A stretch of DNA of 45,427 nucleotides from a virus: positions 1-45,427 of the IMG/VR virus record IMGVR_UViG_3300035698_004868; one strand, given 5' to 3'. The notes beneath the pieces were generated by a model. It did not search any database. It was given only the letters and a program-made list of their open reading frames with translations, and was not told the DNA's origin. The first letter of the stretch is position 1. Every line of letters begins with the position of its first letter. The position numbers and the translations under genes were made by a program. This document shows, piece after piece, positions 1 to 45,427 of the stretch.

Positions 1-177
1 CAGTATCTTAGTATTATCTTTCAACAAGAAGGGTTCAATGGCTTCTGGCAACTAGATATTCAGAGATCAGGATCATACTTCTCCGACTATTACTATGAAT
101 ATCCTAGTGAGGTTGTCCAAGTAGAAGAAAAAGAAGTTACAACTACAATCTGGGTAGCAGTAACGTGCAAAGTTTAA
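1..177 (+). CDS. 3' end of a hypothetical protein (partial)
   Basis: The window opens inside a reading frame that stays open from base 1 to a TAA at 175-177, giving 58 residues with no upstream start visible. The visible part is rich in aromatic residues (a Tyr cluster in the middle) and ends in a beta-prone segment with Thr, Ile, Trp and Val. No family was recognised. The next gene starts with GTG at 165, inside this frame, which fits the tight packing of the region. Confidence 0.55.
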   Translation, partial: QYLSIIFQQEGFNGFWQLDIQRSGSYFSDYYYEYPSEVVQVEEKEVTTTIWVAVTCKV

Positions 178-440
178 AGCTGACAAAGAAAGAAGTTAAA
201 GAACTTCTAGCTGCTATCGTGAGGAGTTCAACACGTCCTAGTGTAGAGTTATCATACAAGATCAGAGCCCTGGACTCTAAGACACCATGCAAATTAGATC
301 CTCGCGATATCAATCAGTGGTATCAACAAACAGCAGGGGATCTTCGTGTAACCAAGAAAGAAATTGGAGTATTGATTGAATGTCTAAAGAACCAACCAAC
401 ATCATACCTACTGTTACAACGATTAAAAAACGTCGTCTGA
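165..440 (+). CDS. Hypothetical 91-aa protein
   Basis: A basic, mostly helical 91-residue protein with repeated Leu-Thr-Lys-Lys-Glu-like segments (near residues 6-10 and 62-66), suggesting two similar helical units. No signal peptide or membrane segment is visible. It starts with GTG overlapping the end of the previous frame and overlaps the next gene by 61 nt. The overlap is long, so either the end of this gene or the start of the next is overprinted. No function can be assigned. Confidence 0.5.
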   Translation: MQSLKLTKKEVKELLAAIVRSSTRPSVELSYKIRALDSKTPCKLDPRDINQWYQQTAGDLRVTKKEIGVLIECLKNQPTSYLLLQRLKNVV

Positions 441-991
441 TCATAGGGCTCATTGTTATAGGAGTAGTTCTAGCTCTTACTGTAGTGGCTATTATTATCT
501 CAGAGAGTGGCAATAATGCTATCAAATCAACTGAAGACGGGACTCCTATCGTCTGGTGTACTGAAAGCATCCCAATCTATTTAGATGAAGATTCCAAGAC
601 AGACGAGTCAGGCCTGCAAGACATCATAAATGTCTATCAGCCATATAGTCCTAACCTAATCTATATGGGTATAGTAGCAACAGGGACTAAGTTCCCTAAC
701 AGCATCCATGTACACACATCTCTACTACCATCTGACGCAACGGATGAGTGGGGGGCAGAAGAAACTGAATGGAATCCAGATACTGGATGTGTTACTCGTA
801 GTGACATTTATCTTTGTCCTGACGTAACAGGACATGTTAGACATATGACCGCATGTCATGAGTTCGGGCATTCACTTGGCTTACTCCATTCTACAGATCC
901 ATGGTCTGCAATGCATTCTCCTCCAGGGGGTATGTTTTGTACCATAGATGACAAAACAGCCAAAGTATTAACAGATACCTACCTAAAGTAA
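380..991 (+). CDS. Membrane-anchored metzincin-like zinc metalloprotease
   Basis: Predicted zinc endopeptidase of the metzincin (matrixin-like) type. Residues 160-170 read HEFGHSLGLLH, a full HExxHxxGxxH zinc site: three His ligands, the catalytic Glu and the conserved Gly. A Met at 178 (Ser-Ala-Met) fits the Met-turn below the zinc. Residues about 19-40 form one hydrophobic helix preceded by Lys-Lys-Arg-Arg, so the protein is probably a type II membrane protein with the protease outside the cytoplasm. Four or more Cys in the outer part could form disulfides. At 203 residues it is close to a bare catalytic domain with no obvious propeptide. A role in lysis, envelope remodelling or superinfection exclusion is possible but not shown. 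Confidence 0.75.
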   Translation: MSKEPTNIIPTVTTIKKRRLIIGLIVIGVVLALTVVAIIISESGNNAIKSTEDGTPIVWCTESIPIYLDEDSKTDESGLQDIINVYQPYSPNLIYMGIVATGTKFPNSIHVHTSLLPSDATDEWGAEETEWNPDTGCVTRSDIYLCPDVTGHVRHMTACHEFGHSLGLLHSTDPWSAMHSPPGGMFCTIDDKTAKVLTDTYLK

Positions 992-993
992 AG

Positions 994-1359
994 ATGGGAT
1001 TCAATATGTCAGTATATGAACAACGAGTATGGGAATTAATTTTCCCAGAGTTCCTTAATGAAGTAGGTCTCTTCGGAGACAGTGAAGATCTAGCAGAAGC
1101 AGTAGCTAAAACAGGTGCTGAAAAGATCCCTGACCCCAACTGCCATAAGTGCTACGGCAAGGGCGTTATAGGGAGTGTGATGCGGGCAAAGACCGCAGCC
1201 AAGACTACGCTTCCCAATGGTTCCCAGCGTCCAGCCCCCATTACCTACCAAGATCTTAAGAAGAATAATGTACAAAAGTCACCTATTTTTTGTAAGTGTG
1301 TTCAAAAAACAATTAAGACAATCAAAAAGCTAGCGAAGGAATATGATGAGTCTATGTGA
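994..1359 (+). CDS. Small putative zinc-binding protein
   Basis: 121 residues. CHKCYGKGVIG near residue 50 resembles one CxxCxGxG repeat of a DnaJ-type zinc domain. A second Cys pair (FCKC) near residue 99 could complete a four-Cys zinc site. The C terminus is Lys-rich. The start at 994 lies 2 nt after the protease stop; an in-frame ATG at 1006 is an alternative. It overlaps the next gene by 17 nt. Function unknown; protein or nucleic-acid binding is the usual role of such small ribbons. Confidence 0.6.
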   Translation: MGFNMSVYEQRVWELIFPEFLNEVGLFGDSEDLAEAVAKTGAEKIPDPNCHKCYGKGVIGSVMRAKTAAKTTLPNGSQRPAPITYQDLKKNNVQKSPIFCKCVQKTIKTIKKLAKEYDESM

Positions 1360-1609
1360 TCGACAAAGAGTGATTGAAATTCGTATGTGGGCTGAAAGAG
1401 CACGTCAAATAACCCATGATCATAGGGACGATGATGGTTCACTACAAAGTGAACTCTTTTATCAAGACATCGTTGACCTTTGTGATGGGAAACTACCCGC
1501 TGTAGGTGAAATTGTAGAGGACCGAGAAGAACTTCTACTAGAAATCAAAGAACTAAATACAGAACTTGATGATGTTCTCAGAGAGTTAGAAACATACAAC
1601 TTAGAATGA
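1343..1609 (+). CDS. Hypothetical 88-aa acidic helical protein
   Basis: An acidic, helical protein. The last 35 residues are very rich in Glu and Leu and look like a short coiled coil (a Glu-Asp-Arg-Glu-Glu-Leu-Leu-type heptad pattern). No family recognised. It starts inside the previous gene, and its stop overlaps the next start (ATGA arrangement at 1606-1609), which suggests translational coupling. Confidence 0.6.
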   Translation: MMSLCDRQRVIEIRMWAERARQITHDHRDDDGSLQSELFYQDIVDLCDGKLPAVGEIVEDREELLLEIKELNTELDDVLRELETYNLE

Positions 1610-1797
1610 CAACACCCATTACATTAGGTCTATATCAGGGGAAGAAACCACCTTACAAATACTTCCACATCTTAAGGATTGACGCTAAAAAGAAAAAGGT
1701 TACCATAACCTTAGGTCTATCGGATCCTAAAGAGGAATATGACATCACTCGTATTAAAAGCTTTGGCTGGATAGCTAAACAATTAAGAAAGATTTAG
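1606..1797 (+). CDS. Hypothetical 63-aa basic protein
   Basis: A small, Lys-rich, probably all-beta protein with two similar Thr-Leu-Gly-Leu segments (near residues 6 and 35). No cysteines, membrane segment or known motif. Its ATG overlaps the previous stop (ATGA), so translational coupling is likely. Function unknown. Confidence 0.6.
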   Translation: MTTPITLGLYQGKKPPYKYFHILRIDAKKKKVTITLGLSDPKEEYDITRIKSFGWIAKQLRKI

Positions 1798-1813
1798 GAA
1801 CAAGGAAAAGAAT

Positions 1814-2905
1814 ATGCCTACAGGTACTGATATCGTTATCTCTTTTGATACTACTGGAAGTATGTATCCCTGCCTCTCTCAAGTAAGACGTGAAGTCAAT
1901 CATTTTGTTGATAGCCTTTTTGATGAAATTCCTAACCTACGAGTGGGGATTATTGCACACGGAGACTATTGTGATAAAAATATTTCCTATGTGACCAGGG
2001 TGTTTGATCTATCACAAGACAAGAGAGAAGTGTCTAGGTTTGTTTCAAATGTGGAACCAACTAATGGTGGTGATGCTCCTGAATGTTATGAACTAGTACT
2101 ACACCAAGCACGAATGCTTACATGGGAAGCTGGTTCTACACGGGCACTCATCATGATTGGGGACGATATCCCTCATGAGCCATCCTATCATCTCAATACC
2201 AAGAACCTTGACTGGCGTAACGAACTACGCTGCTTAGAAGAGATGAGTATCAATGTACACGGCATTCATGCTATGCCACACTTTCGTCATCACTCCAAAG
2301 CATTCTATACTGAGATGGCTAAGATGACAGGAGGATTGTATCTTACGCTAGATCAGCTACAAGACGTAACCAATTTGCTTATGGGTGTCATCTACAAACA
2401 GTCTGGCCAAGACGATTATCTAATCAAGTTTGAACAAGAGTTACAAGAAAAGCGAAAGATGACTCATTCTATGAGAACTAACTTTGATAAGATACATGGT
2501 CGTCACCCCAGTCACTCGACACGCTACACTACTAGTAGCGATGAGATGTCCCCTGTAACACCTGACATGTTCCAAGTCATGGCAGTCTATAAACGAGTTC
2601 CAATCAAGGTATTTGTTGAAGAGAACCTAGGCTACGGAGAATTCCGCAAGGGTGGAGGCTTCTATCAGTTCGGCAGTAAAGCTGTTGCTGTTCAGGATTA
2701 TAAGAAAGTAGTTCTAGTTGACCGTGACTCAGGTGAGATGTGGACAGGTAAAGCTGCACGTTATGAACTTAACCTCCCCGAGACTGGGACCATCAAACTA
2801 TATCCACGTGAAGTAAACCTCAATAAATATAAGGTTTTCATCCAGTCAACATCTGTGAACCGTATACTCTATGCGGGCGAAGACTTCCTATATGAAACAA
2901 GATAG
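1814..2905 (+). CDS. VWA domain protein with MIDAS site
   Basis: The N-terminal half is a von Willebrand factor A domain. A beta strand leads into DTTGSM at residues 12-17 (the MIDAS DxTxS-type metal loop), followed by a GGDAPE loop at 85-90 and an IGDD strand end near 115-118. This variant resembles VWA domains of VwkA-type and other bacterial regulatory proteins rather than integrins. The C-terminal part (about 200-363) has a helical charged stretch and then a beta-rich region I do not recognise. VWA domains bind partner proteins through a metal ion and often work with AAA+ ATPases. One such pair lies 2 kb downstream (5013-7312), so this protein may belong to the same assembly; that is inference. 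Confidence 0.8.
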   Translation: MPTGTDIVISFDTTGSMYPCLSQVRREVNHFVDSLFDEIPNLRVGIIAHGDYCDKNISYVTRVFDLSQDKREVSRFVSNVEPTNGGDAPECYELVLHQARMLTWEAGSTRALIMIGDDIPHEPSYHLNTKNLDWRNELRCLEEMSINVHGIHAMPHFRHHSKAFYTEMAKMTGGLYLTLDQLQDVTNLLMGVIYKQSGQDDYLIKFEQELQEKRKMTHSMRTNFDKIHGRHPSHSTRYTTSSDEMSPVTPDMFQVMAVYKRVPIKVFVEENLGYGEFRKGGGFYQFGSKAVAVQDYKKVVLVDRDSGEMWTGKAARYELNLPETGTIKLYPREVNLNKYKVFIQSTSVNRILYAGEDFLYETR

Positions 2906-2908
2906 ATA

Positions 2909-3100
2909 ATGAGTAGAAATCCAATCAGTGATAAAGAACTAGAAGCGCTTCTGCACAGAGCAGCTGGAGCAATAGAGATCGAAAACTATGCTCACTTCGT
3001 TGGAAACCTAAGTGAAAGACTAATCTTCTTAGTAGAAGATTGTGATGTAGCAGCAAACCAACTATATAAACGGAGAACTGGAGAAGATTATGTGGGATAA
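2909..3100 (+). CDS. Hypothetical 63-aa protein
   Basis: A short, acidic, helical protein with no recognisable motif. It begins 3 nt after the VWA gene and ends overlapping the next start by 11 nt, consistent with co-translation. Confidence 0.55.
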   Translation: MSRNPISDKELEALLHRAAGAIEIENYAHFVGNLSERLIFLVEDCDVAANQLYKRRTGEDYVG

Positions 3101-3629
3101 GAAGATATATATATGTGCTCCCTACACAGCCTATTCTGATGACCCTGAGTGGGCTACAGTAGAAGGCAACGTAGAAAAGTATGTCAAGGCTGTTGCCAAT
3201 GCTATGGAGAGTGGTCACGTAGTTCTTAGTTGGATTTACAACCACCTCACTACTAAAATGGGGCTTACTCCTGACCATGATGCCAAGTGGTATCTTGATC
3301 AAGACAAGGTGTTACTCTCATGTGCAGATGAGGTTTGGGCCTGTGGTCCTCATAATATCTCTAGTGGTATGCAGGAAGAGATTGCCCACGCGCAGTCGCT
3401 ATTCATCCCTGTCCGCTACGTCTACAAGGAGAAGCACAGCCTAGAGCCATGTCCGTGGTGTGGATCAATACCTACACTATATTGGAAAAACGGTACTATT
3501 TACCACCATGATGCTGGCTACTTTGCGGAATGCATTGATTCATCATGCCACTGTATGCCTAGAGCTTATAGCTCTAGCTTACAAGAAACTGTTCGTCGCT
3601 GGAACGCTCGGAGTGAAACCAATGAGTGA
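3090..3629 (+). CDS. Deoxyribosyltransferase-like (DUF4406) domain fused to a Lar-type zinc domain
   Basis: Two domains in 179 residues. Residues 1-112 look like the DUF4406 branch of the nucleoside 2-deoxyribosyltransferase superfamily: an IYICAPYT strand-loop at the N terminus and SSGMQEEIAHA at 91-101, where the Glu would be the nucleophile. Residues 118-176 match the Lar restriction-alleviation family: CPWCG at 121-125, further Cys at 148, 153 and 155, and the closing Arg-Arg-Trp-Asn-Ala at 169-173. Lar of the Rac prophage modulates type I restriction, while small Lar-like domains in phages are mostly uncharacterised. The N-terminal domain could act on nucleosides or bases. Fusion of the two in one chain is unusual and may link base chemistry with restriction evasion. 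Confidence 0.75.
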   Translation: MWDKKIYICAPYTAYSDDPEWATVEGNVEKYVKAVANAMESGHVVLSWIYNHLTTKMGLTPDHDAKWYLDQDKVLLSCADEVWACGPHNISSGMQEEIAHAQSLFIPVRYVYKEKHSLEPCPWCGSIPTLYWKNGTIYHHDAGYFAECIDSSCHCMPRAYSSSLQETVRRWNARSETNE

Positions 3630-4737
3630 TTTACAAGTAGATGTCTGTAAAGTCCTTGAAATTAAAGACCATCCTAATGCAGACAAATTGGAGATTGCTA
3701 TTGTTAAGGGATGGGAAATCATCACTGGTATTGGTAACTATAAGGTTGATGATGAAGTAGTACATATTCCGCCCGACTGTCTTGTCCCTGATAAATGGGC
3801 AGAAGAGTGGGAAGTAACTAAGTATCTCTCGTGGAACAAACGTAACGAAGGTAAGGGCAGAGTTAAGGTAGCCCGTCTTCGTGGTGTCCCAAGCTATGGT
3901 TTCCTAGTACCTAATGAGAGTAATGCCACACTAGGCACTGACCTTCAAGAGTACTATGATATTACTAAATGGGAACCACCACTAGAAAAACAAGGTGGAG
4001 GTGTTAATCAGGGTAAAAACCACAAACATCACCCTCTTTTCTTCAAGTACACTGATATCCAGAATATCAAAAACTATCCTCGTGCATTTGAAGATGGTGA
4101 ATTTGTATCTGTCACGGAAAAAATTCATGGCTCAAATAGTCGAGTTGGTTATTTGTGTAAGCAATACAAAGGTGTATGGGGTTGGTTCAAGATGATATGG
4201 GACCAAATCACTAACAACACCCATGAAGTAGCAGTAGGTAGTCATAATGTCCAGAGGAATCCTGGTAATGCAGGTATCTATGGTACACCACTAGCTAATG
4301 AGAATGTTATCGCCATGATGAAAGACATTACTCATGGGACAAGAGAATATATGGGAATTAATAGTGCTGATAGTGTCATCCTATATGGAGAGGTCTTTGG
4401 ACCAGTACAGGATCTAAAGTATGGATCAGAAGATCAAGTTCTGTTCCGCGCATTTGATATCTCTATTGATGGAAAGTATCTAGATCCTGAAACCTTCATG
4501 AGGTTATGTATTAAATGGGACATTCCACACGTACCTATCCTCTATACGGGTCCATATAGCCGTAAGATCATAGACACACTCTATACAGGCAAAACAACCT
4601 TTGATGCAGACCATATCCGAGAGGGTATTGTTATCAAACCTCTTGATGGACGAGAGCATCCCAAATTCGGGCGTGTTGTTTTAAAACATCTTTCACCCGA
4701 CTACCTAACACGTAAACATGGAACAGAGAAACATTAA
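3622..4737 (+). CDS. RNA ligase, DRB0094 (DraRnl) type
   Basis: ATP-dependent RNA ligase of the kind first described from Deinococcus radiodurans DRB0094, which seals nicks with a 3'-OH RNA end. The frame extends upstream to 3460, but ATG at 3622 begins where homology begins and overlaps the previous stop by 8 nt. Residues 1-115 form the OB-like N-terminal domain typical of this family. Motif I is EKIHGSNSRVG with the adenylated Lys at 167. A motif III-like segment (LYGEVFGPVQ), motif IV (EGIVIKPL) and a motif V-like Lys segment (VLKHLSPDYL) follow in order. The length of 371 residues fits the family. A role in repairing tRNA or other RNA cut by host defences is plausible. Confidence 0.88.
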   Translation: MSDLQVDVCKVLEIKDHPNADKLEIAIVKGWEIITGIGNYKVDDEVVHIPPDCLVPDKWAEEWEVTKYLSWNKRNEGKGRVKVARLRGVPSYGFLVPNESNATLGTDLQEYYDITKWEPPLEKQGGGVNQGKNHKHHPLFFKYTDIQNIKNYPRAFEDGEFVSVTEKIHGSNSRVGYLCKQYKGVWGWFKMIWDQITNNTHEVAVGSHNVQRNPGNAGIYGTPLANENVIAMMKDITHGTREYMGINSADSVILYGEVFGPVQDLKYGSEDQVLFRAFDISIDGKYLDPETFMRLCIKWDIPHVPILYTGPYSRKIIDTLYTGKTTFDADHIREGIVIKPLDGREHPKFGRVVLKHLSPDYLTRKHGTEKH

Positions 4738-5003
4738 TGAAAATACATCCACGTGATAATGATACTATTATCTTAGAGGTCAACAACCATAAGGTCGAAG
4801 TGAGTTCCTTTGGACCTAATATAGAATGTATCATTACACCCAATGGTACAGGTACTCCATACAAACTCACGTTAGCTAATGATACACAACTTATCGAAGT
4901 ACTATGGTGTCTCCCACTAAAATGGAACGCAGCCAGCCGTGCTGCTCAAATTTTAACCCAAGAAGCAAGGTTACAGAGAACTAAAGATGTGTACTTTGCA
5001 TAG
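4737..5003 (+). CDS. Hypothetical 88-aa protein
   Basis: A small protein, beta-rich in its first 50 residues and helical after that. No motif recognised. Its ATG overlaps the RNA ligase stop (TAATG), so it is probably translationally coupled to the ligase. Confidence 0.6.
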   Translation: MKIHPRDNDTIILEVNNHKVEVSSFGPNIECIITPNGTGTPYKLTLANDTQLIEVLWCLPLKWNAASRAAQILTQEARLQRTKDVYFA

Positions 5004-5012
5004 GTGTGACTA

Positions 5013-6140
5013 ATGTTACCAAGAGATATTGGACTAGCTGTCAAAATTGCAGCGCAAGCAGACGTTCCATTGTGGATTCATGGCATCGCAGGCATTGGCA
5101 AGTCTGAGATTGCAGAAGCTGTTGCTCAAGCTCTAGGCTTTCATGTCATTGATCTACGCTTAGCTACTCAAGAAGTAGTAGATCTTATCGGTCGTGTCGT
5201 AGAGAAGGCTGTAGCTTGGGATGAAGATGGGAAACCTACAGAACTAGTCAGTACCTGGGCCATGCCCGAATGGGTATGGGAAGTGAAGCAGAAATGGGAG
5301 CTGGAAGGCATCCCGACTATTGTTTTCATGGACGAGATGAACAGAGCACCACATGATGTAGTTCAGGCAGTCTATCAGTTTGTATTGAAGAAGCAGATCC
5401 ATACTCATATCTTACCAGCAGCTACAAGAGTAGTCGTAGCAGGTAACCCGCCTACTGATAAGTATGATGTAGATGCTATGGATGATTCTATGAATACCAG
5501 GTTCTGTCATGTACAGGCTAACGTAAGTGAACAACAATGGTTAAAAGACTTCGCCGCGGATAACTGTCATCTAGCAATACAGAACTTTATTGCTGCTGCT
5601 CCATATCAACTCTGTCAAGAACCATCAGGCGAACCATTCATAGCTACATCTCTAGCTGTTAATAGACCAAGAACATGGAAGTTTGCCAGCGATTTGTTTA
5701 CCGTACTAGAAGAAGAAAGAATGTTTTATCAAAATCCAACATTCGCTCTTACACTACTATCAGGTGTAGTAGGAACTGCTTCAGCTACAGAATTCATTTC
5801 TTCTATGAAGGATGGTTGGTATACCCTTGAAGATGTACTGAGTCAACAGATTCAGTGGAAAGATGTATATGGCAAGGGAACCGCAGACATTAGACTTATC
5901 ACCCAGATGGGTAACATCTTAAAGTTTTCAGATATTGATACTGATGCTAGGAAGATTGCACTCGTTAAGTTCATCTCAGCAGGAGCTAAAGATAGGAAAG
6001 ATTTGATGGTAGGCCTACTCAAGGCATGCCATAAGAGCGGAGACCCAGAGCTTTCTACATGGCTATTAGACCATGATGAAATATCTGACTTAGTCCTTAG
6101 TCTTCATGATGAGATGAGACAAGCACAGCAAGGTCACTAA
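5013..6140 (+). CDS. MoxR-type AAA+ ATPase
   Basis: AAA+ ATPase of the MoxR/RavA type. Walker A GIAGIGKS is at residues 24-31, Walker B IVFMDE at 103-108 followed by MNRA, sensor 1 Asn at about 145 (VVVAGNPP), a probable arginine finger at 163 (NTRF), and a sensor 2-like RPRTW segment near 220. MoxR ATPases act as chaperones that remodel protein or metal-cofactor complexes together with VWA partners. The next gene overlaps by 1 nt and encodes exactly such a partner. The target in this phage is unknown. The protein appears complete at 375 residues. Confidence 0.88.
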   Translation: MLPRDIGLAVKIAAQADVPLWIHGIAGIGKSEIAEAVAQALGFHVIDLRLATQEVVDLIGRVVEKAVAWDEDGKPTELVSTWAMPEWVWEVKQKWELEGIPTIVFMDEMNRAPHDVVQAVYQFVLKKQIHTHILPAATRVVVAGNPPTDKYDVDAMDDSMNTRFCHVQANVSEQQWLKDFAADNCHLAIQNFIAAAPYQLCQEPSGEPFIATSLAVNRPRTWKFASDLFTVLEEERMFYQNPTFALTLLSGVVGTASATEFISSMKDGWYTLEDVLSQQIQWKDVYGKGTADIRLITQMGNILKFSDIDTDARKIALVKFISAGAKDRKDLMVGLLKACHKSGDPELSTWLLDHDEISDLVLSLHDEMRQAQQGH

Positions 6141-7312
6141 TGACTATCACTCTAGAACAATTACGTATGGCTCTGCTATGGTCAAAAGACACCACATTTT
6201 ATGGATATCTTGCCTCTACCGTACCAGCATTCTGGTCAAGTCAAGAAGAGAGTGCAGCTTGCCTATCTAAAGGAGATAATGGGACTAATATCAAGATCCT
6301 CTTTAATCCTGAGTACATGGACTCACTCACTTTAGCTCAACAAAAATGGGTCTATCTCCATGAAATTGGTCACTGGTTGAACCAACATTTCTTACGTCGT
6401 AATGGTAGAGATATTACTAAATGGAATAGAGCGTGTGACCTCGCAATCAATGAAGCAATTGAACAAGACTCTAATCATATGCATAGTGATCCAGTAAGAC
6501 CTCCACCTGGTATCTTGTTCATGTCTACAGCATTAAAAGCAAAACTATCTGTAGAAAACCGTTCTGCCGAAGAGATCTATGAACTATTACCAGATGAACC
6601 AGCGTGTAGCTCTGGTAAAGGCAAGATGAAGGGGATTAAAGGAGGATGTGGGAATGCACCACGGGAACCTCAACATGGTCCTTGGAAAGACATGGACTCA
6701 TTACCCGAAGACTATGTCAGTGCTCAGATTGCAGATGCTATTGATAGTGCAGCCAAAGCAGCAGGTTCAATGCCTGGAACAGTCAAAGTTCTTTTAGAAG
6801 ATCTTCTTAGCTCCAAGGTTAATTGGACAGCTATCCTTAGACATATTCTGGGATTAGGTAGACCTAATGGAACTATACGTAGTTGGTCTAAATTAGATAG
6901 ACGCTTTGACGATGAGCTACCTGGTCGTAAGAAGATCCGACGAGGGTCTATCATCACTATCATTGATAGCTCAGGTTCCATTACTGAAAGAGAATTACTT
7001 CAATTTAGATCTGAGATCGAGTATCAATTCAAACTCAACGATGTAACTGTTATCATATGTGATTCCGAGGTACATGAGATAGTCAAATACAAAAGACGAA
7101 TGAAATTCACTATCTCTGGTAGAGGTGGGACCGATATGAACCCCGCCCTAGAAGCTAGCAAATCTATCCGAGCAAATACAATAGTCACCCTTACAGATGG
7201 ATATTTAGTTGATGCTCCAATTGAAACCCCTGCAAGACAGATTTGGGTACTAACCCCAGATGGCAGCGATGCACTGTTGAAAAATCAAACAGTTGTCAGA
7301 ATGACGAGATGA
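6140..7312 (+). CDS. DUF2201 metallopeptidase-like / VWA protein, partner of the MoxR ATPase
   Basis: Two-domain protein of the COG3864 type. The N-terminal part has HEIGHWLNQH starting at residue 74, a zinc HExxH site, followed by ACDLAINEAI near 98, as in DUF2201 putative metallopeptidases. A low-complexity Gly/Lys/Pro linker spans about 155-185. The C-terminal VWA-like domain has the full MIDAS set: DSSGS at 276-280, GGTD at 329-332 and LTDG at 351-354. The start overlaps the MoxR stop by 1 nt (TAATG), so the two are made together. Such pairs are widespread in bacteria but their substrates are mostly unknown. Whether the HExxH site cleaves peptide bonds cannot be told from sequence. Confidence 0.85.
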   Translation: MTITLEQLRMALLWSKDTTFYGYLASTVPAFWSSQEESAACLSKGDNGTNIKILFNPEYMDSLTLAQQKWVYLHEIGHWLNQHFLRRNGRDITKWNRACDLAINEAIEQDSNHMHSDPVRPPPGILFMSTALKAKLSVENRSAEEIYELLPDEPACSSGKGKMKGIKGGCGNAPREPQHGPWKDMDSLPEDYVSAQIADAIDSAAKAAGSMPGTVKVLLEDLLSSKVNWTAILRHILGLGRPNGTIRSWSKLDRRFDDELPGRKKIRRGSIITIIDSSGSITERELLQFRSEIEYQFKLNDVTVIICDSEVHEIVKYKRRMKFTISGRGGTDMNPALEASKSIRANTIVTLTDGYLVDAPIETPARQIWVLTPDGSDALLKNQTVVRMTR

Positions 7313-7315
7313 GAG

Positions 7316-7966
7316 ATGAGCAAAGGTGTATATGATTACATCCAGCGTGATTACCGTCCCAGAAAGAGGGCGGCTCAGCGCGAACTTTATGATGTAGTAG
7401 CCAAACAACTACCTAAACGACCACTAGTCGTAGTAGACCTACCGTCTATGGATCTACAGGACTACAACTCTATAGAACGTATGATAGATGCAGGTCTCAG
7501 CATCAGTAACTATTATGCATATGAAACTAACCGCGGAGTCTATGACGTCATTAAAGGGCATTCTTATAGAAACAGTAAGAATCGTGATGGCCGCATCCTA
7601 ATTCGTCACAAAAATGTACTAGTCGACATGGCTGATAGACAAAATAAACACAATAAGTTTCACGGAAGAGGGGTAGATCTATTCAACTTAGATTTCTGTT
7701 CGTCTATGGCCGATACATATAACGTATTCCAAATGATTCACGGTATCTCTATGCACATGTCTAATCCAACAGCCGTTATCGTTACCTGTTCATTACGACA
7801 CAGTTCAACAGTCAAGGCTGAAGACGCTATCGCTGAAGCCTTCTACCATACTCTCCCTAAACTCTATAAGATAAGTGTGACACAGGACGTTAGACGTACT
7901 TACGCTGATACATCCCCTATGGTATCAAGATGTTTCATTCTGCGGAGACAAAATGTCACTAGATGA
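7316..7966 (+). CDS. Hypothetical protein with a possible Rossmann/methyltransferase-like fold
   Basis: 216 residues. The order of strands and acidic turns resembles a class I SAM-dependent methyltransferase: a VVVDLPS strand near residue 40, a YAYETN strand near 68, and VDLFNLDFCSS near 117, followed by the hydrophobic strand AVIVTCS near 149. The Gly-rich SAM loop is not clear, so this is a weak structural impression. It begins 3 nt after the VWA gene and overlaps the next gene by 14 nt. It could equally be an unrelated alpha/beta protein. Confidence 0.6.
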   Translation: MSKGVYDYIQRDYRPRKRAAQRELYDVVAKQLPKRPLVVVDLPSMDLQDYNSIERMIDAGLSISNYYAYETNRGVYDVIKGHSYRNSKNRDGRILIRHKNVLVDMADRQNKHNKFHGRGVDLFNLDFCSSMADTYNVFQMIHGISMHMSNPTAVIVTCSLRHSSTVKAEDAIAEAFYHTLPKLYKISVTQDVRRTYADTSPMVSRCFILRRQNVTR

Positions 7967-8381
7967 AATAGATCTTCTAACAGAGGGTAAAATTCTAGCA
8001 AAAAAAATTGCTGGTGCTAAAGACCCTGACATGCCTAACTACTTTGCAGGTACAGGCATCATGACTGACGGCAGAGTTACACTAGCTTGCCATGGCTCAA
8101 AATGTTCAACAATTTTAGCCTGGGAAGGACTAGATAAATTACCAGACGAAATCATAGAGTGGGATTGGAACATTGCACAATTAACCAAAGAGCAATGGAC
8201 TCATATTATCATGACTGATTTTGATATGATAGATATGATCTCTAATATCTCACGCATACCTAATGTCTGGAAGAACATTAATGTTATTCTGAAAGGTTCA
8301 GCAAAACGAAATGATAAGGAAATGCAATGGAATGTACCACAACGAATATTGAGGAGCAAGACATTCAACCAAATGTTTTAA
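7953..8381 (+). CDS. Hypothetical protein, first of three related tandem genes
   Basis: 142 residues, unrecognised. The C-terminal half contains WNIAQLTKEQW, then an Asp-rich helix (DFDMIDMISNI) and W followed by a beta strand (INVILKG). This layout recurs in the next two genes: aromatic-x-Ile-x2-Leu-Thr-x2-Gln-aromatic/Leu, Phe/Tyr-Asp/Asn, Ile, Trp, hydrophobic strand. The overlap with the next gene is 55 nt. Function unknown. Confidence 0.6.
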   Translation: MSLDEIDLLTEGKILAKKIAGAKDPDMPNYFAGTGIMTDGRVTLACHGSKCSTILAWEGLDKLPDEIIEWDWNIAQLTKEQWTHIIMTDFDMIDMISNISRIPNVWKNINVILKGSAKRNDKEMQWNVPQRILRSKTFNQMF

Positions 8382-8644
8382 GTGATACATATATATATAG
8401 TACTACAACAGATGAATACCTATGTTTCTTTGCTGCATATGGCAATATTGTAGCATGGAAAGATGGGGAAGAGCCTGAGTGCACTCCTCATCTGTCTGTC
8501 TATAACATTATACGACTTACTAGAGCACAACTCACTGACTTAACACTGCATAATTTTGACGTAGACGCTATCAGTAGTTCCAATGATAACATGACGGGAC
8601 ATATCTGGGATAAAGTTTACGTTATACACCCAATTAGAGGATAA
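8327..8644 (+). CDS. Hypothetical protein, second of three related tandem genes
   Basis: 105 residues. It shows the shared C-terminal pattern YNIIRLTRAQL, NFDVDAI and then W before a short strand (KVYVIHP). The only in-frame ATG near the beginning is at 8327, 55 nt inside the previous gene. A GAGGAG motif at about 8350-8355 sits before an ATT codon at 8362, so initiation at that near-cognate codon is an alternative that would remove most of the overlap. Function unknown. Confidence 0.55.
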   Translation: MECTTTNIEEQDIQPNVLSDTYIYSTTTDEYLCFFAAYGNIVAWKDGEEPECTPHLSVYNIIRLTRAQLTDLTLHNFDVDAISSSNDNMTGHIWDKVYVIHPIRG

Positions 8645-8648
8645 AATA

Positions 8649-8999
8649 ATGGCTCAGGAATATATCACTCTAATTACTGGTAGATATTTAGTTGTGACAA
8701 CTGATCACAGCCCCATTACACAAACAGAGGGTGGACTAGTTATATACCCAGACACAGTAAGCCTATCTAGACTCCGAGAAACATGTGTCTGTCAAAGCGA
8801 AGATCCTGGACAAGCTGCTAACTATAAATGGAAATACAAAATATTAATGCTGACCTGGAAACAATATATAGATGTTACATTTTCTGATTACAATCTGAAT
8901 CAGATTGCCACTAAAATCAAAAATAAACAGACTCCTTGGGATTTTCTATACCTGATGAGCGATGATGCTCAAGGCAGATTAGTTATTGCTTTGAGCTAA
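8649..8999 (+). CDS. Hypothetical protein, third of three related tandem genes
   Basis: 116 residues. It carries the same C-terminal pattern as its two neighbours: YKILMLTWKQY, a Tyr-Asn-Leu-Asn helix ending in Ile, then W and the strand FLYLMSDD. The N-terminal part is beta-rich. It starts 4 nt after the previous gene and is the last gene before a short AT-rich gap. Function unknown; the triplication suggests diversified versions of one binding domain. Confidence 0.6.
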   Translation: MAQEYITLITGRYLVVTTDHSPITQTEGGLVIYPDTVSLSRLRETCVCQSEDPGQAANYKWKYKILMLTWKQYIDVTFSDYNLNQIATKIKNKQTPWDFLYLMSDDAQGRLVIALS

Positions 9000-9086
9000 G
9001 ACACCTCCTGGAAGTGACGCACCAGAAGACATATAACAATAAAGATATATAAAGGCTAAAGCGTCGTGGCCCAGCAAGGAGAACTT
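9000..9086 (+). promoter_or_regulatory. AT-rich intergenic gap, possible weak promoter
   Basis: This 87-nt gap is one of the longer non-coding stretches. It contains ATATAACAAT and GATATATAAAG (about 9032-9055), which could serve as -10 elements, but no good TTGACA-like -35 box is placed at 16-18 nt. It ends with the AAGGAG ribosome site of the next gene. Confidence 0.25.
9076..9081 (+). promoter_or_regulatory. Ribosome binding site fixing the start at 9087
   Basis: AAGGAG lies 5 nt before ATG 9087. It would be inside the gene if translation began at the upstream in-frame GTG at 9066, so the ATG is the better start. Confidence 0.7.
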
Positions 9087-9350
9087 ATGCTTATTTCTAC
9101 AACCCCACAGCAGCGAGCAGGCTTTACTAATCGTGCACGCAATGCCTTCCGGCAAACCTATGGCATCCGTAGCTACGAGGTAGTTAGCCGATTAGCTTCA
9201 GGCTGGAATGCCGAAGAGATCAATGATCTCCTAGGTGAATCCGTAACCAGTATTGCAGCCTATCAGGCTAATCTAACTCGTGGCACGTATCAATATGTCT
9301 ACCATTCAACTAACGACGAATGGTTTAATATTTCAGCGTGTAACTGGTAA
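9087..9350 (+). CDS. Small putative helix-turn-helix protein
   Basis: 87 residues. The segment from about residue 32 (VSRLASGWNAEEINDLLG and on) resembles a LuxR/sigma region 4-type helix-turn-helix: a small residue and Gly between helices, a Glu-Ile pair, and a Ser-rich turn before the recognition helix. It may be a DNA-binding regulator. ATG 9087 is chosen over GTG 9066 because of the AAGGAG site. The gene ends 7 nt before the glycosylase start. Confidence 0.55.
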   Translation: MLISTTPQQRAGFTNRARNAFRQTYGIRSYEVVSRLASGWNAEEINDLLGESVTSIAAYQANLTRGTYQYVYHSTNDEWFNISACNW

Positions 9351-9357
9351 GATTATC

Positions 9358-10017
9358 ATGGACACTCTACGACAACCAATGGCACATAAATACCTCAAAG
9401 ATGCAGACTATGCACCTATGTGGAGCATTGCTGCAGATATTGACAAGTGTCAGAACTGCTATTTATGCGACATGCCACATGTATTATGGAAGGGCAATCC
9501 ATATGCTCGTATCGCGTTGGTTGGACAGTGTCCAGGTAAACAAGAACACATTAAGGGAGTTCCCTGGTGTGGGCCTGCTGGTCAACTACTAGATCGGGCA
9601 TTTGAATCTGTCGATCTACCGATCAAAGACAGCGTGTTCATCACAAACATTGTAAAGGCCAGACCTATTGCCCCAACAGATTCAGGTAGAGAGAATATAG
9701 ATCCTAATAAGGAATCCGTACGTTTATGCTCTACCTTTGTCTATAGAGAACTCGCTGCTATGAAGGGGCTGGAAGTGGTCCTTGTCGCAGGGAAAATTGC
9801 TGCCGTTGGTCTAGGCATAGCGAGTCAACATGAACCAATGTATAAACTTAGTGGTAGTGTAAGAAGTCTCAATGTAGACGGCAAAGATATCCCTACGATC
9901 ACTATCTATCATACAGCAGCCATACTCCACAACAAAGACGTGGAACAGGATGCAAAGATGAGATGGAGCATCTATAATGCTCTCAAATTAGCAAGAAAAA
10001 TTACTTTCAAACAATAG
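9358..10017 (+). CDS. Uracil-DNA glycosylase, family 4-like, with altered key residues
   Basis: Removes uracil from DNA by the general family 4 architecture. Residues 55-79 contain VGQCPG, then GVPWCGPAGQLLD, the signature substrate-binding loop. NIVKARP is at 97-103 and an IYHTAAIL motif (His185) near the end. Cys at 31, 34 and 37 and Cys124 suggest an iron-sulfur cluster. Two differences from the family consensus stand out. Motif 1 is GQCPG where family 4 has GE-x-PG, so the Glu is Gln. The Cys of the usual KCRPP motif is Ala101, with Cys37 perhaps compensating. The frame is open back to 9280, but ATG 9358 starts just after the previous stop. The protein may be a variant enzyme or a uracil-binding protein. 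Confidence 0.8.
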   Translation: MDTLRQPMAHKYLKDADYAPMWSIAADIDKCQNCYLCDMPHVLWKGNPYARIALVGQCPGKQEHIKGVPWCGPAGQLLDRAFESVDLPIKDSVFITNIVKARPIAPTDSGRENIDPNKESVRLCSTFVYRELAAMKGLEVVLVAGKIAAVGLGIASQHEPMYKLSGSVRSLNVDGKDIPTITIYHTAAILHNKDVEQDAKMRWSIYNALKLARKITFKQ

Positions 10018-10027
10018 TATTTTTCGA

Positions 10028-10055
10028 TTGACACCCATGCTGGGTTGGTTATAAT
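10028..10055 (+). promoter_or_regulatory. Strong sigma70-type promoter
   Basis: TTGACA at 10028-10033 and TATAAT at 10050-10055, both perfect consensus hexamers, are separated by 16 nt. The predicted start lies about 20 nt before the ribosome site AAGGAG (10072-10077) of the gene at 10082. It sits in one of the few real gaps and probably drives the block of small genes leading to ribonucleotide reductase. A perfect host-type promoter points to early expression by the unmodified host polymerase. Confidence 0.85.
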
Positions 10056-10081
10056 AGGCATAACCTAACGTAAGGAGAAAG

Positions 10082-10360
10082 ATGAGCGGAAATAAGCATA
10101 AATTTACATTAGAGGAGTTAGGACTAGCCCTCCCTGTGTGCCCCAAGTGTCGGAAGCACACCATCTTCCCCGTTCTCATAGCATACGATGATGATGAGCA
10201 TACCTACTTCGTTGAAGAGGTAGAGTGCCAAAGATCATCCTGTTCCTATAAGGCACCGAAACACGTATATGAGCAAAGAATCAAACGAAACTCTGATAGA
10301 CGATCTCGTGAGCCAAGTACAAAACGTACTCAAAGGTCAAGAGATAGTTCCAGCCGTTGA
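10082..10360 (+). CDS. Small zinc-ribbon protein with Arg/Ser-rich tail
   Basis: 92 residues. CPKC near 20-23 and a second Cys pair (CQRSSC) near 49-54 form a four-Cys zinc ribbon. The last 30 residues are almost only Arg, Ser, Lys and Thr; this stretch overlaps the next gene for 92 nt, so the tail may be a by-product of that frame. ATG is preceded by AAGGAG 4 nt upstream, and this is the first gene after the consensus promoter. Role unknown; a nucleic-acid-binding ribbon is likely. Confidence 0.7.
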   Translation: MSGNKHKFTLEELGLALPVCPKCRKHTIFPVLIAYDDDEHTYFVEEVECQRSSCSYKAPKHVYEQRIKRNSDRRSREPSTKRTQRSRDSSSR

Positions 10361-10574
10361 TGTATTAGCACGGGTACTAATTTCTCTGGGATGTAGTTTA
10401 AATAACATCTCCGGAGAGATTACTCCTGATGTTATACGTCAAATAAATAACAGGTACTATACGCCTGGTAAAGCAAATATTGCAGACGCAATTATCTTAC
10501 AGGCATACACAATGCTTAGTTGGGGAGAGCCTCCAACTAGCACAGACACAAAGGAGAAGAAGGAGACGATTTAA
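10269..10574 (+). CDS. Hypothetical 101-aa helical protein
   Basis: Helical protein with a hydrophobic middle (VDVLARVLISLG near residues 30-41) and a charged Lys/Glu tail. No motif recognised. Its first 92 nt lie within the end of the zinc-ribbon gene. The reading looks protein-like throughout, unlike the low-complexity tail it overlaps, so this frame is probably the constrained one. Confidence 0.6.
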   Translation: MSKESNETLIDDLVSQVQNVLKGQEIVPAVDVLARVLISLGCSLNNISGEITPDVIRQINNRYYTPGKANIADAIILQAYTMLSWGEPPTSTDTKEKKETI

Positions 10575-11132
10575 TTGGCAAGTAATAAGAAGGCACAATA
10601 TGCAATCTATAAAGGTAAGGGTGGACGCTGCGGAGCTATCCAATTCAATTTAATTCCATGGGATAGCAATCGAGTACGTAACAATAAGCCATCACCATCT
10701 GGATTCCTGCTATTAGAAATAGCACCCACTATTGGCGAAGAGAACTACGACTGGGATAATAAGATCAGCTTCGCCCTAAGTGAAACTGATATCGGACAAT
10801 TCATTATGGGTATCAATGGTGGATGTGAAATCTATCATCCCTATAATAATTCCCACAAGAAACTGCGCCTCGATCCAGGAGACGAACGTAACGGTCTGCC
10901 TACCTGGAAATTCAACATGTCTGAAACGCCTGACGGCGGACAAACCCGAAACATTTTTATACCTATCGCTGCTGCAGAGATGGCTGTTGTTAAGCAGCTC
11001 TTTCTAACAGCCATTCCTCTGATGCGAGGATGGGATGGGAAGATTGAACGTTGGGGAGAAAACGACAACGGTGTGACCAAGGCTCTTGAAATGCTTGAAG
11101 AAGTAAAAGTCATCCTGAATGGACTCACGTAA
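10575..11132 (+). CDS. Putative Whirly-like single-stranded DNA-binding protein
   Basis: 185 residues starting with TTG directly after the previous stop; AAGGAGAAGAAGGAG upstream supplies the ribosome site. Residues about 57-100 (a YDWDNKISFALS segment, then Gly-Gly-Cys-Glu-Ile-Tyr-His) resemble the Whirly fold seen in plant Whirly proteins and trypanosome MRP proteins, where WDxKxxFALS precedes the helix-loop and a His-Asp/Tyr turn. A second beta block with IPIAAAEMAVVKQLF follows near 140. Whirly proteins bind ssDNA as tetramers. Lying among replication genes, this is a good candidate for the phage ssDNA-binding protein, since no OB-fold SSB was seen. Resemblance is by eye only. Confidence 0.7.
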   Translation: MASNKKAQYAIYKGKGGRCGAIQFNLIPWDSNRVRNNKPSPSGFLLLEIAPTIGEENYDWDNKISFALSETDIGQFIMGINGGCEIYHPYNNSHKKLRLDPGDERNGLPTWKFNMSETPDGGQTRNIFIPIAAAEMAVVKQLFLTAIPLMRGWDGKIERWGENDNGVTKALEMLEEVKVILNGLT

Positions 11133-11545
11133 TGGCTGGAATTTTGGTAGAAAAAGGATCAAAACAAAACTTTATCTTTGGTAAGCCAGAGCTTAAAGAT
11201 TTTGAAGAAGGACATGCATGGACATGCACAGTTCACTTTGACCAGTTTGATAAGCCAGTACAACCGCTGATGCTTATTCCTCTGTTTAAGACACAGTTCA
11301 ATGATGATCCAGAAATATGGGTGGCTGTATCAGCTTTTTATGATCTACTAGACAATATATATTCACTTACAATGCCTGGATTTGATGCTGTATTTATCTT
11401 CCATGATCAAAAGGTTATTGATGCTATCAAGAAGAGTGATCCTGTCATTGAAAAGATGCATGTAACTTTGACTCACCTACCATTTGAATTTATTACACAC
11501 AAAGAAGCAGCGAAAAGAGAAAAAGAAAATGACAAAAGTAGCTGA
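11132..11545 (+). CDS. Hypothetical 137-aa protein
   Basis: An alpha/beta protein with beta strands in the first half (HAWTCTVHF, PLMLIPLF) and a Lys/Glu-rich C-terminal helix. No known motif. Its ATG overlaps the previous stop (TAATG), and it overlaps the next start by 17 nt, so it is co-translated with the Whirly-like protein and may be a partner. Confidence 0.65.
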   Translation: MAGILVEKGSKQNFIFGKPELKDFEEGHAWTCTVHFDQFDKPVQPLMLIPLFKTQFNDDPEIWVAVSAFYDLLDNIYSLTMPGFDAVFIFHDQKVIDAIKKSDPVIEKMHVTLTHLPFEFITHKEAAKREKENDKSS

Positions 11546-11996
11546 CGTTAAATTCTTCCAAGGTGACGTTGAAATTCCTTGTGGAGTATTAGTCGAAGCA
11601 GTATTCTCTCATATGTTACGGCCTATGGATGAAGGCCAAGACCATCTGAAAATCTATGCTGCAGGGACCAAGGCTGGGTATTTGTTTCTGGATCTGGTGT
11701 CTAAACAATTTCCAGAGATTAGATCTCTTCTACATTTTCAGCCTGAGGTAGCAAATCATTTTGCCACTATGTTCGTCGGCGGTATGCTGATGAAAAAAGC
11801 ACTAGACAGTAAAGAGAATGATATTTCAATAGAAATAGACTTAATTGAGGAGGATGATAAAGAAGATGTCCCTAGCCCCTGCAACTGTAGTTGCGATAAA
11901 GAAAGTAGCACAGATAGCACTGCCAATAGCAGTGGATGTGTTCATGATGGGGCTTCTGAGGATGAAGGAAGAACAACAAAAGAAAGCTTGGAATAA
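11529..11996 (+). CDS. Hypothetical 155-aa protein with Cys/Ser/Glu-rich tail
   Basis: The frame is open from 11484, but ATG 11529 removes a poly-Lys leader and leaves a normal short overlap. Residues 1-105 look globular (a hydrophobic MFVGGMLMKKAL helix near 80). From about 113 the chain turns into a low-complexity Asp/Glu, Ser, Cys and Thr tail that coincides with another open frame (11866-12102), so it may be overprinted. Function unknown. Confidence 0.6.
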   Translation: MTKVADVKFFQGDVEIPCGVLVEAVFSHMLRPMDEGQDHLKIYAAGTKAGYLFLDLVSKQFPEIRSLLHFQPEVANHFATMFVGGMLMKKALDSKENDISIEIDLIEEDDKEDVPSPCNCSCDKESSTDSTANSSGCVHDGASEDEGRTTKESLE

Positions 11997-12102
11997 TTTA
12001 GACCAAGTCCCAGAAACCATTGATCATGAACAACAAGGAGAAAACAACCATGCCCGATTACAACGGTATCAAAATCAGCCACGTAGAATTCCGCACTTTT
12101 AG
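11866..12102 (+). CDS. Possible small membrane protein, overprinted on its neighbours
   Basis: A 78-residue frame overlapping the previous gene by 131 nt and the SpoVG-like gene by 53 nt. Residues about 5-32 form a plausible membrane helix (VVAIKKVAQIALPIAVDVF), followed by a charged helix. In this stretch it looks more protein-like than the Ser/Cys/Asp-rich tail of the neighbouring frame. GGAGG at 11849-11853 is 12 nt upstream, rather far. An upstream in-frame ATG at 11854 also exists. Existence is uncertain. Confidence 0.35.
   Translation: MSLAPATVVAIKKVAQIALPIAVDVFMMGLLRMKEEQQKKAWNNLDQVPETIDHEQQGENNHARLQRYQNQPRRIPHF
12035..12040 (+). promoter_or_regulatory. Ribosome binding site fixing the start at 12050
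   Basis: AAGGAG lies 9 nt before ATG 12050, making this the start of the SpoVG-like gene rather than the upstream in-frame ATG codons at 12020 and 12026. Confidence 0.65.
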
Positions 12103-12394
12103 CGGTACCGGTAACCTAGTAGCCTATGCAGACGTACAACTTAACGAGTTCGTCACCTTGACAGGATTCAGGGTTATCCGTCGTCACGACGGTGCACTCT
12201 TCGCAGCTCCACCTTCCACCAAGTCCAAGAAAGTCAAGGAAGATGGCTCTGCTATCTATTACGACGATATACGCTTCCCATCGAGTTACTATGAGAACAA
12301 GCAGAATCCTTTCTGTGATGAGATCGTAAGTATGTTCGAAAAGGAACACGGTACTCCTACTAGTAGCACTACTGCACCTAGCATCCCCTTCTAA
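12050..12394 (+). CDS. SpoVG-like nucleic-acid-binding protein
   Basis: Residues 7-57 follow the SpoVG pattern: a beta strand (IKISHVEFRTF), a run ending in ADVQLNEFVTLTGF, then RVI at 41-43 and LFAAPPS at 50-56, equivalent to the FVAMPS turn of SpoVG. Bacterial SpoVG binds DNA and RNA and acts as a regulator in Firmicutes, Listeria, Staphylococcus and Borrelia. Here the domain is followed by a short extension ending in a Thr/Ser/Pro tail. At 114 residues it is near normal size. It probably regulates phage or host expression or coats nucleic acid; the exact role is unknown. Confidence 0.75.
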   Translation: MPDYNGIKISHVEFRTFSGTGNLVAYADVQLNEFVTLTGFRVIRRHDGALFAAPPSTKSKKVKEDGSAIYYDDIRFPSSYYENKQNPFCDEIVSMFEKEHGTPTSSTTAPSIPF

Positions 12395-12402
12395 GGGATC
12401 CT

Positions 12403-12987
12403 ATGACAATAACGCCTGAGCAACTCGTCAAAGCTATCTCTGAGCACAAAAACTTCCTCGGGGAGTATGCTGCTCTACTTGACAAGGAATACACTATGTA
12501 TGCCTTGCCAGATGAAAATGGCGATCTCAAACAGATGACTCCTCGGGATTGGGAAATGTATTTCAGAGTTGAAATGCCTAGTAGCCCCAGTCCTGAGGAG
12601 TTGCTCAGTCTTCAATCAAAGGTCATCACTTTATTCGATACAGCCATGTTTTACTTGGCTCATTCTCAACTAATTGTTGACACATTTGACGAAGGTGCGA
12701 GCGAGAAATTAGACCAGGCACTAACAACGTTAGTTAAAACTCATGACCCAACTAAGGGGAGATTGCCAGCAGCAGCAACCTTGAGAGCTATAGCTAATGC
12801 AGAGAACGAGAACCTGGTCGGCGGGCAGGCTGCTGCCATTGCAAGATTAAACTTTTGGAAAACCATGGTCAAAAAGCTTGAACGTCAGGTAAAGCTGATG
12901 GAAGAAGCTCGATGGACTATGCATATTGATGCTAAACACATTAATGATGGAAGAGGAGAAGAAGATGGAAAGTTCTCAGCCTACTAA
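12403..12987 (+). CDS. Hypothetical 194-aa helical protein
   Basis: Mostly alpha-helical with no recognised domain. Residues about 105-170 are Ala/Leu/Glu-rich helices (an AAATLRAIANAENENL segment and a following basic helix), suggesting a helical bundle or a DNA-annealing accessory protein, but no motif confirms this. ATG 12403 follows a GGGATCCT stretch with only a weak ribosome site. It overlaps the next gene by 23 nt. Confidence 0.65.
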   Translation: MTITPEQLVKAISEHKNFLGEYAALLDKEYTMYALPDENGDLKQMTPRDWEMYFRVEMPSSPSPEELLSLQSKVITLFDTAMFYLAHSQLIVDTFDEGASEKLDQALTTLVKTHDPTKGRLPAAATLRAIANAENENLVGGQAAAIARLNFWKTMVKKLERQVKLMEEARWTMHIDAKHINDGRGEEDGKFSAY

Positions 12988-13324
12988 AACAGACGAAACA
13001 GAAGCCAAGCTTCTTTATGGTTTTAGTGTGACAGTCTTTGAAGGACAAGACGATCCTGTGTTTGAAGTGCGAGGGAATCCAACACCCAGAGCTATTTTAG
13101 CACTGGCAGAAGACGTTGTCTCCCGAGCGAATGGTATTGTGATGAACCAAATGGACTACCAGTTGGCCGAAATTACAGGAAGACTAGAAGAAATTAAAAA
13201 GAGAATGGATAACAGTGCAGGCTCTACTGAGGCTATTGTAGCATTACTAGGAAAAATGGTGATGAATCCTGGCCCTGATACTATCAATTCTGATACTGAC
13301 AGCACTGATACTGACAACGACTAG
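12965..13324 (+). CDS. Hypothetical 119-aa protein
   Basis: ATG 12965 is preceded by GAGGAG (12953-12958) with 6-nt spacing, so upstream in-frame ATGs from 12926 are rejected. The middle is helical (ARAILALAEDVVSRANG-like), with a Glu/Lys helix near 70-85. The last 18 residues are a repetitive Asp/Thr/Ser run that coincides with an all-hydrophobic reading in the +1 frame. Function unknown. Confidence 0.6.
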   Translation: MESSQPTKTDETEAKLLYGFSVTVFEGQDDPVFEVRGNPTPRAILALAEDVVSRANGIVMNQMDYQLAEITGRLEEIKKRMDNSAGSTEAIVALLGKMVMNPGPDTINSDTDSTDTDND

Positions 13325-13352
13325 AAAACTTAGACTACCACTAGAAACAGCC

Positions 13353-13487
13353 TTGCTTACATCTGGCGGAGGAGCTATACTTCTGGTCGGATGCTTATGG
13401 GTCGCAACAAAAATGTCCTTGGTGGGTTTGGGACTGTTTGCGGCCTTTGCTGTTTTTATGTGGTTACTTTTTAATAAGGGGAGCTGA
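13353..13487 (+). CDS. Possible very small two-helix membrane protein
   Basis: The gap between 13324 and the reductase start holds an open frame ending TGA 13485-13487. From TTG 13353 it encodes 44 residues with two hydrophobic helices (around Gly-Gly-Ala-Ile-Leu-Leu-Val-Gly and Gly-Leu-Phe-Ala-Ala-Phe-Ala-Val) and a short Asn-Lys-Gly-Ser end. An in-frame ATG at 13413 would leave only one helix. Upstream of the TTG the frame stays open and hydrophobic into the previous gene's tail but has no canonical start. Such proteins can be holin-like or regulatory; nothing specific is seen. Confidence 0.4.
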   Translation: MLTSGGGAILLVGCLWVATKMSLVGLGLFAAFAVFMWLLFNKGS

Positions 13488-13492
13488 TACGA

Positions 13493-16400
13493 TTGATTCC
13501 AGACATTCCCGAGGATCAAGTCCATCAATTAACTGGACTTGGCGAGATACTTTTTCCTGATCGATACGCAATACATCCAGAAGAAACCTGGAAAGAAGCA
13601 TGTGCTAGATGGGCGCGAGGAGGAGCAGCAGCAGAACATGGGGAGAATATTAGCAAATGGGAAAGCAGATTCTATACTGAATGTGTAACCAATAGGTTTA
13701 TCCCTGGTGGTAGAATCATGAGGAGCCTAGGACGCCCCCTACAAGCGACATCAAATTGTTTTGTTATTGGTCCAGATGATCTTGATTCAAGGGAAGGTTG
13801 GGGTCAAGCCACTAAAGAAGTTATTATTATTTCAGGTGAAGGTGGTGGTGTTGGCCTAAACGGTAGCACTATTCGACCACGAGGTTCAGCAGTAGGACGT
13901 ACAGGTGGTCTTGCCACTGGTGCTGTATCTCTATTTGAAATCTTGAATGCCGCTGCCGAGGTAATCCGTGGTGGCGGCGGTAGACGTGCTGCATTAATGG
14001 TCTGTCTTAACCACGACCATCCTGATCTAGAAGAGTTTCTGAATAAGAAACTTGATCTTAAAGAGCTAAAGAATGTTAATGCTTCTATTGGGTTTATGAA
14101 CGAAAGCATTGAAGGGTTCATCGAAAAGGTTAAAAACGATGAAGACTATGACTTGATTTGGCAAGATAAAATAATCAAGACTATAAAAGCCAGAGATGTT
14201 TGGGATACTATTATTCATAATAGCCTCAAGGTAGCAGAACCTGGCGTGTTAAATCTATATCTTATTAATGAGATGAACAACCTATACTATTGTCGTGAAA
14301 TCACCTGTACAAATCCATGCGTAACAGGAGATACTCGTGTAAGTACCGAACAAGGCCTTGTACAAATTAAAGATCTTGTTCGCCAACCTGCACCTATATA
14401 CACAATGGATAATGGAGATCCACGAAAATATAGAACCAAAAAGGTTATTATCGACCCACGTATGGGGCAAAGCACTCCACAAAAAATGGATAATTGTTTT
14501 GTATCTGGCGAAAAGCAGGTGTTCCGCCTTAAGACTAAGGAGGGGTACTCCCTTAAACTCACTGCTAACCACCGTGTAATGACAACGGAAGGTTGGAAAC
14601 AAACAGACGAACTTCACCTTGGAGATAAAATCCATATTCAAAACACAGTTGGTGGATTTGGATCTAAAGGACATTGGAATTTAGGAATAATTGCTGGATG
14701 GTTAACTGGCGACGGTTGTTTAGTTGGATGCCACAAAGATGTACCTCACTTAGACTTTTATCCACCAGACAAGGACGTATTCCCGATTCTACTTAAAGCG
14801 GTTGAAAATACTCTTGGAAAAAGTCCTGCATGGTATTTACCAACAAATGAAGAAGACTGGAAAAGATCTCGGAAAGCTCATATCCAAAGCGCGGCATTGC
14901 GAGAGCATCTAGGTGAACTTTGTCAACAAAAATTTAGAATCCCAGAGTTCATTTGGCAAGGCACCAGGGGCACACAACAGGGATATATTTCTGCTTTATT
15001 CAGTGCTGATGGTTCAGTCCAAGGGACAAAAACAAAAGGTTTCTCTGTACGTTTAGCATCTTCTCGTTTGAAACTATTAGAAGATGTGCAAAGGTTATTA
15101 CTAAACTTTAATATATTCTCCACAATTTATCCTGAAAGACGACCTGAAGGTTGGAGAAAATTACCTGATGGACACGGAGAATACAAGAGCTATTGGTGTA
15201 GGGCTGATCATGAACTAGTAATTTCTAGGGGAAGTATGGTTACATTTAAAGATGAAATCAAACTAATTCGAGAAGACAAACAGCAGCTATTAGAAAAAAA
15301 TATCTCTACATATACCAAAGGACCTTACTCTGAAAGTTTTACAGCTGAATTTATAGAACTAGAAGCCCTTGGTGTTGAGATAGTATTCGATTTGTCTGAG
15401 CCAGTAACACATTCATTTTGTGCTAATGGCCTAGTGGTTCATAATTGTGGAGAATTACCATTGTCTCCGTATTCTGCTTGTAACTTAAGCAATCTTGTAC
15501 TCCCACGATTTGTTAATAGAAACGGTACTGATCTACAGTGGGGCAAGTTAAACACTACTATCACTACCACAATACGTTTCCTAGACAATATGATTGACGT
15601 AGGGCATTATCCATTCGAAGAGATTCAAAAGGAGATGACCAATACACGTCGACTCGGAATGGGTGTGACTGGTCTTCATACAATGCTTTTACAACTAGGT
15701 ATGAAATATGATTCAGAAGAAGCTTATGCTTTTGTAGCAAAGATGATGAGGTTCATCAAGAATAAAGCTTACGAAGCAAGTATCTTTTTGGCTGTAGAGA
15801 AGGGACAATTCCCGCTACTAGACCGTGAACAATTCATCAAGTCTGGCTTCTGTAAAACACTTAAACCTTCTATCCGTGACAAGATACTAGAGTATGGCAT
15901 CAGAAACTGTGCCGTTATGACAGTACCACCACACGGGACCGGGGCATTAATCTGTAATGTTACCAGTGGTATCGAAGTTATGTTTGCGCCAGCTTGTACA
16001 CGTACATATCAAGACGGTGAAGAAACCAAGACCACCATTGTCTTTGATCCTATGGCAGAGATGCTTATGCAAGAAGGCAATGACTCTTCATTGTTACAAG
16101 GTGCTCTAGATGTACCACCTGAGAATCATATGAAAATGCAAGTCATCATTCAAGAACATGTTGACAACGCTATTTCTAAATGTTTGGCCAAGGGAACACT
16201 GATCCCAACATCGCAAGGACTAATTCCTATTGAAAAACTTGGAGAAGCAAATCAGCCAAACACTTTTGGAAAACCAATAGATAATTTATTTGTTATTGGC
16301 GAAGACAACAAGACACATCGTGTTACCAATCATTACTGTGCTGGTGTCAAATCTGGAAAAAAAGTTCGTCTTACTAACGGAACTTATCTTTCTGGAGCAG

Positions 16401-17569
16401 ACACTCACTTTATTATGACACTTAATACTAACGGAGAAAGAGAATGGAAGAGATTACAACATTTAAAGCAGGGAGACTTAGTTGAGTGTAAAAGGAACTT
16501 ATCAATAACCCCTCAAGGCAACCAAGCTTTATCCCCCAGACCAACATTACGAACTAATGCTAAGAGGTTTTCTGTTCCAAAATATATGAACGAAAAACTC
16601 GCTTTGTTACTTGGTATGCTTGCCGCAGATGGTTGTACTTTTAATGGACCTAATGGTGGACAAACAATACTTTCTGAAAAAAATGAAGTAGTAGGAAAGC
16701 TTTATGATTCTCTTTTCTTAGAATTATTTGGGAGTTTGCCACGTGTTATATTAGACAAAAGGACAGGAGTAAGGGGTCATGTTTATTCAAGCAGCGCCTT
16801 AAGTAGGTGGCTTCACCCGATGATAGGACAAGGAGCTGCTAATAAAAAAGTCCCTGAAACAATTCTTAAAGGAAGCCAAGGAGAAATAGAGAACTTCATT
16901 AAAGGAACAACATTAGACGGATACAAGCATCAAAACAAGCTTGTTATTTATGACGGGTATTCATTTCAATTAGCTAATGGGATTGCTTGTATGCTTTCTT
17001 CTCTTGGTTATATACCACGTCAAGGGGAAAAACTAGTTACTGGCGGTACGCAGGACAGGACATATTATGTCCAGATTGATTCGTTTAATTCAATTGAACA
17101 ACATAAAATAGCCACAGCACGAACAAGAGAACTAGTTCGCATACCAGAAGAGGTATATAATCTTAATCTACACACAAATCACCCAAGTTATAGTAGTTTA
17201 AGAAGTCTAAAACAGAGAATGCCTCTTGTTTGCTATGACCAGACACTAGATAATCTAGATATCCCTTACGATCCACATACTTGTTATGTAAAAATAAAAA
17301 GTATCGAAGATATAAAAAGTGAGATGTATGACATTACAGTAGCTGAAAACCATTCATATATTGTTAACAACATCGTATGTCATAACACGATTTGGCTACC
17401 CAAAGGCTACACAGAGAAACAACTCAGCGATCTTTTTATGAAATATTTACCACAAGTCAAAGGTGTGACCGTTTATACGACAGGTTCTAGACCAAATGAA
17501 CCATTGACTCCAATCCCATTCGAAGAAGCTTTGCAAATGGGATGCACTGGAGGGGCGTGTGAGATATAA
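13493..17569 (+). CDS. nrdJ: Class II (adenosylcobalamin-type) ribonucleotide reductase with two inteins
   Basis: Reduces ribonucleotides to deoxyribonucleotides. The 1358-residue precursor contains two inteins (residues 276-651 and 897-1298) that, once spliced, leave a 580-residue enzyme. Extein landmarks are TSNCFV (first redox Cys), GGGVGLN, a TNP-CGELPLSP junction with the catalytic Asn/Cys/Glu loop split by intein 1, GTGALICNVTSGIE, SKTIWLP split by intein 2, and a C-terminal CTGGACEI CxxxxC tail for re-reduction. The motif pattern and lack of a small-subunit gene fit class II NrdJ. No ATP-cone is seen at the N terminus, so activity regulation by ATP/dATP may be absent. Start TTG 13493 follows GGGGAG by 9 nt. 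Confidence 0.9.
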   Translation: MIPDIPEDQVHQLTGLGEILFPDRYAIHPEETWKEACARWARGGAAAEHGENISKWESRFYTECVTNRFIPGGRIMRSLGRPLQATSNCFVIGPDDLDSREGWGQATKEVIIISGEGGGVGLNGSTIRPRGSAVGRTGGLATGAVSLFEILNAAAEVIRGGGGRRAALMVCLNHDHPDLEEFLNKKLDLKELKNVNASIGFMNESIEGFIEKVKNDEDYDLIWQDKIIKTIKARDVWDTIIHNSLKVAEPGVLNLYLINEMNNLYYCREITCTNPCVTGDTRVSTEQGLVQIKDLVRQPAPIYTMDNGDPRKYRTKKVIIDPRMGQSTPQKMDNCFVSGEKQVFRLKTKEGYSLKLTANHRVMTTEGWKQTDELHLGDKIHIQNTVGGFGSKGHWNLGIIAGWLTGDGCLVGCHKDVPHLDFYPPDKDVFPILLKAVENTLGKSPAWYLPTNEEDWKRSRKAHIQSAALREHLGELCQQKFRIPEFIWQGTRGTQQGYISALFSADGSVQGTKTKGFSVRLASSRLKLLEDVQRLLLNFNIFSTIYPERRPEGWRKLPDGHGEYKSYWCRADHELVISRGSMVTFKDEIKLIREDKQQLLEKNISTYTKGPYSESFTAEFIELEALGVEIVFDLSEPVTHSFCANGLVVHNCGELPLSPYSACNLSNLVLPRFVNRNGTDLQWGKLNTTITTTIRFLDNMIDVGHYPFEEIQKEMTNTRRLGMGVTGLHTMLLQLGMKYDSEEAYAFVAKMMRFIKNKAYEASIFLAVEKGQFPLLDREQFIKSGFCKTLKPSIRDKILEYGIRNCAVMTVPPHGTGALICNVTSGIEVMFAPACTRTYQDGEETKTTIVFDPMAEMLMQEGNDSSLLQGALDVPPENHMKMQVIIQEHVDNAISKCLAKGTLIPTSQGLIPIEKLGEANQPNTFGKPIDNLFVIGEDNKTHRVTNHYCAGVKSGKKVRLTNGTYLSGADTHFIMTLNTNGEREWKRLQHLKQGDLVECKRNLSITPQGNQALSPRPTLRTNAKRFSVPKYMNEKLALLLGMLAADGCTFNGPNGGQTILSEKNEVVGKLYDSLFLELFGSLPRVILDKRTGVRGHVYSSSALSRWLHPMIGQGAANKKVPETILKGSQGEIENFIKGTTLDGYKHQNKLVIYDGYSFQLANGIACMLSSLGYIPRQGEKLVTGGTQDRTYYVQIDSFNSIEQHKIATARTRELVRIPEEVYNLNLHTNHPSYSSLRSLKQRMPLVCYDQTLDNLDIPYDPHTCYVKIKSIEDIKSEMYDITVAENHSYIVNNIVCHNTIWLPKGYTEKQLSDLFMKYLPQVKGVTVYTTGSRPNEPLTPIPFEEALQMGCTGGACEI
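14318..15445 (+). mobile_element. Intein 1 in ribonucleotide reductase (LAGLIDADG)
   Basis: A 376-residue intein. It starts with Cys (CVTGDTRVST, block A), has a TANHRVM block B, LAGLIDADG-type endonuclease motifs at IIAGWLTGDG and ALFSADG, and ends VVHN followed by extein Cys. It sits between Pro and Cys of the conserved NPCGELPL loop, so the unspliced enzyme would be inactive. Splicing residues (Cys1, block B Thr and His, C-terminal His-Asn, Cys+1) all appear intact. By eye the sequence is more A+T-rich than the exteins. Confidence 0.93.
16181..17386 (+). mobile_element. Intein 2 in ribonucleotide reductase (LAGLIDADG)
   Basis: A 402-residue intein beginning CLAKGTLIPT and ending NNIVCHN, with Thr as the +1 extein residue. 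It splits the conserved SKTIWLP segment between Lys and Thr. The block B equivalent contains GADTHFI. The first LAGLIDADG motif is LLLGMLAADG; the second (FIKGTTLDG) is degenerate-looking but keeps Asp-Gly. Terminal splicing residues look functional. It is A+T-rich by eye, like intein 1, but the two are not obviously close relatives. Confidence 0.92.
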
Positions 17570-17946
17570 CTTATCAAGAAATAATAGAGTTTGATTGGAA
17601 CGGCAGAATTTACCAGTTCGTACGTAATCAGCCAACCAAAGATGACGGTAAAGAACTTATACGCCGAATCTTAACTCAAGCTATTAAGGACTATCTCTTC
17701 TATTATCCTAAAGCTAGAAGGACAGGCAAAGCCTCACAACAAGAATGGGAGAGAGCACGAGATTTCCTATTCGAAGATGGGTACACCATTAACTATGGTG
17801 ATAATGACAATGTATGGGAACGCACAATGCCTGAACTATACGCAGAGTCTAAGGGCTATGACAACGTCAACCCTAAAATTATCATTGAGATGAGAGAACG
17901 ATTAAAGCTTAAAGCAGAAAAGATGTGGGCAGACGATGATTGTTAG
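17566..17946 (+). CDS. Hypothetical protein with no canonical start codon (probable ATA start)
   Basis: The 366-nt stretch after the reductase is not empty. It holds one uninterrupted frame from the TGA at 17560-17562 to TAG 17944-17946 that reads as a normal protein (aromatic-rich, a YQEIIEFDWNGRIYQF-like opening, a long amphipathic C-terminal helix). It has no ATG, GTG or TTG in its first 87 codons. An ATA at 17566, overlapping the reductase stop, follows GGAGGGG (17549-17555) by 10 nt and would give 126 residues. The first ATG (17827) would give only about 39 residues. The next gene starts 11 nt before its end. Function unknown. Confidence 0.6.
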   Translation: MTYQEIIEFDWNGRIYQFVRNQPTKDDGKELIRRILTQAIKDYLFYYPKARRTGKASQQEWERARDFLFEDGYTINYGDNDNVWERTMPELYAESKGYDNVNPKIIIEMRERLKLKAEKMWADDDC

Positions 17947-18427
17947 GCGAGAAGAACAAATTGCTTGGATAGCACAGAAAGTTCACGATAATGACTATAC
18001 AATTGTGCTTACAGGCGGTGTGTTTGACTGGCTGCATCACGGTCATATCAGATCTTTCCAAGAAGCCCTAGCCTACCCTGCTTTACATGACGATGAACGA
18101 GAAACTATTCTATTCGTGGCGGTCAATGAGGATATTAGCGCTGAACATTTCAAACGAGAGCCAGCTCTTACACAAGAACACAGAGCATTCATCCTAGACT
18201 CAATACATATTGTAGATGTCGTCGTGTTATTCCCTGCAAGTAACCCTGCAAATATTATCCGTTTGATAGAACCCGATTATTATCTCAAAGGTGAGGAATA
18301 TAAACTTGAAGACCTGCCAGAGCGACAGGCCCTAGAGAGTTGTAGAACTGTTTATATTCCATGCAAGAAAAGAATTACAGTCAGTAGCACGACTGAACTA
18401 ATTAAAAGAGGAGCGAGAAATGCCTAA
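17936..18427 (+). CDS. HldC/HldE-like sugar-phosphate nucleotidyltransferase
   Basis: Nucleotidyltransferase of the cytidylyltransferase-like fold, closest by motif to the C-terminal half of HldE (ADP-heptose synthase), which joins heptose-1-phosphate to [14 protein letters not shown] at residues 27-37 is the GxFDxxHxGH nucleotide site. VNEDIS near 63 and YLKGEEY near 120 match the HldE VNsDxS and vKGxDY motifs. [10 protein letters not shown] near the end matches its Ser-Thr-Thr-x-Leu-Ile motif. As 163 residues with no kinase domain it is the stand-alone HldC form. A PfkB kinase (26973) and a GmhB-like phosphatase (29461) elsewhere could supply its substrate. A glycerol-3-phosphate or other cytidylyltransferase is the alternative. 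Confidence 0.8.
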
Positions 18428-19568
18428 GAAGAAAAGGGCGTCAAAGACATCAGAATCAGCAGCACTAGCGGGAGACATGGCAAGAAGAGCACTTGACCTA
18501 GCCCAGTCATCTATTGAAAAAAGCTATGGCAAGGGTTCTATCATGTGGGGCGATGCCACTAAAGCATTTGATATTTATCCATCAATTCCTACAGGATCAT
18601 TGGGGCTAGACAAAGCGTTGGGTATTGGTGGTATCCCTCAAGGTAGAATCATTGAGATCTATGGCAGTGAGTCGGCGGGCAAAACTACCTTGGCCTTGCA
18701 AATTATCGCCCAATCCCAAGCTGCTGGAGGCATCGCTGCTTTCGTTGACATGGAACATGCTTTAGATGTGAAGTATGCAAAAAACCTGGGCGTCAAGATG
18801 GAAGACATGCTGATTAGTCAGCCTGATAATGCTGAACAGGCTTTAGAGATCATTGATACCCTAGGTCGATGTGGGGCTGTTGACATCATCGTACTTGATT
18901 CAGTTGCAGCTCTAGTCCCCAAGGCAGAGCTTAATGGCAACATGGGAGACAGTCTACCAGGTCTTCAGGCTCGTATGATGAGCCAGGCTTTAAGAAAACT
19001 AACTGCTATCTGTGCCAAAACTAATACAAATGTTATCTTTATCAATCAGATTAGATATAAAATTGGTGTAATGTTTGGCAACCCTGAAACTACTGCAGGT
19101 GGAAATGCTCTTAAGTTCTATGCTTCAATACGCCTAGATATCAGACGTATCGGTGCTCTTAAAAAAGGTGAAGAAATTGTTGGTAATCGTACTAGAGTTA
19201 AAGTAGTCAAGAATAAGATGGCCCCACCATTCCAAGAGTGTGAGTTCGACATTATCTACGGTAAAGGAATTGACTTCTTTGGAGAAGTAGTTGATGCAGG
19301 TGTAGCTAATGGCACCATTACCAAGAGTGGGGCTTGGTATAGCATTGGTGATGAACGTCTTGCCCAGGGTAGGCCTAATGCTATCGAGAACATACAAGCA
19401 TGGCCTGAGATAATTGAAATGATTGCCGGTGAGCACTATAGTAAACAAATATTGATTGAAGAGGAAAAAGATGAACAACCTATTAGTGATAACGAGCTGG
19501 GAGAGGATGAACAACTCCTGGCCATTGAACCAGGAGTCATTGAAGCGGAAGTCGAAGAAGAAGAATAG
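18420..19568 (+). CDS. recA: RecA recombinase
   Basis: Bacterial-type RecA, the ATP-dependent strand-exchange protein, rather than the UvsX type of T4-like phages. Walker A is GSESAGKTT near residue 82. An FVDMEHALD segment (DAEHALD in bacteria), the Walker B-like [13 protein letters not shown], and [22 protein letters not shown] over loop 2 follow in order. An acidic Glu-rich C-terminal tail (last 40 residues) matches the regulatory tail of RecA. The length of 382 residues is slightly above bacterial RecA. It overlaps the previous gene by 8 nt and probably acts in replication-coupled recombination with the RusA and Cas4-like nucleases. Confidence 0.96.
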
Positions 19569-20040
19569 TACTCCTGAGGGGGAAGTAGCGAGAAAACTGT
19601 TCCCAATCAGGTTCGTGAGAGGTACTGGTCTAAGCAAACAATCTAGAGTGCTCTCTATCAATGAGATCTTGTTTAATGATGTATTAAAAACATATCCTAC
19701 TGGTATGGACACCCTCATTCAAGAGCTGTGGTATATGTTTAACCACCGACGAAAGACTCTTAGAGCTGCACCTGGGTCTCCTGGTGCAGTGGCTCATACA
19801 TTCGTACGAAACGAAACACCTGAACCTGTTCTTGTACAAGTAGATCAAATGGTGACTGATGTAGCTATGCTAGACGCCACTCTACAATTGACTAGATGTC
19901 CTGAGTGGCTTGCCGCTAAAACAAAAAAGATAATTGTAAGAGTTGCCATTGATGAGGAAAGTTATGCAATACATGCATCTAGTAGACTAGATTATATGGG
20001 TGAGTATAAACGATTCAAGCGTGAGGTAGAGTTATATTAA
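19507..20040 (+). CDS. Hypothetical protein overlapping the RecA end
   Basis: The frame is open from 19456. I start it at ATG 19507, giving 177 residues and a 62-nt overlap with recA; TTG codons near 19522 and 19537 (the latter after CAGGAG) are alternatives that shorten the overlap. The first 25 residues are Lys/Ser-rich and may be overprinted. The body is alpha/beta with a [16 protein letters not shown] segment and a C-terminal [14 protein letters not shown] strand. No domain recognised. It could be a recombination accessory protein given its place, but this is unsupported. Confidence 0.6.
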
Positions 20041-20060
20041 GGAAGACTATATATAAGAAG

Positions 20061-20312
20061 ATGGAGAGAAAGTTATGGCCTCAGGATGTACTAAAAGAAT
20101 GTGCTCATGGAGTACAAAGATGTCAGGTATGTGAAAGAGTAGAATGTGGAGACAATATTTGGATACGGCAAGTGGTTATGAGTGTCTCCTGTCCATATAC
20201 AAAAGGCTCTTACATTACTCATAAAGGTAATTCATACTATATCCAAGAGGTTAGTGTTGAACAAGTAGCTGATGAATGGTGGTTCTGGAAACTGCTTACT
20301 ATCATACAATAA
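20061..20312 (+). CDS. Small Cys-containing hypothetical protein
   Basis: 83 residues. A Cys/His cluster at the N terminus (CAHGVQRCQVCERVEC, residues 14-29) looks like a zinc knuckle or ribbon. The rest is beta-rich with several Tyr and Trp. No family recognised. It lies between recA's neighbour and dnaE with 20- and 36-nt gaps. Confidence 0.6.
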   Translation: MERKLWPQDVLKECAHGVQRCQVCERVECGDNIWIRQVVMSVSCPYTKGSYITHKGNSYYIQEVSVEQVADEWWFWKLLTIIQ

Positions 20313-20348
20313 ATATAGATCGAATAAAGGAAAAGGCTGGCATTCTCA

Positions 20349-23300
20349 TTGTCCTATGTACACTTACATTTTCATACTGAATATAGCGCACTCGATAGTA
20401 TTGTTAGAATATCTGAGGTTGCCAAAAGGGCTAAGGAATTAGGCCAGACTGCTGTAGCTATTACAGACCATGGAACTATGTCTGGCATTTACAAGTTCAA
20501 TAAAGCTTTGCGCGAAGAAGGTATCAAGCCTATCCTGGGTCTTGAGGCCTACTATGCTTTCGACCGTACCCTTCGTGAACCAGATAAATTTGGTCAACGA
20601 TACTATCATTTAGTGTTCCTGGCACAGAATGAGATCGGACTAAAGAATTTAATTACACTTTCATCTCTAGGGTTCCAAACCGGCTTCTATTACAAGGGGC
20701 GTGTAGATATGGAATTACTAGAACAATACAACGAAGGTATTATTTGTACTACTGCATGTATTCAATCTCCGCTATCTAGATTGCTAACGTTAGGGAACAG
20801 TGGAGAAGCTGAGCAAGAGATGCTCCGTCTCAATGATGTGTTTAAAGACCGCTTCTTCTTGGAAGCACAGGGGTGTGCCAACCCAATCATGGATGATAGC
20901 CAGTTAGTTTATAACGAATGGCTAGTTGGAATGGGAAATAAATATGACATCCCTTTGGTAGCTACCTGTGATGTACACTATGTCCATAAGGAAGATGGTT
21001 TTGCAAGAGGGTCAGTCCATGACCAAGCCTTATGTATGGGTATGAATCGTCTCATCTCTGAAGAGAAGAGGATGAGTTATGAAGGCTTTCATCTCTGGAT
21101 GAAGTCAGAAGAAGAGATGTTAGACTATTCGACTAATGGCTTAGCTCATGTACCATCAGAGGCTATTACTAACACGCAATACGTAGCTGACATGTGTCCG
21201 GGTATCTACTTTACTTCTATTAAAGACCTTGCGCCAGTGGCACCTAACGTTACAGATTCCCGGCTTCTCCTAGAGTCACAGTCAAAGCTAGGTCTAATTG
21301 ATAGGCTCGGAGGTAAGCTAGAAAACGTTACGGAAGAGTACCGAAAGAGGATTGAATATGAACTCAAGGTCATTGATGAGATGGGATTCAACGATTATTT
21401 CCTCGTAGTCAAAGATTTTATCGAGGCTGCTAGAACCAAAGGGATACCTGTTGGTCCAGGACGAGGTTCTGCTGCAGGTAGCTTAGTAGCATGGGCTCTC
21501 GGTATCACCGGGAAACACCTTGATCCTATCAAACATGGGCTTTACTTTGAGCGGTTTCTTAACTTGGGTAGACAAGAATATCCAGATATTGACGTAGATT
21601 TCTCTCAAGATGGACGTGAGGAAATATTCCAATATATTACTGATACGTATGGCGCAGACTGTGTGTCTCATATCGGTACACACCAAAGTCTAAAACCTCG
21701 TAGCTTAGTCCGAATGGTTGGTAAAACACTAGGATATAACCAATTTGAACAAGGGCTAGCAGCAGGATTAGTACCTCCTCCCGTATCAGGCAAAGAGCCC
21801 ACAATGGAAGAGGCTATTATAGAGTCCCCAAAGCTCAAGATTGAATTCCCTGATGTTGTGAAAACTGCACTCAAGCTTGATCGATTAGTGACACGCCCAG
21901 GAGTCCATGCTTCTGGAATGATTATCTCCAAGGAATCTCTACTAGGATATATTCCTATGTGGAAGAACTCTGGATATGAATTTATCACTGAGTTTGATAT
22001 GAAAGAGGTAGAAAAGCTTGGCCTGATCAAGTTCGACTTCCTGGGGCTTATCAATTTAGATATTATAGACACCACGATAAAGATGATTGAGACTAATCAT
22101 TGTGTCAAACTAGACCCTGAAGAGTTTCCACTGGATGACAAACGAACATTCGAGATGCTACGAGCTGGTAAACTTGGTGGAGTCTTTCAACTTGAGGATG
22201 CCTTGTCTGATGTAGTAGCGAAGGTACAACCTGTATGTCAGGATGACATCTCAGTGATTGTGGCTATCGGACGACCAGGACCTATGGGGGCTGGACTACT
22301 AGATACCTATTTAGAGTGCCGTAAAACTGGCGAACCTCCACAAGGTATGCCTTATCAGCTTGCTCAAGTGCTAGAAGATACATTCTATACATATGTGTAC
22401 CAGGAACAAGTCATGCGCATCTGTCAAAAGATAGCAGGCTTTAGTTTAGAAGAGTCTGACGATATGAGGAGGGCTATTGGAAAGAAAGATGAAAAAATAA
22501 TGAGTGGACTGCAGGACAAATTCCTTGCTGGCTGCCAACAAGTTGCTATCTTATCCGACAATGATGCACAGGGGTTATTTACTAACATTATGGGCTTTGC
22601 AAAATATTGTTTTAATAAAGCTCATTCATATGCATATGGTCTTATCTCTTACTATGAAGCATATCTTAAAGCACACTACCCAGAAGAGTTCTTTGCAGCT
22701 CTATTGACACATACCAAGAAAGAAGACAAGTATGCTCGATATGTAGCTGAAGCAGGAGAGATGGATGTCTCTGTTCAAGGACCACACATAAATAAGAGTG
22801 GATGGGGATTTACCCTGGAGAAGGGTAAGATCATCTATGGATTGAAAAGTATTAAGGGATTAGGTAATGTAGCTGTACGCGGAATTATTAACTCACGCGG
22901 TAACAAGCATCAGCAAATGAAGTTCAAAGACTTCTGGGACTTCTGTGACAGGGTTAACCTACAGAAGGTCAACGCTGGAGCACTGTCTGCTCTTGTACAA
23001 GCAGGAGCATTTGATTGTCTAGGTTATGACCGTGAAGATCTACTACTCTTAATTCCTCAAGCTACTAAGTACTACCAGGACCTAGCGAAGTATTATGAGA
23101 GAGAAGAAAACTCTCGCGTTAGGGCTAAAGAGATTGAATACTTAGAAGCACACCCTGATATTCTAGAAGAAAGGAAGATAGAAGCCAAAACAATGGGCAA
23201 GCGCTTTATGAGGCCACGCCCCCTAAAGGTCCCCCCAAAGCCTGAGAAACCTGAGATTTCAACGGGGGATCGTGTTAGAATCACACCAGAGATGCTGGAT

Positions 23301-23669
23301 TGGGAACGAAAAGTATTGGGTTGTACTATTACAGCACACCCCACTGATTTCATTACCCCCGCTGGTGACATGTGTCGCGTAGCAGACTTACACTCCCCCG
23401 GTCAACGGGGGAAGGTAGGTGTAGTCATCGTTGGAACTCCGAAGGTTATTGTGACCAAGAAGAACCAAAAGATGGCATTCTGTGCGATGGAGGACGCATC
23501 AGGGAGACTAGAAGTAACGGTCTTCCCGAGGCAGTACAATAAGTATAAAGACCTGCTTAAGGCTGGTAACCTACTGATTCTATTCTGTTCAGTAGATAAG
23601 AGGCCAGATAAAGCAGGTGCCATTCCGCGTCCTGTGGTTGCTGACAAAATTAGCTTACTAGAGAGGTGA
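20349..23669 (+). CDS. dnaE: DNA polymerase III alpha subunit (DnaE type)
   Basis: Replicative C-family DNA polymerase, 1106 residues. The PHP domain is at the start (HLHFHTEYSALDS, residues 5-17, then ITDHGTMSG). The palm carries the catalytic acidic motif YPDIDVDFS near 413 and FDFLGL near 560. A GRPGPMGAGLLD block follows near 640. A helix-hairpin-helix region lies around 870-910, and a C-terminal OB fold (about 1010-1090) begins near GKVGVVIVG. It is slightly shorter than the roughly 1160-residue bacterial enzyme. No intein is present, although DnaE is a common intein host. TTG start preceded by AAAGGAAAAGG at some distance. Phages with their own DnaE presumably still recruit the host clamp. 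Confidence 0.95.
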   Translation: MSYVHLHFHTEYSALDSIVRISEVAKRAKELGQTAVAITDHGTMSGIYKFNKALREEGIKPILGLEAYYAFDRTLREPDKFGQRYYHLVFLAQNEIGLKNLITLSSLGFQTGFYYKGRVDMELLEQYNEGIICTTACIQSPLSRLLTLGNSGEAEQEMLRLNDVFKDRFFLEAQGCANPIMDDSQLVYNEWLVGMGNKYDIPLVATCDVHYVHKEDGFARGSVHDQALCMGMNRLISEEKRMSYEGFHLWMKSEEEMLDYSTNGLAHVPSEAITNTQYVADMCPGIYFTSIKDLAPVAPNVTDSRLLLESQSKLGLIDRLGGKLENVTEEYRKRIEYELKVIDEMGFNDYFLVVKDFIEAARTKGIPVGPGRGSAAGSLVAWALGITGKHLDPIKHGLYFERFLNLGRQEYPDIDVDFSQDGREEIFQYITDTYGADCVSHIGTHQSLKPRSLVRMVGKTLGYNQFEQGLAAGLVPPPVSGKEPTMEEAIIESPKLKIEFPDVVKTALKLDRLVTRPGVHASGMIISKESLLGYIPMWKNSGYEFITEFDMKEVEKLGLIKFDFLGLINLDIIDTTIKMIETNHCVKLDPEEFPLDDKRTFEMLRAGKLGGVFQLEDALSDVVAKVQPVCQDDISVIVAIGRPGPMGAGLLDTYLECRKTGEPPQGMPYQLAQVLEDTFYTYVYQEQVMRICQKIAGFSLEESDDMRRAIGKKDEKIMSGLQDKFLAGCQQVAILSDNDAQGLFTNIMGFAKYCFNKAHSYAYGLISYYEAYLKAHYPEEFFAALLTHTKKEDKYARYVAEAGEMDVSVQGPHINKSGWGFTLEKGKIIYGLKSIKGLGNVAVRGIINSRGNKHQQMKFKDFWDFCDRVNLQKVNAGALSALVQAGAFDCLGYDREDLLLLIPQATKYYQDLAKYYEREENSRVRAKEIEYLEAHPDILEERKIEAKTMGKRFMRPRPLKVPPKPEKPEISTGDRVRITPEMLDWERKVLGCTITAHPTDFITPAGDMCRVADLHSPGQRGKVGVVIVGTPKVIVTKKNQKMAFCAMEDASGRLEVTVFPRQYNKYKDLLKAGNLLILFCSVDKRPDKAGAIPRPVVADKISLLER

Positions 23670-24778
23670 AAGTTTTGAAGAAATTCTGGACACAGGAAGA
23701 AGACGACGTACTAAAAGAGCTTAGAGCACATATGACAATTAGTCAGCTCTATGAAGAACTAAAGAAGAAGGGGCATGAACGCTCTCCCAAGTCTATTGAG
23801 CATCGATGCTTGAGACTACAACTATATAGAGCAGATACTAATGAACTAGTGCAACAAGAGAGTGATGACCTCAGTGCTTTCTATGAGTCATTCGAACGCA
23901 TCAAAAAGATGGGCAAAGACTATACTGTCAAGGATACCACCCTACGAACTGGATTTGTTGATGACACTAGTGGTTATCGTAAGATCCTAGTGACTGGTGA
24001 CTGGCATGTCCCCTTTGAAAAGCACGAGATGATTATGAATATGATAGCAGAACACAGCGATGCTGATGCTGTTGTGGTTTCTGGAGATCTATTTGATCTT
24101 TACTCTGTGTCGGTATTTCCCAAGAACAAATGGATACCTTTGATTAAAGAATATCAGATTGCTAGAGAGTGGTTGAAGATCTTATCTAGTATCTTTCCTA
24201 AGGTAATACTTTTAAATGGTAATCATGAAGCAAGGATCCATAGATATTTCATCAAGAATGTTAGCCAAGAAGTAGTACCGTTTGTAGCACAGCCTGTAAT
24301 GGAGAGACTAGCTCTTGGTTGTATCTATGATGATGAAGCAGCCCTAGTAGGAATGGAACCGTTTGACAATGTCATCTACGAAAGAGAGTTCCCCTGGTAT
24401 ACACAGATTGGTAAGACTATCATTGTGCATCCAGATTCCTATTACGGTGACACCGCAGGTGGACGAGTTCTAGGTACTGTGGTCCGTGCAGACAACTATT
24501 TCCGTACCAAGAGAGACTATGACTCTATCATCATGGCTCACACTCATAAGGTAGGTATGGCCGTACGCGACGGTGTTTTACTAATGGAGCATGGTTGTGC
24601 TTGCAACATGTTAGAGTACCAGCAGGATGACCGCAAGTTCCGTTATGGGACTCAACATAATGGCTACGCAGTTATTTATCAAGACAAGAAAGGCAACACA
24701 GACTGGAATGAAAGCCGAGTGATTTTCAGAGGAGCACAATGGCCACAAAAAGAAGGAGTAAAGATCTGGAATGAATAA
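23666..24778 (+). CDS. Metallophosphoesterase with N-terminal Myb/SANT-like domain
   Basis: Residues 1-55 resemble a Myb/SANT-like DNA-binding repeat (FWTQEEDDVLKEL, later SPKSIEHRCLRL). Residues 105-300 form a calcineurin-like metallophosphoesterase with GDWH at 111-114, GDLFD at 140-144, GNHE at 185-188 and AHTHK near 290 (usual GHTH). All metal ligands seem present. The substrate could be a nucleic acid, as in SbcD/Mre11-like enzymes, and the DNA-binding-like N terminus supports that. GTG 23666 overlaps the dnaE stop (GTGA). TTG 23675, better spaced from GAGAGG, is an alternative. 370 residues. Confidence 0.82.
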   Translation: MKVLKKFWTQEEDDVLKELRAHMTISQLYEELKKKGHERSPKSIEHRCLRLQLYRADTNELVQQESDDLSAFYESFERIKKMGKDYTVKDTTLRTGFVDDTSGYRKILVTGDWHVPFEKHEMIMNMIAEHSDADAVVVSGDLFDLYSVSVFPKNKWIPLIKEYQIAREWLKILSSIFPKVILLNGNHEARIHRYFIKNVSQEVVPFVAQPVMERLALGCIYDDEAALVGMEPFDNVIYEREFPWYTQIGKTIIVHPDSYYGDTAGGRVLGTVVRADNYFRTKRDYDSIIMAHTHKVGMAVRDGVLLMEHGCACNMLEYQQDDRKFRYGTQHNGYAVIYQDKKGNTDWNESRVIFRGAQWPQKEGVKIWNE

Positions 24779-25100
24779 CGCAGAAAATCTTCTATCAAAG
24801 AGACTTAATGCAAACCCTCAACATGATATTGTTTTCTTTCAAAAGGTAGCACCTATTGTACAGTCCATGATGGACGACCTTATAGAACAAATGGATGCTA
24901 GATTTAATGAGTTTGGATCTAGTTATGGTGAATTGTATATCAACTTGTTTGCCATCAACAAGATTCTAATTGACAAAAAGATAGTTACAACACAAGAAAT
25001 GCAAGCATCTATAGATACATGCTCTAAAGAGTTTATGAAAATGATGCATGATGAAGACAAGGAAGAGAGAGCTGGTCGTGCCACAACCATTAAAGTTTAA
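24771..25100 (+). CDS. Hypothetical 109-aa helical protein
   Basis: An acidic, helical, Met-rich protein with no known motif. The start overlaps the phosphoesterase end by 8 nt and the end overlaps the Cas4-like gene by 23 nt. Position suggests an accessory to one of its neighbours. Confidence 0.6.
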   Translation: MNNAENLLSKRLNANPQHDIVFFQKVAPIVQSMMDDLIEQMDARFNEFGSSYGELYINLFAINKILIDKKIVTTQEMQASIDTCSKEFMKMMHDEDKEERAGRATTIKV

Positions 25101-26118
25101 TCTCTGGCAATATCTAGACAACTTCATGATTCAGGAAGACCCTATTCCTGACATTAGAATTGCTAACCTCTACCCAAGTGAAGCCAGTGTCGAATACGTA
25201 GACAGTTATGGAGAGAAGGTAGTCCTAGGCGGTTGTATGAGACAGTCTTGGCTTCGTGTCAAGATAATGGAAAACTTGGCCCGCACCAGGGACTCTAGGT
25301 TCCACCTGCCCGTTGGGAATGGAGAAGTATTAGTCAAGCCTATCCCCTTCTCTGCTAAAACTCTATGGGTCTTCGCTGCAGGGAATAAGTATGAGGATAT
25401 GGTCAAGGAGAAGATGCTTGCCTCTGGTACCCTAGCTGCTGCTCATAAAAGGTTCCATCAAAATATCAAGTACAACTATGTGCTCAGTGGAGAGCTAGAT
25501 GCAATAGGCCGTGATCCAAATACAGGTGACTACTTCGGTGTTGAAGTCAAGTCTATCTATGGATATAACGCAGAGAAGGAAGTCATCGGTAGTGTGGGAG
25601 AACGTAGGGCTGGCCGTAAGGGCAAGCCTAAGCCACAGAATGTGATGCAGGCTGCTATCTATGATTATGCATGGCCAGAGCTTCCTTACTTCAAACTCAT
25701 GTATATTATGAGAGACAAGGTTCTTAAGGCTGAATTCGATATTGTTGTAGATCATGACTCAGGTCGTATTTATATCGATGGCGAGGCAATTGAAGAGTAC
25801 ACTATCTTTGATGTCTTCACTCGCTTCTCTAACCTAGCCTTGGCACTCCATACCTCACGACTACCAGCTAGAGACTATGAGTTGCGTTATAGCGATGAGA
25901 AGATGAATAAGATAGTTGCCAGAGACCAAATAGCTAAGACCAACAAAGATAAGTGGACTAAGTACTGGGATAGAACAGTTGAAATTGCAGAGACAGGCAA
26001 GGGCAGGGGACTAATGCGCCCTGAGCTAGGTGATTGGCAGTGCAGTTATTGCAAATTCAAGGAATTCTGTTATGACTCAGAAGGCAATCACAAAGACTTT
26101 GACCTGATGGGAATTTAA
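25078..26118 (+). CDS. Cas4/RecB-like iron-sulfur nuclease
   Basis: PD-(D/E)XK exonuclease of the RecB/Cas4 family. The catalytic set is complete: GELDAIG (Asp about 141), GVEVKS (Glu156-x-Lys158), and NVMQAAIYDY (Gln191-x3-Tyr195). A Cys at 53 (GGCMRQSW) plus CSYCKFKEFC at 322-331 gives the one-plus-three Cys pattern of the 4Fe-4S cluster in Cas4 and AddB. GTG 25078 is chosen because GGAAGAGAGAG precedes it; ATG 25048 is possible. No cas1 or cas2 is nearby, so this is a phage recombination or end-processing nuclease rather than part of a CRISPR locus. Confidence 0.85.
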   Translation: MPQPLKFNLWQYLDNFMIQEDPIPDIRIANLYPSEASVEYVDSYGEKVVLGGCMRQSWLRVKIMENLARTRDSRFHLPVGNGEVLVKPIPFSAKTLWVFAAGNKYEDMVKEKMLASGTLAAAHKRFHQNIKYNYVLSGELDAIGRDPNTGDYFGVEVKSIYGYNAEKEVIGSVGERRAGRKGKPKPQNVMQAAIYDYAWPELPYFKLMYIMRDKVLKAEFDIVVDHDSGRIYIDGEAIEEYTIFDVFTRFSNLALALHTSRLPARDYELRYSDEKMNKIVARDQIAKTNKDKWTKYWDRTVEIAETGKGRGLMRPELGDWQCSYCKFKEFCYDSEGNHKDFDLMGI

Positions 26119-26412
26119 ATGGGTCTATCACAGAATCAAGTGCAGGAATACATCACCAATGAATGTGATGCTGTGAGGGAATTGCTACTCCTAAAGAATA
26201 AGGAGTATGGCAATTCAGCCCTAGAGCCTAAGAGAATCTTTTCTCATGCTAGTGCTATCGAACAGATTAATGTCCGTTTAGATGACAAACTGAGTAGAAT
26301 TATGACGAGTGGTGAAAAAGAAATAAAAGAAGACACAATTCAAGATCTGATTGGTTATCTGATCTTGTTAAAGGTTGCACAAAGGATTCAAAATAATGAG
26401 CAGCGCGAATAG
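26119..26412 (+). CDS. Nucleotide modification associated domain 1 (Nmad1)-like protein
   Basis: 97 residues with the Nmad1/DUF1599-like pattern: KNKEYGNSAL at 26-35, INVRLDDKLSRIM at 50-62 and EDTIQDLIGYLILL at 71-84. The spacing of the Arg-Leu-x-Asp-Lys-Leu-x-Arg and Asp-Thr-x-x-Asp-Leu-x-Gly-Tyr motifs is characteristic. The family was defined by its presence near base-modification genes in phages; its own activity is not established. An adenine methyltransferase-like gene overlaps it. It follows the Cas4-like stop immediately. Confidence 0.75.
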   Translation: MGLSQNQVQEYITNECDAVRELLLLKNKEYGNSALEPKRIFSHASAIEQINVRLDDKLSRIMTSGEKEIKEDTIQDLIGYLILLKVAQRIQNNEQRE

Positions 26413-26971
26413 AGGTTGCAAGAGACGAACTAACGATGCTTACTATACTCCTGATAAACTAGCAGATGCTTTGGTAGGATGTATTGAACCTTACTTTAGT
26501 GAGGACGATACATTCTTAGAACCACATGCTGGTGGTGGTGCTTTTGTACGTGCACTAAACAAACGAAGCTGTTATGTAGAAGCAATCGATATTAACCCAG
26601 ATGTAGGACATGCTACTCTCATGGACGGGGCGAACTCGTTCCTACAAGCAGATTATCTCCACACTGATGTTGATGCATGGTACCACTGGATTATAGGGAA
26701 CCCTCCATTCCAGAATGCTATGGACCATGTGATGCACTCATTTGATCAACTCAGTGCTGATGGTAATCTATGCTTCCTACTACGCTTAGCATTCTTAGAG
26801 TCTAAGAAGCGTGCTGCATTCTGGAAGGAACACCCAGCTCATAAGATATGGGTGCTATCTGAACGGCCTAGTTTCACAGGAGGGAAGACAGACAGCTGTG
26901 CATATGGCTTCTTCTGGTGGACCAAGACGCCTGTGAACTATACACAGTTAGAAGTATTGAGTTGGAAGTAA
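26396..26971 (+). CDS. Adenine-specific DNA methyltransferase-like protein
   Basis: 191 residues. A YYTP entry motif is at 16-19, the SAM-binding loop FLEPHAGGGAF at 40-50 and the catalytic NPPF at 102-105, the order of gamma-class N6-adenine methyltransferases. It is short and has no obvious target-recognition domain, which is common in phage enzymes that may methylate loosely. It could protect phage DNA from restriction. The open frame extends to 26375, but ATG 26396, with AAAGG upstream, leaves only a 17-nt overlap with the Nmad1-like gene. Confidence 0.8.
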   Translation: MSSANRGCKRRTNDAYYTPDKLADALVGCIEPYFSEDDTFLEPHAGGGAFVRALNKRSCYVEAIDINPDVGHATLMDGANSFLQADYLHTDVDAWYHWIIGNPPFQNAMDHVMHSFDQLSADGNLCFLLRLAFLESKKRAAFWKEHPAHKIWVLSERPSFTGGKTDSCAYGFFWWTKTPVNYTQLEVLSWK

Positions 26972-26972
26972 C

Positions 26973-27743
26973 ATGACTATTTATGTAATTGGTGATGATA
27001 TCAGGGATATATATATCCCGTGTAAATACTTAGGGCAAGCCAATGAAGCTAACACTTCTAAACTTAGAACCAAGGCAGGCTTAATCGGAGTCAACAAGTA
27101 TGGTGGTATTCATTTTGTAAGGAGTAGTATCTCAGCACTTGTTAGCCAGGGACAATCTGTATTTTCTCCAATACATAGTGTAGGTACATCGTTATGGAAT
27201 ATTTTAAGGTACACTGCCAATCAGAAAACGCATCTTACAGTGGAAACTGTACAGTGGCAAGCACCAGATGACTTCCCGATAGTCAATTTTCATCCAACCT
27301 TAAAAGATATAGTAGTCTTCTGGGATGACGACAAAAGTAGCCATAAACTATTAAGATCTCATTATGACTTGGCTATCAAAGCAGGTTCTACTATTGTAGT
27401 AGATAGCAGTAGGCGCGATGTGTTTCAAGCTTATCCAAAAGCTGATATCTTTAAAATCTCTGGTGATGAATTAAAACAAGTTACAGGAACAAAACCATCT
27501 GGTTCAAAACTTATCATTACACACAAAGATGGGACCATCTTAAGACCAGGCTGTTATGAGTTTTCAGTCAAGATAGTAGAGAATCCAGTAGACACCATCG
27601 GCGCAGGTGATGTGTTCCTAGCACGTCTTGTATATGGCTTGTGGAACCATGAGGAACTTCCGGATATTATTCCGGAAGCTAATAGATTAGCCCGTGCATC
27701 CATTGGGTACCCAGGCTGCTACTTCCCTAAGGAGGAAATGTAA
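26973..27743 (+). CDS. PfkB-family sugar kinase, possibly HldA-like
   Basis: 256 residues. DTIGAGD at 207-213 is the PfkB catalytic signature with the base Asp213, and ITHKDGTIL lies before it as in other ribokinase-fold enzymes. The N terminus (VIGDDIRD, then Gly-Leu-Ile-Gly-Val) corresponds to the substrate-binding part and resembles the kinase half of HldE only loosely. With HldC-like and GmhB-like genes also present, heptose-7-phosphate 1-kinase is the best guess, but another sugar or nucleoside kinase is possible. A perfect 16-nt palindrome lies in its first 50 nt. It overlaps the next gene by 1 nt. Confidence 0.75.
   Translation: MTIYVIGDDIRDIYIPCKYLGQANEANTSKLRTKAGLIGVNKYGGIHFVRSSISALVSQGQSVFSPIHSVGTSLWNILRYTANQKTHLTVETVQWQAPDDFPIVNFHPTLKDIVVFWDDDKSSHKLLRSHYDLAIKAGSTIVVDSSRRDVFQAYPKADIFKISGDELKQVTGTKPSGSKLIITHKDGTILRPGCYEFSVKIVENPVDTIGAGDVFLARLVYGLWNHEELPDIIPEANRLARASIGYPGCYFPKEEM
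27004..27019. repeat. Perfect 16-nt palindrome at the start of the sugar kinase gene
   Basis: GGGATATATATATCCC is its own reverse complement. It lies about 30 nt after the start codon and encodes part of Arg-Asp-Ile-Tyr-Ile-Pro. It could form a hairpin in the mRNA or be a protein site, or be chance in an AT-rich codon run. Confidence 0.6.
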
Positions 27744-27943
27744 TGCAAAGTGTTGAATGTAATTGTGACGGATGGAAAAGTTCGTTTCAAGATATTGCTA
27801 CAGCGCAGACTATAGCTGACAATCATGGGTTCAAATACACGGGGCTTGTCTTCAAATACTGTCCATGGTGTGGTACTGAACTAGCCAATTGGGAACTAGT
27901 GTGGGAACTAGTGCAAGAATGGGCGGATAAAGATAATGGCTGA
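27743..27943 (+). CDS. Small zinc-ribbon protein
   Basis: 66 residues with CNCDGW near the start and YCPWCG near 43, four Cys that can hold one zinc. The C-terminal third is a Trp/Glu helix containing a near-repeat of WELV. Start overlaps the kinase stop (TAATG). Function unknown. Confidence 0.65.
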   Translation: MQSVECNCDGWKSSFQDIATAQTIADNHGFKYTGLVFKYCPWCGTELANWELVWELVQEWADKDNG

Positions 27944-28214
27944 TGATCAACATATGATGGAACACTTAGCAGAAAAGTACCCCGGCGAGGCCAGGCGTGC
28001 ACGTACAGGTAGCCGTAGCTCTGCTATTAAACTCTTTTGTAAACAATGCATGAGTGATAAGCGTAAAGATATCGTAGGATGTCCTAGTAAAGAAAGCTGT
28101 GAGCTATGGCCTTACCGTATCGGTGGGTTTGAACCAGCTGGTACCCCTATCACAGAACCTGACCCAGAGAAGGCGGCACTAGCCCGCGCAAGATTCAAGA
28201 AAGGAACCGAATAA
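27936..28214 (+). CDS. Small zinc-binding phage protein
   Basis: 92 residues. FCKQCMSD, then Cys at the start of CPSKESCELWPYRIGG, gives a CxxC-x(n)-Cx5C site ending in a Leu-Trp-Pro-Tyr-Arg motif. Small phage proteins with this C-C-C-C-LxPYR pattern are common but uncharacterised. Overlaps its neighbours by 8 nt and 1 nt. Confidence 0.65.
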   Translation: MADDQHMMEHLAEKYPGEARRARTGSRSSAIKLFCKQCMSDKRKDIVGCPSKESCELWPYRIGGFEPAGTPITEPDPEKAALARARFKKGTE

Positions 28215-28456
28215 TGGTACGAGAAGATTACGAGAAGGTAGCAACGTTTGTAAGTAATAACCTTCGTCCAATGTATGATGCAATCAAGTCTCTACAGGAT
28301 GACAGGCGTGACGAAGTCAAGCACTTCTGTAAAGAGAACAATATCGCAACTAAAGACTTCAATGAAGCTTATCGTCGTGCCTTCAAGGAAGTTGGCAATG
28401 AGGTTGATATGATGGCTATGGCTATGGCAGGAGATCTACCTAATGACGACCAATAA
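28214..28456 (+). CDS. Hypothetical 80-aa helical protein
   Basis: A charged helical protein whose central part (residues 20-60) resembles the small helical GapR-like/DUF2312 DNA-binding type in composition, but not enough to assign. Start overlaps the previous stop by 1 nt (TAATG). Confidence 0.6.
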   Translation: MVREDYEKVATFVSNNLRPMYDAIKSLQDDRRDEVKHFCKENNIATKDFNEAYRRAFKEVGNEVDMMAMAMAGDLPNDDQ

Positions 28457-28700
28457 TACTTATCTTGGTGTTAGTGATCTAAACAGACTAGAACTAGTAC
28501 ATGAATTTGATATGTCCAATGATTGTCTATCTATCTGGGTTAGAGTCTTTGATACCAGAAGAGGGATCAAAAGAGGATTCCGAATTGCTATGACCAAAGA
28601 GCTGTTTGAAATGCTTGCAGAAGATGTTGGTGAAGGAATAGGATACCCTCTAGCAAAAAGTACATGGGATGTCCCAGGTTATAGGAAGGGAAGAAGATAA
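28443..28700 (+). CDS. Hypothetical 85-aa protein
   Basis: A small alpha/beta protein with an acidic first half and a basic C terminus (Tyr-Arg-Lys-Gly-Arg-Arg). No motif recognised. Overlaps the previous gene by 14 nt and the next by 1 nt. Confidence 0.6.
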   Translation: MTTNNTYLGVSDLNRLELVHEFDMSNDCLSIWVRVFDTRRGIKRGFRIAMTKELFEMLAEDVGEGIGYPLAKSTWDVPGYRKGRR

Positions 28701-29077
28701 TGGAACTTAAGCACTATCATAAACCACACAAGGTAGAAAAGCCTTGGGGTTATGAAATATGGTGGGCAAATACAAGAGGGTACCTCGGCAAGCATCTGTT
28801 TATCAAAGCAGGTCATTGTTCTAGTGTCCATTATCATAGGGACAAGAACGAGACTATGTATGTCCATGTGGGGATTGCTAAGATAGAAATCTATGAACTT
28901 GAGGGTGGGAAAAGAATAGATTACTACACCTTAGGACCAGGTGAATCAATTGATATCCCGGCAGGGGTTGTCCATTGTATCATGGCCCTATCTGATTTAG
29001 ATCTCTTTGAATCCTCAACTCCACATCCAGACGACAGTATCAGGGTATTGGACCCATATAAAAGAGATGAAAAGTAA
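28700..29077 (+). CDS. Mannose-6-phosphate isomerase type II-like cupin
   Basis: A single cupin domain of 125 residues. KPWGYE at 14-19 is the usual opening of the type II phosphomannose isomerase/mannose-1-phosphate guanylyltransferase C-terminal domain. Metal ligands His44, His46, Glu51 and His92 are in the cupin order HxHx4E...H. It may isomerise a sugar phosphate feeding the sugar-nucleotide genes in this window (HldA/GmhB-like neighbours, Gmd on the other strand). Many small cupins have other roles, so the substrate is uncertain. Confidence 0.8.
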   Translation: MELKHYHKPHKVEKPWGYEIWWANTRGYLGKHLFIKAGHCSSVHYHRDKNETMYVHVGIAKIEIYELEGGKRIDYYTLGPGESIDIPAGVVHCIMALSDLDLFESSTPHPDDSIRVLDPYKRDEK

Positions 29078-29495
29078 ACCACCAACTACAAAAGCTCATC
29101 TTCAGTTATCAAACAACTTTGGTGGTAGGGTCTTAGTGACTCTATTCCCATCGAAGTCTGCAAAACAATTCACAGTGTCAGATGCTCGTGCACGAATTGA
29201 GTTTAAGAAGTTCGTGGATACATTCCAGCAATCTATCTCTGGTATCTTTGGTATTTATGCAGGATATAAGACATCTACTGGACTAATGGAAAATCTAGGC
29301 GTCGGCCTCACAGATGTTATGATTAGACAAGAGGCAGCTCAAGGCTTTTTCTTCAACGCAGTTAAACCTCATTGTACTGTTGTAGGGTTTGATCATGTTG
29401 GGATGAACATGAAGATAAGAGTGGTTGTACCTACATGGTTGATTGAATTGGTGAATAACAGTGGCACAAATGAAAGCAGCTCTATTCCTAGATAG
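29067..29495 (+). CDS. Hypothetical 142-aa protein
   Basis: The open frame begins at 29007, but ATG 29067, just inside the cupin end, is the more natural start. The body is alpha/beta with a Gly/aromatic-rich middle (SGIFGIYAGYK) and a beta-rich C terminus. No family recognised. It overlaps the phosphatase gene by 26-35 nt. Confidence 0.6.
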   Translation: MKSKPPTTKAHLQLSNNFGGRVLVTLFPSKSAKQFTVSDARARIEFKKFVDTFQQSISGIFGIYAGYKTSTGLMENLGVGLTDVMIRQEAAQGFFFNAVKPHCTVVGFDHVGMNMKIRVVVPTWLIELVNNSGTNESSSIPR

Positions 29496-30015
29496 GGATG
29501 GAGTAATGAACGAAGATACTGCCTATGCGCATGGCAGTCATCCCATCACCTTAGTTCCCGGCATCGTAGATATCTTTTTCTTCCTGAACCATAATCCTGT
29601 CTTCTTTCCTGTTGTCGTGAGCAATCAAAGTGGTATTGCACGTGGAATTTATACAGAAGAAGACTTCCAGAGATACACTCAGCGACTCTATAAGATCATC
29701 CAAGCTAAGTCGGGCTATAAGATGGATAATGTTCCTGCATATTTCTCACCTTCATATGACAAAAAGAGCTTTGATCTAAAACCGAATCCTGGTATGCTGC
29801 TTTCCGCCGCAAGGAAGTATGACATTCAACTACGAGAGTCATACATGATAGGTGATGGTTTTAGTGACGTTGAAGCAGGTTACAGAGCGGGGTGCAGGGG
29901 CTTTTTCCACAGGTCATGCGGCATGAATGTATTTGACCTATTCAGATGTATACCAGAGATCAAATACTTACTAGAAACATCAGGGAATATAATACAAGAG
30001 AAGGTACTTCATTGA
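29461..30015 (+). CDS. HAD phosphatase, GmhB-like
   Basis: HAD-superfamily phosphatase of the GmhB/HisB-N group, which in bacteria removes the C7 phosphate of heptose 1,7-bisphosphate. LDRDG at 10-14 (nucleophile Asp11, acid/base Asp13), SNQSG at 54-58, Lys107 in KPNPGM and GDGFSD at 131-136 are all present and in order. The Cys/His zinc loop of classic GmhB, expected between residues 93 and 107, is replaced by a loop without Cys. GTG 29461 is used; ATG 29470 is an alternative. The stop overlaps the TTG of the primase gene. Confidence 0.82.
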   Translation: MAQMKAALFLDRDGVMNEDTAYAHGSHPITLVPGIVDIFFFLNHNPVFFPVVVSNQSGIARGIYTEEDFQRYTQRLYKIIQAKSGYKMDNVPAYFSPSYDKKSFDLKPNPGMLLSAARKYDIQLRESYMIGDGFSDVEAGYRAGCRGFFHRSCGMNVFDLFRCIPEIKYLLETSGNIIQEKVLH

Positions 30016-33000
30016 AGATTGACAATTTAGATGATGTCGTGCAGCATCTTAAAGCACAGTTACCTAAGTATTTAGAGAAGCATGGTATAAATACTGCCAA
30101 ACGATTCGTATGTATTAACCCAGCCCATGAAGAAGACACCCCGTCTGCGATGCTTAACCCTAAAGCAGGGTATACACAGGGACATTGTTTTGGGTGTTTA
30201 CCTCCAGAACAAGAGGTACGTACTCCCCATGGCTTAAGAGCCATTAAAGATTTAGATACACAAGTACACAACTTAGTGTATATGGCTGATGGCTCAATTG
30301 GCAGAGTTATAAACCATGCTGGCAAGAAGGTAGATGAAGAGTTATATACTTTCGTTTTAGCCAATATGTGGCGTAATGATTTATCATTTACTGCTGAGCA
30401 TATAATGTTGGTAGTTCGTAATCCAGAAAATAACTTGAACTACTTGTGGAAACGCCCAAAAGGTGACGTGATTTATCATAAAGCCGCTAAAAGTCGTTCA
30501 AAAGCTATTAGCCATAAGTATCGAAAACCATTAAAAATTAAAGAAGTAAAAGCCAAAGATGTTTTGCCAGGAGACTATTTTCTTATGCCTCCTGTAGGAA
30601 ATAGTTTTGGTAAATTTGTTATTGACTTAGGTGTAGGCCAGGTTGAATTAACAGAAAATTTGATGTGGCTATTTGGTCTTTATTGTGCAGAGGGAAGTCT
30701 TTATCGTGGAGGGGTAGCATGGAACCTAGGCGCTCATGAGCCAGAGATTGCAGAAAAAGCACACTCAATTTTAACGATAGACCTAGGACTTAATGCTATT
30801 ATACATGATAGAAGTGATAGAGGATCACTGACTGTTACATGTTCATCAACAAAAATAAGTAAGGTTTTTGAACGACTATTTGGTAGAGGATCTGAAAACA
30901 AAACTGCTCCATATGCATTTTTTAGATGTGATTTATCTCTTCAAGAAGCATTTTTAAATGGAGTATTTGATGGAGATGCTGACTGTAATAACTATACGCT
31001 TACAGTAACTAGCAAGCATTTAGTAGACATATTGCAACAGATAGCAGTCAATTTGTCTAAGCCTATTAGTAGGTCATATACAGCGTCCCATGTTGCTAAT
31101 GATGGGATTTCACGCAAACAAACTTATACTTTGCGAATGCTTAAAAGACAATCAACAAAGTGTTTCTATGAAACTATTAGGGGTGTAAAATATTTACTCC
31201 AACGTGTTGATGACATACAAATTTCTGAACCATTAGATTTAGTATACGATATAACAGTCCAAGGAAAAACTACTGGTAGTTATCACAACACCTTTCTATG
31301 TAGAGATTATGCCGTCCATAACTGTGGTGTAGGGTTTGATATTTTTAACGCTGCCCATTGGTTAGAAGGACTTCCCGCCGAAGGAGCTGCCTGGATTACA
31401 GAGACCATCCCCGCACTAGCTGAGCAACTAGGTGTAAAGATAGATTATGTAGAGCCATCAGAAGATGAGAAGGAAAGACTAGCTGTCTATAGGGTTTACG
31501 CAGAGACGGCTAGCTATGTTTCATCAGAGAAAACCGGCAAGTGGTCTAAGGATACAGAAGACTATATCAGCGAGAATACCTGGGATAAACAGTTCTTATC
31601 TGCTGCAGGTGTTGGTGTATGTGATGAGAATGAATACATCCAACACATGATGGCCAAGGGCTATACTGTTGACTATCTAGTAGATGTCAAACTCATCCCG
31701 CCAAGAGGAACAACGTCTCATCATACTCCTAGTATCATTGCTGCTGACCAACTCGTCTTTACAATCACAGATGAACTAGGTAGACCATGTGCCTTTGCTG
31801 CCAGACGTTTCTCTGGTGAACGTAAGTTCGTGAACACAGGTAATACAGGCAAATATGATATCTATCAAAAGGGTAAGAGACTTTATAACCTGGACCATGC
31901 TAAGAGATCCGCGCGTACTGGGAAACCACTCTATCTTGTAGAGGGCTATGGTGATGTACTAAGCGCTCGTATGCGTTCTATTGAGAACATATCAGCTGCC
32001 TGTGGCACGTCTTTGACAGAGGAACAGCTTGAACTGCTGTCTCGTCTCGGCATCAATGATATTATTCTCCTATTCGACTTCGACAAGGCAGGTAGAGACA
32101 ACACAAAACGAGTTATTGAAACAATTCTACCTAAAGCCAGTGATATGCGCTGTCGTGTAGCAATCCCAGGAGATGGTGATGATGGCAAGGATCCCGGCCT
32201 ACTATTACACGAGAAGGGAGCGGAAGGTATCCTCTCGCTCAAAACGATTCCCGCGTTTAACTGGCTACTTGGGAGATACCTTTCTGAAGGTATTGATCAG
32301 ACAGACGTCGCTATTAGACTGGTTCCTGTCATTGCATCTGAACCAAATGCTGTTGTCAGAGACTCTCAGATCAATGCTTTGGTTGAAACAACGGGTGTCG
32401 CGAAATACGCAGTCGAAATCCAAGTTAGAAAACGAACAGAAGAGGCTGTGGCAGAAAGTGAACGCAAGCGACAGTTACTGATAACTACCTTTAAAAATGC
32501 ATTGGACAGTGACCCTAGTGCTGGTGTTCAGCTGTGCGAAGAATTTATGCTTAAGTTTGAGGACTTAGAAACTGAGTATGAATTAGATAGATACTCTCCT
32601 ACCTCTTCTCTCCATATGACAGAGAGACAAAGAGAGAAAGAATATTCTAAAGAAGCCAGCGATATTCATGGCTTCCATCTACCGTATATGAAAGACTTTG
32701 AAGACCATCTATCTGGTGGTCGAGATTGGTCTTACAGGACATTGATGATGGTGGGTGGAGAAGAGAATGTAGGGAAAACAAGCTGGATCCGGTGGCTGCT
32801 CTATAATATTGCATGTGTAAAAGAAAACAATGCTATATGTATCTACTGGTCTATTGATGACTCAGAAGAAGAGATCCTCCCAGGATTTGTAGCACTAGCT
32901 AATGTAGAACTCACTGGGTATATTCCTACCCTACCTCAGCATCCAGTACTAGATATTGGACATGTTGTCAACCCTAAACGTAGTGTCATAGGGTTGAATA

Positions 33001-33656
33001 AAGCTGCACAAGAAGCAATGTGGGCTCGACGTGACAAAGCCTATGAACGTGTCCTAGATTTGATGAGAAATGAAAGACTCATCATTAAAGATGCCAAGAG
33101 TGGAAATACTTTGTCATACGCCAAGGGTGTTGTGCGTCATTATCGTCGTAAGTATCCAGACAAGAAAATTGTATTAGTCATTGATAACACTCACAACCTA
33201 GGGGACCATAGCGATCTAAAAGAGATTCGTGACAGATACACACGTATTGCTGTCACAATGAAAAATGGCATCGTCAACAAATACGATTGTCTAGTTCTTG
33301 CTTCTGTAGAGTATAGGAAAAAGAGTGGATCTAACGAACCACTAGAGATTCAGTTGCCTAACAATGACAGGATTGCAGAAGCCAGAGCTTTCAAATACAT
33401 GGCCCAATGGATTGGTCATATGTATAGTGATATCACAGAGAGACCTACAAAATATACAGTGTTCTATCAAGATCCTGTTACAGGAGAACATAGACCACGG
33501 GTTATCATGCTTCATTCCAAGACCAAGATCAATAGGTGGAAGGGTGTACAATATATGGACTTCCATAGTGGATGCTCTGCGTTCGAAGAGGTCGGTTCAG
33601 ATAAGGCTAAGGTAGAACATGTCAAGTACTATGACAAGAAGAAAGAAGAAGAATGA
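30012..33656 (+). CDS. Primase-helicase (DnaG/T7 gp4-like) with an intein in the zinc finger
   Basis: Bifunctional replication protein that primes and unwinds DNA. Cys34, His39, Cys59 and the Cys after the intein (438) form the CHC2 zinc finger. The intein spans residues 62-437 and separates the last two ligands. A TOPRIM domain follows with LVEGYGD near 643 and LLFDFDKAG near 690. The C-terminal RecA-like helicase domain has Walker A GGEENVGKTS near 915 and a VLVIDNTHN Walker B region. TTG 30012 follows GAGAAGG by 7 nt and overlaps the phosphatase stop (TTGA). The spliced protein is about 838 residues. Confidence 0.92.
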   Translation: MKIDNLDDVVQHLKAQLPKYLEKHGINTAKRFVCINPAHEEDTPSAMLNPKAGYTQGHCFGCLPPEQEVRTPHGLRAIKDLDTQVHNLVYMADGSIGRVINHAGKKVDEELYTFVLANMWRNDLSFTAEHIMLVVRNPENNLNYLWKRPKGDVIYHKAAKSRSKAISHKYRKPLKIKEVKAKDVLPGDYFLMPPVGNSFGKFVIDLGVGQVELTENLMWLFGLYCAEGSLYRGGVAWNLGAHEPEIAEKAHSILTIDLGLNAIIHDRSDRGSLTVTCSSTKISKVFERLFGRGSENKTAPYAFFRCDLSLQEAFLNGVFDGDADCNNYTLTVTSKHLVDILQQIAVNLSKPISRSYTASHVANDGISRKQTYTLRMLKRQSTKCFYETIRGVKYLLQRVDDIQISEPLDLVYDITVQGKTTGSYHNTFLCRDYAVHNCGVGFDIFNAAHWLEGLPAEGAAWITETIPALAEQLGVKIDYVEPSEDEKERLAVYRVYAETASYVSSEKTGKWSKDTEDYISENTWDKQFLSAAGVGVCDENEYIQHMMAKGYTVDYLVDVKLIPPRGTTSHHTPSIIAADQLVFTITDELGRPCAFAARRFSGERKFVNTGNTGKYDIYQKGKRLYNLDHAKRSARTGKPLYLVEGYGDVLSARMRSIENISAACGTSLTEEQLELLSRLGINDIILLFDFDKAGRDNTKRVIETILPKASDMRCRVAIPGDGDDGKDPGLLLHEKGAEGILSLKTIPAFNWLLGRYLSEGIDQTDVAIRLVPVIASEPNAVVRDSQINALVETTGVAKYAVEIQVRKRTEEAVAESERKRQLLITTFKNALDSDPSAGVQLCEEFMLKFEDLETEYELDRYSPTSSLHMTERQREKEYSKEASDIHGFHLPYMKDFEDHLSGGRDWSYRTLMMVGGEENVGKTSWIRWLLYNIACVKENNAICIYWSIDDSEEEILPGFVALANVELTGYIPTLPQHPVLDIGHVVNPKRSVIGLNKAAQEAMWARRDKAYERVLDLMRNERLIIKDAKSGNTLSYAKGVVRHYRRKYPDKKIVLVIDNTHNLGDHSDLKEIRDRYTRIAVTMKNGIVNKYDCLVLASVEYRKKSGSNEPLEIQLPNNDRIAEARAFKYMAQWIGHMYSDITERPTKYTVFYQDPVTGEHRPRVIMLHSKTKINRWKGVQYMDFHSGCSAFEEVGSDKAKVEHVKYYDKKKEEE
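30195..31322 (+). mobile_element. Intein in the primase-helicase zinc finger (LAGLIDADG)
   Basis: A 376-residue intein. It begins CLPPEQEVRT and ends DYAVHN before extein Cys. FTAEHIM acts as block B. Endonuclease motifs are LFGLYCAEG and LNGVFDGDAD. It lies inside the CFGC part of the zinc-binding site, so the unspliced protein cannot form the finger. The interior is A+T-rich by eye. Cys1, His-Asn and Cys+1 are intact. Confidence 0.93.
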
Positions 33657-34564
33657 AGTTTGATAAACTACATGCAACCCTGAGTTTGGCTCTTGTCATT
33701 GGTATTATCTTAGTAATTGTTGCTGGGGTTATTATCAAAGGCAAAGCTACAGAGTTTGAAAACCTCCAGGCAGATGCTGCGTTAAGTGCTATGAAGTTTG
33801 AGGAACTAGAAAAGGGTTTAGTACGAGCTGAGTCACAGCTAGTAACAGAGAAAGAATTACGCCGAGAAATAAAGGAAGTCTTTAGCACTCAGTTTGACAT
33901 TGTACTATCTGATCTGGCTGAACTAAAAGCAAAACCTAGCATTGTACACCACACTACTTCAGTAGTAGAGGGTGATACCAGTGTGTTTGAAGATACTGAC
34001 TATCCATCCAAATATAAGTTCCTTACTAAAGACGGTATGTCTGTTGCTGAGTATGAGTATAAGGATAGACAGTTCCGCGCGAAGACCTTTGATCTAACAG
34101 TTAACTCAGGTATAGTAATCTCTGAAGACAAGCATGGTAATAGGGTGGCCCACATATGTGGGACGATCTCCTCCTCAGATACGGAGGATTCAGGAAACTA
34201 TCCTCTTGAAATCGTGAACTCTAAGCTTTCATTTATAAAGCCAGACAAACTAGAGATGATGTTTGCACCACACTTGGATGCTGGAATCTCTATTGGATAT
34301 AACGGAACCGAAAAGAAAGGGGTCTTACATGGCAGCTTGGGAATTTCTTTCCTCTCTATTGGCACAACTAAAAGCGATAACATTTTGCGTTTTGGACACA
34401 TACGGGGAATTGTTAGTTCAGGGAGCGCTGGTATTGGGATTGACCCTGCTGGTCTCAATATAGCTAAGCCCCTACCGCTCGTAGATGACATCTGGTTATG
34501 GGTTGGACCCACATTCGCAACTGATGGTACACATATTACAGCTACTATCAGCTCGACATTTTAA
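33653..34564 (+). CDS. Membrane-anchored coiled-coil protein with a beta-rich domain
   Basis: 303 residues. One membrane helix is near 10-28, preceded by a short basic N terminus. A coiled coil rich in Glu/Leu/Lys follows (about 32-95), then a beta-rich C-terminal domain (about 120-303) with many Gly, Ser and Ile in alternating patterns. The topology suggests an N-in anchor with the rest outside the cytoplasm. No family recognised; it could be an envelope-spanning or exclusion protein. Starts overlapping the primase stop (ATGA). Confidence 0.65.
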   Translation: MKFDKLHATLSLALVIGIILVIVAGVIIKGKATEFENLQADAALSAMKFEELEKGLVRAESQLVTEKELRREIKEVFSTQFDIVLSDLAELKAKPSIVHHTTSVVEGDTSVFEDTDYPSKYKFLTKDGMSVAEYEYKDRQFRAKTFDLTVNSGIVISEDKHGNRVAHICGTISSSDTEDSGNYPLEIVNSKLSFIKPDKLEMMFAPHLDAGISIGYNGTEKKGVLHGSLGISFLSIGTTKSDNILRFGHIRGIVSSGSAGIGIDPAGLNIAKPLPLVDDIWLWVGPTFATDGTHITATISSTF

Positions 34565-34572
34565 GGAATAAT

Positions 34573-34803
34573 ATGCCTTGGGTAGTATTTGGTGAAGGAT
34601 GTTTTACATTTGATGAATGGGGTTTCGACTGTCTAGGAGATGCGAAGGAAGCCATCAAGTGGCTGAAGCCTAGGTACGAAGCAGCAGTTAGCCATTATAT
34701 AGAAGACGAAGCCAGGTGGTGCAACCATCTATTTGGCAGGGTATATGAAACCTTCGATGATTTCGTAGATGACAATGGATACTTAGATAGGATGTCAAAA
34801 TGA
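34573..34803 (+). CDS. Hypothetical 76-aa acidic protein
   Basis: A small protein rich in Asp, Glu, Trp and Phe with no known motif and two isolated Cys. Begins 8 nt after the previous gene with GGAATA upstream, and overlaps the next start by 4 nt (ATGA). Confidence 0.6.
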   Translation: MPWVVFGEGCFTFDEWGFDCLGDAKEAIKWLKPRYEAAVSHYIEDEARWCNHLFGRVYETFDDFVDDNGYLDRMSK

Positions 34804-35291
34804 AACGCAACACACGTAAGGATTATCCATTCCCTGGAATGAAGACAGGGGATGAAGAACACAAACCCTCAGATGGCATTATTAAAGAGGAAGAAGAGTT
34901 CCCCGATGTACAGATGGGTATTAGTGGTAGGACCATCACTGCCTGTTTTAAAACAGTAGAGGTAGACATGACCTTCAGGCAGTTACAAGATGAACAAAAG
35001 CCTTGGGTAGAACATAACTTCCCCGGCAGAGACAAGTACTACCCACTTCTAGGAGTACAAGAAGAGGTAGGAGAACTAGCTCATGCGCACCTTAAAGGGC
35101 TACAAGGTATCCGCACCAATGAGGACCATGATGCTATGGGTCAGGATGCTGTAGGAGACATCGTTATCTTCCTTGCCGACTATTGCACAGCAATGGGATG
35201 GGATATGCAAGAGTGCGTCGAAAAGACATGGGAACAGGTACAGAAGAGAGACTGGAAGAAAGACCCTGTGAAGGGTGGAACTAATGAGTAA
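34800..35291 (+). CDS. MazG-like NTP pyrophosphohydrolase
   Basis: All-alpha NTP-PPase superfamily enzyme that converts (d)NTPs to NMPs and PPi. EEVGE at 88-92 is the ExxE metal motif, and DAVGD at 116-120 the second (DxxxD) metal motif, followed by IVIFLADYC. An N-terminal extension of about 55 charged residues is not part of the domain. In phages MazG-like enzymes may cleanse the nucleotide pool or lower ppGpp; which applies here is unknown. Confidence 0.85.
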   Translation: MKRNTRKDYPFPGMKTGDEEHKPSDGIIKEEEEFPDVQMGISGRTITACFKTVEVDMTFRQLQDEQKPWVEHNFPGRDKYYPLLGVQEEVGELAHAHLKGLQGIRTNEDHDAMGQDAVGDIVIFLADYCTAMGWDMQECVEKTWEQVQKRDWKKDPVKGGTNE

Positions 35292-35300
35292 GGAGTTTAT

Positions 35301-35774
35301 ATGAATTCTAACAATGAACAGATTAAACGAGAAGGTCACGGAGAAGGCTACGACGAACGTGAAGCCCTACAAAATTGGCTCACGTCTGATGAGTTCGAAC
35401 CAATGGGTATTGGAAGAGGCAATGCTGCCATCGACACTTCCTATCCAGTGACAGCAGAACGGGTCCGTAAACCTAAGGTAGCTAAACGAGCCCATGTGGA
35501 TAGGACTAAACAGGTTGGCTCACGTAAGTGGAAGACAGTTTATACTGCATATAATTTTCAACAGCACTTACACAATAAGGAGACAGATGAAACCTGGTTC
35601 AACACGCAAGCAGAGGCTATTTCAGCAGCAAAGAAAGCTTCTCTGGAAACAAAAACCACGTTCATTGTAACGTGTCATAAACAACTAGTCGGTTCAAGAC
35701 AGATTGTAGCAGAAGTAACTCCTGGTAATTCTAAACCAGGTAAATGGCACTTCAGTGCTATGTTTAATTGGTAA
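35301..35774 (+). CDS. Hypothetical 157-aa basic protein
   Basis: The first 75 residues are disordered-looking and charged; the rest is a basic alpha/beta domain (WKTVYTAYNF, later a TTFIVTCHKQ strand). No domain recognised. AAGGAG lies 8 nt before the ATG. Confidence 0.6.
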   Translation: MNSNNEQIKREGHGEGYDEREALQNWLTSDEFEPMGIGRGNAAIDTSYPVTAERVRKPKVAKRAHVDRTKQVGSRKWKTVYTAYNFQQHLHNKETDETWFNTQAEAISAAKKASLETKTTFIVTCHKQLVGSRQIVAEVTPGNSKPGKWHFSAMFNW

Positions 35775-35790
35775 GAAAGGGATGATTTGA

Positions 35791-35973
35791 ATGTCGGAAA
35801 ATACTTTCGCGTGTGTAAATGAGGGCTGTGTAGCTTGTGAAGAGGGCTTACTTGTTAGAATGACCGTAGACAATCCCCGTGAAGCAGATGGTAAGATCGC
35901 ATGCCAGGCATGTGGAGAAGATCTTCTATTAGTAAACTACAACCATGAGGAATGGATGCGTCGGGAAGACTAA
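35791..35973 (+). CDS. Small zinc-ribbon protein
   Basis: 60 residues. Cys at 8, 13 and 16, and CQAC near 38-41, give a zinc ribbon. The rest is acidic. AAGGGATGATTTGA precedes the ATG. Function unknown; one of several small zinc proteins in the window. Confidence 0.6.
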   Translation: MSENTFACVNEGCVACEEGLLVRMTVDNPREADGKIACQACGEDLLLVNYNHEEWMRRED

Positions 35974-36185
35974 TGCCACTCTATATATATATGTGTACTA
36001 ACTCAGACTGTGAAGAGTTCGGGGATCATGTTGAGCTTATGGTTAAGCTAGCTGATTTCGATCAGGTGCAGGGCTGTAAAACATGCGGGGAGCCTCTTAA
36101 GAGGACTATGCCCCCTTCAATCCCTCGACACGGCTCCTGGGCCGAGTGGCGTACTGATTTGGCAGCTGGTAGAAAGGTACATTAA
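35973..36185 (+). CDS. FmdB-like zinc-ribbon protein
   Basis: 70 residues beginning MPLYIYMCTNSDCEEFG, with a second CKTC near 35-38. The Met-Pro-Leu-Tyr-x-Tyr-x-Cys opening and CxxC...CxxC layout match the FmdB family of small putative regulators. ATG 35973 overlaps the previous TAA; the frame is open from 35952, but homology begins at 35973. Confidence 0.75.
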   Translation: MPLYIYMCTNSDCEEFGDHVELMVKLADFDQVQGCKTCGEPLKRTMPPSIPRHGSWAEWRTDLAAGRKVH

Positions 36186-36188
36186 CTC

Positions 36189-36911
36189 ATGAGTAGACTG
36201 GTGACAGAAGATGAACTGTTTATGTTCCAAGTCTGCCCTGCATTACTAAGTATTGCTAAGAGTAACTCAGAGGTAATCAGCTGTGAGCATTACTGGAGCT
36301 TGAAAGATAAGGTCCAGGCAGAACTACTCAGAAATAGTTTTGCAATGTGGCTCCGTAGAAACAGGAAGCCTGAACTCAAGAGGATTAGACAGATGTGGGA
36401 TACTATGGCTGTTAAGGCCTGTGTCCAAGCAGAACTATCAGCTTCTATCACTAAGGAAATCTTGGTGAATGGCAGCTCAGGTAACACTAAGATTTGGGAA
36501 GACGTTGAGAAGAGGGGATACCAGGTCTCTCAGGCTAAGATGCCAGTGCCTATGCAATTTAAAGGGGTCGTACTACAGACCATGCCTGATGCCATCGTTA
36601 TCAACCCAGGTAAAGAAGTGCTACTGATTAACATAGGACCTGAGTTTACCACCCGAGAGATCGTGAACAACCTAATATACCGTGCACGGCTGTTAGCCGT
36701 CTCTACTCTGTTAAAGCAAGAGGTTAGATTTATACACTATAATTTTAGTGGGAGAAGGAGAGAATTCAGTTCTTTTACACTCTGTTATCCACAACTGTAC
36801 AAAGATGTATATCATACTGTAACAGCTATCGGTGACGATTATAGTGTCCCTATTGGGGATCTAGGAGAATGCGCCGGAAACTGCAAGTATTATAAGGAGT
36901 GTTATCTATGA
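36189..36911 (+). CDS. Degenerate Cas4/RecB-like protein
   Basis: 240 residues with the frame of a Cas4-like nuclease but a broken active site. A Cys at 16 (FQVCPALL) and CAGNCKYYKEC at 228-238 give the one-plus-three Cys pattern of the iron-sulfur cluster. MPDAIVI at about 132-138 keeps an Asp, but the next strand reads LLINIG where Glu-x-Lys is expected, and no clear QxxxY follows. It may be an inactive DNA-binding relative, perhaps working with the intact enzyme at 25078. No CRISPR genes are near. Confidence 0.6.
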   Translation: MSRLVTEDELFMFQVCPALLSIAKSNSEVISCEHYWSLKDKVQAELLRNSFAMWLRRNRKPELKRIRQMWDTMAVKACVQAELSASITKEILVNGSSGNTKIWEDVEKRGYQVSQAKMPVPMQFKGVVLQTMPDAIVINPGKEVLLINIGPEFTTREIVNNLIYRARLLAVSTLLKQEVRFIHYNFSGRRREFSSFTLCYPQLYKDVYHTVTAIGDDYSVPIGDLGECAGNCKYYKECYL

Positions 36912-37132
36912 GTTTTAAATTGATTGATGAGAGGGGTGCACCCATCGTTCTTATTGAAGACGATGGAACTGTCCTCGATCCAGATGGCACAGAACATATT
37001 TTCAAGGAGGAAGACAATGACCAACCAAGTGGGGATGACAACATTCCTGAAACAGGGACAGAAATTCGAACTAATCAGCAAGGATCCCATGTACCTGAAA
37101 GGGACAAAAAGGCAGTGGATTCTGCTAGCTGA
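36908..37132 (+). CDS. Hypothetical 74-aa protein with overprinted tail
   Basis: AAGGAG (36894-36899) precedes ATG 36908 by 8 nt. The first 35 residues look like a beta hairpin (FKLIDERGAPIVLIEDDG). The remainder is hydrophilic Asp/Glu/Gln/Ser sequence overlapping the next gene for 116 nt. The gene appears real because of its ribosome site; the tail may be unconstrained. Confidence 0.55.
   Translation: MSFKLIDERGAPIVLIEDDGTVLDPDGTEHIFKEEDNDQPSGDDNIPETGTEIRTNQQGSHVPERDKKAVDSAS
37004..37010 (+). promoter_or_regulatory. Ribosome binding site fixing the start at 37017
   Basis: AAGGAGG ends 6 nt before ATG 37017 and lies inside the preceding gene. It selects this ATG over the in-frame ATG codons from 36924. 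Confidence 0.7.
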
Positions 37133-37337
37133 AGTTAAAGCAGGGGCTTTTAGAGAATACGCCCTAATCCAACACGCTACATTAGGAGACGTCTATCTTA
37201 ATGAAGTAACAGCTGGTGGATTGGAAATGATTGATGACGATGAGCTGTTTAAAGCACTCTATGCCTTCCTGTTAGATGAAGGTGTCGTTATCTTTGATCT
37301 AAACTCACCTGCTAAAGAGATTAAAGACCAACCTTAA
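37017..37337 (+). CDS. Hypothetical 106-aa protein
   Basis: An alpha/beta protein with no known motif. The start at 37017 has a strong AAGGAGG site. The TAATG junction with the next gene suggests coupling. Acidic in its second half (EMIDDDELFKAL). Confidence 0.62.
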   Translation: MTNQVGMTTFLKQGQKFELISKDPMYLKGTKRQWILLAEVKAGAFREYALIQHATLGDVYLNEVTAGGLEMIDDDELFKALYAFLLDEGVVIFDLNSPAKEIKDQP

Positions 37338-37876
37338 TGCCTTCCTACAGAGACAGAGATGACTATGCCAAGAATGTGTCCAAACGTCACAAATTGGTAG
37401 GTCGGGTACTGAGTCAGGGGTGCTTCAAACACTACAAGGTGTACCAAGAGGTATCTATATCAGATATTAATTCTAATTATAGTAATCATAAGGCCAAGGC
37501 AGACTGGTACATCCCCGATCTGCATGTAGTTATTGAAGTACATGGCGAACAGCATTTTAAACCGGTTGACTTTGGCGGCGAAGGGATGCATAAAGCAAAA
37601 CTAAGATTCGTAAGAGGACAACATCTGGATGTTGAGAAGGTAATGGCACTCGCTGAAGTAGGTATAGGTGTCGTGGAAATAGCTCCTAATGATCCTATAG
37701 ATGAGAAGACACTAGCTGAATTGATTTCTAAAACCATGAAACAAATGACTACACCATCAGCATCGCGGTTTAAGAAAGGTTCTAAAAAGCTTGATCGGGC
37801 AAAAAAACAAGCTCGTCAGAATCGCAAAGACTACTACCGTAAAATGAAAGCAAAAGCCCGAGAAGAAAGAGATTAG
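37337..37876 (+). CDS. PD-(D/E)XK-type endonuclease with basic tail
   Basis: 179 residues. KADWYIPDLHVVIEVHGEQH at 54-73 has the order of a PD-(D/E)XK or Vsr/DUF559-like active site: Asp56 on one strand and Glu67-x-His69 with Glu71/His73 on the next, followed by a helix and a VGIGVVEI strand. Residues 143-179 are very basic and may bind DNA. It could be a homing or recombination nuclease, or process phage or host DNA. Catalytic details are inferred. Confidence 0.7.
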   Translation: MPSYRDRDDYAKNVSKRHKLVGRVLSQGCFKHYKVYQEVSISDINSNYSNHKAKADWYIPDLHVVIEVHGEQHFKPVDFGGEGMHKAKLRFVRGQHLDVEKVMALAEVGIGVVEIAPNDPIDEKTLAELISKTMKQMTTPSASRFKKGSKKLDRAKKQARQNRKDYYRKMKAKAREERD

Positions 37877-38458
37877 ATGCACGAACTTATTGAAGAAGAA
37901 TGTGGTACTCCCCCAAACGATAACGATATGACTACCATTACAGAGATGAGAACAATTCGTCTCTTTGGAGATGTTAATAATGAAATGGACTATGCAATCT
38001 GGGCAGGTCTAAGATTACTAGAGTCTGACTCTATTACAGAGCCTATTACAATCCTTCTAAACAGTCCTGGAGGTGGCATTTACTCTATGTGTTCTGTCAT
38101 TGATGCTATTGAACTATGTAGTTGTCCAGTACGCATCATTGGAACAGGTATGGTCATGTCCGCAGCAGTACCTATTCTAGCTGCAGGTGAGCCAGGATTT
38201 AGATTCATCGCCCCAAGGACTCGACTACTACTACATCCTCCACGTATTGTAATAGCAGGTATTTCAAAGAACGCTGAGATCGCACTAAAAGAAACCAAGA
38301 TACTACATAAGATGTATAAAGACTGTCTCTTGAAAACAACCAAGATGGATAGCGTATTAATTAATCAATACGTTGATAATATGCAAGACAATTACTTTAG
38401 CGCTACCACATCAGTTAAGCTGGGCATCGCTGATAAGGTACTAAGGAGTATGCCATGA
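37877..38458 (+). CDS. ClpP-like serine protease
   Basis: 193 residues of the ClpP/crotonase-fold peptidase family S14. NSPGG at 62-66 is the oxyanion region. Ser95 (GMVMSAAV) is the probable nucleophile, His120 (LLLHPP) the base, and Asp171 (QDNYFSA) the third member, all in ClpP order. Phages often use ClpP-like enzymes as head maturation proteases, but here the neighbours are a nuclease and a resolvase, not capsid genes. It may instead alter host proteolysis. Starts directly after the previous stop. Confidence 0.85.
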   Translation: MHELIEEECGTPPNDNDMTTITEMRTIRLFGDVNNEMDYAIWAGLRLLESDSITEPITILLNSPGGGIYSMCSVIDAIELCSCPVRIIGTGMVMSAAVPILAAGEPGFRFIAPRTRLLLHPPRIVIAGISKNAEIALKETKILHKMYKDCLLKTTKMDSVLINQYVDNMQDNYFSATTSVKLGIADKVLRSMP

Positions 38459-38673
38459 CATTCATACAATTTGAAGACCGTGAAGATAAACAACCTATTG
38501 CAATCCGATTAGACTCTATCGTAGCAGTCAAGAAAGCCATCTCACTGTCTATGGTGATCGGTGATCCTGATGAACAACTAACCCTTATCAGGTGTAAAGA
38601 CAATGTTACCTATCAGATTGATACCCCATATTTAGAGGTATTAGAAGCTATTGTCATGGCTGACCAAGAGTGA
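38455..38673 (+). CDS. Hypothetical 72-aa protein
   Basis: A small alpha/beta protein with no motif. It overlaps the protease stop (ATGA) and the next GTG start by 4 nt (GTGA). Function unknown. Confidence 0.6.
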   Translation: MTFIQFEDREDKQPIAIRLDSIVAVKKAISLSMVIGDPDEQLTLIRCKDNVTYQIDTPYLEVLEAIVMADQE

Positions 38674-39101
38674 GTACCCATTATAAAATCATCCACCCCG
38701 GTGAAGCGATGTCCAAGTCAAATCACTATCAGATCTGTGTTCCCAAGGGTGGTGGGAAGCCATTCATGTACATCCCTACCAATATCAAAAAGTATGGGTT
38801 AGACCTTGCTGCCACTGCCCGACAGGTAGTGAATATCCCACTAGCAGGACCTGTTAGAATCGACGTGTATGCTTACTTTGGTACCTGCCGTCGTAAGGAC
38901 GTACAGAACACTCTAAAAACCTTATGTGATGCACTAAATAATGTAGCCTATGAGGACGACTCACAGATTGTAGAGCTTCACGCATACAAACGACTAGATA
39001 AAGAAAATCCAAGGGTTGAAATCCATGTTACAAACCTGCCTATCAGCGATGCCTACCCTCTCACAAGCTGCCAATCTAAAAGCAAAAAGCGCAAGTCCTG
39101 A
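38670..39101 (+). CDS. RusA-like Holliday junction resolvase
   Basis: 143 residues. The RusA pattern is clear from residue 57: PLAGPVRIDVYAYF, then RRKDVQNTLKTLCDAL (Asp77, Asp87) and YEDDSQIVEL (Asp96-Asp97). These Asp residues form the metal site that cuts four-way junctions. The N terminus is longer than in RusA, and the C terminus ends in a Lys/Arg/Ser tail. It is the likely partner of RecA in resolving recombining phage DNA. GTG start inside the previous gene's stop. Confidence 0.85.
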   Translation: MSTHYKIIHPGEAMSKSNHYQICVPKGGGKPFMYIPTNIKKYGLDLAATARQVVNIPLAGPVRIDVYAYFGTCRRKDVQNTLKTLCDALNNVAYEDDSQIVELHAYKRLDKENPRVEIHVTNLPISDAYPLTSCQSKSKKRKS

Positions 39102-39717
39102 AGAACTTGATGCCTGGTTGTGGCCCTATGTGTGTGGCTATGCAGAGATGATATGGGGCTTTTGGATGCAACCCTACCGGCCGTTGCTTCCAGATAAGGA
39201 GGACCTTAAGTTCTCTCATAGCTATAGGACCAAGGACAAGTTACGCCAGCGCAAAAGACGGAAGGCCTACCGGAGAAAAATTAGTAGGAAGGAGACTAGA
39301 GAGATAGCACAGCATCTTATAGCTTTGCGCGAACAGATACACAAGACATGTACCTTTGATGAAATCTGGAGTGTTACTAATGAAGCAGCCTGGATCACAA
39401 TTAAAAACTATGATAAAAGCTCTCCTCACTTCTGGCTCTACTTTGTAAGGTACTTCAGATGGAAAGTAAGCTTGCTATTATCCAGACATTTAAGAGATGT
39501 ACAGTTTTATTACCCTGAACATGTGACATGCGAGTTGACAACACCGTCAATTGATTGTATTATTAGTTACAGTGAATTAAATGATTGGGATCAGTATCTT
39601 TTTTGGATGTCACAAATAGAAAATCTAAGTGCACGTCAAATTGAAAAACTTACTGGTATTTCTAAAACAGTTATCGCAGAGGAGGTTAAATCAGTATGCT
39701 ACGTCGTAGCCAACTAA
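39025..39717 (+). CDS. Divergent sigma factor-like protein
   Basis: 230 residues; start uncertain (TTG 39016, ATG 39025 or ATG 39049). The middle (AAWITIKNYDKSSPHFWLY, then FRWKVSLLLSRHLRD) resembles sigma70 region 2, where a Tyr/Phe-Asp-x-x-x-x-x-Phe-x-x-Tyr stretch leads into a basic helix. The end (NLSARQIEKLTGISKTVI) looks like the region 4 helix-turn-helix. A basic RKRRKAYRRK segment lies before them. It could redirect host polymerase to later phage promoters. Similarity is by eye and weak. Confidence 0.5.
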   Translation: MLQTCLSAMPTLSQAANLKAKSASPEELDAWLWPYVCGYAEMIWGFWMQPYRPLLPDKEDLKFSHSYRTKDKLRQRKRRKAYRRKISRKETREIAQHLIALREQIHKTCTFDEIWSVTNEAAWITIKNYDKSSPHFWLYFVRYFRWKVSLLLSRHLRDVQFYYPEHVTCELTTPSIDCIISYSELNDWDQYLFWMSQIENLSARQIEKLTGISKTVIAEEVKSVCYVVAN

Positions 39718-40220
39718 CAACCAGTGCCCCACTTGGGACAGAAGTCAACCAACAGGAACTAGCTAACTCAGCCTATCCAGAGGTTGAGATGGATGAAATC
39801 GTAATCACCGAACATCCTGCATTTATGGATTTACTTAGGGCTAATGTTCCGATACCTGAGGTCCCAAAGGGACAACCTCAGCCAGAATCTTATACTCCAG
39901 TCATCCTTAAAGAAGAAGAAACTCTAACAGAATTCATTTCTCAGAGTCTTAAGTTACGTAGAGGAATGCAGGCATATGAGTTTAGTATTGTGAATCATTC
40001 CCTTATTACCTGGACTCGCAGACCAACACCCAAAGAGACTATGAACAAGACGTTCACAGCCATCGGTGGTACACTAGCAAAGCTATTCTGGAACACAGAT
40101 AACGCAGTGGGAATTCGTATCAGCCTTAATGATGGTATTGAGATTGGGATCTATAATGGAGATCCTACAGAACTAGAGTATGACCCTTACCTGAAGTTCC
40201 AATACAACGTCACTACCTAA
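39696..40220 (+). CDS. Hypothetical 174-aa protein
   Basis: The first 70 residues look disordered (Pro, Glu, Gln), the rest a globular alpha/beta domain ending in beta strands (GIRISLNDGIEIGIYNG). No family recognised. GAGGAGG (about 39680) lies some 10 nt before the ATG, within the end of the previous gene. Confidence 0.62.
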   Translation: MLRRSQLTTSAPLGTEVNQQELANSAYPEVEMDEIVITEHPAFMDLLRANVPIPEVPKGQPQPESYTPVILKEEETLTEFISQSLKLRRGMQAYEFSIVNHSLITWTRRPTPKETMNKTFTAIGGTLAKLFWNTDNAVGIRISLNDGIEIGIYNGDPTELEYDPYLKFQYNVTT

Positions 40221-40269
40221 TCTACCTCCCCTCCTCCACTACATATTAAACAAGCAAGAAAGGTCTGAG

Positions 40270-40908
40270 ATGTTAAAAGATCTACGAATCATTGACTGTC
40301 TAGAACATGTTGCAAGTAACAACCAGATGTTGGCAGCTACGCTCTCCTTACACAACACTTCCCTCTCTGATCAGATTGATTGCAATCCAATGATCAATAC
40401 TGTAGATGCCGACGTCCACAGTTTGGGAAGAGGTTGCATCCTCATGCCACGCGCAGGAACATTAGAGTTCTGTATGTTTTCTACCACTGATACTAATGTT
40501 GGTGAACAGAATTTTGCTCTGTTATCTACTGATTGGAAAGAACTCCCTATTGTGCTTGACGCACTACCTGTTCCCCTGAACACAGTTGATCCTAGTAGGT
40601 TGTGGGCTAAGCATATGAAAGGTGAAGAGATTGATCAGGACCAAGTATTTTACTTATGTACGCCGGGACGAACCTCTCTACTACAAAGAGCACACTGGGA
40701 AATAGGACCTATGGGAATGCCAATGATATCTGGACGAAAGAATATCGTCCTTTACGAGCGTGAGAGGGAAGAGGCTATGATTAACCCTACGTTCGACTAT
40801 TCAGTTCGAGGCTTTCTACACGAGCTTCTACCCCGTCCATCCTGGATTGAAGTTCCGCAATGTCATCTTGACCCAGGAGTCCAAGTTGTTCTGCCTGATC
40901 TAGGGTAA
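40270..40908 (+). CDS. Hypothetical 212-aa protein
   Basis: A mixed alpha/beta protein with no recognised motif. AAAGG precedes the ATG. It is the last + strand gene of the long operon-like run. Its final 122 nt overlap, tail to tail, the - strand gene 40787-41002. The 49-nt gap upstream is pyrimidine-rich with no clear promoter. Confidence 0.6.
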   Translation: MLKDLRIIDCLEHVASNNQMLAATLSLHNTSLSDQIDCNPMINTVDADVHSLGRGCILMPRAGTLEFCMFSTTDTNVGEQNFALLSTDWKELPIVLDALPVPLNTVDPSRLWAKHMKGEEIDQDQVFYLCTPGRTSLLQRAHWEIGPMGMPMISGRKNIVLYEREREEAMINPTFDYSVRGFLHELLPRPSWIEVPQCHLDPGVQVVLPDLG

Positions 40909-41002
40909 CCATCTTTAAAATAGCGTTCTGTAAGTTGTTATAGGCATCCTCTAGTGATTGAATGCGGGCTTCCATAGAAGCTAATTGATCTGCTACACTC
41001 AT
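40787..41002 (-). CDS. Small coiled-coil protein
   Basis: 71 residues made of two heptad-like stretches (MEARIQSLEDAYNNL and LQSRMDGVEARVESLEL) around a short middle. It is probably a dimerising coiled coil, perhaps a small virion or regulatory protein. AAAGGAG at 41009-41015 (- strand) is 6 nt before the ATG, strongly supporting it. The gene overlaps the end of the + strand gene antisense by 122 nt. Confidence 0.7.
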   Translation of the reverse strand: MSVADQLASMEARIQSLEDAYNNLQNAILKMVTLDQAEQLGLLGQDDIAELQSRMDGVEARVESLELNSRT

Positions 41003-41008
41003 GTTATT

Positions 41009-41015
41009 CTCCTTT
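41009..41015 (-). promoter_or_regulatory. Ribosome binding site of the coiled-coil gene
   Basis: Reading the - strand, AAAGGAG followed by AATAAC and ATG. It is the main evidence that this antisense-overlapping gene is real. Confidence 0.75.
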
Positions 41016-41025
41016 ATGTACTATC

Positions 41026-41068
41026 TTAACAACTGCTCTTGACTGCTAATATAATCATGTAGTATTAT
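41026..41068 (+). promoter_or_regulatory. Promoter(s) of the HNH endonuclease gene
   Basis: Two overlapping sigma70-like pairs can be read: TTAACA 41026-41031 with TATAAT 41050-41055 (18-nt spacer), and TTGACT 41039-41044 with TATTAT 41063-41068 (18-nt spacer). The first gives a leader of roughly 14 nt and the second practically none before ATG 41076. No Shine-Dalgarno sequence is present, so translation may be leaderless or nearly so. Confidence 0.6.
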
Positions 41069-41075
41069 TACTAGC

Positions 41076-41849
41076 ATGTTTAAAACCTGTACTAAATGTC
41101 ACAAACCACAACCTATCCATCAATTCAACATCCACAAGAATACTCGGGATGGTTTAACCAACTGGTGTAAACAGTGTATTAGTGATTATAACAAAGACAG
41201 AAGAAGAATAATTCAATTATCTCGATCTCCTCGCTCAATATGTTCTATCTGTAATAAAACTAAATTATCAAGAGAATTTGCAACAGGACGATTGTATTGT
41301 AAAACATGTGCAGCAGAAAAAGCAAGAGAACAACGTCAAAAAAGATATAGTCAAAACTCGAACTTTCAACCTCGTGGACCATCACAGGCTCCTACAAATA
41401 TAAAACCAAATTACAAATGGTGCCCTAGTTGCAAACAGGTATTGGAAACCAACACATTTTATAAACAAAAATCAGGTTATTATTCCTCAGAATGTAAAAG
41501 ATGTGGGATTGATAGAAACCTTCAAACAAATCGAACTAAAAAAATTAGAGCATTAATTTACAAAGGAGGGAAATGCCAATTTCCAGGTTGTAAATCGCAA
41601 TGGGACGACGATGAAGATCACTTTTCTAATTACCAATTTCACCACCGAGATCCATCTTGCAAAATAGCAAACTGGCCAACTTTTTCCTATTGGTCTTGGG
41701 AAAAACAAAAGAAAGAATTGGACAAGTGTGAATTATTATGCACTAAACATCATAAAATCATTCACGCAAGATTTCTTAATAACGGAGAACCTAATCCAGA
41801 TTATTTTGCTTTGAAATTGGAGCAACAGGAGGGGAAACAACAGACCTAG
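41076..41849 (+). CDS. Free-standing HNH endonuclease with zinc ribbons
   Basis: 257 residues. Three Cys-rich ribbon units (CTKCHK...CKQC near 5-36, CSICNKTK...CKTC near 56-78, CPSCKQ...CKRC near 114-140) precede an HNH nuclease domain with CQFPGC, FHHRDP and CELLCTKHHKIIH. It is a typical homing-type mobile gene: alone on the + strand among - strand genes, A+T-rich by eye, with its own promoter and no ribosome site. It overlaps the end of the - strand membrane protein gene by 59 nt. Confidence 0.85.
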   Translation: MFKTCTKCHKPQPIHQFNIHKNTRDGLTNWCKQCISDYNKDRRRIIQLSRSPRSICSICNKTKLSREFATGRLYCKTCAAEKAREQRQKRYSQNSNFQPRGPSQAPTNIKPNYKWCPSCKQVLETNTFYKQKSGYYSSECKRCGIDRNLQTNRTKKIRALIYKGGKCQFPGCKSQWDDDEDHFSNYQFHHRDPSCKIANWPTFSYWSWEKQKKELDKCELLCTKHHKIIHARFLNNGEPNPDYFALKLEQQEGKQQT

Positions 41850-42129
41850 CCAACACCTTTTGAGTCACATTGCCAATCATATACATTGTAACCACCGACC
41901 CTACTAATGCGGCATACGTAGCAGTATCTAAGAGGTGCCACCCTAATAGAATTGGTACCCCTGGCGGGTCCAATGACATAGCTTCCTTAGTAGCACTCCA
42001 GTTGACAAACTCACTAACAGTCTCTGGCACTGCGAACAGTAAAGTAGCCAAGACTACAAGCGCAATAGCAAATTTCAGCTTACGATTGTCCTCTAAGAAC
42101 TTCAAACGATTAGTTCCTGTTCCTTTCAC
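41791..42129 (-). CDS. Small membrane protein with two helices
   Basis: 112 residues with hydrophobic helices near 18-34 and 63-87, a basic N terminus and a disordered Val/Pro/Ser tail. The topology fits a holin-like or other small phage membrane protein, but no family was recognised. Its start overlaps the end of the upstream gene by 20 nt, and its end overlaps the HNH gene, which probably inserted just behind it. Confidence 0.65.
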   Translation of the reverse strand: MKGTGTNRLKFLEDNRKLKFAIALVVLATLLFAVPETVSEFVNWSATKEAMSLDPPGVPILLGWHLLDTATYAALVGSVVTMYMIGNVTQKVLARSVVSPPVAPISKQNNLD

Positions 42130-42475
42130 TATCCCAACGCTCCATCAGAGTAGCTAGCTTGGCCATTGTATTAGCCATCTGTCTCTGTGTCTCTACCATG
42201 TCTTTAGCAAACCCTCGTGGCATATAGACCATAGGAACTCCATCATCATCAGTTTTGGTAAGGATCTTCTCTAAACTATCAAGGGCAATCTTATTATGAA
42301 AGAGCGCCTCGCGCTCACCAGGAGTCAATGTAGGCCTCTTGATCTTACCATTACGATTCTTCATCAGGTATTTAATAACCTCTACAAGACCTAACGCAAT
42401 AAGAAGAACAGAGGCAAGAATAGCCGATTGACCAGCAGAACTAACATCAGCAGCAAAGGGGATCATATACATCAT
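42110..42475 (-). CDS. Small membrane-anchored protein
   Basis: 121 residues. One hydrophobic helix near 16-36 (ILASVLLIALGLVEVI) is followed by a basic stretch and a cytoplasmic-looking helical domain. The start at 42475 has GGAGG (- strand, 42482-42486) 6 nt upstream, so the longer frame from 42499 is rejected. Together with the next - strand gene it could form a lysis or envelope pair; this is a guess from topology and order only. Confidence 0.65.
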   Translation of the reverse strand: MMYMIPFAADVSSAGQSAILASVLLIALGLVEVIKYLMKNRNGKIKRPTLTPGEREALFHNKIALDSLEKILTKTDDDGVPMVYMPRGFAKDMVETQRQMANTMAKLATLMERWDSERNRN

Positions 42476-42504
42476 GTGAGGCCTCCGTCTATATGGCAAA
42501 AGTG

Positions 42505-42521
42505 TGCAACAAGCTGTTGCA
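42505..42521. terminator. Short perfect inverted repeat between two - strand genes
   Basis: TGCAACA, AGC, TGTTGCA: a 7-bp stem with 3-nt loop. On the - strand it follows the dehydratase gene by 8 nt and is followed by CACTTTTG. The T run is too short for a convincing intrinsic terminator. It could be an RNA processing or attenuation hairpin. Confidence 0.35.
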
Positions 42522-42529
42522 TCAATCCA

Positions 42530-44659
42530 TTATAGACCACCATAGCGCTGGATGTCAGCCCACACCATCTCTTCCACTAGCTTATCAATGTCATAATTCC
42601 TTGACCAGCCTAGTTCTGCTTCAATCTTAGCAGGATTCCCTTTTAAATAAGGAACATCAGATGGCCTCATGAAACGGGGATCTTGCTTCACATATTGCTC
42701 ATAATCTGGTAGATTTGCGACAGTAAACGCTTTCTGTAAGAACTCACGAATTGAATATGACTCGCCCGTAGCTACTACATAATCCTTTGGCTCACTGTTA
42801 TTCATAATGAGCCATTGTGCCTCTACATAGTCTTCAGCATGACCCCAATCACGACAAGCATTAAGATTCCCAAGAGTGACAAAGTTAGAATTACCTATTG
42901 CAATCTGCGCAATAGCATCTGTAATCTTTCGTGTAACAAAATCCATTCCCCGCCTAGGAGAGTTAGCGATTACCATAGTTCCCACACCAGCCATGAACTT
43001 GCCTGAACCAGTCTCAATATCGTAAACAACATCAAACTCAGACTCCTCAATCTTCTTTACCTCAATAGGATCTCTACGAAGATGATGGACATCACAAGCA
43101 TGGCCTCCCCCGGCAATCTTGTTGATGAAGCCTCTAGAGATACCAGTCTCACGAGCAATAGTTCTCTTAGGCATGCCAATATCGAGAAGAGTTCTTACAA
43201 TACTCTCCTTCTCTGAATTATCTGTTGGAGACAAAAGATTCACAGAGTAATAGTTGCCATTTAAGCCAGTCTCGTAGGTCACATTGAACTCTTGGCCAGT
43301 CACATTGGAAACAAGCAGAAGCAATCCCTGAGCCAGCTGGGAACTATTGGTCTTGAAATTCTTATACCTGTAGGTACAAGGATTAGACTTCAGACCATCG
43401 GCCATATTGTAGCCATTCAAGAAAGCCTCTTGTATCTCGACAGAAGCATTAAGAATCTGCTTAGGAACCTTCTTGTAACGGTCTTTATTGTAGAGATCGT
43501 CACGAAGGGTCTTATGCCATGGCCACTTTGCAACTCCATTTAGTCCAGTATGTCTGGAAAGACCACCATATCCAGATTCATATTCTTTTCCAACAGACAC
43601 ACCTTGTCCAGAAATAGCCAACCATAGGCTTTCAATGCGAGAGATAACTAATGGATCTATATTAGAAATGTGTACATCATTGTGTTTGGCAGAGACCCAT
43701 CCATCTCCAGCGATTAGACCAAGAAGCTCAGCTTCTTCTAGAGAGATGCCTTCCTGAATATCAGTAGGCTTCGGATACTTACCATCCAGGACACGAGAGC
43801 CAATCCTAAACTCATCGGCACGATACTTCTCTCCTTCATGATCAATTAGTTTATGGTGTCGAGTAGTCTCAACTATACCAATACGAGCATTAGTTATTTG
43901 ACCTCGGTGGTCCAGATTATCAGGATTGACCTTGCGCACAGTAATCGTCTTAAGATCTACCCACTGAGTACCATCCCAGATATCTAGTGTAGAAACAGCT
44001 GTTCTCTCTTTCTTACCATAAAGTCCAAGGAGATCTTTCGCACGCACAATATTGATCTGATCATCAATACGCGATTTCACTAGTAAATTCGTGTACTTAG
44101 AGACACACTCGTGGTTGAACAGTATTCCCTGGCAAGCAAAGATGCCGTATGACTCTCGATAGAGTCGAATGTATCGATAGGCTGCTTCCTTAGCGATAGC
44201 ATAAGGGCTACGAGGATCCAGCGGAGATTCTTCATTATATCCTTCCTCCGGACAATGCAACCCACCAAACAACTCTGATGTACTAGCTTGATAAAACTTA
44301 GTATCCTTCGATACCTTTCTAATAGCCTCTAGTGGGTATAGTGCTCCAAGTCCCGTAACCTGCATAGACTGACAGGGTTGGGAAAAACTCTGCCCGACAT
44401 GTGACATAGCAGCCAAGTTATAATACTCGTCAGGAGTATAGTCTATCATCAACCTATAGATGAATGCCGGATCTGTGATGTCTCCATCAATCACCTTAAA
44501 GCTCTTGTCGCCAAGCAATGGCAGAATAAGCTTCCTACCTTCAGGCTCTACTCTCCTACGGTCAACACCAATAACAAAGTAATCCTTCTCTAGTAATAGT
44601 TCTGCTAGATAAGACCCGTCTTGACCCGCTACCCCTGTAATGATAGCAACTTTTTGCAT
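42530..44659 (-). CDS. gmd: GDP-mannose 4,6-dehydratase with an intein
   Basis: Converts GDP-mannose to GDP-4-keto-6-deoxymannose. The short-chain dehydrogenase NAD(P) loop TGVAGQDG is at 8-15, the STSELFG motif near 126 and the catalytic YxxxK at Tyr153/Lys157. FNHE and SPRRG, adjacent in normal Gmd, are separated by an intein (residues 185-566). After splicing 327 residues remain, close to normal length. The ATG overlaps the stop of the Wzt-like gene (TAATG). With the DegT aminotransferase upstream, the product is probably turned into GDP-perosamine or a related amino sugar for a glycan. Confidence 0.93.
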   Translation of the reverse strand: MQKVAIITGVAGQDGSYLAELLLEKDYFVIGVDRRRVEPEGRKLILPLLGDKSFKVIDGDITDPAFIYRLMIDYTPDEYYNLAAMSHVGQSFSQPCQSMQVTGLGALYPLEAIRKVSKDTKFYQASTSELFGGLHCPEEGYNEESPLDPRSPYAIAKEAAYRYIRLYRESYGIFACQGILFNHECVSKYTNLLVKSRIDDQINIVRAKDLLGLYGKKERTAVSTLDIWDGTQWVDLKTITVRKVNPDNLDHRGQITNARIGIVETTRHHKLIDHEGEKYRADEFRIGSRVLDGKYPKPTDIQEGISLEEAELLGLIAGDGWVSAKHNDVHISNIDPLVISRIESLWLAISGQGVSVGKEYESGYGGLSRHTGLNGVAKWPWHKTLRDDLYNKDRYKKVPKQILNASVEIQEAFLNGYNMADGLKSNPCTYRYKNFKTNSSQLAQGLLLLVSNVTGQEFNVTYETGLNGNYYSVNLLSPTDNSEKESIVRTLLDIGMPKRTIARETGISRGFINKIAGGGHACDVHHLRRDPIEVKKIEESEFDVVYDIETGSGKFMAGVGTMVIANSPRRGMDFVTRKITDAIAQIAIGNSNFVTLGNLNACRDWGHAEDYVEAQWLIMNNSEPKDYVVATGESYSIREFLQKAFTVANLPDYEQYVKQDPRFMRPSDVPYLKGNPAKIEAELGWSRNYDIDKLVEEMVWADIQRYGGL
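42962..44107 (-). mobile_element. Atypical intein in GDP-mannose 4,6-dehydratase
   Basis: A 382-residue intein starting CVSKYTNLLVK and ending MVIAN before extein Ser. ETTRHHKLI is block B; ELLGLIAGDG and NMADG are the LAGLIDADG motifs. The residue before the last Asn is Ala rather than the usual His. A helix-turn-helix-like segment (RTIARETGISRGFINKI) lies near the C-terminal end, after the endonuclease. Unlike the other inteins, its composition looks like that of the host gene. Confidence 0.9.
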
Positions 44660-45093
44660 TACTCTTCCTCTTGCTCTGAGGACTTATAAAGATCAGTGGT
44701 GAATTTAGGAGTTTCAACCTCAATAGACTTTTCAACCGCAGGGGCAGATGGCCTGAGAACAATATCACACTTGTCAGTGTACCAACACTTGAACTCCTGA
44801 ACCACTCCATAAGACAAAGTGTATTCGCCCTCTCCATCAATATCTAATAGATCTTTTGCATCCACTTGAATCTTCAACTTAACAATCTCTCCCGGCATGA
44901 TAGATCTTAACTGTTCTGACCGACCAAACAGAGGGTCAGAGAAAGTAACATCATCTACCATAACTGACTTGGGACGAACAAACACTCCATGTCCAGTAGA
45001 AGACTCTAGTTTCTTCTTACCATTATTGGTAACCTCTAGGTTAATATAAAACTTGTCCTTACGCTTAAAACTCTTTCCGGTGATAGTAAACAT
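44659..45093 (-). CDS. Wzt-like beta-sandwich protein
   Basis: 144 residues, all-beta in appearance. VTNNGKKKL, an IMPGEIVKLKIQV strand and GEYTLSYGVVQEFKCWY near 96-112 follow the pattern (Pro-Gly-x, then Tyr-x-Leu, Val-Gln-Glu and Trp-Phe/Tyr) of the sugar-binding C-terminal domain of Wzt and related domains in polysaccharide gene clusters. The last 30 residues are charged and disordered. It may bind the glycan or modifying enzymes. ATG 45093 overlaps the aminotransferase stop (TAATG). Confidence 0.6.
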   Translation of the reverse strand: MFTITGKSFKRKDKFYINLEVTNNGKKKLESSTGHGVFVRPKSVMVDDVTFSDPLFGRSEQLRSIMPGEIVKLKIQVDAKDLLDIDGEGEYTLSYGVVQEFKCWYTDKCDIVLRPSAPAVEKSIEVETPKFTTDLYKSSEQEEE

Positions 45094-45427
45094 TATTCTT
45101 GACTCCAATCTAATACAGTTTTGATGACATATTTAACTTCCTTATCTGTCATGGTGGGGAAGATAGGCAAAGTGAGATGACAAGACAGATAACCTTCTAG
45201 TTTTTCAAACCCTGGTGTACGAAAACCTTGTTGCTGTGAAATAGCCATAGGATAATGTCGTGCATTGGCAATCTCATGGTCCTTTAAGTACTGAGACAAA
45301 GCATCTCGTTCCGATGGAGTGTTAAGATAGATAGGATAGAGGTGGTAAACACAGTCATTTAGAGGATCTAATACAGTAACCCAATCATTGTTCTCAAAAG
45401 CCCTGGTGTACATTGCACCAATCTCTC
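45093..45427 (-). CDS. 3' part of a DegT/DnrJ/EryC1 aminotransferase (partial)
   Basis: C-terminal end of a PLP-dependent sugar aminotransferase running off the window; the frame stays open to the last base. VYHLYPIYL, SERDALSQYL, HYPMAI and LTLPIFPTMTDKEVKYV are the usual C-terminal landmarks of this family. Next to gmd, a perosamine synthase-like role (amination of GDP-4-keto-6-deoxymannose) is the most economical reading. The pyridoxal Lys lies outside the window. Confidence 0.85.
   Translation of the reverse strand, partial: EIGAMYTRAFENNDWVTVLDPLNDCVYHLYPIYLNTPSERDALSQYLKDHEIANARHYPMAISQQQGFRTPGFEKLEGYLSCHLTLPIFPTMTDKEVKYVIKTVLDWSQE

Follow-up and report, generated by a model that had tools for sequence, protein, structure and literature searches.

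A predicted bifunctional class 1 intein with a helix-turn-helix element at a recurrent insertion site of the GDP-mannose 4,6-dehydratase gene in a phage fragment

The window analyzed was a 45,427-nucleotide virus fragment that spanned an entire IMG/VR record (IMGVR_UViG_3300035698_004868). Its gmd gene (GDP-mannose 4,6-dehydratase, GMD; 42530..44659, minus strand) encoded a 709-aa precursor with the organization N-extein–intein–C-extein (all minus strand): (i) an N-extein corresponding to GMD residues 1-184 and ending in ILFNHE (44108..44659), as delimited by PF16363 and 1rpn alignments, (ii) a 382-aa insert running from CVSKYTN to VIAN (42962..44107; precursor Cys185 to Asn566), and (iii) a C-extein of precursor residues 567-709 that began with SPRRG, its Ser being residue +1 (42530..42961). 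Pfam and NCBIfam recognized GMD in two separate stretches with a LAGLIDADG domain between them, and phmmer against the PDB aligned the solved GMDs 1rpn and 2z1m to residues 1-185 and 567-706 only. 1rpn read FNHE-SPLRG straight across the junction with zero residues lost or gained; because the solved GMDs were continuous across E184-S567, the insert was delimited as residues 185-566 (42962-44107), and its removal restored a continuous host GMD alignment with 327 aa of extein, so that the in-frame insertion was exact. The segment 42962-44107 is best read as an intein of a phage gmd, located between FNHE and SPRRG; the initial annotation of this DNA had proposed an intein with these very boundaries, splitting the conserved NHE/SPRRG motif, and was borne out on both points.

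The insert harbored all class 1 splicing residues (Cys1, T82, H85, D363, Asn382, and Ser+1), distributed across conserved blocks on the minus strand: block A CVSKYTNLLVKS with the nucleophile Cys1, assigned by alignment (44072..44107), block B NARIGIVETTRHHKLI with T82xxH85 (43844..43891), and blocks F and G VYDIETGSGKFMAGVGTMVIAN with Asp363, Ala381, and Asn382 (42962..43027). In the family alignment, H85, D363, and N382 were invariant, and T82 was nearly so. Class 2 inteins have Ala at position 1, and class 3 inteins have no nucleophile at position 1 and carry a WCT motif plus a block F Cys; both classes were ruled out, as Cys1 was present and Asp363 occupied the class 3 Cys position. Block G read VIAN followed by SPRRG, confirming the earlier remark that the penultimate residue was Ala (Ala381), the usual (non-essential) penultimate His being missing. 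Block F read SGKFMAG and contained no His, with Gly and Met at places where other inteins may have His. The start CVSKYTN, previously described as atypical, was odd solely in having Asn for the usual Pro; the rest was ordinary, and the oddity was common to the intein of another phage, L182 (CLSKYTNLLVK).

A LAGLIDADG (DOD) endonuclease was recognized from two helices, each with a terminal catalytic Asp: motif 1, EAELLGLIAGDG (43700..43735, minus strand; PF14528; helix 123-135), with the nearly invariant Asp135, and motif 2, EAFLNGYNMADG (43394..43429, minus strand; helix 223-236), with the invariant Asp237. A helix-turn-helix (HTH)-like segment had been noted after the endonuclease, and such an accessory element was indeed located at residues 298-332 (43112..43216, minus strand), formed by three helices in the AlphaFold model (298-309, 314-321, and 325-332) and matched weakly by Pfam HTH models in five of six members of the clade described below; shorter gmd inteins lacked the element in the alignment. 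The model, computed with 20 family members as additional input, had a mean pLDDT of 90.2 and contained a Hint beta-fold made from both ends together with the two LAGLIDADG helices. The best Foldseek matches in the PDB were TliVMA (7qsu and 7qss), PhoVMA (7qst), PI-TkoII (2cw7), and PI-PfuI (1dq3), with E values of 4e-21 to 1e-15, and PI-SceI was also matched. HTH-like accessory domains have been described for two of these top folds, the archaeal inteins TliVMA and PI-TkoII (PMC8966425), which share with the window intein the combination Hint plus LAGLIDADG plus HTH-like domain but reside in V-ATPase subunit A and DNA polymerase, respectively, and are 14-19% identical to it. Among viral models, the whole intein matched the 791-aa GMD of Pithovirus LCPAC304 best by fold (A0A481Z7I5; 30% identity, TMq 0.83); this giant virus, which infects eukaryotes, thus has an intein in gmd as judged from the fold comparison.

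Relatives were sought with the junction motif GILFNHE followed by Cys (N-extein end plus Cys1) in two sets, viral contigs and a prokaryote set with one genome per species. The scan retrieved 12 stretches from viral contigs and 82 from prokaryote genomes, and 69 had a full insert at exactly the same gmd site with both junctions in view; insert lengths were mostly about 323-402 aa. Many other matches among the 82 genome stretches were cut by contig ends, and four of the 82 (L134, L158, L169, and L173) looked like chance matches. Since the scan catches only Cys1 inteins with a matching GILFNHE N-extein, at one gmd site, these counts are lower bounds. Record names placed the hosts in no fewer than 11 bacterial and archaeal phyla, including Cyanobacteriota, Chloroflexota, Actinomycetota, Myxococcota, Planctomycetota, Pseudomonadota, Thermodesulfobacteriota, Minisyncoccota, Woesearchaeota, and Thermoplasmatota. 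Scans of the viral contigs with the whole precursor or the single intein sequence gave zero matches, because peptide patterns derived from one divergent sequence were too strict; the GILFNHE-Cys motif and alignment A1 succeeded where these scans failed. When cultured phages were searched with the intein by tblastn, just one weak C-terminal match emerged (E 2e-3).

An alignment of HTH-bearing members, used as query, detected 11 viral loci (one being the L082 contig again), all gmd-like ORFs, with an SPxRG-type junction in 10 of the 11; the remaining one, L186, had the junction N/STCRG (STCRG after the intein instead of SPRRG) in an ORF with a 579-aa N-terminal part. Seven HTH-bearing phage gmd inteins (L185, L186, L187, L188, L189, L190, and L192) had Thr at position 1 and a penultimate His; to our knowledge, Thr1 as the first nucleophile has rarely been described. 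The same-site intein in gmd of an Anaerolineae MAG (L116) measured just 246 aa, and part of its endonuclease was possibly lost.

The window intein occupied the same FNHE/SPxRG site as these inteins and had common ancestry with them, and it is a further member of a known gmd-site family, not a one-off. The earlier view of gmd as an unusual intein host does not hold against 69 full same-site inserts from one scan and a published precedent, a type II gmd intein reported from Thermosynechococcus (PMC9403480). The cyanobacterial gmd inteins (PMC9403480; L146 and L157) were like the window intein in gmd host, class 1 residues, and LAGLIDADG endonuclease, and L146 and L157 lay at the same FNHE/SPRRG site, the passages of PMC9403480 naming the gene and not the exact site. 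L146 and L157 differed from the window intein in length (341-343 aa), in ending with WIHN (penultimate His), in a block F reading FHAG, and in having no HTH, with about 25% identity. Closer counterparts were found in phages (L182, L183, and L082), Woesearchaeota (L111), Pacearchaeota (L120), and Patescibacteria (L137 and L153): these inteins of 380-391 aa shared the window's site, the HTH, and a penultimate Ala, Ser, or Gly, but their gmd exteins were scattered over the gmd tree. In the open literature, searches found no paper on Patescibacteria inteins and nothing relevant for intein combined with GDP-mannose.

The intein and extein phylogenies that were compared were fast maximum-likelihood reconstructions, with branch support from SH-aLRT alone; the intein tree was built without the penultimate residue and without the HTH columns. 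The window intein was sister to that of L182 (SH-aLRT 97), followed by L183 (99), within a nine-member HTH clade (98) drawn from the window, L182, L183, the virus L082, Woesearchaeota, Pacearchaeota, and Patescibacteria; every member carried the HTH, and its terminal Asn was preceded by Ala, Ser, or Gly. The window and L182 were 61% identical in their inteins versus 49% in their gmd exteins, and an extein clade uniting the two was rejected (AU p=2.1e-6), as was a single extein clade of the nine hosts (AU p=2.7e-4); the extein tree has long branches, which make exact positions uncertain but leave the single-clade rejection unaffected. Among the hosts of this clade, the L182 extein was nearest to the Patescibacteria exteins (65%). 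The window and L183 adjoined in both trees, and some intein-bearing viral gmd genes adjoined intein-free ones in the extein tree, e.g., L187 with L033 and L038. Because the two trees conflict, the intein must move between gmd genes: the conflict requires horizontal movement, and homing or another form of horizontal transfer would predict such a pattern. Intein-free gmd alleles, a search for which was suggested in the initial annotation, were common and carried an uninterrupted NHE-S at the same site. None of those found exceeded 53% identity, so that recent homing is undocumented for this phage.

The composition of the intein matched that of the host gene, as had been stated (GC 42.6 versus 43.6%; GC3 37.4 versus 38.1%), but the long residence deduced from it was not supported. 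Across 78 gmd inteins, intein and host GC3 correlated at r=0.97; composition was therefore rejected as a residence clock, since the inteins of the family all match their hosts, and the trees show horizontal movement.

The penultimate residue was other than His in 13 of 79 family members. None of these 13 had a substitute His at position F+1, directly after the block F Phe, and compensation at that position was thus not seen. On the family intein tree, the penultimate state changed at least four times, so that non-His residues are recurrent, and the HTH label changed twice. Both the HTH of the window intein and its lack of a penultimate His are inherited traits, common to the clade of phages, DPANN archaea, and Patescibacteria. 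Class 1 inteins of mycobacteriophages, e.g., the RDF intein of Bethlehem (gp51), can likewise lack the penultimate His, and one with a penultimate Gly splices completely, whereas G to H replacement slows it (PMC5050341); it differs in host protein and in having Gly, not Ala, and splicing was shown there, the window intein being known from sequence. Given the splice-competent Gly intein and the 13 natural non-His members, the Ala-Asn end is not supported as a sign of a special mechanism peculiar to this intein. Ala381 in place of the helper His, with no compensating block F His, could nevertheless make splicing slow or conditional.

Taken as a whole, the insert is very probably a bifunctional class 1 intein at the shared FNHE/SPxRG gmd site, combining a LAGLIDADG homing endonuclease with an HTH DNA-binding accessory element; its splicing, its cleavage and homing, and the role of its HTH are predicted from sequence, fold, and relatives. 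After translation, Cys1 would attack the E184 carbonyl, the N-extein would be transferred to Ser+1, and cyclization of Asn382 would release the intact 327-aa GMD. The endonuclease, aided by the HTH, which may add DNA contacts during homing, would cleave gmd alleles that lack the intein, acting at the same conserved coding site, and repair would copy the intein into the cut allele. That the insert is instead a normal, permanent domain of a gmd subfamily, an objection already raised in the initial annotation, can be dismissed with near certainty: an insert widespread at one gmd site might be expected of such a domain, but a Hint fold with splicing motifs at both exact junctions, the many gmd genes that lack the intein and run unbroken through the site, and the disagreement of insert and host trees all exclude it.

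Two other readings concern activity. A splicing-dead or slow intein, leaving an unspliced or conditional precursor and gmd regulated or inactive, is unlikely: Ala381, the His-free SGKFMAG, and the absence of any simple His substitution in all 13 non-His inteins point that way, but the non-His state was stable across phages, Woesearchaeota, Pacearchaeota, and Patescibacteria with the other splicing residues kept and the gmd exteins intact, loss of splicing would cost the phage or cell a conserved enzyme, and the phage intein with penultimate Gly reaches complete splicing, at a rate that G to H lowers (PMC5050341). Somewhat less improbable, though still doubtful, is an endonuclease that is now inactive in an intein merely inherited vertically within the phage lineage, which would fit the host-like composition and the neighboring positions of the window and L183 in both trees; against it stand the retention of both LAGLIDADG Asp residues and the HTH, the location of the nearest intein (L182) in a gmd that is only distantly related (AU p=2.1e-6), and the universality of the composition match in the family. 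As an extension of the preferred reading of an active, mobile class 1 intein, it may tentatively be speculated that the HTH-bearing inteins in gmd of phages, DPANN archaea, and Patescibacteria are one mobile family that is carried between domains by viruses, includes the Thr1 phage branch, cyclizes Asn without the block F/G helper His, and splices at a rate adapted to the life of a phage or symbiont.

These results turn gmd from an apparent oddity into a gene outside DNA metabolism that repeatedly hosts inteins, with a single insertion site occupied in phages and in no fewer than 11 phyla of prokaryotes and with evidence of intein travel independent of the gene. They also provide a natural series at one site, with penultimate His, Ala, Ser, or Gly, first residue Cys or Thr, and HTH present or absent, well suited to tests of how far splicing can do without its helper residues and of what the HTH contributes to homing.

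Upstream of gmd (44659-45425, minus strand), the window contained a 149-aa ORF with no family match and the C-terminal part of a DegT/DnrJ/EryC1/StrS aminotransferase gene cut by the contig end (45093..45425, minus strand; PF01041, E 1.5e-10); together with gmd, the aminotransferase end suggests a GDP-sugar (perosamine-like) cassette truncated by the contig end. Three further inteins were observed elsewhere in the window: two in an NrdA-type ribonucleotide reductase ORF (13493-17569), namely a 376-aa intein at NP/CGE (14318-15445, plus strand) and a 402-aa intein at ISK/T (16181-17386, plus strand), and a 376-aa intein at HCFG/CGVG within a zinc-binding motif (30195-31322, plus strand) of a primase/helicase-like ORF (29946-33656). 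With that in gmd, the 45-kb fragment thus carried four inteins.
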